Of a DNA stretch of 64,000 nucleotides, positions 1-64,000 are shown piece after piece (within the stretch, counting starts at the first letter, position 1; each line of letters opens with the position of its first letter). Location: the NCBI GenBank assembly GCA_037043015.1, contig CM073321.1, positions 19,961,001-20,025,000 on the forward strand. The letters are read 5' to 3'. The DNA is from Bryum argenteum. Taxonomy: Eukaryota; Streptophyta; Bryopsida; Bryales; Bryaceae. A model generated the notes under the pieces. That model was not told the origin of the DNA and did no database searches. It worked only from the letters and a program-made list of their open reading frames with translations. Position numbers and translations under genes: made by a program.

Positions 1-54
1 CTACTGTTATGTCGTTCTGCTTAATGATACTGCAGTGATTCTAATGCATTGCAG

Positions 55-11306
<11,252 letters not shown>

Positions 11307-12799
11307 TGTTGAGAACTTCATTTCAACTCTATTGTAAACTTATTGTCATCTAACTCTAGAAAGATTAGGGAGTGGGCAACTTGTTCCCTACGTACTGGAA
11401 TATACACTAGTATTCACGTCCCTTTTTCTCCTTTTGTACGGGGTCGTAAGGATCCTCAATGCATCAGACTAGTACTCGATGTCGAGAATCGGAGCCTTGA
11501 ATGCATCACGCGCTTCCGAGGAGTTTTCCCCCGAAGGAAACCACCCCCTTCCGCAGGGTTACAAGCTTCTGCAGAGAATCACTAATAACCGCTTCCATTG
11601 AATTGATCTTACATCTGATGAATGCTAATAAATTTCTTTTGATGTCTTTTATCGCCCCAGATTGGAGTAGTGAAAGTTCTGAAACTTATTCAAAGTGCAC
11701 ATTGGAATCTGATACAAAGTATAACACTAAAGGCATGAGGACCTTAATCCGAATGGCCCCGATAATCGGACAGGCTGAAAGGATGATTACCATGACTGTT
11801 TACCATACAATGGAATGAAGACTACCATGGAATGGGATGAAGATTACCAGGGAGTGGAACGAAGATTTTCTTGAATAGCATGTTCCTTACATGTGCATGG
11901 GGTACGGTGAACCACTCTACGTGTACCAATATCAGTCACTTGCAAAGTTTGTAATAAAAGATGTAAGAGCTTAGTAATCAAGGAGTTAGCTTTCCCCATT
12001 CTTCATTAGAATTTTACAGATGAGTGAATATGGCTTTTGCAAATTTTATTTTAGGGAATGTGAGAAGGTAAGCACGATTTCAAGCCTTTGAATGAATCTA
12101 TTAGAGCTTGAGATATGGGAGTCCAAAGTGGTGGGCATGCCTTTTTGTGAGACAATTCAACATCACACTTTTATTTTAGGGTTGAATAGTCATTTTAAAT
12201 GTATGAGTGTAACACATGAAAGATGCATAGTGATCATTGTTGTGTTTTGAGTGGCTTCAAGGCACAGACTACGTTTCAATGAGTGTATCTTAAAAACCTC
12301 TGGAAGTGGCTATTATCGTCTTCCACATTCTCTTTAATCTTCCCAAAGCCTCGTCCTCATACATGAAATACGGGATTCACTTGGTCCGGAATTGTGCATC
12401 ATACTTCAACTTCTTCACTACAATATCTGTTGTTAAAAATACCGCAAAAATAGAATTTTTTTATTTTTACTATTTTCTAATTTTTGAAAAATAGTAACTC
12501 ACCCATTCAATCAATCCAAGTATAAAGAACTTCCTAAATGCAAGAAAATAGGTGCTTATACCTACATCTCTTTATCGTCACACGTTGGGAGACCAAAGTG
12601 CATGTGATAGTTAACCCCTAAACGTCCCAGCCTATTTTTAGCAGAAAAGCACATTTCCATAGAATTCGTCATAGATAAAAATGAAGAGAAGCTATTAAGA
12701 TCTCAACCGTACAAACTTGTAATGGACTTATCGAAGATCATGTGGACCAAAATTTGAGTCATGAGGCCTTATAGATCAAGAGATCATAACATAATAATA
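11307..12799. other. 3' flank and intergenic DNA, no gene seen
   Basis: AT-rich non-coding sequence after the SYD stop codon. The 3' UTR and poly(A) site should lie in the first few hundred bases but I cannot place them. Open frames at 11343-11818 look incidental. A short motif near 12589 (ggagaccaaagtgcatg) recurs near 26802, marking a dispersed repeat. Confidence 0.5.
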
Positions 12800-13508
12800 C
12801 TAAAAACAAAGTGCAATTATTTCTTCATTTTCACTTTGAGGTTGAAATGCTACCAATATACCTAATGCAATGAAAAAATCACCAACTAGAAAGATGTTCA
12901 CCTTCATCTTAATAAGTCCTTTACCCAAAAAAAATTCATCAAAAAAATTTCTTGGCTCAAATAAAAGCCATGCAATGGTAAAAACTACCAAAAATTTTAC
13001 AAAGGAAAAATAGTACAAAATTGGACCCTTTGCATTCAATTTCATGCCTTATCTTCAAAACATCTTCGATCTTGTTAAGGTTTCTACCACTTAGACTAGA
13101 CTCTAATTGGAGGCTATCCCAAAAAATTAAGTTGAAATCCAACGGTGGATGAAGGAGATATAGCTCCTCAAATATCATCCATTTTCTCACTTTTTCTGTT
13201 GACAAAACATCATTGCAAAGCCAATAGCAAAATCATTTGGATCAAAAAACTTCTCACTACAAAGTTGTTAAGAATCACCTCAAGATCATGACCATGAAAA
13301 AAAAAATCATTAAAAACTATTTTTGGTTTCACATAATTGGCTTGCAATGGTAATACATGCCCCATGCTTAGAAACCCAAAAACAAGAACTGTCTCCACTA
13401 AAGTGCATTTCATTAATTCATAATTTATTGTATGGGCTTGCAAATTTTACAACACAAACTAGACTTGATTTGGAACCTAACCCAAGTGATTTCATCCAAA
13501 ACGGACCT
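12800..13508. repeat. Divergent copies of an old dispersed repeat related to the CACTA satellite
   Basis: Two stretches (about 13090-13180 and 13450-13508) align by eye with the reverse complement of the 190-bp unit at 18189. Both share the core ACTAGACTT...TTG.AACC.AACCCAA followed by AAA.C.GAC and ATGA.GA. The second copy continues beyond the copia insertion at 26702-26745. Identity looks like roughly 70 percent over the core, estimated by eye. Confidence 0.5.
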
Positions 13509-13513
13509 CGGAT

Positions 13514-13765
13514 TGTTGAGAGCATCGACGAGAGAAAGCAAGAGGGAGAAAACAAGAATTGGTGAAAGAGTGCCAAGAGCTTCAAGAGCCTCGGGCTTTA
13601 TAGAGATCGGGGTTGGTGAGTACAGGCGGCACCGTAATGGCACCAAAGGTCAACTGCAGTGAACAGGCAGTTCGGACAAGTGGCACTGTAGCTAACTACC
13701 AGCTCCCGGGAGATGAAGCGGCGCCTATCTACACTAGGTGTTCCGCTAGTCGGCCTATCACAACA
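13514..13765 (-). repeat. 3' LTR of the copia element
   Basis: 252 bp and uninterrupted. It differs from the split 5' LTR (17337-17462 plus 26571-26696) at five positions, all transitions, about 2 percent. It is preceded on the left by the target duplication CGGAT. Confidence 0.95.
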
Positions 13766-13774
13766 CTCCTCCTC
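13766..13774 (-). other. Polypurine tract of the copia element
   Basis: On the minus strand GAGGAGGAG lies directly against the 3' LTR, the position required for plus-strand DNA priming. Confidence 0.75.
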
Positions 13775-13855
13775 GACTAAGGAACACCTCGTTAAAAACT
13801 ATGCCTTGAATAAAAACCCAGTGGGAAAAGTTCAAGGATAGAAAAGAGTGTGTCC

Positions 13856-15700
13856 TCACAAGTCTTGGAGAGAGCGCATGCCGGCAGCTTGGACAAGTTC
13901 ACGGTGCTTGAACGGCGGTAGCGCTTTGGTCAACATATCTGCAACGTTCTTGGATGACTCGATCTTCGTAACTGCTACCTGTTGTGTCTCCACAAGGTCT
14001 TGCATGAACCCAAAGAGTGTTGGGCTGATGTGCTTGACACGGTCGGATTTGATGAAGCCAGTGGCGACTTGGGTGACAGCTGCGGCGTTATCTTCGTGGA
14101 TGACTGTTGCCCGCGTTTTGAATGTTGTGTCGCACTGCTCGGAGATGGCTTGCACCATCGCGCGCAACCACACTGCTTCTCGTGCTGCCTCGTGAAGCGC
14201 CAGGAGTTCCGCATGGTTTGTGGACGTCGCAGTAATCGTTTGCTTGACAGATTTCCACGAAATTGGGACACCATTCTTGATGAAAATATAACCGGTTTGG
14301 GACTTACCGTTCACCTCGTCCGTTCGAAATCCAGAATCCGCATAGCCAGTGATAGCAGGATCTGCTTTCTTTGTGAAGTAAAGTCCAAGGTCTTCGGTGC
14401 CTCGGAGATAGCGCATGAGGTCCTTGATGCCGGCCCAGTGTCGATGTGAGGGCTTGCGGTTGTGGCGTGCCAAGGTGCTAACTGCAAAGGCAATATCCGG
14501 GCGCGTGTGGGTGGCCAGGTAGAGCAATGCCCCGACCGCTGCGAGGTACCTTTTCCGGTTCACTTCTTCCTCCTCCTCCTCGCTAGGTCGATAGGGATCA
14601 TCGTTGGTCTTGCTAGGGCGGATCATGGGTGCTGAGAGTGGATTTGCCGCGGCCATGTGGAAAGTCTGAAATACCTTCTTCGTGTAGGCCTCCTGATGGA
14701 TAAGAATCCCGCCATCCGGATGGTGGTGTACCTGAAGTCTTAGACAAAACGAGGTCTTTCCGAGGAGTTTCATCTCGAATTGAGAGGTGAGAAGTTTCTT
14801 AACTTCGGAACATAAGGCTAGAGTGCCGATCAGATTTATGTAATCTTCGAACACATGGGAACGAAATTCCTTGGCGTTATCCATGTGCAAGGTTTGAATT
14901 GGACTTTCTGGAAAATGGGCTCTATACCGGAGAATCATCGCTAGTATTTTGGGAAATACCATGTTGTGAGTGGTGAGGAGGAATACTTCAGCATGGGCTC
15001 CTGATGCATCTACCAAAACGAGGAAGTAAGAGAAGGGACCTGATTGTCGGCTGATTGGTCCGCAAACGTCTCCTTGTAAGCGCTGCAGCGGGCGAGGAAG
15101 CTCGGTCGGGAGCTGCCACCTCGAAGTCGCCCTGGCGTACTTCCCCCGGATGCAGGCTGAGCACTTGGCTGTCTTATCCGCATCGCTTGTGCTCAGGTTG
15201 TGGCCGGTGAGTGCTGGTACCATTCTCCGAAACATTGTAGTGCCTAGGTGCCCAAGTTGTTTGTGCCACAATGTGGCCTTCGGTAACGCTGCCAGGTTGA
15301 CCGATATAGGCGCGTCCACCGTAATCGTCAATGCATACAGGCCAGTCGTTCCGGCGCTCACTTTTGTAATGAGTTGCGTTCCTTTACGCAACTCAAGTGC
15401 AGCGTCATCATCATTTTCACCCAAGGTGGAAATGTGGATCCCATTTGCACGCAAATCCCGGTAGCTGATCAGGCTACGGGGTGCGGCTGGAGCATACATG
15501 GCTCTTTCAATCCTGAGGGGGAATCCCCCGGGCAAAACTACCGTTGCCCGGCCCTCCCGGAACTTGAAGTTCCGGCTTCCGGCAATTGTGAGAATCTCAC
15601 AATTCAACCAGGATCCGCGCATGCAAGAAGACTCAAAAAACAGAGGATCTCTAGGAATTGTGTGAGTGGACGCTGAGTCTAAGAGAGCAGTCTCGGAGAA
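13856..15700 (-). pseudogene. copia pol polyprotein with a large internal in-frame deletion
   Basis: The minus-strand frame begins just after the gag stop. In order it encodes the aspartic protease active site (LLDSASTHTI, about 15645-15675), the GAG-pre-integrase zinc-binding region (WHKQLGH), the first part of the integrase core (DVCGP, then DNAKEF), and, after an abrupt join near 14825, the tail of reverse transcriptase followed by a complete RNase H domain (ADSGF, TEAL-like region, HEDNAAA, DMLTKALP). The rest of integrase and most of RT, including its YVDD catalytic box, are missing, yet the frame stays open across the join. The product could not reverse transcribe or integrate alone. 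It could at most supply protease and RNase H fragments, so the element depended on other copia proteins. Confidence 0.9.
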
Positions 15701-15711
15701 TGAACTTTCTC

Positions 15712-16863
15712 TTAGCTGACTACCATGTAATTTTCGGCATCTAAGTTATTCAGGGAGGGTGCATCGAGGGAGTGCACTTCCCTCTTCTCCTCCCGGAGTT
15801 TTCTAAGTTCCTGATACATGTCGCATACATAAGGTGGTGACCTACATTCTCGTGCATAATGGCCATGTCGCCCACACTTAAAACATGTATCATCTCTAGA
15901 GTTGGAAGTATGGTGACACTGACTCTGCTGTGAGCGATCCTCTCTAGGATGGGACTGATCATGAGACTGAGTGTGATGAGACTGATTCTGTGAGTACCTC
16001 GAGTCGCGGTGATCGTACCGATCAGCATGGTATCGGTTGTAGGAGTCGTAGTGCCTGTTGTCGTGCCTGTATTGGTTGTAGTCACGGCCGCGTCCTGGGC
16101 CGCGACCTCCTCCTCGTCCGCCACGAGCCGGCCGTTTGGCTGCTTCAGTGCTGTGAACCTCCGGGGCGGGATTGGAGGATGCCGGGGTTCCGGCTGCCGT
16201 AGCTGCTGGAACTGCTGGGGCTGCGGGAGTGGATGCAGCGGGGGTTTCCGTTGTGTGCACTTCCCGGGCTGGGCGGGACTCCGCATTCCGTAGGAGGATC
16301 TGCTGTTGCTTCTCTGCAAGGAGTAGATATGACATGAGTTCAGCGTGGGTCTTGAACTTCATATTACGGTACTGTTGCGAGAGAATGGCTGTAGCCGGTG
16401 GGAATGTCGACAACGTTTTGTCCATGAGTTCGGCTTCCGTCACGCGTTCTCCACAGAGTCGTAGCTGGGATGTCAAGCGATGAAGTTCCGCGTTAAATGC
16501 TTGAAAGTTGGGGAAGTCGAGTACTCTCAGGTTCACCCAATCGCTACGAGCTTGCGGGAGAAAAAGGTTCTGCTCATGTTGGAATCGCGCCTGAAGCTGC
16601 TTCCATAATTCCGCCGGATCGTTGAGTTGCACGTATTGTTGACGGAGAGACGCGTCCATGTGGCGGCGGATGAGAAGCAGGGCTTGCCATTTCTTTGCGG
16701 TTGGGAGATCATCTGCGGTGTCTGGATCAAGAACAGCGTGTAGCTCCTCGGCGTAAAGATAGGTCGTCATGTCATTGTTCGACTCCAAAAAGTTAGAACC
16801 GTCGCCCTTTAGGGCATCGAACATCAGCGTTTGAGTACGGACCTCTCTCACCGAGGTAGCCAT
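15712..16863 (-). CDS. copia Gag nucleocapsid protein
   Basis: Virus-like-particle structural protein of the retrotransposon, 383 aa from an ATG at 16863-16861. The frame is open about 100 bases further upstream, but this ATG starts the conserved N-terminus. The first half is the alpha-helical UBN2/retrotran-gag domain; then comes an Ala/Pro linker, an Arg/Gly and His/Tyr/Asp-rich stretch, and one CCHC zinc knuckle (CFKCGRHGHYARECR) for RNA packaging. The stop codon lies just before the pol frame, which is open across it in the -1 frame. The frame looks intact, unlike pol. Confidence 0.9.
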   Translation of the reverse strand: MATSVREVRTQTLMFDALKGDGSNFLESNNDMTTYLYAEELHAVLDPDTADDLPTAKKWQALLLIRRHMDASLRQQYVQLNDPAELWKQLQARFQHEQNLFLPQARSDWVNLRVLDFPNFQAFNAELHRLTSQLRLCGERVTEAELMDKTLSTFPPATAILSQQYRNMKFKTHAELMSYLLLAEKQQQILLRNAESRPAREVHTTETPAASTPAAPAVPAATAAGTPASSNPAPEVHSTEAAKRPARGGRGGGRGPGRGRDYNQYRHDNRHYDSYNRYHADRYDHRDSRYSQNQSHHTQSHDQSHPREDRSQQSQCHHTSNSRDDTCFKCGRHGHYARECRSPPYVCDMYQELRKLREEKREVHSLDAPSLNNLDAENYMVVS

Positions 16864-17336
16864 GGCGATCGGGGTGGTCACGATAAAAGAAAAGCTAGTT
16901 GCTAGGTTGATCGGGAATTGAAAAAACAGGGAGTATTCGTGCGAAAATGTGAAAAAGAATGACAAGTAAGGTTTCAGACGAAAAGCTGAAAAAAGACGGA
17001 CAGGGGAGAGATTTCACGAGAAATTCAACGTGGCTTGCTGCATTCGGTGAAAGATGTGGGGGACTCTCGGTTGCTCCTCCAGGAATCGAAAAACACCGGG
17101 ACCATCCGGCTCTGGAACGTGAAAAATAACAGAAAGCTAATAGAAAACTAGAGTTGTATTCTACGAGAAAAGCTATGCGGAGTATGGAGTAAAAAGATCA
17201 GCTAGACGGGAGGATGAGAGTCGGAGCTAGGCAATCAATCGCAGCAACGGGAGCCATGGTCACGGCAGTAATCGCAGCTAGGGAAAAGAGGAAAAACATG
17301 AAAAGCAGAAAATTGCGAAGCAACGTGTTGATAACG
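16864..17336 (-). other. copia 5' leader with primer-binding-site region
   Basis: Non-coding leader between the 5' LTR and gag. The first bases after the LTR on the minus strand read CGTTATCAACACGTT, which is not the usual TGGTATCAGAGC complementary to the initiator tRNA 3' end. The primer is therefore unidentified; an internal-tRNA primer is possible. No coding capacity seen. Confidence 0.55.
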
Positions 17337-17462
17337 TGTTGAGAGCATCAACGAGAGAAAGCAAGAGGGAGAAAACAAGAATTGGTGAAAGAGTGCCAAG
17401 AGCTTCAAGAGCCTCGGGCTTTATAGAGATCGGGGTTGGTGAGTACAGGTGGCACCGTAATG
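17337..17462 (-). repeat. 5' LTR of copia, left half
   Basis: First 126 bp (plus-strand order) of the split LTR. It stops at the ATG (17460-17462) that is duplicated at 26568-26570 on the other side of the CACTA insertion. Confidence 0.95.
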
Positions 17463-17600
17463 CACTAGTACAAAACCACGATTATTTGACTGGGGGCACT
17501 TGACTGCCTAGTCAAATTTTTAAAAATGAGTCAAAAATCGTAGTCAAATTGTCCATAGTCAAGGCTTAGTCATATGTGTAGTCAACAAATAGCGGCACCT
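17463..17600 (+). promoter_or_regulatory. Left terminal inverted repeat and subterminal TGACT/AGTCA motifs
   Basis: The terminus is followed within 140 bp by about eight TGACT or AGTCA pentamers. In En/Spm elements subterminal repeats bind TnpA. That these pentamers are the binding sites here is inference. Confidence 0.7.
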
Positions 17601-18009
17601 CGATGGGAACGCTAGGGAACAGAATTTCAGTGTGTTCCCCGACGGACGTCATCTCCTTCGACGCATCCTCCCGAAATATGATCGCACGCAATCATAAGAC
17701 ATTACTACAAAAAGAATTGGGATTTTTCGGATGCTCTCCTTAATCTTTGAGTGAGTTTGAGTATTGAGGTTTCGCTTCGGTTAAGCCCAAATCCTGGTCT
17801 CTTTGCATAATTATTTTATTCGTCATTGTACAAATTTTATTTGCAAGTAACTATCTAGGACATCAAAATCACAGAAGGTTGTATCTCTGTTAGAAATAAG
17901 ATTTCAGATGTAAATTAATGTGAATACCGGCAAGGAGATAGTTACAAGTACTAATTAAAGACTATCTTCTGAAATCATATTCCTTATGCAAATGGTTACC
18001 GCCATGCCA
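17601..18009 (+). other. Left interior of CACTA copy 1, no gene seen
   Basis: Non-coding AT-rich sequence between the left subterminal motifs and the repeat block. No open frame or clear repeat was recognised. Confidence 0.4.
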
Positions 18010-18155
18010 GTACGAGCACCCGGGTGAGGCCATAAGAGAGGGTGCCCGCACCAGCAGGGTCAAAAGTGGGCATTCCAAGTCTCAAGTATGAGCACGCGGG
18101 CGAGGCCATAAGAGAGGCTCCTGGTACCAGCAGGGTCAAAAGTGGCCATTCCAGC
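18010..18155 (+). repeat. Degenerate tandem duplication bordering the satellite
   Basis: Two units of about 78-bp spacing share gaggccataagagagg and cagcagggtcaaaagtgg. The second contains CTGGTACCAG, a variant of the GGTACC palindrome of the adjoining satellite, so this may be a degenerate edge of the array. Confidence 0.65.
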
Positions 18156-18188
18156 TCATTTGGTTGCAAAACTGTCTACTTTCCATGC

Positions 18189-19788
18189 TTTGAAGAGCCG
18201 CCAAATCCTCATACAATGTCCGATTTTGACGAAATTTGTTGGGTTGGGTTGCAAGTCAAGTCTAGTTTCAATTCTAAAAATGGAAACTTATCTCAAGACC
18301 CCATGAAAAGATTGAGTGAAAAATGATGAAAGTTGCCCTGCCGGTACCGGCAGTGCAATTTTCATGAAGTTCTCCATGTTTGAAGAGCCGCCAAATCCTC
18401 ATACAATGTCCGATTTTGACGAAATTTGTTGGGTTGGGTTGCAAGTCAAGTCTAGTTTCAATTCTAAAAATGAAAACTTATCTCAAGACCCCATGAAAAG
18501 ATTGAGTGAAAAATGATGAAAGTTGCCCTGCCGGTACCGGCAGTGCAATTTTCATGAAGTTCTCCATGTTTGAAGAGCCGCCAAATCCTCATACAATGTC
18601 CGATTTTGACGAAATTTGTTGGGTTGGGTTGCAAGTCAAGTCTAGTTTCAATTCTAAAAATGAAAACTTATCTCAAGACCCCATAAAAAGATTGAGTGAA
18701 AAATGATGAAAGTTGCCCTGCCGGTACCGGCAGTGCAATTTTCATGAAGTTCTCCATGTTTGAAGAGCTGCCAAATCCTCATACAATGTCCGATTTTGAC
18801 GAAATTTGTTGGGTTGGGTTGCAAATGAAGTCTAGTTTCAATTCTAAAAATGAAAACTTATCTCAAGACCCCATGAAAAGATTGAGTGAAAAATGATGAA
18901 AGTTGCCCTGCCGGTACCGGCAGTGCAATTTTCATGAAGTTCTCCATGTTTGAAGAGCCGCCAAATCCTCATACAATGTCCGATTTTGACGAAATTTGTT
19001 GGGTTGGGTTGCAAATGAAGTCTAGTTTCAATTCTAAAAATGAAAACTTATCTCAAGACCCCATGAAAAGAGATGAGTGAAAAATGATGAAAGTTGCCCT
19101 GCCGGTACCGGCAGTGCAATTTTCATGAAGTTCTCCATGTTTGAAGAGCCGCCAAATCCTCATACAATGTCGGATTTTGACGAAATTTGTTGGGTTGGGT
19201 TGCAAATCAAGTCTTGTTTCAATTCTCAAAATGAAAACTTATCTCAAGACCCCATGAAAAGATTGAGTGAAAAATGATGAAAGTTGCCCTGCCGGTACCG
19301 GCAGTGCAATTTTCATGAAGTTCTCCATGTTTGAAGAGCCGCCAAATCCTCATACAATGTCCGATTTTGACGAAATTTGTTGGGTTGGGTTGCAAGTCAA
19401 GTCTAGTTTCAATTCTAAAAATGAAAACTTATCTCAAGACCCCATAAAAAGATTGAGTGAAAAATGATGAAAGTTGCACTGCCGGTACCGGCAGTGCAAT
19501 TTTCATGAAGTTCTCCATGTTTGAAGAGCCGCCAAATCCTCATACAATGTCCGATTTTGACGAAATTTGTTGGGTTGGGTTGCAAGTCAAGTCTAGTTTC
19601 AATTCTAATAATGAAAACTTATCTCAAGACCCCATAAAAAGATTGAGTGAGAATTGATGAAAGTTGCACTGCCGGTACCGGCAGTGCAATTTTCATGAAG
19701 TTCTCCATGTTTGAAGAGCCGCCAAATCCTCATACAATGTCGGATTTTGACGAAATTTGTTGGGTTGGGTTGCAAATCAAGACTAGTT
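18189..19788 (+). repeat. 190-bp tandem satellite inside the CACTA element
   Basis: Eight full units starting at 18189, 18379, 18569, 18759, 18949, 19140, 19330 and 19520, plus a partial unit at 19710, nearly identical to each other. Each unit carries the palindrome TGCCGGTACCGGCA. In the last two occurrences (19474-19499, 19664-19689) this extends to a perfect 26-bp palindrome, which earlier units break by one A-to-C change. Each unit also contains a chance open frame of about 66 codons, but 190 is not a multiple of 3, so the array is not protein coding. Confidence 0.97.
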
Positions 19789-20053
19789 CAATGTTCCCCA
19801 CACATCATAGTCTCCTCAGTCACAAACACATCCAGGCCCAAAAAGGCCATTTCAATGAGGCCGAGAATGTGTTGCAGAGTCCACTTCTACCCTCTACAAC
19901 AACACACGAGCATGAGATCAAACATGAAATCAATATTCTGGTAATGGTCCACATGCAAGAGACATATAGGAAAAAAAAATAAGAATGTGAGTGGCGGGAA
20001 GTCTCAGCATCTCATTAGTATCATTGAAAATCAAGTTTGGAAATCGTATTCCT

Positions 20054-20269
20054 TTATTGATTCACATGATAGAAAGTATACAACTCATCTCCAATTGCAA
20101 TGTCTCGGGTTGCGACGGTCATTGTGTACCCTCATTCGTGTGTACACCATGGTCTAGGTAAATCAATGTACTCCCAAATGCAATTCCCTATTTCGTGTCG
20201 TCCTTTACTACTGTTGATGAAGCCCGCAACATTTCCAATTAGTACATCACCATCCTGATAGACATTATT
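20054..20269 (-). pseudogene. Captured SET-domain C-terminal fragment (CACTA copy 1)
   Basis: The minus strand encodes the C-terminal core of a SET methyltransferase domain: DGDVLIGNVAGFINSS, then a conserved NC, and after an in-frame TGA (20134-20132) VATRDIAVGDELYTFYH ending at TAA. GNVAGFIN corresponds to the cofactor-binding NH motif region and GDELYTFY to the catalytic Tyr region. The exon opens directly after CTGCAG, an acceptor-like sequence, so genomic DNA with an intron boundary may have been captured. The TGA falls where related proteins seem to have Trp (HE*GY). It is opposite in orientation to the TnpA gene and shared with copy 2 at 63166. It cannot encode a working enzyme alone, since the N-terminal SET half is absent. 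Confidence 0.75.
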
Positions 20270-20998
20270 CTGCAGCTTGCAAGACGTTTCGTTTGAATCG
20301 CGGATTGGAAGTACATAGTGAACGATACTCAGATCGAGAGTGGAGAGTGCCCACAAACGGCAACAACTCATCGCCTACAGCTGCTGGCTACATGGCAAAC
20401 GAACCCCATCCCATGAAAGGGAACTTCGAAACTTTAATCTCCCAAGTACGGCCGAAAAATGTAAATTGCGTCAACTTTGGGATAGGACCTGGATGCCATT
20501 GTCCGTGTAATCTTGTCGACGTTGAAGCGCACGCGTTAGATTCTGTAGGTGTTCTATCAACGAGCTTTCCTATTATAGGGATCTTTGCCGAAATAGTCCT
20601 TGCAGCGGTAGCGTCAGAAATGCGGCAAACAAGAACAAGCGGCCGACGCTGTTCCTACATTGTTAACACTTGGTCTGCATTAAGTTCCGCTATGTTCTTT
20701 GAAGGAGAAATTAAGGGAATCTCTGACAACAAATTGCAAAGGCCGAAACTGAGAGAGGGTTGTAGATAGGTCACTAACCAAGAAAGATTTCGTGAGTTGG
20801 GGATCGCGTTTGTACAACCGCGAGATGCTTCCGGATTGTCTCGCGACGCATACGTCTCCCCCATGCATCGCTTGCGGGGACATGAGTAACTAGTGAGTCC
20901 CCGTAAAGCGTCCTCTTTTTCCTCCTCTTGCCACAATGTCAAGTCCGCCACTCCCTCCGCGATTGTGTGTCCATCGATTAACGCATGAAAATGATGAA
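20270..20998. other. Captured DNA of unknown origin beside the SET fragment
   Basis: The same sequence occurs in copy 2 (62430-63165). Open frames exist on both strands (for example 20293-20769 plus and 20655-21062 minus), but they are broken differently in the two copies and match nothing I know. It probably arrived with the SET fragment as intron or flanking DNA. Confidence 0.45.
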
Positions 20999-21155
20999 CC
21001 ACTTGACTAAGAGTATGACTATCTTGACTGACAGTAGTCACAGTGTGACTAGAACGGGTCACTAAGAAGGGTTAATTTGACTACCCATAGTCAACACAGT
21101 CATCTTAGTCATTGGGGATGACCGTATGTGCTCGTGAAGATGACTGCAATTTTGA
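20999..21155 (+). promoter_or_regulatory. Internal TGACT/AGTCA cluster upstream of the TnpA-like gene
   Basis: More than ten TGACT or AGTCA pentamers in about 155 bp, the same motif as at both element ends, some 250 bp before the TnpA start codon. It may be the remainder of the left subterminal region and may act in autoregulation. Both ideas are inference. Confidence 0.65.
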
Positions 21156-21406
21156 AGAACAACGGCTATTTGTAGTAGCCAGGGGTGCCTACGAGTAGGT
21201 TGGTAGGTGGCTGCCAACCCTAATTGCATTTAAAGCAACGCCGTCATTTGAAATCTTCTCTGATTTGAGTGTCAAATCGAGTAACATCAACAAAGATCAT
21301 AGCCGCCTACGCACATGATGTTCTTCTTCCTCCTTGCACTCCTATTTTCCGCCATGGCTGTCATTTTGCAGCAAAATCTGTATTTTTCTGATCGATTTGG
21401 AGAGAG

Positions 21407-24400
21407 ATGGAGTCAAGTGAGGGAACGACGGTAGTGGGAGCGAGTGACGAGGTTGGAGAAGAAGAGATCGTGGAGGAGACGCTCATTACCGTCACAAAGA
21501 TCCGCAAAGACCGATAACGACAAATCGACGCGCCGATCCCGACGCCAAAGCGGCCGGCAAGAACAGCGACGGATCTGATGATAGAAAAAGTGACGACGAC
21601 GAGGGCCACAGTGAGAAGGAGGACGTCAGCGACGGTGAAGCAAACAGCAAAGGTGACGGTGACGAAGGCGAGGGTGACGAGGGAGAGTGTAGGAGTAGTT
21701 CGGCTGCAGAGAGTGACGGTGAGGAGGGCGATGGTGAGGAGAAGGCCGAGGGTACACACAGCGACGGTGAGGAGGGCGAGGGTAAAGAGTGTGAGGACGA
21801 CGTCGGCAAGGGAAGAGCCAACAAAGGAGGGCGAGGGGGCTCGGGCGATCGTGGGAGTAGCTCCGCCAAGATAGCGACGCCGAGGAGCCCGACGCGCCAA
21901 ACAAGGCACCGATAAGGCCGAGGTGTAGAGAGCGACGGTGACGAGGGGGACGAGGGTGAGGAGGGCGACACGGAAGATTACACCCCTCCAACGAAGGAGA
22001 CGACACCGACTCAAAGACAAAGTCCTCCGCCGAGTCGACCGACACAAGCAAAGACATCCACATCCGACGGCTCGTCGAAGAGGCGAAAGACAAAGCGAGG
22101 TAAACGGGCACAACCAAAGAAGAAGGAGGTTCCGGCACCCGCTGCGCGTCTGAGCTCCGGAGAGGCGAAAGAACTTTGAGCGCAATCGTGCCTACCCGAA
22201 AGAGCTCGAATCCCGGGGGCTTCTTTGCGGTCATCTTCGCAAAAATTCAGTCCCCTTCAAGTCATCACCAAGATCATCGAAGAGGTTAGAGCACGAGTCA
22301 AACTCTCCGCCACATCAATGCTTTGGTCAATCTATGCAAGTTCAAAGGCGGTCTTTGCGCACCATTGCAAATCTCAGTGACGTGGAAGTTCAACACATTT
22401 TTCGAAATGTAGCTTTATTTCCACAAATTTCTGCCGGAGTGTTAGAGAGAACTGCAATCCTTCTCACCGATGTGTTTGAGGACTCCAGGAACGTATCTGA
22501 CGAAGACCTGATCCGTCCGCCCAGAAGGTCTACGCGTTTGAGACCTGAACGGGATTTGTCGCCGCCTGTGAGGAGGTCTGGACGCAAGATCACGAAGGAC
22601 GAGTCAAAATTTTTGACACCGCCGAAGAAGCAGCCACCAAGAGCTGTCAAGAAGGGCAAGAAGGTTGCTTCGGAGTCGGAATCCACCGCGGACTCAAAAT
22701 CCAGCGCTGAAGAGGAGGACGAAGAAGAGAACAAGTCGGTAGGGGAGGAACGACCGTTGGAGCCTCCCGTGAAACGGGCACGTCCGTCTTCACCATCACC
22801 GAAAGTGACCCAAGAATCTGCTCCCAAGACTCCAAAGAGAGCAATTCAATTCGACACAATCGCAACCAATCCGCAGGAGTGGAGTGTGAAGAAGCGGGAC
22901 AACCTTCCCAACGCTAGAGGTACCACGATACCGCCAAGGCACCCTCGGCCATTAGCAACACCGCCAAGGCCCCCTCGACCGTTGTTGTTTCCTTCAGTTG
23001 AGGATATTATCACAGCTACAATACCCACCAAGATGTCAGAGGATACGTGGTCCGGAGATGGCTGCCACCTTGACTTCACGACGCCGAATGAGCCGTTCGC
23101 GGAATCTAATGTTCGAAGAGAAGTGGTGGATTTCCTACCAAGTGCAACACAGAACATGGACGCTCGCGATCATGAGATTGCTGACTTGGACTTGGCAATT
23201 GAGGAACAACAACTCCAACTCCTCCGGAAGAAAAGGGCGGCCATGCAGGCACGGCAGGGTGAGCTTCAACGAGCCAGCGGCGAAGGCCCAAGTAGTCCCG
23301 CTCCGGTCAGGTCCTACGATGCTCTTCAGAAGGCCAAGAGGAGGCAAGTACTCAAGCAACAAGTGGATGTGCTTCCAATCCGAGAAGGCGAGGGGCAAAA
23401 GAGGTTTGTTGTGGAGGTGGACTACCAGGGATTCCCGGTGGGGGATTATCGACAAACGTGGCTAACATGCTTGCGAGGTCAAACAGGAGACATCGACTTC
23501 AGCGTCGACAATTATTCGCAGCATGATATGGGGATGTTGATGGCTGTGAAGGAATCGGTGGACAAAGTCTTCGAGTACAAGGGAGGCTTGCAGAGGGTGA
23601 CGGATAAGGCTTTCCACACCATGTTGAAGGGCCAGCTCAAGAGTGCAAGGTACCAGCTCAAGAAATTGATGCTAGAAGGATCTCCCAAGCCTCCTCATAT
23701 TAGATAGGATCACTGGGTAAATCTTTCGAAACTCATAGTGGATGAGCGGAAGATCATGGAAGCAGAGAAGATGCGAGCAAACCGGGCACACGTGAAGAGA
23801 CTCTCCAAGGCTGGTCGCACGGAAGGGGCCGTGAAGGCCAATCTGCAATGGCCACTCTCACTTAATTATGTCATATTGTGATCGATTAGGTTGAGAGCCC
23901 ATGCAAGGACAATGCGATGATTGACTAATATTCAACTACAAGATGGATTTGTGGCAGGCGATGGAACTTCAGCGGTCTCCAAGTCGGGAAGAATTAGAGA
24001 GAGAAATGGCTCGTGAGAAAGGGGCCCGAAAGCGGAAGGTGGGCAGTGACGTGGTTAGGGAGGTGTCGGGAGGAAGCAGACTAGAGCCCAGATCACCATC
24101 AAGCCGAGTAACTCATTTGGCGTCGGAGACGAACCTGGCCTCTCGCATGTCCGGTATAGAGGCGAGCATATTGCTCATTATGGAGCATCCGAGAATCCCC
24201 ATTCCAGTCCATCATATGCGGCGCAAACAACTCTCCACCCTCCCGAGTATGCGCGCTACGCAAAATGAATCCACACTCGGCCAAACACCCTCGCCTTTGC
24301 ATTCGGCACTTCAACTTAGCTTCTAACCGGGTGGGAAAATCATCACCCAACAGATTATTTTTTTCTTGCACCCATTTGAGATGATGAAACTAATCGTAAT

Positions 24401-25752
24401 GTTTCATTTATCGTGTTTATCGTGTTGAAGATGCCCGAATGTGAAATTCGACGCTAACAATCAAATGCGTGCTTCGCGCACACGTAGCCGAGCGTCCTCC
24501 TTCCGAAGCGGATGTCGATGATGGCACACCGGACTTGGAGGTGCTCCGTGAAATCGACGCCATTGGAATTGTTGCATCAACTTCGCCTACCCCGTTGAAA
24601 GAAGACAATGCGGCTCCAAAGGCCGCTCGGAAACGGCCAAGAATGACGGAGGTGGAGAAGCTCCAAGCGTAACCCGCGAGCAACGCGCCGGACTCGGGCA
24701 AGATCCGACACTACGGTAAGGGTGTAGACCCCATCTGGAAGGCACCGAGCGAAGAAGAGACCGACCCGAGCCGCAGCGTAAAGATAAGGAAGCTAGTGCG
24801 AAGGCGAAACGAGGGGAAGAGAAGGCCCCCGCTCCGCCAAAGCGGGGAAGGAGAAGAACCTCAACTCCCCACTAAAGGTAAAGAGAGGCGATTCTGGCGG
24901 CGGGGAAGGAGAAGGCCGATGCCCTAGCAAGGGCGACGGGGAAAGAGAAGGCCGACGCCCAACGAGCAAAGCGGGGAAGGAGAAGGCCGATGCCCAAGCG
25001 AGCAAGGCGGGGAATGAGAAGGCGGACGCTCCAACGAGCAAAGCGGCGAAAAAGAAGCCTGATGCCCCAGTGAGCAAAGCGGGGAAGGAGAAGGTCACGC
25101 CCTGCGAGCAGAGCAGGGAAGGAGAAGGCGGTTGCAGCTGCCCCTGCAAGCAAAACAGGGAATTCAAAGGAGAGGGCCGATGCGCTTACAAGCAAAACCA
25201 GGAAGGAGAAGCCTTTAGAGGAGACCGCAAAAGCAGCCACGAAGGAGACCAAGAAAGGAGCCACGAAGGAAACGCCAGATTCCAATGCCGCCGCAAAGGA
25301 GAAGGCCCGGGGGATAAACAACAATAAATTGGGTGAGGATGGAAAACACCGCCGAACGTCGACTTCAACCGAGGTCCGGCAATAACTCCTTCGGAAATTT
25401 AGTTTATGGAACTGCATTTTAGCAGTTTTCTCTAACATGTGTAACTTACCACCGTTTGCAGGTTCAATTCGAACCCGGTGACCAAGTGCACATCATGGGC
25501 GTTGACGAGGGTGAAGAAGACAAGATCGTAGCCGATGGAGAAGTGCTCAGCGTGGAGGGGGGCACGTTACATGGCAGGCAACTAACGGAGGGTATGGTAT
25601 CAGTACAAGTCCTGAAATGCTACAACAACGACTACGTACTCTATCAGCCCATCACCCTCAATGATCCACCAGTGACTAAAATGGGCGAGGCACATTTACA
25701 GTGGATTGCATGGCCAACCGAATTCCTCCGTCACCTAGAGTGTTTTCTCTAA
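21407..25752 (+). pseudogene. TnpA-like CACTA protein gene, broken (copy 1)
   Basis: In the En/Spm superfamily TnpA-type proteins bind subterminal repeats. The ATG at 21407 opens an acidic domain that hits a stop near 21516 after an indel relative to copy 2. The frame is recovered at 22334-23707: a conserved block (VEVQHIFRNVALFPQISAG), a basic Pro/Ser linker, and a region like Plant transposase Ptta/En/Spm (Transposase_24: GFPVGDYRQTWLTCLRGQ). A TAG at 23705-23707, shared with copy 2, interrupts homology that continues (DHWVNLSKLIVDE). Further pieces are 23943-24180 (MDLWQAMELQRS), a frameshifted Lys/Ala repeat region (24470-25383), and a C-terminal exon 25462-25752 like TNP1/EN/SPM Transposase_23 (DKIVADGEVL...WIAWP). 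Domain names are by recalled similarity. Confidence 0.8.
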
Positions 25753-25989
25753 GTTAGAACGCCGATGCATTTATAGCACGTAAACTTGCATGCATGTATT
25801 CTAGACTGTGTACAATTACATGTGGTATATGCGGCTTGAACAACATACACCTAAAATTTTGATTCAATTGCAAACCCATAACTGTGCAGCATTGCTGATT
25901 GATATTTAGCAATACTCGTAGCCTATTCTTTCTAGACTCCACGAAAACATATAACACCTTAATTAATAACTCACAACCACATGACAAAA

Positions 25990-26567
25990 ATTAGTCATCG
26001 CCGATGACACCACATCGCCACTACTCGACTATACACAGTCATCCGAGATGACTGCAGTCATGACAATTGACTCCAACCAGTCAACTTTGAATCCCTACCT
26101 GACTCCTCAAAGTCATATTCACACAATATACGCTCCTTAAAACCGCGACGATGACTGCATGCAGTCAGCAGCCTTTAGATGGCAACGAATCCATTGACTG
26201 AATTATGTAAAGTCGTATGACTGCAAATAGTCGTAGTATTATAAGCCACACTCTGCCAGCATGACCAGACTTAGTCAACCGAATTCACGTAATTCACAGA
26301 CGACTGTTGACTGGTTGCAGTCATAAGTTTTGACTAATCCGAGTCATTCAAACGAAGTCCCAAGTCCAGCCCAATCGAGGTCCCAAAAATCGTCGGGAAC
26401 GCAGCGCATGGGAATGCCGATGTCCGTTTTTGACTGCGAGTCAAAATGTCCGGAGCGACTTGTCCTTTTTGACTCGAAATAGTCTTAGTCAAGTTCGAAA
26501 AACATGTCCGTTTTTGACTGCTGGCTAGTCAAAAATGCAGTCAAAAAATCCGGGATTTGTACTGGTG
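25990..26567 (+). promoter_or_regulatory. Right subterminal region with TGACT...AGTCA inverted pairs, and right terminus
   Basis: At least eight imperfect palindromes of TGACT-N(2-9)-AGTCA type, such as TGACTGCAGTCA and TTGACTGGTTGCAGTCA, are packed between 26020 and 26350, with further single motifs up to the terminus at 26567. The arrangement fits TnpA binding and DNA-end pairing in CACTA elements. Confidence 0.75.
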
Positions 26568-26570
26568 ATG

Positions 26571-26696
26571 GCACCAAAGGTCAACTGCAGTGAACAGGCA
26601 GTTCGGACAGGTGGCACTGTAGCTAATTACCAGCTCTCGGGAGATGAAGCGGCGCCTATCTACACTAGGTGTTCCGCTAGTCGGCCTATCACAACA
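26571..26696 (-). repeat. 5' LTR of copia, right half
   Basis: Continues exactly from position 126 of the LTR after the duplicated ATG. It ends with CA-type termini before the target duplication CGGAT at 26697-26701. Confidence 0.95.
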
Positions 26697-26701
26697 CGGA
26701 T

Positions 26702-27779
26702 GAAGAAGATATGGCTATTCAAAGTTTTTGCCCTCCATCCAAAATGTAGAAAAACGACATTGGGTACGTTTAGGGGTTAAGAGGTCCGTAGTGTTAAATT
26801 GGAGACCAAAGTGCATGCGATAGTTGAGAGGCCCGTAGTGTTAAAATTGAATGTGTGATTGTAGAAAATTGTTTGGAACTGTGAAATTACGGAAGTAAGA
26901 AATGTAAGATGCAAATTGAAGCAGTATGGAGATTTTTGCTTAGCTTAAATAATCCCTACTCTAAGATAAAGACACCGAATTGTCCCTCGAATTAGGATAA
27001 AGATCTCGGTTGATTCCTTTCTATTGTGTTGAGTTACTTATCTTATCCATTTTAGATCATTCCTTCTATGATATGTCGGACTAGATACCCGTCTGCTCAC
27101 TTCCCACTTCGTATTTTGTATTTCTGGTCTGAGCTGAATTTCTCTGAAGATTCTCTAATTCCAGTGTTTGATATCATCTAGAAAGTTTGCTTTTGAATTG
27201 GACACTGAAGCTGTTCACATCAGGAGGCGGTTCATGAAACCTATGTTGCTTTGTCGCTATTACTGCTTTGTAACCAGTGTAAGTGACTTGATCAAGAGTT
27301 TGTGGGTAAGGGATGCTTTACATGGGTAGTGGAGGCCAACTCTCCCATGTGTAAAGTCCTTACAGCCCTTGTCTAAAGGCTATAAGAGGATTTATTGACA
27401 AATTCAACCTATTTTCAACTTTTTTCTTTATCTTTAGTAAAAATGGATGAGTAAAAGAATAAGATGTCAATTGCCCTTGTTTTCTTCATAGCCATTAGGC
27501 ATGTTATTTCCATGGTTAAAATTTTGCAACAGTTAGGCCTTGAGACCAACATCATAGTACACGACTATGATGTATGCCATCATGGTGAAAGGGGATGGTG
27601 ATTCAAGGGTGACACGGAGTATTTGGATGTGCAATAAGGCAGCCTTTTTTTTGGAGAACCAGTTATAAGGGAGCTAAACCTCACATTTGTTCAAACAACA
27701 TACAAGGTTACATTCGGAAACCTTTGAGTACTTGGGTGGTACTTGAGTGGTCCGTTGAGATAGAAACAAACATGAGATG
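26702..27779. other. Intergenic, continuation of the old repeat, no gene seen
   Basis: 26702-26745 continues the repeat interrupted by copia. A short inverted repeat near 27315-27360 (ctttacatggg / cccatgtgtaaag) could fold as a hairpin. Otherwise nothing recognisable. Confidence 0.45.
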
Positions 27780-28100
27780 TGCCATTCCTCTTGGAGCCTA
27801 AGTTGCTCTTTCACTTTGTAGGCTTTGTAGTAAGAACTCTTTGCCGAGATGTGCTCAAATTTATGGGGTTCATGAGAGTACGGCTTCCATTATTGTTTGG
27901 GAGTTTTATGTGGCAGATGAAAAGAAATTAAAATGACTAGTAATTGATGAAGAAACGGCTATTCCATTAAGGGAAATTGTTGCAAAATTTGAAGAATTAA
28001 GGGGCATTCCCTGTGTCATAGGGGCAATAGATGGTACAGAAGGTGTTGCATTTCATGTAACAATGTCTTATGCACAACCAGACCATACAGGATTGCAGTC
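27780..28100 (+). pseudogene. PIF/Harbinger transposase remnant, N-terminal half
   Basis: The plus-strand frame reads GVHESTASIIVWEF, then ELRGIPCVIGAIDGT, the block holding the first catalytic Asp of Harbinger (DDE_Tnp_4) transposases. A TGA at 27934-27936 replaces an expected Trp, and further upstream stops break the frame. The sequence decays after about 28080. The element ends were not found. Confidence 0.75.
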
Positions 28101-28831
28101 AACCTAGGAGTGAATGCTACAAAATATGCCAACACTGACCTTGGATATCACAGTGCCCGAGGTGCAAAAGGCAGCGGCCTCTTAATGCTACAGGACATGC
28201 CAATAGCACACTTGGAGATCACAGTGCCCCACCATTCACTTGGTAATCACACTAGCCATGCATATAAAGGCATAGGGCCTACAGCACCTCACACCGGACC
28301 AGCAGTCACCAATAAAAGGTCGGATGCACTTCCTTGTCACCACACACAAACTACAGGCGGACACAGTGGAAACCCTAGCAGCCCACCTCTACAGAAAAAC
28401 TGCGCACTTCGAGCATGCACCATCACAACCGGCATGCCAAATGAAACTCCGTAGCGTTTTGCAACGCCAACTGCGTACTAGCCTACTAGCGACGGATTGT
28501 CAGTTTCAGTTCTACAATTGCACTACGAACTAGAGGATGCCCTTTGTGATTCATGAAGATCGTGTTCCAGAAGGCGGGACAATTGCCGTGGACTTGTAGA
28601 TATCATGGCACTTTGACAAAGGATATTTCAGTCTATGCAACGTTAGTATTGTCATGCGAGATGAAAGAAAGAAACCATTCTCAATTCTGATGCTTTCATA
28701 CGAATTATTTCTTGTGGCACGCCCCCACGCTGTTCTTTCATATGCATTTCAGTTGGAGTAGGTGATTGTGTTTTTTTAATCATTTGAATAATACAAGAAC
28801 TAATACTTAAACATTCATGTGAAAGAGAAAC
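28101..28831. other. Intergenic, low-complexity CA/ACC-rich stretch
   Basis: 28110-28460 has an open frame rich in His, Thr and Pro with internal near-repeats (catgccaatagcacacttgg type). It has no family resemblance and I do not call a gene. Confidence 0.4.
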
Positions 28832-29210
28832 TTACATAAGTGTTACGGTTGATGGTGTCGCTACGTACTTAGATGGTGTCCCCGACTCCCTCCTCACTTT
28901 GGTTCCCTGAAAATAAACAATGTCATCTCCATTACCGTTCCCACCATCAACCTGCCCAGCGTCCTCGTCGATATCCTCCCCGTCAAGTCCCTCAGTCCGT
29001 AGCACCTCAAGCACTTGCTCTACTTCCAAAGGAGATTGACCAAGAAGAACATTGTGAAGTATAGCACAACATATAATGACATCCATCATGAATGTGATAT
29101 GCATCTATGACTTCACTAGTAACTCTTTGAATGTCTGCTTTAGGATTCCGAAAGCGTTCTCTATCTCTAAAAGACCTCTCCTTCCTTTTAATCTACAATT
29201 GAAGAGTTGC
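28832..29210 (-). pseudogene. PIF/Harbinger transposase remnant, C-terminal half
   Basis: The minus strand encodes EIENAFGILKQTFKELL followed, after an in-frame TAG, by HITFMMDVIICCAILHNVLL and a degraded tail (LEVEQVLEVLRTEG). This is the third catalytic residue block (E in ENAFG) and the C-terminal helix of Harbinger transposases. It lies opposite in orientation to the N-terminal half at 27780-28100. Confidence 0.8.
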
Positions 29211-29324
29211 TCAGCTAGACTCAAATGTCCCGGCGAAGTGTGTGGAACCATCAACCACAATAGTAGAGGGTACGGGCAAAATCATGCTAGAGTAGAACAC
29301 TTAGTACGTCACCCCGTCTTTTTG

Positions 29325-29406
29325 CAGGGTGTAGCCAACCTCAAGGGCCTGTTTAGAATAGATCCCAGGGTGTAGCCAACCTCAAGGGCCTGTTTACAAT
29401 AGATCC
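29325..29406. repeat. 41-bp tandem duplication
   Basis: Two near-identical units start at 29325 and 29366 (cagggtgtagccaacctcaa...). Confidence 0.9.
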
Positions 29407-30219
29407 CTATCCTAAAGTACTATTTTTGTAATGGTAGATGATGGCAATAATTGTGAAGTCTATAACTTTATTTTGCTATACCCCAAAAAATGTAGGGAGT
29501 ATCTCTAAATTTGTACTTTCCACCTTTTTTAGGGTACAAACTTGTCAAAGAAATTAACACAAAAGTACAAAGTTTATGAATTATAAGATAGAGTAGTAAA
29601 AATTCACACATCAATTATGTAAATACATGTTTAAAGCCATCATATGCACACTTGGAATGTTGGTGGAGATCTACCGCTTATGGTGAAATTTACGGTCAAA
29701 GTGCCCAAATTCATTTTGAATGGCATTCACTCAAAAATTATCCAATTTTTGTTTTTTTTTGCTACTCCCTCTCCACAAAGTCTACTGCATGTGTGTAGAA
29801 GGTGGATTTGATCAAAATCAATGTGATTTTATCCTTTTTAGACACCTCTCATCTTCTACACAAGTACAAAAGTTGTACCAGAGGTACCAATTCATGCCTC
29901 CAAATACCCGCCTCTTGCAATAAAGGCGAGTGATATGCATTGTTGTTGTCGGCTGCAAATTTGCAATTAGTTACTTTCCGTTGTTTTACAATCCAATGAA
30001 TTGGATTTTGTCACATTTATGACATTCGGCAGTGCATCCTCTTCTTCTAGCTTGTCAGACAACGTTTCGATGAAGGCGATCTGAGTTTTGGAGGGAGATT
30101 TCTCAGGCTTCTATGTGGACATTGTTGTATTGTGTACGATCCTATGTTGCTCATGATTTGAAGGTTTTTTTGAGTTTGTTGCGGGTATTGTGTTTTGTGG
30201 TAAATCTTAGAGAGGAAGG
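29407..30219. other. AT-rich intergenic, nothing recognised
   Basis: Contains scattered tacaaagt-type words like those in the GTAC-rich repeats downstream. No supported gene. Confidence 0.4.
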
Positions 30220-31919
30220 TTGCATTCCTGTTTGGAAGATCAAGATATGGGGAATGCTAGAATGGCGCAACGTCGTCAAGGCATTTCACAACCGGGATCG
30301 CAAGTTCGGGCTGCAGCGGCTACAGATGTGGAAGCGAAGCGGGTGCTACGTTGCCAACAATTGCGTATATGGCAAGCTCGAAGGCGCGTAAGATTAGCAA
30401 AAGAAGCAGCGGAGGCTAGTCGTCTTTTATTGCAGACGCCAGAAGGTTTAGAAGCAATTGAGATGACAGAGCGGTCATCGTCTTGCATAGCAAACAAACT
30501 TGCTCATGCTATCAAAGAGGAGTTGAGAGACTGCCCTACACAAGAATGTAGGCGTGTAATAGTTGAGAAACTTTTGAATTACAACACATTCTGGCCAATG
30601 ATGCCGATTACTATTCCAGACTACAGGATGCAAAATCGATATTTGTGTTCGTAGAGAGTATTCGAACTGAGCTCTAGGTAGTGAAGAATGCAAACTCAAA
30701 GGTATTCTTGGCTAGGAAGGGGGCCCTGCTTGCTTCTGCCGTCAGGGAATGGGTCTAGAGCTGAGTTGAGATGGGTCTAGAGCTCTAGGAAGGTGCTTTA
30801 AGTTCAGTGACGGAATATTATTGCTGCCGTGCGTAGGAGCATCGGTGTAGACCCAACAAACCAGTTTCAGCTATTGGAGAGAGCTGAGAGAGCGGGTGTG
30901 TCTGGTTACCTAAAAGAGAAGGTGCTGCTGTGGTGGACTCAACAAACCCAAGTTTCTTCAAACAAGAAGGATGTCATACAAAAGAGGATCAGTATAAACA
31001 AATATGATGTGCATGCAACTCAGTACCTCACCGACACTCAGGTGCACATGCTTACTTACTGATGTTTTGGTTGTAAACATGTGTGTATGTGATGGTGTAC
31101 AAAGTTTTGTGGATACACATGGTATTTTATCATATGGCTGAAGGTCGTACTGGTGCTACATAGTACTTCAAATTGATACCTTAAAGACAGTGTGTGTGGT
31201 ATGTTGCATTGAGGAGAGGTCATTGCATTTTAGATACGAGATTTTGGGTCTGCGGTGTGTACTATACATGATAGATTGTGTGATTTATACAGAAACAACT
31301 CTTTGTATTAGAATATAGAAATTCCAATAGTAATTATCTAAGCTCTTTGGGTATAATGTTTAATACTGAAAGTAAGCGTGTATTGTAGTTGTGGCACGTT
31401 TAGTGCCTTATTTAGATTGTAAGTATCAAATGTAGGTACAAAAAGTATATGGGTACAATTTGAGGAACTGCAGACACAAAGTTAAATTTTTCAGCATTAT
31501 TTATATACAATAGGTATTCTTTGAGTGCAGAAGTATTCTTTAAGCTACTCTTTTTACAATATGGGTGGTTTACTTGTACCTATTATGTACAGTTTTGAGA
31601 GAAATATCTCTTGTATCTCTCACTTGTAAGTACAAATTTGTATTAACTATGTGTTGTTTGCATGTTTTAGGGAGACTCAGCTTTATATGGAGTTTAGGGA
31701 TGCCTATCATGAGTGCAGAATCAAGCAAAGGGCTTTTGAGTATTTGAAACCGTGGTATGTCAAAACCCTAAATGACTAGAATACTTGTTGTTGTATCTAT
31801 TATGTTTAGATCGATATGATGAAACATGGCTTGATTGCCTTGAGAGACTCAAAGTCTGGAGTGTTTGATGGGGCGCTGCCAGGACCGCAGAGTGAGGAAA
31901 TTCGATTTTTGTCCTCATG
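30220..31919 (+). pseudogene. Decayed multi-exon ORF of unidentified repetitive family
   Basis: Three coding-like pieces lie in order on the plus strand. 30220-30654 is Ala/Arg-rich helical. 30829-31062 contains WWTQQTQVSSNKKDVIQKR and HATQYLTDTQ. From 31671, right after a TTTTAG acceptor-like sequence, comes ETQLYMEFRDAYHE, then EYLKPWYVKTL, then NTCCCIYYV. The last block recalls an uncharacterised, often multicopy plant protein family with a Cys-Cys-Cys/Tyr signature after a KPF/WxV motif. Two TAG stops interrupt the last piece. I do not know its function; a transposon origin is likely from context. Confidence 0.4.
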
Positions 31920-33475
31920 AGTTGTCCCTTTGTTGTGACCATAAAGTAAAATAGAAATGTTTTGAGAAGCTAACGTTTGGAGTAGATGAGGAATCTGGGT
32001 AGGAAAGAAAAAGGATTCAAGAGGTCTTTAAGGAGACCGCACGGGGTGAGTTTGTGACATTTTTAAGGTCTAAGGTAGGCACTTTTTTAACCTATAATTT
32101 TGTGACTAAGTAGCAAGATGGAAAGTGTAGAAGAATGATGGGAAACCTTTCAGTTGGTGTTTTGATTTTGCACATAGATTCTGTTGAGAACTGCTCCTTT
32201 GCAATCCAGAATGAGGTCCAGTCCATACATTGGTTTAGGACTAGTATTACTATACTAGTTTATATCACCTTGTACAGAATATTTCCTGTGGTAGATGGTG
32301 AGGAAGGTGAAATTGCAAAGAACACACATTACTATATATCTCATGACGAAAGAGATGATAGTTTGTTCATTCAGCACTGTTTTTTGTTTCATTGGGGTTG
32401 GATGCTTGCCTAATGTGTTAAACCTACTGAACATTGGGTTTATTCCAATGGTTGTGCTACCCAATTTATGGGCGCTAAAGCCATGTATTTTGTGGTGCGT
32501 TATCTTGGGCTAATCGGATGCTCCTTGCGCTGGAACTTTTTGGTAGCGGGCATGGTAAAGATGAGTCATAAAACTGTTATTGATGTAGTAGTTTGATACT
32601 TTTGTTATACGGTTTAGTACTGGTTTTATTGCTATGGATTTTTATCGTGGTCTTGGGGTGAAAGTGATACACAAATCATACTGTTGTTGTGGCACACTTC
32701 AAGTACAAATTTGCTATTTAGAGTGAATTGGGTGCAATTTAAAATTAACATGGCACACCCAAGTACAAAGTTTGCCAGACAGAATAAAAATGGTAGGTAT
32801 TTGAAGTGTACAGCAGTGTGTGAGTACAAAGTCTGCCACTTAGAGTAGATATAGGAAGGTTTGTACTATAATGTATGGTGTGAGTGCAAAGTCGACTACA
32901 TAGAGTCAAATTGGTACTATTCTGTTCTGTAATGTAGAGTGTGGGTAGAAAGTATGGTAGGAATTGTATAATTGGTATGTGGTTTGAATTTGGGGTGGCC
33001 CTTGATAAATACAAAGTTTGGTATTTAAGGGACAAGTGGTACAAATTTGTATACTCTTCAAGCCTATGTCAATACAACATTTCGTAGTAAATATATGCAT
33101 ATTTACCTTGTTTTGTACCTATTTTGCCTACAGAGCTACTTTATTCAAGTGTATTGTACTAATTTGTGGCGTGATATTCATCCCATTGGTAGGCGAATGG
33201 GATGGTGCTAGGGCAGTTGTCAACTTCACTCTAAATTGGGAGCATCTGAGGCTGATCCTACGCTATTGGTAGTTCGAGATTTATTGTGCTTTTGTGCACC
33301 ATGTATAGGGCATGATTGGAGTAATTGTGAGCAGCAATCTCATGTACAATCGCGGTGGGCACTTTGTTCGAGGCCATATGACGTTGGAACTGTTCGATAG
33401 CAAATAGAAGCGAATGACGACTCCACAAATTGGTCACATGGTGGAGTTGGTGTTCAACATGGTGATTTAACGCAA
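31920..33475. repeat. GTAC/tacaaag-rich degenerate repeats
   Basis: Especially 32690-33070, where a roughly 60-bp pattern gtgtgagtacaaagt...gtactat recurs several times with drift. No gene recognised. Similar words occur at 31430-31660 and, inverted, at 40280-40790. Confidence 0.5.
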
Positions 33476-33830
33476 GTGGGGGATAATTTCATGATACCTG
33501 CTGAGCAGGGAAACGATGAAAAAGTGGAATTCTATATTCTTCAGTGTGTGAAAGCCAAGGGTGAAGTGCAAGAAGATTTTCATTGTCCATGGAGTGGATT
33601 CTTTAGAAGGGGTGATTCCGTGATTTGTGGCACCTTTTACCAAAAGTATGGTACGGGACATAATACTTATGTGTTACTAGACAAGTCTAAACTCTAAAGT
33701 AGCTTATGTCGAATCTCATTTGGTAAGGGCTTGTAAATTTCGTATGATTTTAGCTCCTCATCATGTAAAAGGTAACATTGTTGTCTATAAGCTAGGAATT
33801 GAGAGCAAAATTATCTTAAAAGAGGCACTC
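33476..33830 (+). pseudogene. Fragment of an uncharacterised domain, frameshifted
   Basis: Encodes VEFYILQCVKAKGEVQEDF, then DSVICGTFYQKYG, then TYVLLDKSK. After a frame change near 33695 it continues AYVESHLVRACKFRMI. The Tyr/Trp-rich beta pattern resembles a C-terminal domain seen in multicopy plant ORFs, perhaps the end of the same family as 30220-31919. Function unknown. Confidence 0.4.
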
Positions 33831-34491
33831 ACCCAATAGTGGTCGTGAGTACATTTAGAAGCTTTGTTGCCTTGTGACAGTAAACTTCATATTCAAAGGC
33901 AGCTTCTATTGCGATGCTTAAAAACTTGAGATTCAATTAACTAGGGCTATAGCAGCTACAGAGGAATTTCATTGTGTAAGGCTTTAGGCATGCCGTAAGA
34001 AAATTTGTTGGTGTGAGGGCTAGAGCAAACGGTGAGAAAGGAGTTAAACTTAGGCTATGGTTGTTGTACACCAAAGGAATTTTGCTGAGTAGTAAGTGAA
34101 GGTAGAGGGTTATTGGAAGTGCAACAAACACGTAATAAAATCTCATCAAATTCACATTGACAGACAACACTTCACAAAATCTAAACTACTTCCACTTCAA
34201 CATGTCACTTTACAATTTCACTTTAACACTGAAACCTTTGCAAAGTTACACCAATTTCTCTTCAACACAAAACTTTAAAAATTTCAGTGTGCCATATTCA
34301 CATGAAATATAAAGGCAGTGTGCATTCTAATGCTCACACTCAAATAAGTAGTAGGTCTCAGGAAGAGGTTTTAGTAGCTCTATGAAACAACAAGTAAATT
34401 CCACTAACCAACTGCACTTCGAGGCAATTTCAATGGGCAATGGAAATTCAAAAGGAGGTTTCAAAAGGACAAGGTTGGTCTCATTGAAGTC
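33831..34491. other. Intergenic, no gene seen
   Basis: AT-rich sequence leading to the Harbinger insertion site. No repeat or open frame that I can support. Confidence 0.4.
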
Positions 34492-34494
34492 TAA

Positions 34495-34520
34495 GGGGCG
34501 CTTCACACTATGGCCGTCCA
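34495..34520 (+). repeat. Left terminal inverted repeat of Harbinger
   Basis: Starts GGGGCGCTTCACACTATGG; pairs with the inverted right end at 37895-37920. Confidence 0.92.
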
Positions 34521-34624
34521 AGTCGAGAGGCCGTGGAATTGACAGTCCAAACTTTGTTGAGAGTCCAAAGGAATTTACTGAAAATGACCAATAAAATATT
34601 GTAATTGGAGCCTTTGGCTGGGCA

Positions 34625-34743
34625 TAGTGTGAAGCCTCCAAAGGCCAAGCCCAAAGTCCAAAGCTTTGGCCATGAACTCTCACGGCCTCTCAACTTGGAC
34701 GGCCGTAGTGTGAAGCCTCCAAAGGCCAAGCCCAAAGTCCAAA
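34625..34743 (+). repeat. 38-bp direct repeat plus internal inverted TIR copy
   Basis: Identical 38-bp units at 34625-34662 and 34706-34743. In addition 34694-34717 is an inverted copy of the left TIR (CTTGGACGGCCGTAGTGTGA), so 34495-34717 alone looks like a small TIR-bounded unit. Confidence 0.85.
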
Positions 34744-34828
34744 CCCATACCATTTGTTTGGCTTCATTCTACTTATCCCTTTATCAATTCATCCAATTTC
34801 TGAAATTTTCCACTTACCTTCTCTTATC

Positions 34829-36294
34829 ATGGATTCTAGTAGGGAACGCATTCTTGTGTTACTTTCAACTTTCATGGTCATGAAGTATGTCATTGTGGGC
34901 ATTTTGGCATTGCAAAAACTTGCAATTTTTCAACAAAATGTCCAAATGATGATGATGGTAGTTTTTATTACACAAGGACCGCGGATGAATTATCAAAGGA
35001 GATGTTGGCATCATAAAAGATATGGCGGTTTTTGGACGAGACGCTTATGAGGTCATTTTCAGATAGTGATTTTCGGAAACGGATGAGGGTGAGTACATCT
35101 ACATTTCAACATTTATGTACTCTATTGGGGCCTGTTTTGAAAAAGAAGGATACACATTTAAGAGAAAGTATTAGTGTGGAGCGTAGGATTGCAATTACTC
35201 TTGCTCGATTAGCAAGTGGAAATTCATTGCAAATGGTTGCTGATTTATTTGGGGTTGGATTGAGTACAACTTCTATCATTGTAAGGGAGTGTTGTGAAGC
35301 AATTAGGATTCATTTGAGACCATTGGTTTTTATAAAACCAACTCTTGATTGGATGAAACAAATAGCAAAGGGTTTTGAAGCACTTCATGGCATTCCGTTT
35401 ATTCTAGGTGCAATAGATGGTAGCCACATCCCTATTATAGCACCATCTCATGATCCCGTAGCATATTATTGCCGAAAGGGGTATTATTCATGTTTACTAC
35501 AAGGAGTCGTAGATGCGAATTGCAAATTCTGGGACTATGATTTTGGATGGGCTGGACGGATTCACGATTGTGCATTATTTCAGAAATCTGAAATTGGAAA
35601 GAAGACTATGAAAGGTGCATTTTTACCTTACAAATTCATTGGTGATGCCGCATATCTTATGAGGCCTTGGTTTTACTCACCTTTTAAGGGAGAAAGAATC
35701 GGATTGTCTAGAAGAAAGGCTCATTGGAATTTTATTCAGTCAAACACTCGTATGGCTGTAGAAAGAGCATTTGAGATTTTGAAAGGAAGATGGCGTATAC
35801 TATTGAAACGGGTTGACATGCCAATCTGGAATTTGCCGGACACAGTTACCGCATGTTTATGCCTTCACAATTTATGCATTATAGAGAATGATGAATTTTC
35901 CATGGAGTGGGCTAAAGAAGCTGAGAAGGAGCTACAAGATGAAGCAAAAATATCACTAGGAAAATTGCATCAAGTAGATATGTTTCATTCTCTAGAATCA
36001 GCATTGAGAGAAATGAGGCTGCTGCAGAACCGCAATCTGGATTCAGAAGAAACACCATTCATAGAACCGGGAGAAGAAGAAGAAATTGAGAGGATGCATG
36101 AATCGAGTGATGAAACAAAAAAAGAGCGGCAGGAGAAGATGAAAAGTATGTTGGCAGATGCAACTCGGATCCATTTACTACTAGCAAAGAGCTTTTACAA
36201 AGCTCATTTGGAAAAAAAATCAAATTTTCAGTTTGAAAGTTGTACCTACGATGATGATGAGGATGACTATGATGCAAGCTCGAGTGAAGAGTAG
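34829..36294 (+). CDS. PIF/Harbinger transposase (DDE_Tnp_4)
   Basis: Catalyses cut-and-paste transposition in the nucleus. The open frame 35032-36294 (420 aa; first ATG at 35047) holds the full catalytic triad: D in GAIDGSHI (residue 129), D in IGDAAY (205) and E in VERAFEILKGRWR (244). A helix-turn-helix-like segment comes before it (NSLQMVADLFGVGLSTTS), and an acidic C-terminal tail follows. An upstream ATG at 34829 opens a frame ending YGGFW; it joins the main frame only if one T is added in the T run near 35029-35033. The gene is therefore frameshifted there, sequenced with an indel, or starts at 35047. Length fits the family. Confidence 0.92.
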
Positions 36295-36308
36295 ATAGCT
36301 ACAGAATT

Positions 36309-37515
36309 CTATAGCTTATTGATCAAACGATCAAATTGGTAATCTACCCTCTCTAGCAGCTCATTAGTTCTCTCAAAGTTTTTCATCAAACCTGTGCTAG
36401 TTTCTACCATTTTTTCGAAGATATCTATTGCACGATCTTGAAAGTGTTGTTTACCTTTTGATGTGGGTGTTGTAGTGGGTGTTGAAATTTGTGCACTCTC
36501 ATCTTCTTGTGCTGAATTGACTTGGAAGTCTGCATTATTGTTGGTAGTAGCCGAGACATGCTTCATCACTTGTCCGGCTTGGTGATACCACTCATATAGA
36601 GCCTCATAGAATTTTCCCTCTTGCCGGTTATTACTAGAAATCCCATTTGCCAATTTGTCTTCTTTGTATGCATCGAAGATGCTCTTGAATTTCTTACAGC
36701 ATGCCACGGTCGTACGGTTGAATTTAGGTAGCATAACAACCATTCTAGCATGAGGCCTTACCCATGTGTCGATTCCTGCAACCAAAAGAGCAAAAAAATG
36801 AAAGAATGAGTGAAAATTGGCCATTAAAAAAAATTGCAGCACATACATGGACTCTCATACAAAGTCTGTGATTGCTACATATACAAGAAATTGGTGGAGT
36901 TGATCACCAATGGAGGGTGGTAGATAGAGGAGGGAACTCTCCTCTTTGTAATGGAGGAGACTAGGGTTCAAATCCCTAGCTCTACGCTCTTTGCTTTCCT
37001 TGTGGGGGGAAAGGGGGGCCTGGGCTCGCGGCGAAGGCAAAGGCCTTTAGGCCCCCAATTGGCCCCAATCCTCAATCCAATTTTTATTGAAATTTCGACA
37101 ATTAGGCAGAAAAATTTGTACCTTGTTTTTTGCCATTTCGCACGAACTTCGGCTCCATCTCTCCTTTTAGTGCGATGAGTTGAAGCACCTCCGAATCCTC
37201 CCACTTTCGATTTGCTTCCTCTCCTTCTCTTTCGATTTTCACCACCGTTTTTGAAGCCCTTGGAGTCTTTGCTGTCTTTGAAGCTTTTTGCTTAGGAGCG
37301 GCTCTCTTCTTCGAAGACCCTACAATCTCACAATCTTCTTCTTCTTGAACAACTCTCTCTTCTACTCTTTTACCATCCCTCTCCTCTTCTCTTCTCTCCA
37401 AAACTTGACCTAAATAGGGCTGAAATGCTCCATACGAGTTTGAGGCTAAAAATTTTTCATTCCCCACTAGAATCGGCTGACTACAATAGTAAGGATTTTG
37501 AGAGAGATGATCCAT
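36309..37515 (-). CDS. PIF/Harbinger Myb/trihelix-like accessory protein
   Basis: In PIF/Harbinger elements the second protein binds the termini and recruits the transposase to the nucleus. Two exons on the minus strand, 37515-37122 and 36775-36309, joined by a GT/AG intron of 346 bp. They total 861 nt, giving 286 aa plus stop with clean phase. A basic region (KKRAAPKQKASKTAKTPRA) precedes a Trp-centred trihelix/Myb fold (RKWEDSEVLQLIALK, then WVRPHARMV, then CKKFKSIFDAYKEDK), and a coiled-coil-like C-terminus follows. The frame is open upstream to 37632, but this ATG gives the sensible start. It looks intact. Confidence 0.88.
36776..37121 (-). other. Intron of the Myb-like gene with a tRNA-like B box
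   Basis: On the plus strand GGGTTCAAATCCC (about 36963-36975) fits a RNA polymerase III B box. A degenerate A-box-like sequence lies near 36890, and GC-rich DNA follows. This may be a SINE remnant; no target duplication was found. Confidence 0.3.
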
Positions 37516-37894
37516 GTATGCTACTCGCGAAAAAATTGAGAGAGTCAAAATCAGCAGAAAAAAAAACAAGAGCAAAGAAGAGAACCGAGAGAGAGAGAGG
37601 AAGCATTCCACTATATTCCTTGTCGAAGGCATCTTTTTGATCTAACGGTCAAGATCTTGTCAATTTTTGAATTTTTTATTAATAAAATCTGACGGACTCT
37701 CGACCATAGTTCGGGTCTTGCAAAATGCAGGACCCAAACAAACGTCAAGAGGCCGTCGCCTTGGTCAAAAAGTGCTGCCACGTAGGCCATTTGGAGAGTG
37801 ACGGCCGGTGGACTTTGGCTTCTAGTGTGAAGGCTCGAGAGGCCGAAACAAGGGTTTCCTGCAATTTCATTGGCTGAAATCGACGGCCTCTTGA

Positions 37895-37920
37895 CCTTCG
37901 GCCATAGTGTGAAGTGCCCC
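37895..37920 (-). repeat. Right terminal inverted repeat of Harbinger
   Basis: Inverted counterpart of 34495-34520, directly followed by the TAA duplication. Confidence 0.92.
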
Positions 37921-38270
37921 TAAAATAAGTATAAGTATTAATTCCGACGGCCGCCCTGAAAGTGACATTGTTCTCTCTACGTACAATATATACATGCTAT
38001 TGTCACTAGCACCATGGTAAACAAAATATGCACTCCTGCAAAATCTTAACTTCCTTCCAACCTTCTTATCCACTTTCTGAAGTGGTGTTGAACTTGCACT
38101 CGATTTTTGACCTTGGCAGTGTAGGCTCTCATAGTAACAGGGGGCGCTTCTACATTCTTCCTAGAAAGCCATTCCATAGTCCTGATACAAACGTAGTACA
38201 AAATCAGAAACCATTTACAAAACACATTAGATACAGATTATTGGAATTGGCATTGTGATTGGGGCATTAC

Positions 38271-40010
38271 TCAAGTGAGTTCTTCAAGGGCATGGATGGG
38301 TCTCGTTGCAAAGAAAGCCACATGATAAAAGCGTGGGTCACTTCTTTCAATCCTCACCAGAAAGTCCACTAAATTAGCATCTTCACACTTGTGATTGACA
38401 AACCTCCCCACATTCCCCAAAGGAAATCCGTCCACACACAAAGCATTTCTGTCAGACGCTCCTGCCTCACTTTTCTAGTCGGCACTGAAATCAAGTGTCC
38501 AGAGGCCGTAAAGAACTGAATCTCCATATTTTTTTATAAGTTCCTTACTGCTACAAATTTCTCCTACGAACTCAAACACAAAACCTCTCATTGGGATAGC
38601 TTCAAAGGTCCTAACACCCCAGCCTTTTAAACCAGTCCAAAAAACCCCCACTTTTACAGTCATTCCATGTTGAACAACTCTATTTCCACAAGACAGGTGG
38701 CAGCCACACGTCATGTTACACTCCCATATCATCTTTCTTGGAATATGCACCTAACAAGCGTGAATTTTTTTAGCAATTACATCCGAATTAGGTGTTTAAT
38801 GCGCTTGATAACACCCCTGCTTTTCCTCACACCAGACCATCTTTGGTTCTCCCTGGTTCAATGCAAGACAATTGAAATATAAAATATCTTCACTTATGAA
38901 ACTGACTCAATGGAGAAGGGATTTGATGATGAAGCTTGGAGAGGAAAAGTCCCCGACGTACCTCACAAAGCATGTGGGTAGCCAATCTTCCATCTGCCAA
39001 GTACGCAAACCTCCCTCCATTCTTCACTGCGCATGTACAACCATTTGATTCTAGCAGGCAATTCCGAGTGGTACAAGCGCACCTGCTTTCCGGACCATCA
39101 TCTAATACTACATGTTGAGAGAAAGCACTTTTAGTGACATATGAAAATTCCATCATGGAGCAAGGGCCGTCCATGTCTCCATGGGACAAAACACGGGTAT
39201 CGCATGTTCTTCCTTCTCCTTAGATATATCGGTGGAATCTAACCATAAAACTTGTAACCATGAAATAAGGGTCATAAACTTAAAATTCACATAAAGCATA
39301 AAATACGTATATTGATAGTTAAAGAAAGATAGGAATGGCCCTATCGTAGACAAATGCATATCTCCCAAAATAAAAACCATGATACTGCTGATAGAATCAA
39401 CACACACTATGTTAAGTTAAACATATTCAAGAAACTAATAAGAAAACAAGCCAGGTTACTGTTTTACCACTTTTTTCTTCTCCACCGCCTTTGTTTTGAG
39501 ACGCATACTTGTAGCTGCATAGGTGGAGTCTAGAGAATTCATATGCCGAACCTTCTTCTTGGGCCCTTTTGGTCCAGTATTGTCAACATCCATAATAAGG
39601 GCCTCTGATGCATCTTCTTGACTGCTCAGTGATCGCCTAACACCGCAAAGTCGTCGTTCTGCTTGGACATCAACATCTATTGCCTTGATAGCATGAAGAA
39701 GCGCTGCAATCCATTCAATTCCGTGCTCACCCCAAATTGACTTACGCTGCCGCGAGCTTGTCTCTGGACGATCAACCATTGCAAGGCCCTCAGGAGGTGA
39801 AGACAACCATTCTCGTTCCAAATGCTGGAGGTTGAGATTAGAAGGGGATACTTCATGCTCAATTGTCGAGGCTATCTTACTGGGTGGTGTTGACTCAGAT
39901 ATTGCCATGATTTCCTTACTTTCTTCCAACCTCTCAAATGGCACAGGTTGGGCTATCTCGGCCTCTATGATGTTCAACAACATTGAGCACCGAAGCATCT
40001 TTTTTTGCAC
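38271..40010 (-). pseudogene. SUVR-type SET-domain histone methyltransferase, broken
   Basis: Homologue of plant SUVR histone H3 lysine methyltransferases. Minus-strand exons: about 40010-39456 (no known domain), 39238-38962 (DISKEKEEHAIPV, then pre-SET Cys cluster RCACTTRNCLL...CTCAVKNGGRFAY), and 38750-38271 (ECNMTCGCHLSCGNRVVQ, then GWGVRTFEAIPMRGFVFEFVGE, then GNVGRFVNHKCEDANL and ALEELT). The intron 38961-38751 is GT/AG. Damage: a frame change in a T run near 39195, TAG at 38477-38475 where Trp is usual after SAD, and TGA at 38273-38271 where ELTW is usual. The post-SET tail is absent. The catalytic NHKC motif itself survives. It lies outside the Harbinger element and is not clearly part of any transposon. 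Confidence 0.8.
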
Positions 40011-40279
40011 CTTCTCTCAATATGGACTTGCACACAGATGGCAACCGCAAGTCCCCCAGAGTATCTCCTTCCTCTTTGCTCCCACCATCCTTGTCTTCTT
40101 TTGAAGAATCTCATCTTTTTTTCCAGATGAGAAGTTTTGATGCCCACTCGAATGCCACGTAAATCCAACTTACCGTTTGGTAAAAGGTCTACACATACCA
40201 CGCAATGAGATCAATTGAACATGCATTTTTCTTGTGAGGATAGAGCAATCAGGTTGATTTAGTACTATGTGTCCCAAAA

Positions 40280-40790
40280 ATATTCACTAATATACATCAA
40301 CTTGGAAACTTTGTACCCCATCAGCTTCAGATGTACATAACAAGAAAAAAAGTAATTATCGTACAAGCAACAAGTACCAAATTCTTTAGTACATTTACAT
40401 GAGTAAAAGTATACAACTAGTGTACAAATTGTACTCTGAAACTAAAGATTTAAGTCACTCATGTACAATATATACATTTAGTGTACTTCAAATACTGCAA
40501 CCTACCCCTATTGTACCGGCACTATATTTCTAATACTTACACCTCCCTTTTTGTACCATTGTTATCTATTTAAACTAACTTGTATACTCTTTTCAGCCAT
40601 TGTACTACATTTACAATATGAAAGTTGTCCAGTTCTGTACATAGAGTATGTAAACAGAGTACAGATGTACATTTGTTTTAGATAATGTATTAAAAGTATT
40701 TACAAACTACAAGCAAGTACTTAAACTATCCAACTATACTATCATGTACAATCACTTCTACACACGTTCAATTTCATTACTACACATTTT
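40280..40790. repeat. GTAC-rich degenerate repeats
   Basis: Dense gtac/tacaa words with loose 50 to 70-bp spacing (gtacaatatatacatttagtgtac and similar). This resembles 31430-33130 in inverted form. No coding signal. Confidence 0.45.
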
Positions 40791-40999
40791 TCTTTGACTG
40801 TACGTGAAATACACAAATTAACTATAAAACAGTTAATAAGGATACTTCTGGTGCACATGAAATACTTTCCACAAAAAGTGGCACGGAAGTGGGAACATGG
40901 GCAAATAAAAATCAAGTACAAATTGTTCCTGCATGCGCTTTCAGTTAAGAAGTTGATAGCTCACCTTCATTGCGCTCAGGGGACTCTTGACAGATGACG

Positions 41000-42525
41000 G
41001 TCTCGACTGGCAGGTCCGCAATGTCTTTAGTTGTCCACCCCAACTAAAACTCTTCTGTCACTTGGAGTTGACTATCTCATTACATTTTGGTTCCACACGC
41101 TTAGCTCCTTTCTTGAAGACCACTAGAGCACACCATGGGTGATAAAGGTGTTGACAGCTACCAATCACTACGTCAAACTGAGGGAACTCAAATGTGCACA
41201 AACTACAACAACAAACCAAAATATATGTCTTATCTAGGACAGACCCGGACACTTTCGGATACATCACAGGCCATGGTTATATAGCTGATGGGCGACTTCC
41301 AGTCTGCAACTTTCACTGCTCTTTGCTGAAAGTAGAAAGTTGACGTTGCTTGAACAGGAGGGTGTCTCGAAGTTGTTGAAGCTCTTCTTCCTTCTTCTCA
41401 GCATGACGCTTACAATTCACAAACTTCAGCTCGTACTCAATCTTCATTGTCATCAAAATGTTGTGTTTGGTGTCTATTACTCCTGGTTCTTCATCTGCTA
41501 AGGACACATACAAGCATCTCAGGTGTCTCTCAAGTCCCAGGAGGAATAAATCAACACTTCGGGCCTCCCGTTTAGCGTTGTCCAGGTCCTTTTCAGTTGA
41601 CATTAAGTTGGCCCGTGCTTCTTGCATCACCGCAGCCAAAGCCTTCATTATGTCGCTAAGGTGAAAAAGACTCTCTAAAACTCGAAAGTCCATGTCGTCT
41701 TCAAGCCGCGTTGGTATCTTGGATGCACAGACCTCTGAGTCTTGCTGCACACAAGCAAATGTAATGCAATTAAAAATTTTCCACGTTACGCATTACCACA
41801 AGAAATAGCAAGAAGTGTCTATATATTAATTATTAGGGGTAATACTTAAACAAACGAGAAGAGGTCAAATTCAATTGACAGGAAATGGTAAAAGTCTCTT
41901 CCCCGCTTTAAAGAGTCAGCCCTTCGATTTGGAGCGCATTTCTCAAGTTTTACCTTTTTGAAAAAGCCTTTAGTCATTTCAACACCCTTTTGTTTGCATA
42001 ACATCAACTTTGCACGCTGAGTATCTTATCTCGTTCTCTGCTTCTGATTAGTCTCCTAGCCGTATGCTGCCCAACTGATCTTCCCTCTTGCTTCCACGTG
42101 TTCGAGTGCGATGCCTTGTGCAAAATGTATCCTCAAAAAGCGTGGCATACAGTCTTTGTCGTGTTGATACACGATCGGATGTAAGTGCTTCACTCAGGCT
42201 AAGACTGACTTGTATGTACAGTCATGCCATTTGTAGCCGGCCCTTCTACCCTTCCTGCGGCGAGGTCCGAATAGCACGCACACCAACTCCTGTGGTACCT
42301 CTTTTTTCTTGAATTGATGGAGGTTCACACTAGTGCCCTCTAACTGGAAAGAATTGACAAAATCCTCAATGTAGAGAACAGCAGGCGGTTCTTTCCATTT
42401 CTTGAGTGCGTAGTCAACGTCACACAAGTCAATGTCCTCCTCTAAAGCAGACGGAGACTTGTCCTCCCTCGCCTTCCCAACTGATACAGACATCTCAGCA
42501 GACCCTCTCACATAAGTGTGCTTCA
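41000..42525 (-). pseudogene. Decayed ORF with coiled coil and RING-like zinc-binding end
   Basis: Three pieces in order on the minus strand. 42525-42194 (MKHTYVRGSAEM... KKWKEPPAVLYIEDFV... PQELVCVLFG) is of unknown fold. 41750-41313 is a long Glu/Lys/Leu coiled coil. 41267-41000 is a Cys/His cluster CSLC...CQHLYHPWC...PKC like a RING or variant zinc finger. One expected Cys reads Arg (GAKRVEPKC). A TGA at 41060-41058 sits where SKW would fit, and another TGA at 42196-42194 interrupts continued coding-like sequence. No gene name is justified; a transposon or multicopy family origin is likely. Confidence 0.4.
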
Positions 42526-42683
42526 TACGACCTATGAGCCAAAAGAAACCACCAAGGAAGTGGCAATTGGTCACAAGGGGATTAAGGAACAAGATTACAT
42601 GAAGAGAAGAGGAATAGACAAGAGAAGACAAAGAGAAAACAAGAAGCAAAGGAGAGAAGAAGAAGAAAACCGCCGGGGAGGAA

Positions 42684-43040
42684 AACTCTTTCAACACCCC
42701 CAACTTTGGGAGGTCATTTCTCCCTCCCTATGTATTGGAATTGAGCATGCCATATATCACTGGAAAGCTCTACTGACGCTCTCTTCACCCTAGAAATCTC
42801 AGAATCATACACCTAAAACTCTGTGACTAATTGCCGAATTACTGCGGCTGACTTGTTTACCATCGGGGGGGGGAACTCTTCCAATACCCCCAACTTTGAG
42901 AGGCAATATCTCACTCCCTATAACTCCAATTTGAACGTGCTGACCACCATTGGAAAGCTTTACTGAAGATCTACAATTATGTTGAATCTCATTGAACTTG
43001 GACTAAAATCGAGTGACTGATGGGCATTTGACCAAACGGC
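42684..43040. repeat. Two divergent units of a 190-bp tandem repeat
   Basis: Units start at 42684 (aactctttcaacaccccc) and 42874 (aactcttccaataccccc) and share caactttg.gagg, ctccct and ggaaagct at equivalent positions. The period equals that of the CACTA satellite, but the sequences do not obviously match. A run of nine G lies at the junction. Confidence 0.75.
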
Positions 43041-43109
43041 CTTGAATGGAGATTGACCAAAAACAATGGAATTCAATGCAACTCCTAACCTAATAGAAAA
43101 GGAAATCAA

Positions 43110-43340
43110 GATGAGTGAGAAGGAGGCCAATACCTTTCTTCTCCTCTTTATCAAACATTACAAGAGGAAGAGGGGGAGAAACAAACATTAAGAAGGAGGC
43201 GCAAGGCCTTCCTTCTTCTAAAACCTAAACATCACAAGAGAGATCAAGATGAACAAGAAGGACAAGAAGAGGGAGAAGGAGGCCCATGGCCTTCCTTCTC
43301 TTACTAACTAATCATTACAAAAGAAGAGATAGATAGACAC
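43110..43340. repeat. Degenerate tandem repeat of about 75-83 bp
   Basis: gagaaggaggc.ca.g.cttccttct recurs near 43117, 43191 and 43274 with similar spacers containing aacattacaagag. Confidence 0.7.
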
Positions 43341-43679
43341 AAAGAGAGGCTTGCATTTAGCTTGAAAACAAGCTTTTAAGTACAAAATATGGAGCCGCCA
43401 AAGTGGCGGCTCACCCTAATCCCAACAAAGGCTCAAGCCCTACTTAAGGTCTTCTTGGATGAATGTTGTCACTACTTCATGCGTTCCATCCTTCAAGCAT
43501 CCAATTTATCACCGGCTCCATTAATGCAAGTAGCTCACACATACCACCCAAAGTTAAGTGAATAAAATCAAGACAATCAATTATAAATACTAACATGGAC
43601 ATCAAAGGTTGGAAGAGGAAGGCCGACGGTAAAATGTCCGACTCTAATTTAAGCAACTAGCCTACTTCTACTTTTTGGG

Positions 43680-43772
43680 TTCACTAGGGGGGATCTTCCC
43701 TCCTCTAGTCCTTCCCCATCATTCATTGGATTCACTAGGGGGGAGCTTCCCTCCTATAGTCCTTCTCCACTA
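43680..43772. repeat. 51-bp tandem duplication
   Basis: ttcactaggggggatcttcc type units start at 43680 and 43731. Confidence 0.85.
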
Positions 43773-44640
43773 ATCCTAACCTAAAGCTTAATTTCGCGCC
43801 AAACAATCGACCAAAGGCCTTCCAACAACTAACTTTTAACATACATATTACATTCATAATTAAATTATCCTAATTGCATCAATTTACTTCCAAATGACAT
43901 GGTTTGCTGACTTTTCATTAATAAAAACCACATTAAATAATATTTTAAACAAGAGGGCTTTTTCACGCTCTCACACGACCCATGAAGAATCTCAAGGCTC
44001 GAAAAAAAGCCGAAATGCACAAAGCAAATTTGTGAAATAAAGATAAGCGCGACTGAGCACTGTAAAAAGTTCGTACTAACCCCACGAAGAAGGCAAGTCT
44101 AAGGACCAAGACAAGACTCAATGCTTGTGTTTTTAAAAAATTGCACTGACTACCGAAACTAAACTGACAAACAAACAGATTGACTACCGAGACAGGTGAG
44201 CAGCTGTCAAGACTACGTTAGTGCCCACAAAACAAAACGTAAGAACACAACCAACAACCTCACAAGTACACACAATCAAGACTGTGTACGCTACAAAAGA
44301 GTGAGAATACTTGAGAATCGATTAACCTTAAAACATACAAGGCTGAAAATGGAAGCATCGAGAGTGAGCAAGAATAGAAACTGAACAGAAGATTGCGTGA
44401 AGACTACGAGGTCCAACCCTCTCTACCACCTACATACATATACCAATCACCTAGTGAGGAGACTAAGCTGTCAACGTGATATACAGATCTAAAACTGTTT
44501 ACTTCGAGAGATTGGGCACTCGAGCAAACCCATTCTCATCGCCTCTAAGCCCTCGCAATCAAAACTCATGAACACAAAATCATGAAAATATTCAACAATG
44601 CGAAGATGCAAAAGAGTGGTGGAATTTGAACCCCAAAGTT
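43773..44640. other. Intergenic, no gene seen
   Basis: AT-rich then mixed sequence before the GC-rich minisatellite; nothing supported. Confidence 0.35.
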
Positions 44641-44654
44641 GCTGAACCTTTACA

Positions 44655-45290
44655 TCCAAGCGCCCTCGCTCCCTTTTGTGTGCATCCTCGCGCCCTCCTG
44701 CCCACACGTCCACGTGCCCTCGCTCCTTTTTGTGTGCATCCTCGCGCCCTCTTGCCCACACGTCCACGCACCCTCACGCCTTGGAAACCTCGTGCTCGCA
44801 CGTTCACGCATCGTACGCCCTCTACCACCCTAAACTAAACCCGTGCACTTTGGCGACCTCGCCCTGCGCCCTCTACCAGCAAACACAGAAACTCTTGCAC
44901 CCTGGCGGCAACGTGTCCGCGCATCAAATGGGACCTCACAACCATCGAGCTACCCAATGCAACCTCACAGCCTCAATACAAGCTCTCGTGCCCGCGCTTT
45001 CACGCGCCCTACGCTCTGGCAACAACGTGCTTGCGCGTCTCATGCAACCTTACAACCGTCGAGCTACCCAATGCAACCTCACAACCTCAATACAAGCTCT
45101 CGTGCCTGCGCTTTCACGCACCCTGCGCCCTAGAGCCCTCGTGCCCGCACATCACGCGCCTTGCGCCTTCTACCACCCTAAACCTTCGCGCCCTGGCAAC
45201 CTTGCCCTGCGCCTTCAACTAGCAAACACAGAAACCCTCCATCTCGTGCCCCCGCGTCCAATTCGACCTCACAACCTCACCACTTAGAGC
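44655..45290. repeat. GC-rich minisatellite block
   Basis: A 54-bp unit (gccctcgctcc...cacacgtccac) is repeated from 44662 and 44716. A longer unit with 114-bp period follows (gagctacccaatgcaacctc at 44947 and 45061). Open frames through it are Ala/Pro/Cys low complexity and arise from the repeats. Confidence 0.85.
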
Positions 45291-45900
45291 AACCAATGCG
45301 ACCTCACACCTTCATTCAACCCAACAACACATTCAAAAGACTGCAGCAACTAAATTTCACAAACCGATTTCTCACTACAACTTAGTGCTAGCGCTTCCAC
45401 TGTGACAAGAACCTATAAATATAAACAAAACCCTATGCGAGCCGAATGCAAGCTCAAAACCTCACGCCGTGTGCCAACAGATTCAAAAAACAAGAGTGAA
45501 GGAAACTGGCGCGCTCCACAAAGGTGCGAGACAAAGGTGACTGGTGGTCACCGGTTGCACCATTATCGAAGATGATCATTACAGGTCACCTACTCATGCA
45601 TCGACGTCACCACTTATGGCCTGTTAGCACAATGGCTATTGCTGGTGATCACCGGTTCGAACGATGTGGATACGAGTGATTACCAGTTACTATGTTAGAA
45701 AATTAAGGGCTCGCCACCATGTGACAAGGCTTGGGCCTTAATCAGCACACCTCCCCAGACATTGGGACTTTAACAACGCGACTCTCAAGATTGACACCCT
45801 GTTTTTAAAATTAAAATAAGAATTTCATACCGAAAGTACATTAGAAATTTTCTTCTTCAAACTTAATTGACTTTACCACTTTTATTGGTATTATGTGTTG
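45291..45900. other. Intergenic, no gene seen
   Basis: Mixed composition, with imperfect short repeats on a ggtcacc/ggtgatcaccggtt theme at 45540-45700. No coding signal. Confidence 0.35.
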
Positions 45901-46440
45901 TCCAAAAGTTATCCACCCTAGCATGCTTTTACCCATACCCAATGTCCTTAATAAGAAAGGGCGGAGATCTATCTACTGGATACTGCCTATGAATTAGATT
46001 GTTTTGCGGTGCCATATGTTGCAATGACCAGCATGTTAACATACGGGAATCATTGGTAGACCGGGGCATGCCTAAGTACAAGTCTAAAAATTTCTTGTTA
46101 TTGTCTACCACGGCTTGACAATTAAGCGTGTACCCCCGCAATTTCAAATAGTAATAATCTGCTAGTCTATGTTTAGGTTTAGATATGGCAATGTGAATGC
46201 CGTCAATGGCCCCAACAACAGCCGACATGCCACACAACCTATGGAAATTGCTTAAATATTCCCCAAGTCTCACACTCGATGGCAACACTATCACATGGCA
46301 CATGCTATCATTGATAGCCTGCACCACCTCCCACAATATAATGGAATCAATACTCTTTCCAATAGAAATTTTTTTGCTACAGATTATCAGGCTAGCCCCA
46401 TGACTTAATGTGCATGCCACCCTAATTTCAACAGAAATGG
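45900..46440 (-). pseudogene. PIF/Harbinger transposase remnant
   Basis: The minus-strand open frame 46420-45929 encodes ISIGKSIDSIILWEVVQAI (helix-turn-helix end), then SAVVGAIDGIHIAISKP with the first catalytic Asp, YYYLKLRGYTLNCQAVVDN, and a degraded PRSTNDSRML. It stops before the second and third catalytic blocks, so it is truncated at both ends. It is more diverged from the intact copy at 34829 than fragments of one subfamily would be. Confidence 0.85.
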
Positions 46441-49090
46441 CAATCCTTTACGTTATGTCATGGCGCTGCACGTAAAGCTTCGACACATCTAATAATGCGA
46501 ACATGGCTTTCTTTAACATTCTAAACATGTGAACCCATCTACAATCATCTTAATGATCCAACAAAAATGGGGAAAACCAGATAGTAGATATTGGCTAAAG
46601 CCAATATGTTGTCTCCCCGTCAAAGAGCAAAAACAGTATGCAAAATGTGTAGTTGTTCAAGCCGGCGCTGAAGACTATGTGGAGGTTGTATATACGCCGC
46701 ATTAAGTTGCCTCCTAGCACTATGGAAGGATCTATAACATCCTCGTCTCCACCATCGTCAATGGACAGGGGCTCGGTTCATGGAGAAACAGCCATGCTAT
46801 GAATGCGAACACAGACCTTGGATGCATCTTCGTATCTATAGAGCGAGGCAAGAAGAACTTGTATAGCAATACACGACATTGTATGAGTAGAGAACCATGA
46901 ACTTGACCCTCATCAATATTTTAAATCAATGTTTAATACTAAAGAACATTGAACAATTATTCCGACGAAAGGAACTGATGTAAGTGATTCCGGCAACGCT
47001 TGTCACAATGATAACAATGTCCGTTCACTCATCTGCAGATGTTGTCGTCGGATTATCTGGAAACTCGGAGCCGCTTGTGGATTACTAGATATATTTTGTC
47101 ACATTCATGTTTGGAGTACCCGTGATTCAGAAGTTGTTTGCTGCTTGTGCTCCTTATTGTTTGGTGGGTCCAATGTTGACCCTTGTGTTGTTATGGCTTC
47201 CAACCGGCATCAACATGCACAACCTTGTTTTCCTATAGTTTATTTAAATTGGGTCCGAATAGTCTTTAGGAGTAGGAAAAAATGAATGAATAAGAGCAAT
47301 TACCAGCCTGCTTTTCTAGCAACAGGATTAAAATGAAGTAGTAGAAAGGGTCCGTCTTAATGCAGATCCTTAGACCATAGGAACTAGTTTGGTTTCTGAA
47401 TATTTTAATTTTTTAGAGCCTTAGGTGACCATTACCTAGATAGAAACCAGGAGGAGCTTGTCCGGATGACTCTAGATCAGCTACGGAGAAAACCCGGCTA
47501 GGAGTCAGACTCGGTACAAATAAAACCCGGGCGTGGATAAGGTCGCGAGTTGCGGCGGCACCGTATCAGGGCTGACACATGCGACGTAAACGTGCCACTG
47601 CTATTTACTAGCTCAGTACCTTTCCACCATATTGTTCACGATACTATTCACCTACCACATTTCATTTTTGTGTTCTCCGCCCGCGGCAACAAGCATCCCA
47701 ACGCGTTTGTTAGACGTTCTAGCACAAGAGATGGAGCATTTCGATTGCGTCGCCCGTATCCGGAGAAACGTTGTTGCTCGTCGCAATGGCAGAATGGTGT
47801 ACACACCCAAGATAAGATCAACCGGAATGTAGTCTACTTGGAGATACCGGCGGAGGCTGTAGCTCAAAGGGTATTGCTAGAAGACCTGCGCCGGGTTCTT
47901 CTATGTTTCTTGAGAAATTTGGAATGCCAAAATCATCGTGGAGATTTTTACTGGGAAGATTCCTCAACAATTCATTAACAATCAAGTCCGGAGGAAGGAA
48001 TAATTTTGGAAGGAGAATTGCACGAGGATAATGTATTGGTTTTCGGCGCCAGAGACTAGATACATCCAAGTCCAAAGAGACAAGACGTTGGCAATGCGGT
48101 TCGACCATCCGATGCACGACAGCTTCAGAGTGGAGCACTGCATCAACGCTAGGGAGCGCGGGTACTCAGGTTCCTCGTGCTGTTTTTTTGCTAGTTACAA
48201 TACTTCTAAGGGTAGTATAGTTTGACTCGGATAAATTATGTTGTACACCTCAAATTAGTTACTATATACATTTGTTTCGAGAATTTGTATGTATTCTAGT
48301 TTCGGCAATTTATGAGTTTTGTTTGGGAGCTTATTTTCCCATTTTCTAAAGAGGGCATCAATGCCCCATCTAGTATGAGGTATTTATTACATATGTTGTC
48401 TCATATCAATGGATTTCTTAAAATATTTGATTTTTAATATATACATTTTAACTTTGAAGGGGATATTCGTTATTTTAAGAAAAAGTGCACATATTGAGAT
48501 GTTGAGAGACATACACTTGAGCAAAATAGAATAGAAGTCGTTGAAGTATTTAAAAGATATGAAAGTTGAATCCACATGTCGAACCTAAAAGAAGAGTTGA
48601 AGGGTGCAAAAAGACAATAATGTCTTAGCAAAATGGAGTTCTTACCATTTATAGAAGGAAGTATAGTTTAATTTGGCATTTTTAGTATTACTAAAAATAG
48701 AAGTTCAACGATTGAAACAGAGCGTAGTCAAAAATCACACAAGACCATATTCTCATAAATTCACAAGACTAGTCACATTCAATCCAAGTGTCAAAATATA
48801 GTGTAAGATATAAGAGAATGAATGAAGAGGCAATAAATGTTTTACCCTTAACAATCCTAAACATAGAGTAAATTGGAGAAGGTATGTAGAATATACGAAG
48901 AATATACTAATCATATACGAGCTATAAATGCATAGTTAAGAAAGGAAATAGTTTACAACTAAACACAACTAGCTAAGCTCTGAAATCAAGATGTATGAGG
49001 TTCCACAAAAATGCTAAACTTTTAGTGTAGAACATATCCTGCCATTCAAGGATATCAGAATCATGTAGGAAGACCACAAAGTACGAACAT
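46441..49090. other. Intergenic, no gene seen
   Basis: Scattered open frames (for example 47632-47978 and 48031-48225) have no recognisable domain and no consistent coding run. 48240-49090 is AT-rich and empty. Confidence 0.35.
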
Positions 49091-49099
49091 TAAGACTTC

Positions 49100-50425
49100 T
49101 TCTCTTCAGACTTGGAACCATTCAACTTGGTTGAATTCTCCAAAGACTTGGCTTTGGCCTTGTGTTGCTTCATAAGTACACGAATAAGATCATTGCGACG
49201 GGAGTTTGGCATGCAATTAGTACCCACAATCTCACTCCAACGAGCAATCTAGGTGTCAAAACATTCTCCATCACGCCTACGAAGGGTTTCAAGAGAATGT
49301 GAGGGACGAGAAGATGAAGGAGAGGCCAACTCCACTTCTACAGGATAGGAACAAGGTGTGCAAGATACTTGCCTCGATGGTGGGGACGCGATGCTAGTGG
49401 CTTTGCATAAGGCAAGGGATCCCCCTTTGAAATCAGTTGTCGTGGCACGCCCCCGAGGGACCGTTTTGTCCTGGTGCTGTCATTTTTATCAACTGACTTG
49501 GATCAGGGGTTGTGGTCTTTTGGATACTCCACCTATATTTACCATAGTAGGAGATGGTATTGAATCTTGCAAAAGAAGGTCCACGAGATCCACAACGGTG
49601 TACAGCTGCCTCTGAGCTGCTTTTGTCGAAAGAGCATTGGGCGACATGGAGCGACGTCGTAATAGTAATGTACAAAGCCTCTTGAGGGGGGGAGGGTGAA
49701 CAAACAAGAGTTTGACCAGGACTACGACTCGAAGGGTTGTCAAAAACATTGTCATCAACACCATCCTTCATAAAGTCCATCGTCGCAGACTCTACGTCCG
49801 TAGCCGTGAGCATATCAAAACGCCTTGACACAAGGAGGCGGCTACACTTGCTGAAGTGAAACAAAATTTTTGGAGATGGAGGTGCAGTTGGAGATATTAT
49901 CCTCGTCACCGGACTCATCAGGGATAGATGTCGCCTTGACATGTAGAGAAAACATTTACAAGACACGCGAACAAATGGGTGGATCATCAGCGCGTATAAA
50001 AGATGACAACAAAACATGCAACAATTAACCATGAAGCGAGGATAATTGTGAAGTAGAATAGGAGGTTGAAAGTACAAAGAGAGAAGAACTGACGTCAAGT
50101 TCACAAGTACAAACTATGCATGAACAGTGGAAGGTAAAGAGGTAACAACTAGTCAACCACTGAATTTATATTGGACGGAAAAAAAACAGTAGCATGAATG
50201 CATACAAGTAGAAACTCCAAAGTATTATCCCCGGGTCGGGAAAAACCGATGTCTTACCCAACAACAACGAAGGATTCTCAAATAGAAACAATCATTGATG
50301 TCTAAAATGAACAAGCATCCACAAATGACAAACGAAAACAATAACATCAGTTGAGGTAGAGAAAGGATGTTACAAAAAATGGATTCTTTATTATAACAAT
50401 CTCATTCATACAGTATTGACCAATT

Positions 50426-50478
<53 letters not shown>

Positions 50479-51095
50479 ACCGCATTCAAAGAAACGAACA
50501 AAGAGAGCCCTAACCGTCATCGAGATGATGACATAGGAATAGAAGGTGTATTGTAAGTATGCCCTAGGTTCCTTTTGCAACCGGAACATCTCGGCTAAAA
50601 TGAACATTTCTTAATTGCTATCCTGATTGAGAGGTGGGATACCAATCCTATAATTGACGACATAGGACCAAAGATTTCCACGCTTGCAATTGGCGAAGAG
50701 AGCAAGTAGCTGAGGTGTAATTACCGTGGACAGAATATTGTCGTCCCGGTTAGATTTTGCCCAAGGCTTGAAGAAAATGGTGTTTCTAATGTGTAAATAC
50801 TCTTCTTAGGATTGTCGTCAATGAGGAGAGTGTTGTCCACTCCGAACACAACAGCTTCGTCACTAAGCAGAAACACCGCAAATGACAACGTTTCCAAAAA
50901 TATCTTCTTAAGAGCATTGGTAGGGTAAGTCAAGTAGACACCGCGGTAAACCTCAACCAAGCCACAAGACTCTTGTCCCCAAATCTCGAAAGGCTTGATA
51001 AGTCCACAAAAGAGGTAGTCAATAACGACCTCCACAGTGGACTTCTTCATAGAGCTCCAAATCACAACCATTGCAACATGAGTAGACATAGTCTT
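49100..51095 (-). pseudogene. FCP1/NIF-like (HAD) phosphatase-domain gene fragment, decayed
   Basis: The open frame 51089-50721 on the minus strand encodes VVIWSSMKKSTVEVVIDYLF, a TrpSerSer block typical of FCP1/NIF-type Ser phosphatases. After a gap it encodes NTLLIDDNPKKSIY, the DD-containing later HAD motif. The N-terminal DxDxT nucleophile is absent, so no phosphatase activity is expected. Downstream coding-like pieces (50700-50500, 49900-49433, 49330-49100) could be later exons; the last has TAG at 49251-49249 where FDTW would fit. An (AT)24 microsatellite at 50429-50476 interrupts the locus. I infer a host-derived or captured gene remnant. The exon structure is not resolved. Confidence 0.55.
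50429..50476. repeat. (AT)24 microsatellite
   Basis: Uninterrupted AT dinucleotides. Confidence 0.98.
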
Positions 51096-52691
51096 TTAGA
51101 AACCCCTCACCTCGAATTACAGTAGACCGCCTTTCGAGGAACTTTTTTTCTAGTTCTATGTCTTTTGGGATTACTCTCCTTCATCGATCTTAATGTTGCG
51201 GTTGACCGTTGGAATGGTCATCAAAATGTTTAAAGGAGGCCACGTCTCTATAAGTTGTTTCAAGTGTTGCTCGAGCGATTCAATGTTGACTTGTGGTCAA
51301 CAATGCCTTTACGTGACTTGAAGCCCTCGCCCTTAGTTTATTCTCCTGGAGAGCATTTCTAGTAGGTTATCTTTCAAATTTGGTAGTGAACATTGTGAAT
51401 TTCCTGATAATTACCTTTGGTGTTACAAGCTTCTCTACACTCCCTATTCCAAGCGCCAATCTTCAGATGTGTCTTAGCCTAACCAAGTACTGCTAGTTGA
51501 CGTTAATCATGTCTTCCTTCGTAGGACTTTGGATGTTGCTTGCTTTGTGCTTTGGCCTTTCTAAGGAGATTTCAATTCATCAAGCAGAACCATTCCCAAT
51601 ATAGTTACAAATATGATTTACTTCATTTATTTCTTAAGTAAGTTTAATTCTGTTTCGGATTATATGAAGCATTCTCGAAGGCTTGGAAAAATACTCTATG
51701 AAGTTGCACATGCCTTGAAGTACGAGAAACCCCCTTACCGAGACTGTCAAACCGCGTTAAACAGGGTATCAGCTGTAAGCCAGCTCTCTTCAAAACTTGT
51801 AATCCTTTTGTGATTTCTATAAACAAATATTTCCACACATTGTTTCACCAATTTCTTTGCATATCCGGCATTTGTCGGCCAAGGGCCAACTTATTTATAG
51901 ATTGTGAATTTGTCCGTAATTAGTTAAATATAAGTTCAGTTGCGTTAAAGTATTTCTGAACAAAATTAAGGTAGAAGCATCTATCTTTAGGCATCGCCCT
52001 AAAGGCGAGCCCTATACATGCGCACATTTGTATGCAAGATCTTGCCTATTATTAGACAAACATGGATCTATTACTATCCCTCACAGTTTACTAGCCTCAA
52101 AACTACCAAAAGTATTAAAACAGCCAAAACCCACCTTCTTTTAAAGCTTGAATTTTCACATGGAGGTATGCTTAATTAAAATACAATGGCACGTCTTTGA
52201 CAATAAAAACGACATGTGAAGATTTATTGGATTAGAAGCCTAAATGTTGAGATCATGCCTTACATTTTGATTTACACGTTAAAAAATAAAACTTGAAAAA
52301 GAGCCAAATTTTGGTGAATTTTGAGGTTTCTTTGATCTTATTGATATTAAGCAGATTTTTGAGAAGTAATGAGCATATAGCACGGTTTTGGAAATTTTGG
52401 GCAGATTTCAAAAATTGTTTTCAAACTTTGACCATGTATATTTCCTTGAGTATAAAGAATATTGGTGCATGAATTGTCTTTCGGGATAGGTACGAAAAAA
52501 ATCAACAACATGCAAAGTGTTTAACTTCATGGAAGCACAATTCAGTATATCAGAGGTTGAACAAAGTCAATCGACCAAACTTGTGCTCTGGTCGACTGTA
52601 GGGGTTAAAAAATTGTACACAAGGGAATAATTGATAAGGACAAGCAACAAAAGAATCACTTGGAATTGTGTATGGCTTTGGAAGGAGACTA

Positions 52692-52695
<4 letters not shown>

Positions 52696-52729
<34 letters not shown>

Positions 52730-52734
52730 TGTCT
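52696..52734. repeat. (AT)n microsatellite
   Basis: About 39 bp of alternating AT. Confidence 0.97.
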
Positions 52735-53311
52735 AGGCTTGATAATCATATAAATTCATAAGGTATTCATATACTATTGGAAAATTATGATGCTAGTTTT
52801 GCTCACTTTCTTTTTTAACTTCTAGTATCTTTGTAGAAAAAACAACACCTAACTCTTACTATAAATAGGCTAAATCCTTAAATGCACTATAATAGGTGTT
52901 CATACTTTTATATCATGCGATGAGTTCTTGAGTACCCATACCAAGCAAAGAGAGGGACTTATGATTTTACAAATTTAAACTCATTCTAAAAGTTATCATG
53001 AAATTTTGACAAACTCAACAACATTCAAGTAATCATATACAAATTTGAGGTTCATGTACAAATTTGAGGTTTATGTTAGGTAATTGAACTTCATGGTCAA
53101 GATATAAATAGTTAACCTTCAATTCAGCTGATAATAGAATTTGTCGGACACTAAATTCAATCACGGTTCTTTCCAGGAATTTTCCAATATGGGGGAGGGC
53201 TCATAAAAGGGCGCCCCCTATTATTTTGTGTATAAGCCTTTAAACTTCCTTGGAGAGTTCCAGAGAAAAATGAGTTATAACCCCCAAAATTTTAAAATTT
53301 TGAAAATATAA

Positions 53312-53314
53312 ATA

Positions 53315-53369
<55 letters not shown>

Positions 53370-53370
53370 A
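53312..53370. repeat. (TAAA)n microsatellite
   Basis: About 15 tandem copies of TAAA. Confidence 0.97.
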
Positions 53371-54518
53371 ATCTCGATGGGGTTAAAAATGAAAAAATAA
53401 AATAAAATAAAATTGGGGCTTCACCTTACAGAGAACTTGGATTGAATGTAGTGAGCGGTTTGAAATTTTATGGTCAAGATAAAACGGGTTAGAATTTTAT
53501 GGTCAAGATTTGAATTGCTTACCTTTAGTACACCTGATAATAGTTCAGAAGTGATTCAATTGATAACAGCTCAAAAGTGATGACGTATTGAGATCAAAGA
53601 AAACACGGGGACGTTAAAGATTTTTAAATTCATTGATTCAAACTATCACTTCAATTCTTGAAAAATCTTCAATGGATGTGTTATACATGTCTGCGTATGA
53701 GAAGTAATCCTTGAGTAAATTCCGTAATGCAACACCCGGCATGCATCAAAATATTCTTAAGTTATGAACACCTATTTTCATGCATTTGAGGAATTCATCA
53801 TACTTGGAGTGGTGCAATGAGTGGCTTACTATTTTATTTTCATTAGCAAATAGAAAAGACTAAGTTTCCCTATTTTAAAATATTCATAAGCACTTACAAT
53901 GATAACCACAAATTTTACAAATGACCAATATAGGTCAAGCTATAATCAAACACTCTACTGTATTTACACATGGGATACATTAAGGGTAAATGTAGGGTGG
54001 TCAAATCTTCCTTTCAGCAAGATTCTGACATGCATGCTTATGGAGATACCTACCTTTAGGTGCTCATATCCTAAATAGTTGGTTATAGGTGCTTCTACCT
54101 TAAGAAGTTCTTAACTTCAATCTTAAATAACGTAGAAGCGCCGAAAAGAAGAATTGTGCACGTGGAGTTGGACACGTTTTGGTATACACCATAATTAAAC
54201 CCACATCAACGAGTATATACTCAACGCACCAGCTCATGAAAAGTAGTCGGCAGTTGGTGAAGTAAGACATGTTTTAGTACACTTTTCATGATCGTACTCT
54301 CATCGATAGGGAAACATACACAAGACGACCTGGGTTCGAACCTCGGTTATGGACCGCCATTGGTGGACTTGATGGTTTAACCTTCAAAACTTTACAATAT
54401 GGTTTCAACCTTCGAGAGAGAAGGGCTTTATTATGTAAAGAGAAAAGTTTATTGATCTTTAAATTTTTCAAAAATTCCTCCGTGCCAAAAAGGCAAGATA
54501 TATATGAGTGAACCAACA

Positions 54519-55475
54519 AGCATGGGCTCATGTATCTCAAGAAAAACTTTAGAAACTCATATCAAATTTGCAAGTGAAACTGATCATTGTAAATCAAGCA
54601 AAGAGTGAAAGTGCTCTATGGTAAATTGTGCATATAGTAAAAGTAATTTATTATATAATATTACAAAGAATGGTTGAACATTTGTCAGAAAATTAAAAGC
54701 TTATAGTATACTCTTATTTGAAAGCATTGCACTTTACAGTATTCAAATCGGATCATTTCGAGTTCACAGGAAATTTTCGAAGTTTTCTATAAAACCGCCT
54801 TCATAGTGGAGTTCCAAATAATACTAGACCTCAAATCCTCAATCAGGTGATCATGTCTAATAATGATTCGAATCCCTCTTTGGAGTTAGTTTTTTTTTTT
54901 AAACTCAAAATGATCCGATTTGAAAAGTCTAAAGTGCGTTGGATTCACACTTTCTCCCAAAATCTCACTTATGCTCCTGAAATGCGGACCGCATTTCACA
55001 CCGGAAAATGCGGAGAAGAGGGTCGAGCGGCGGGGATCTTGGGGCGGGGGTCTTGGGAGCATGGGTCGAGGGGCTCTGAAATTTATCCCATATTGTTTGT
55101 AACTGCTTGCATTCATGAGAATGTACAAGAGGGCTAGGGCTGGGGGAACACTCATGGATCAAAGTGAAAATATTATGTGATATCACCCATGGGGGGTACA
55201 TGTGGCATCTCCTCCAGGGATCCATGTGGCAAAAAAAGGCTTCAAATTAATTAATGTTGTTGCATAGTGAAGGTGATTCACACTAGGGTGTATGATATCA
55301 CAACAGAAAACAAAAACTCTTTTTCCTGATAACACTCAAGAAGTTGGAATTTATATGTATAGCATCTGTCATTAGCAAATTCATTGATTGCTTTAATTAC
55401 AATGGTCAATTTTATTTGCAGATTTGATATGAGTTTCTAAAGTTGTTCTTGAGGTACTTGAGCCCATGCTTGTTT
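54519..55475. repeat. Fold-back (inverted repeat) structure
   Basis: The left arm 54519-54602 (catgggctcatgtatctcaa, then aactttagaaactcatatc) is inverted at 55390-55475 with about 80 percent identity by eye. A second inverted pair, 54730-54764 and 54899-54933, contains caaatcggatcattt. The right side holds about 330 bp of extra GC-richer sequence (55000-55330). This may be a non-autonomous fold-back transposon; no transposase or target duplication was identified. Confidence 0.65.
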
Positions 55476-56462
55476 ATTCATTGATATATCTTTTGTTTTT
55501 TTTTTTTTTGGCTTGAAGTAAGTTCTTAAAATTCCTTAATGATTAATTTCTAAAGATTCTCAAGAGCCAATATGGCTTTTTGGGATATCAGGCAACCCAT
55601 TTGAAGGGGTTAAAATTAATATTTCTCCTTAAGATTTTTATTAAGTGCTCTCTATAATGCAAAGTGTATGTAGTATAATTCGGAAAGCCAAATTTCAATT
55701 TCAAAACCATCATCTAAATAATTTAAGTTGTCCCAAGAGAAATGCTCAAAAATTTTAGGTTTTGAGTTTCAAACCAACACTTCAAATATAGACTAATTCT
55801 GAATTATTTATTGGAATCATGTCTTTACTAAACCACATCTCAAGTTCCAAAGTGATCCAAGTCAAAAAAATTACCAATTTTACAATGGCAACCTCCAAAA
55901 ACTTCAAAAACAATCCAAACAAATTTTAGTAATTTTACAATCTTTCAAAATTTGTCAAAATTTGAGATGCAAGAATCTTTCCAATTCTTTCATTCTCAAA
56001 ATTCACAAGCTCAAAAGGCACCTATTCACGTTCAACATTTTTCAAAAAATAAATATACATGGCATGGTGCATATTTTTCTATATCATCGATTTTAGACCT
56101 TCGAAAGCAAAGAGACGAACGATTCTTTAAAATTTTGCATGAGCGTACCTAACTTGATTAAAATGGATAAAAATATGACCACGGTGTTTGGGATAACAAT
56201 CTTCAAGTTTTTCTTTGCACCATAGAGAGAATGTCTCATGAGAAATGCCCAAAAAAACATTTTGCACAATTAAACATTGGGTATTATGATTTTGTAGATG
56301 GAAAACATCCAACAATCAATTTTTGGAATAGTAACTAAAAATAGGATTAAGTATGAAATACCATTAAAATTGCAGAAGAAGTAAAAAAATTAGTTCAAAC
56401 AATTGGTTAAAGCAACACAAGGATTTTCAGGGGTTAATAAATTTTCTTCCCACCTATAAAAG
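55476..56462. other. AT-rich intergenic, no gene seen
   Basis: Poly(T) run near 55500 and low-complexity AT sequence; no feature supported. Confidence 0.4.
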
Positions 56463-56474
56463 CCTCTCACATCA

Positions 56475-56839
56475 GATAGATAGATAGATAGAAACTCCGG
56501 TCCCTTTCTAAGAGGCCGGCGTGAATGAAGTGTCCGTTCGTAATGCTAATATCCCGATGGCCACCGGACAAGGGGAAATTAGAACAATACTACTTCCCCC
56601 TCTCGAGGGTGGACACTATAACTACGCTAGTTTCTAGCCTAGTTACTAATGCCTTGAAGATACTTGACATAGTATCCCCCCAAAGGGCTTTGAGGTACCC
56701 ATACAACAAGGTCTAAAGACGCCCCACAATAGTTGGGTGGACTATAGTGGTGAGCACCACGCCGGCATGGCGAATGGAACCCACGACCTCCTCATTAGGG
56801 GCCTAAGCCCTAACCACCAAGCCAAGGCTTGTGGTGCCT
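56475..56839 (-). mobile_element. tRNA-derived SINE
   Basis: Non-LTR short retroposon, 365 bp on the minus strand. The 5' head has a polymerase III A box (TTGGCTTGGTGGTTAGGGC) and B box (GTGGGTTCCATTCGCC) at tRNA-like spacing. The 3' end is a short (TATC)n tail. It is flanked by a perfect 12-bp target duplication, cctctcacatca on the plus strand, at 56463-56474 and 56840-56851. Mobilisation would need a LINE reverse transcriptase in trans. The intact duplication suggests moderate age. Confidence 0.88.
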
Positions 56840-56866
56840 CCTCTCACATCACTACAAGTGTTGATT

Positions 56867-57440
56867 CACTAGTACAAATCCCGGGTTTTTTGACTGCATT
56901 TTTGACTAGCCAGCAGTCAAAAACGGACATGTTTTTCGAACTTGACTAAGACTATTTCGAGTCAAAAAGGACAAGTCGCTCCGGACATTTTGACTCGCAG
57001 TCAAAAACGGACATCGGCGTTCCCATGCGCTGCGTTCCCGACGATTTTTGGGACCTCGATTGGGCTGGACTTGGGACTTCGTTTGAATGACTCGGATTAG
57101 TCAAAACTTATGACTGCAACCAGTCAACAGTCGTCTGTGAATTACGTGAATTCGGTTGACTAAGTCTGGTCATGCTGGCAGAGTGTGGCTTATAATACTA
57201 CGACTATTTGCAGTCATACGACTTTACATAATTCAGTCAATGGATTCGTTGCCATCTAAAGGCTGCTGACTGCATGCAGTCATCGTCGCGGTTTTAAGGA
57301 GCGTATATTGTGTGAATATGACTTTGAGGAGTCAGGTAGGGATTCAAAGTTGACTGGTTGGAGTCAATTGTCATGACTGCAGTCATCTCGGATGACTGTG
57401 TATAGTCGAGAGTAGTGGCGATGTGGTGTCATCGGCGATG
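56867..57440 (-). promoter_or_regulatory. Subterminal TGACT/AGTCA cluster of copy 2
   Basis: Same array of short inverted pairs as 25990-26567 in copy 1, almost base for base. Confidence 0.75.
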
Positions 57441-57684
57441 ACTAATTTTTGTCATGTGGTTGTGAGTTATTAATTAAGGTGTTATATGTTTTCGTGGAGT
57501 CTAGAAAGAATAGGCTACGAGTATTGCTAAATATCAATCAGCAATGCTGCACAGTTATGGGTTTGCAATTGAATCAAAATTTTAGGTGTATGTTGTTCAA
57601 GCCGCATATACCACATGTAATTGTACACAGTCTAGAATACATGCATGCAAGTTCTGTGCTATAAATCTGCATCGGCGTTCTAAC

Positions 57685-60600
57685 TTAGAGAAAACACTCT
57701 AGGTGACGGAGGAATTCGGTTGGCCATGCAATCCACTGTAAATGTGCCTCGCCCATTTTAGTCACTGGTGGATCATTGAGGGTGATGGGCTGATAGAGTA
57801 CGTAGTCGTTGTTGTAGCATTTCAGGACTTGTACTGATACCATACCCTCCGTTAGTTGCCTGCCATGTAACGTGCCCCCCTCCACGCTGAGCACTTCTCC
57901 ATCGGCTACGATCTTGTCTTCTTCACCCTCGTCAACGCCCATGATGTGCACTTGGTCACCGGGTTCGAATTGAACCTGCAAACGGTGGTAAGTTACACAT
58001 GTTAGAGAAAACTGCTAAAATGCAGTTCCATAAACTAAATTTCCGAAGGAGTTATTGCCGGACCTCGGTTGAAGTCGACGTTCGGCGGTGTTTTCCATCC
58101 TCACCCAATTTATTGTTGTTTATCCCCCGGGCCTTCTCCTTTGCGGCGGCATTGGAATCTGGCGTTTCCTTCGTGGCTCCTTTCTTGGTCTCCTTCGTGG
58201 CTGCTTTTGCGGTCTCCTCTAAAGGCTTCTCCTTCCTGGTTTTGCTTGTAAGCGCATCGGCCCTCTCCTTTGAATTCCCCTGTTTTGCTTGCGGGGGGCA
58301 CAGAACCGCCTTCTCCTTCCCTGCTCTGCTCGCAGGGGCAGCAGCCTTCTCCTTCCCCGCTTTGCTCACTGGGGCATCAGGCTTCTTTTTCGCCGCTTTG
58401 CTCGTTGGAGCGTCCGCCTTCTCATTCCCCGCCTTGCTCGCTTGGGCATCGGCCTTCTCCTTCCCCGCTTTGCTCGTTGGGGCGTCGGCCTTCTCTTTCC
58501 CCGTCGCCCTTGCTAGGGCATCGGCCTTCTCCTTCCCCGCCTTCGTAACTGCCTCTTTACCTTTAGTGGGGGAGTTGAGGTTCTTCTCCTTCCCCGCTTT
58601 GCTGGCAGAGGCAGGGGCCTTCTCTTTCCCCTCGTTCCCTGCCTTCGCACTAGCTTCCTTATCTTTACGCTGCGGCTCAGCGGTCCTCTTCTGCTTCGGT
58701 GCCTTCCAGACAGGGTCTACACCCTTACCTGTAGTGTCGGATCTTGCCCGAGTCTGGCGTTGCTCCGCGGGTTCTGCTTGGAGCTTCTCCACCTCCGTCA
58801 TTCTTGGCCGTTTCCGAGCGGCCTTTGGAGCCGCATTGTCTTCTTTCAACGGGGTAGGCGAAGTTGATGCAACAATTCCAATGGCGTCGATTTCACGGAG
58901 CACCTCCAAGTCCGGTGTGCCATCATCGACATCTGCTCTGGAAGGAGGACGCTCAGCTACCTGTGTGCAGAAGCACGCATTTGATTGTTAGCGTCGAATT
59001 TCACATTCGGGCATCTTCAACACGATAAACACGATAAATGAAACATTACAGTTAGTTTCATCATCTCAAATGGGTGCAAGAAAAAAAAATAATCTGTTGG
59101 GTGATGATTTTCCCACCCGGTTAGAAGCTAAGTTGAGGTCTGCCGAATGCAAAGGCGAGGGTGTTTGGCTGAGTGTGGATTTCATTGCAGCCACAGATCT
59201 CTCGGAGGGTCGAGAGAGTTGTTTGCGCTGCATATGATGGACCTGGAATGGGGATTCTCAGATGCTCCATAATGAGCAATATGCTCGCCTCTATACCGGA
59301 CATGCGAGAGGCCAGGTTCGTCTCCGACGCCAAATGAGTTACTCGGCTTGATGGTGATCTGGGCTCTAGTCTGCTTCCTCCCGACACCTCCCTAACCACG
59401 TCACTGCCCACCTTCCGCTTTCGGGCCCCTTTCTCACGAGCCATTTCTCTCTCTAATTCTTCCCGACTTGGAGACCGCTGAAGTTCCATCGCCTGCCACA
59501 AATCCATCTTGTAGTTGAATATTAGTCAATCATCAGCATTGTCACTGCATGGGCTCTCAACCTAATCGATCACAATATGACATAATTAAGTGAGAGTGGC
59601 CATTACCAGATTGGCCTTCACGGCCCCTTTCGTGCGACCACCCCTTGAGAGTCTCTTCACGTGTGCCCGGTTTGCTCGCATCTTCTCTGCTTCCATGATC
59701 TTCCGCTCATCCACTATGAGTTTCGAAAGATTTACCCAGTGATCCTATCTAATATGAGGAGGCTTGGGAGATCCTTCTAGCATCAATTTCTTGAGCTGGT
59801 ACCTTGCACTCTTGAGCTGGCCCTTCAACATGGTGTGGAAAGCCTTATCCGTCACCCTCTCGCAAGCCTCCCTTGTACTCAAGACTTTGTCCACCGATTC
59901 CTTCACAGCCATCAACATCCCCATATCATGCTGCGAATAATTGTCGACGCCGAAGTCGATGTCTCCTGTTTGACCTCGCAAGCATGTTAGCCACGTTTGT
60001 CGATAATCCCCCACCGGGAATCCCTGGTAGTCCACCTCCACAACAAACCTCTTTTGCCCCTCGCCTTCTCGGATTGGAAGCACATCCACTTGTTGCTTGA
60101 GTACTTGCCTCCTCTTGGCCTTCAAGAGCATCGTAGGACCCGACCGAGCGGGACTACTTGGGCCTTCGCCGCCTCGTTGAAGCTCACCTGCCGCGCTCGC
60201 ATGGCCGCCCTTTTTTCCGGAGGAGTTGGAGTTGTTGTTCCTCAATTGCCAAGTCCAAGTCGGCAATCTCATGATCGCGAGCGTCCATGTTCTCGTGTTG
60301 CACTTGGTAGGAAATCCACCACTTCTCTTGAACATTAGATTCCGCGAACGGCTCATTCGGCGTCGTGAAGTCAAGGTGGCACCATCTCCGGACCACGTAT
60401 CCTCCGACATCTTGGTGGGTATTGTAGCCGTGATAATATCCTCAATCAAGGAAACAACAACGGTCGAGGGGGCCTTGGCGGTGTTGCTAATGGCCGAGGG
60501 TGCCTTGGCGGTATCGTGGTACCTCTAGCGTTGGGAAGGTTGTCCCGCTTCTTCACACTCCACTCCTGCGGATTGGTTGCGATTGTGTCGAATTGAATTG

Positions 60601-62031
60601 CTCTCTTTGGAGTCTTGGGAGCGATTCTTGGGTCACTTTCGGTGATGGTGAAGACGGACGTGCCCGTTTCACGGGAGGCTCCAACGGTCGTTCCTCCCCT
60701 ACCGACTTGTTCTCTTCTTCGTCCTCCTCTTCAGCGCTGGATTTTGAGTCCGCGGTGGATTCCGACTCCGAAGCAACCTTCTTGCCCTTCTTGACAGCTC
60801 TTGGTGGCTGCTTCTTCGGCGGTGTCAAAAATTTTGACTCGTCCTTCGTGATCTTGCGTCCAGACCTCCTCACAGGCGGCGACAAATCCCGTTCAGGTCT
60901 CAAACGCGTAGACCTTCTCGGCGGGCGGACGGATCGGTCTTCGTCAGATACGTTCTTGGAGTCCTCAAACACATCGGTGAGAAGGATTGCAGTTCTCTCT
61001 AACACTCCGGCAGAAATTTGTGGAAATAAAGCTACATTTCGAAAAATGTGTTGAACTTCCAGGTCACTGAGATTTGCAATGGTGCGCAGCACCGCCTGAA
61101 CTTGCATAGATTGACCAGCATTCAGTGGCAGAGAGTTTGACTCGTGCTCTAACCTCTTCGATGATGCTGGTGATGACTTCGAAGGGGACTGAATTTTTGC
61201 CGAAGACAGCCCTGCAGCAAGCCCCGGGATTCCGAGCTCTTTCAGGTAGGCCTGATTGCGCTCAAAGTTCTTCTGCCTCTGGAGCTCGTACGCGCAGGCG
61301 GGTGCCGGAACCTCCTTCTTCTTTGGCTGTGCCCGTTTACCTCGCTTTGTCTTTCGCCTCTTCGACGAGCTGTCGGATGTGGATGTGCTGCTTGTGTCGA
61401 CTGACTCAGCGGAGGACTTTGTGCTGGAGTCGGTGTCGTCTCCTTCGTTGGAGGGGGTGTAATCTTCCGTGTCGCCCTCCTCACCCTCGTCCCCCTCGTC
61501 ACCGTCGCTCTCTACACCCTCGGCCTTATCGGTGCCTTGTTTGGCGTCAGGCTCCTCGGCGTCGCTATCTTCAGCGGAGCTACTCCCACAGTCGCCCGAG
61601 CCCCCCTCGCCCTCACTGTTGGCTCTTCCCTTGCCGACGTCGTCCTCACACTCTTTACCCTCGCCCTCTTCACCGTCGCTGTGTGTACCCTCGGCCTTCT
61701 CCTCACCATCGCCCTCCTCACCGTCACTCTCTGCAGCCGAACTACTCCTACACTCTCCCTCGTCACCCTCGCCTTCGTCACCGTCACCTTTGCTGTTTGC
61801 TTCACCGTCGCTGACGTCCTCCTTCTCACTGTGGCCCTCGTCGTCGTCACTTTTTCTATCATCAGATCCGTCGCTGTTCTTGCCGGCCGCTTTGGCGTCA
61901 GAATCGGCGTCTGATTTGTCGTTATCGGTGCTGCCGGATGCTGTGACGGTAATGAGCGTCTCCTCCACGATCTCTTCTTCTCCAACCTCGTCACTCGCTC
62001 CCACTACTGTCGTTCCCTCACTTGACTCCAT
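57685..62031 (-). pseudogene. TnpA-like CACTA protein gene, broken differently (copy 2)
   Basis: Minus strand from ATG at 62031. The acidic Asp/Glu/Ser domain is intact here (about 230 aa), followed by KRRKTKRGKRAQPKKK and the VEVQ/LEVQHIFRNVALFP block. One base is missing near 60630 relative to copy 1 and shifts the frame; several more shifts follow in the Transposase_24-like region (60450-59745), which ends with the same TAG as copy 1. Unlike copy 1, copy 2 keeps a GT donor after GAVKANL (near 59605). The next pieces are 59507-59270 (MDLWQAMELQRS), an intact 285-codon Lys/Ala repeat segment (58909-58052; SKAGKEKADAP units) and the C-terminal Transposase_23-like exon 57975-57685, identical in protein to copy 1. 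Confidence 0.82.
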
Positions 62032-62289
62032 CTCTCTCCAAATCGATCAGAAAAATACAGATTTTGCTGCAAAATGACAGCCATGGCGGAAAATAGGAGT
62101 GCAAGGAGGAAGAAGAACATCATGTGCGTAGGCGGCTATGATCTTTGTTGATGTTACTCGATTTGACACTCAAATCAGAGAAGATTTCAAATGACGGCGT
62201 TGCTTTAAATGCAATTAGGGTTGGCAGCCACCTACCAACCTACTCGTAGGCACCCCTGGCTACTACAAATAGCCGTTGTTCTTCAAAAT

Positions 62290-62440
62290 TGCAGTCATCT
62301 TCCTGAGCCTGTACAGTCATCCCCAATGACTAAGATGACTGTGTTGACTATGGGTAGTCAAATTAACCCTTCTTAGTGACCCGTTCTAGTCACACCGCGA
62401 CTCACCGTCGACCAAGATAGTCATACTCTTAGTCAAGTGG
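62290..62440 (-). promoter_or_regulatory. Internal TGACT/AGTCA cluster of copy 2
   Basis: Counterpart of 20999-21155, lying upstream of the TnpA-like start codon at 62031, with small changes. Confidence 0.65.
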
Positions 62441-63165
62441 TTCATCATTTTCATGCGTTAATCGATGGACACACAATCGCGGAGGGAGTCATGCGGACTT
62501 GACATTGTGGCAAGAGGAGGAAAAAGAGGCCGACGCACGGGGACTCACTAGTTACTCATGTCCCCGCAAGCGATGCATGGGGGGAGACGTATGCGTCGCG
62601 AGACAATCCGGAAGCATCTCGCGGTTGTACAAACGCGATCCCCAACTCACGAAATCTTTCTTGGTTAGTGACCTATCTACAACCCTCTCTCGCTTTCGGC
62701 CTTTGCAATTTGTTGTCGAGATTCCCTTAATTTCTCCTTCAAAGAACATAGCGTAACTTAATGCGGACCAAGTGTTAACAATGTAGGAACAAATCGGCCG
62801 CTTGTTCTTTTGCGCAATTACTGAGACGCTACCGCAAGGGACTATTTCGGCAAAGATCCCTATAATAGGAAAGCTCGTTGATAGAACACCTACAGAATCT
62901 AACGCGTGCGCTTCAACGTCGACAAGATTACACGGACAATGGCATCCAGGTCCTATCCCAAAGTTGACGCAATTTACATTTTTCGGCCGTACTTGGGAGA
63001 TTAAAGTTTCAAGTTCCCTTTCATGGGATGGGGTTCGTTTGCCATGTAGCCGGCCATTGAGGCGATGAGTTGTTGCCGTTTGTGGGCACTCTCCACTCTC
63101 GATCTGAGTATCGTTCACTATGTACTTCCAATCCGCGATTCAAACGAAACGTCTTGCAACTGCAG
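62441..63165. other. Captured DNA of unknown origin, copy 2
   Basis: Counterpart of 20270-20998. Open frames on both strands are not conserved between copies, so no gene is called. Confidence 0.45.
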
Positions 63166-63381
63166 AATAATGTCTATCAGGATGGTGATGTACTAATTGG
63201 AAATGTTGCGGGCTTCATCAACAGTAGTAAAGGACGACACGAAATAGGGAATTGCATTTGGGAGTACATTGATTTACCTAGACCATGGTGTACACACGAA
63301 TGAGGGTACACAATGACCGTCGCAACCCGAGACATTGCAGTTGGAGATGAGTTGTATACTTTCTATCATGTGAATCAATAA
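63166..63381 (+). pseudogene. Captured SET-domain C-terminal fragment (CACTA copy 2)
   Basis: Same fragment as 20054-20269: GDVLIGNVAGFINSS, then NCIWEY, then the shared TGA (63301-63303), then VATRDIAVGDELYTFYH and TAA. The opening follows CTGCAG. Reading frame and stop are identical in both copies. Confidence 0.75.
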
Positions 63382-63654
63382 AGGAATACGATTTCCAAAC
63401 TTGATTTTCAATGATACTAACAGATGCACAGACTTCCTGCCACTCACATTCTTATTTTTTTTTCCTATATGTCTCTTGCATGTGGACCATTACCAGAATA
63501 TTGATTTCATGTTTGATCTCATGCTCGTGTGTTGTTGTAGAGGGTAGAAGTGGACTCTGCAACACATTCTCGGCCTCATTGAAATGGCCTTTTTGGGCCT
63601 GGATGTGTTTGTGACTGAGGAGACTATGATGTGTGGGGAACATTGAACTAGTCT

Positions 63655-64000
63655 TGATTTGCAACCCAACCCAACAAATTTCGTCAAAATCCGACATTGT
63701 ATGAGGATTTGGCGGCTCTTCAAACATGGAGAACTTCATGAAAATTGCACTGCCGGTACCGGCAGTGCAACTTTCATCATTTCTCACTCAATCTTTTTAT
63801 GGGGTCTTGAGATAAGTTTTCATTTTTAGAATTGAAACTAGACTTGACTTGCAACCCAACCCAACAAATTTCGTCAAAATCGGACATTGTATGAGGATTT
63901 GGCGGCTCTTCAAACATGGAGAACTTCATGAAAATTGCACTGCCGGTACCGGCAGTGCAACTTTCATCATTTTTCACTCAATCTTTTTATGGGGTCTTGA
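63655..64000 (-). repeat. 190-bp satellite, start of array in copy 2
   Basis: About 1.8 units before the window ends. Both visible junction palindromes (63745-63770, 63935-63960) are the perfect 26-bp form. Confidence 0.95.

Follow-up and report, generated by a model that had tools for sequence, protein, structure and literature searches.

A resident SET exon in a CACTA transposon lineage of Bryum argenteum and its possible link to the transposase gene

How does part of a SET domain come to lie inside a CACTA (EnSpm) transposon? The first-pass annotation of the window, by which we mean the whole 64,000-nucleotide stretch analysed, had placed such a part at positions 20054-20269 and read it as a captured host-gene fragment. 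SET homology is indeed present in both CACTA copies of the window, but the extent, the exon edge and the antisense overlap assigned to it were wrong. The stretch belongs to a resident, constrained SET exon of the CACTA lineage, represented here by a decayed copy, and the earlier interpretation is mostly wrong. On balance we think it probable that the lineage carries a resident SET gene whose product would be guided by a transposase-associated domain (TAD) and may oppose silencing, when this reading is taken as a whole; its parts are graded separately below.

The SET homology in the two window copies

Translation of the minus strand of 20054-20269 gave NNVYQDGDVLIGNVAGFINSSKGRHEIGNCIWEYIDLPRPWCTHE and GYTMTVATRDIAIGDELYTFYHVNQ, each followed by a stop codon. 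With X at the internal stop, the piece matched positions 56-104 of the 105-position Pfam SET profile (E 3.2e-4) at 21.5 bits, just below the cut-off of 22.4 bits. It represents the C-terminal part of the SET domain and the last third of an exon whose broken remains in copy A extend upstream as far as 20654 and include internal stops and a frame break. Copy B carries the same stretch in inverted orientation, a 26-base probe giving two matches against 0.00 expected, and the internal TGA is found in copies A and B alike. Translation, profile match and probe together bear out SET homology inside the element in both copies. The bare fragment matched no solved structure, but the full-length family does.

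The fragment had been described as opening at an acceptor-like CTGCAG. The relatives and copy B read straight through this hexamer (...VLQLQNNVYQDGD...), which rules out a captured fragment with its edge there; CTGCAG resembles an exon edge because the frame of copy A breaks at this point. The likely SET acceptor, TGTAG/GA, lies about 385 bases further upstream, as placed by eye in the window and by comparison with relatives.

Copy A spans 17463-26567 (9.1 kb), with terminal inverted repeats (TIRs) CACTAGTACAAAACCACGATT... and ...AATCCGGGATTTGTACTGGTG and an ATG target-site duplication at 17460-17462 and 26568-26570. The ends, obtained from a TIR scan and from reading of the flanks, match those of the alignment of the two copies, and the CACTA-type TIRs together with the 3-bp duplication identify a CACTA/EnSpm element. 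Copy B, located by alignment to copy A and a terminus scan, is inverted and extends from 56867 beyond the window end at 64000; the copies are 96% alike over 7.2 kb. The two-exon SET gene of copy A runs from about 20974 to 20054 on the minus strand. Exon 1, which encodes the TAD zinc finger, is decayed and frame-broken at 20779-20974 (edges by eye against relatives) and was recovered as a partial match, C1:19981844-19981957, in a genome search with exon 1 of family F3 (see below). The decayed SET exon occupies 20054-20654, with its final stop at 20054-20056, as delimited by comparison with relatives. On the plus strand of copy B, exon 1 lies at 62465-62663 (genome match C1:20023496-20023657) and the SET exon, interrupted by its TGA, at 62787-63381, the edges of both being set by eye. 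An acidic gene at 21408-23707, plus strand (start by eye), diverges from the SET gene; its frame is broken in copy A and its counterpart in the relative L031 is a 642-aa frame. It had no Pfam match, and we call it TnpA-like from position and composition alone. The SET piece had been called antisense to this gene; it does lie on the opposite strand, but the two do not overlap.

By alignment to L031, copy A carries the equivalent of L031 58-595 and then of 4652 onward. The intervening 4-kb block of the relatives, tnp2-DUF4218-DUF4216 (L031 596-4651), is replaced at 18000-19852 by 1.85 kb that includes 8.5 copies of a 190-base unit (18182-19792). The 595/4652 junction is common to copy A, L030, L034 and L042; copy B and L029 also have no tnp2 within the sequence examined, and all six of these deleted copies are on contig C1. 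Judged from the alignments, the window copies are non-autonomous deletion derivatives in which tnp2 has been lost and SET has decayed. The 190-base unit contains GCCGGTACCGGC, and the array occurs again at 63646-64000. In L030, three CACTA left ends at 1182, 2325 and 3469 lie about 1.14 kb apart, each after tcacaa, as a local duplication of the terminus.

The SET exon family and its conservation

The assembly (258.8 Mb in 25 contigs, with the window on C1) was searched with the 71-residue translated fragment. At least 74 matches were obtained, corresponding, when match pieces less than 3 kb apart were joined, to at least 71 loci on 11 contigs. C1 holds 32 of the 71 listed loci, above the share given by its length (44.1 Mb). 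As 44 of the 74 listed matches extend over 60 residues or more with no stop, and open frames of at least 190 codons contain 31 of these 44, the fragment belongs to a family of SET exons and is not an isolated piece; among eight such regions read as short stretches, the frames of L052 and L053 are only partly SET. We read 28 genome loci, 20 as stretches of 10 kb and eight of about 1.25 kb, and assigned them to families by eye and by identity: F1 (the window copies, L029-L040 and L042), F2 (L041), F3 (L043-L048 and L051-L055), F4 (L049 and L056) and F5 (L050). Among the loci read, no single copy was found intact throughout. No TIRs were recognised for F2 and F3 in the stretches examined, and the F4 and F5 stretches were too short.

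All six full-length exons tested (L031 and L035 of F1, L041 of F2, L046 of F3, L056 of F4 and L050 of F5) passed Pfam SET, with 31.4-41.2 bits over profile positions 1-104 of 105; the window piece itself falls just short of the cut-off. The SET exon of L031 has a shifted start but a whole SET domain. Nine loci of the five families with open SET frames (192-219 residues) were aligned, near-identical and broken ones being left out. SET identity between L045 and members of the other families is 44-65%, with 52 invariant columns in the alignment, and each of the nine ends in its own stop, 3 to 16 residues past the last invariant Tyr. Elsewhere, the SET frame of L051 is longer and that of L040 stops early.

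Over the SET core (nine sequences, 140 codons), omega was estimated at 0.133 (lnL -2365.9, against -2498.1 at omega 1 with kappa fixed at 2 in the null), an estimate made on intact open frames with near-identical and broken ones omitted and so biased toward low values. Synonymous sites are saturated in 29 of the 36 pairs. Two F2/F3 pairs gave omega 0.17 and 0.18, and five within-family pairs ranged from 0 to 0.46 on few changes: L045-L046 differ by eight synonymous and no other changes, the F1 pairs gave 0.22-0.34 and the F4 pair 0.46, both again on few changes. As read from codon substitutions, the comparison shows purifying selection on the SET core between families. Constraint looks weaker in the younger F1 and F4 pairs, as one would expect of transposon copies in decay. 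F2 and F3 are mutually nearest in SET (65% identity versus 51-52% for F1), in tnp2 (59% versus 35-43%) and in TAD (70% versus 56-62%), as co-inheritance of the three would predict.

These data bear directly on the original proposal, in which a SET fragment taken from a host gene would give rise to antisense or small RNAs directed at its parent. Capture of pieces of host genes is known for CACTA elements (PMC8978399), but the window piece derives from a complete SET exon that has splice sites, is constrained and occurs in five families; sister elements hold whole SET exons, and the relatives carry the full domain beside the element's own TAD exon and tnp2. The 216-base stretch used as a DNA query gave 18 matches, 15 of them in loci that we read. 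These 15 (the two window copies and 13 others) are all element copies, so that no near-identical parent appears outside the element family in 15 of the 18; a more distant host ancestor may exist. The remaining three matches represent two unread loci, one of which has a TAD exon upstream. We regard the proposal as extremely improbable.

Sources outside plants were also considered. None of 71 candidate stretches in viral contigs was related, and a viral source was rejected. A prokaryotic source was likewise set aside, the 18 of 103 bacterial candidates at 22-30% identity being taken as ordinary SET similarity. In NCBIfam, five of the nine aligned members matched a bacterial SET-containing effector family (best E 1.9e-7), to which member 1 gave only E 0.21 and 10.3 bits against a cut-off of 550. 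Two of the nine matched PHROGs (best E 0.0024), and a phage tblastn search returned one chance match only (E 6). From the domains of the element, we infer that the CACTA lineage carrying SET is plant-type.

A SET exon between TAD and tnp2

Exon 1 comprises 66 codons with the pattern MDxxSR...CPCKxCMGGR...TIRxHLR...(I/L)L before the GT, and is open in the relatives. It resembles PF13963 (transposase-associated domain), with E 5e-5 in F1, 3e-4 in F3 and 3e-4 in F2, all below the cut-off of the profile. At 61 of the 71 listed SET loci, a same-strand TAD exon precedes SET by about 0.5 kb. Conversely, in a genome search with F3 exon 1, in which 150 of 222 candidates were scored and all counts are lower bounds, SET follows 438-668 bases downstream in 59 of the 70 best TAD matches versus 4 of the 80 weaker ones. 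Since 11 of the 70 best TAD matches have no SET match within 2.5 kb (two of them pieces of one locus) and ten of the 71 listed SET loci have no TAD match, either exon appears to have been lost or to have decayed at some loci. The strong TAD matches without SET include C8:205007, C7:1199690, C4:134848, C4:286652 and C4:357609 (G000); such loci are candidate elements that lost SET, and candidate natural controls.

The exon-1 donor GT was recognised in 13 of 18 loci checked, the exceptions being L038, L043, L049, L050 and L056, the last three of which are represented by stretches that are too short. The SET acceptor TGTAG was seen in 14 of 18 loci checked, and F5 has TTCTAG. The intron between exon 1 and SET measures 91-124 bases in F1, F2 and F3; the 99-base figure for L031 is the distance to an earlier frame start and not an intron.

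Downstream of SET lies the transposase. L031 has, in order and on the same strand, TAD, SET, Transposase_21 (E 1.3e-68), DUF4218 (4e-37) and DUF4216 (7e-6, below cut-off), and L046 has TAD, SET, Transposase_21 in two frames (1.1e-29 and 2.8e-44) and DUF4218 (8e-39), again on one strand. Of the 20 ten-kb loci, 16 have the start of tnp2 on the SET strand and downstream of SET. Three of the other four (L030, L034 and L042) retain 13 residues, and L029 shows none. Among the eight short loci, the tnp2 start is present in L049, L051, L052 and L056 and was not found in the available downstream bases of L050, L053, L054 and L055; for F5 these are roughly 600 bases. We hold it very probable, on comparison of these loci, that the lineage has this anatomy (a divergent TnpA-like gene, then TAD, SET and tnp2-DUF4218-DUF4216) and has maintained it for long.

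A SET-less sibling, L075, indicated how the two sides of the SET exon relate to each other. It has a 550-aa stop-free frame, open at both ends of the stretch, in which a TAD-like finger (YYCPCRNCHGGRR...) is followed by Transposase_21 (E 2.3e-57) with no SET between; the finger matched exon 1 at E 6.4e-5 and PF13963 only at E 0.29. Hypothetical TAD-tnp2 joins of L046, L048, L041 and L031 align with L075, the junction falling just past the finger, and exon 1 agrees with the finger in position. Since finger and tnp2 share one frame in L075, the SET exon sits between the halves of a transposase gene; the comparison covers this one sibling, and 13 other TAD matches lie in frames of at least 500 codons.

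Exon 1 ends in phase 0 and the SET acceptor is in phase 0; phase-0 acceptor candidates, found by eye, also precede tnp2 in F1, F2 and F3. The phases thus permit TAD to be joined either to SET or to tnp2. We searched for other conserved coding sequence and found none, either between the SET stop and tnp2 (three pairs among F1, F2 and F3, best E 0.002) or in the 1.2 kb upstream of exon 1 (two pairs among the same families, best E 0.002), while the controls gave 3e-98 for SET, 7e-41 for exon 1 and 1e-71 for tnp2. This leaves exon 1 as the one conserved candidate found for the transposase N-terminus and favours alternative splicing as the predicted arrangement. Under it, exon 1 would be spliced to the SET exon to give a TAD-SET protein or, alternatively, past SET to tnp2 to give the full transposase. 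That exon 1 is shared in this manner seems to us about evenly poised. The fuller claim, that one CACTA gene would yield both a transposase and a SET methyltransferase-like protein through a shared zinc-finger exon and that this has been kept in at least four, probably five families, is possible but has rather less than an even chance. A different fusion, of SET to the front of tnp2 through a donor before the SET stop, was examined and not adopted: GTAAAC or GTGAAT could serve in F3 and F1, but at this place F2 lacks a GT, and every family has a stop of its own close by, so a separate SET end is preferred.

The chief alternative to a shared exon is that there are two genes, one encoding TAD-SET and the other expressing tnp2 from its own promoter and starting at the conserved Met of DVxRM, the TAD having been lost to the SET gene. 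The stop that ends SET in all nine aligned members of the five families would suit such an arrangement, as would the Met at DVxRM in F1-F4 and the 0.16-0.5 kb that separate the SET stop from tnp2 in L031, L041, L045 and L046. However, the DVxR preceding the Met is itself kept in F1-F4 and has a counterpart (HDVQRQV) within the longer protein of L075, the phase-0 acceptor candidates lie upstream of tnp2 in F1-F3, and the interval between SET and tnp2 yielded no conserved first exon. We consider two genes a doubtful but substantial contender.

Likely activity and role of the SET protein

Active SET methyltransferases are marked by the motifs GxG and NHxCxPN and by a final Tyr. In the nine aligned members GWG, the Asn of FIN, the second Asn and the last Tyr are invariant; NHS is replaced by NSS, with Ser for His, in all nine, and YxG reads FVG, FLG or FVE. 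Neither pre-SET nor post-SET was found in the nine. A profile search of solved structures returned 82 distinct sequences at E <=1. Among the best 60 of these 82, yeast Set1 ranked first (E 3.9e-6), followed by ASH1L (8.6e-6), SETD2 and NSD (3e-4 to 4e-4), EZH2 (0.004) and G9a (0.04). Methyltransferase activity of the SET protein is plausible from the retained motifs, although the enzyme may be altered or dead, given NSS, the FVG, FLG or FVE and the lack of pre-SET and post-SET.

If it is dead, what has been retained could be a binding or dominant-negative module, such as a decoy for host silencing complexes or a regulator of the transposase. NSS in place of NHS, FVG in place of YxG and the weak, partial similarity to solved SET domains, at best E 3.9e-6, fit this idea, but an inactive protein accounts less readily for the four invariant features in nine of nine members and for the constrained core, and we think it somewhat unlikely. 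An active enzyme, in turn, could mark copies of its own element in a repressive or neutral way, as self-limitation or to label the ends for transposition. Whichever mark it sets, a TAD-guided SET protein would have its own family as target, and the class of mark is not readable from the sequence; against this stands the weak argument that the best solved relatives are Set1, ASH1L and SETD2/NSD, not G9a. This possibility we take to be quite unlikely.

We return to the TAD-guided, anti-silencing reading. An old acquisition of SET probably gave the element a TAD-guided methyltransferase-like protein that would act on the element's own chromatin. Through the shared TAD, this protein would reach the DNA or complex at which the transposase acts and there modify nearby chromatin, or some bound protein, to the benefit of the element, most likely by opposing silencing. 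Such a role for TAD-SET is tentative and, to us, somewhat less likely than not. Related elements with and without the SET exon in one genome offer a direct test of how plant transposons evade silencing, which is still an open question. Should the TAD be shared by splicing, the gene would also represent a naturally evolved scheme for directing a chromatin enzyme to a DNA family of choice.

In plant CACTA/EnSpm elements, such as Jozin of Chenopodium, ORF1 encodes TAD, Transposase_21, DUF4218 and DUF4216, and gene fragments, satellite arrays and added domains are known in CACTA (PMC8978399). The present lineage shares with Jozin-type elements the TIR type, the 3-bp duplication and, in the same order, a probable TAD, tnp2 and two DUFs. 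It differs in that its transposase gene holds, between TAD and tnp2, a SET exon that ends in a stop of its own, whereas the additions described in the Jozin source are Peptidase_C48 and Transposase_24 domains and AP2 fragments outside the coding sequence (PMC8978399). DNA transposons that encode SET proteins are on record: HarbingerS and MuDR families of Phytophthora carry SET histone methyltransferase genes (Kojima and Jurka 2014, cited in PMC12730594), in other superfamilies and hosts. Fungal DNA transposons including EnSpm and Plavaka carry TET/JBP genes, for which a role in countering silencing has been proposed; these too place an enzyme for epigenetic marks on a CACTA-like element, but the enzyme is a DNA dioxygenase and not a SET protein (PMC12730594). 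In primate SETMAR, SET is likewise linked to a transposase, but there the SET gene is the host's, joined to a mariner transposase, and does not belong to a mobile element. For other transposon superfamilies, SET genes have thus already been published, and the CACTA case adds a variant. Among the open-access papers listed, none mentioned SET within a CACTA element in its title or the opening of its abstract, and we found no open-access paper that brings Transposase_21 together with a SET domain.

A functional parallel is found in VANC, the anti-silencing proteins of Arabidopsis VANDAL elements, which are encoded by an element and act on the chromatin of its own family, often at tandem repeats; VANDAL elements contain tandem arrays that VANC proteins target (PMC5735166, PMC10398659). 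VANDAL elements differ in being MuDR-type, and the abstracts of these two papers name no SET domain. By this parallel, the 190-base array might play a targeting role, which is worth a test.

Other mobile sequences lie near the two copies. Immediately left of copy A, the minus strand at 13856-17013 holds the remains of a Copia-type retroelement, with gag, zinc-knuckle, integrase and reverse-transcriptase matches. A PIF/Harbinger-like DDE_Tnp_4 transposase (E 3.6e-28) occupies 35017-36854, beside a 181-aa frame on the opposite strand that has no Pfam match, and a second DDE_Tnp_4 piece is found at 45929-46447. Directly after the Harbinger-like pair, a tRNA-Tyr (gta) lies at 36910-36987.
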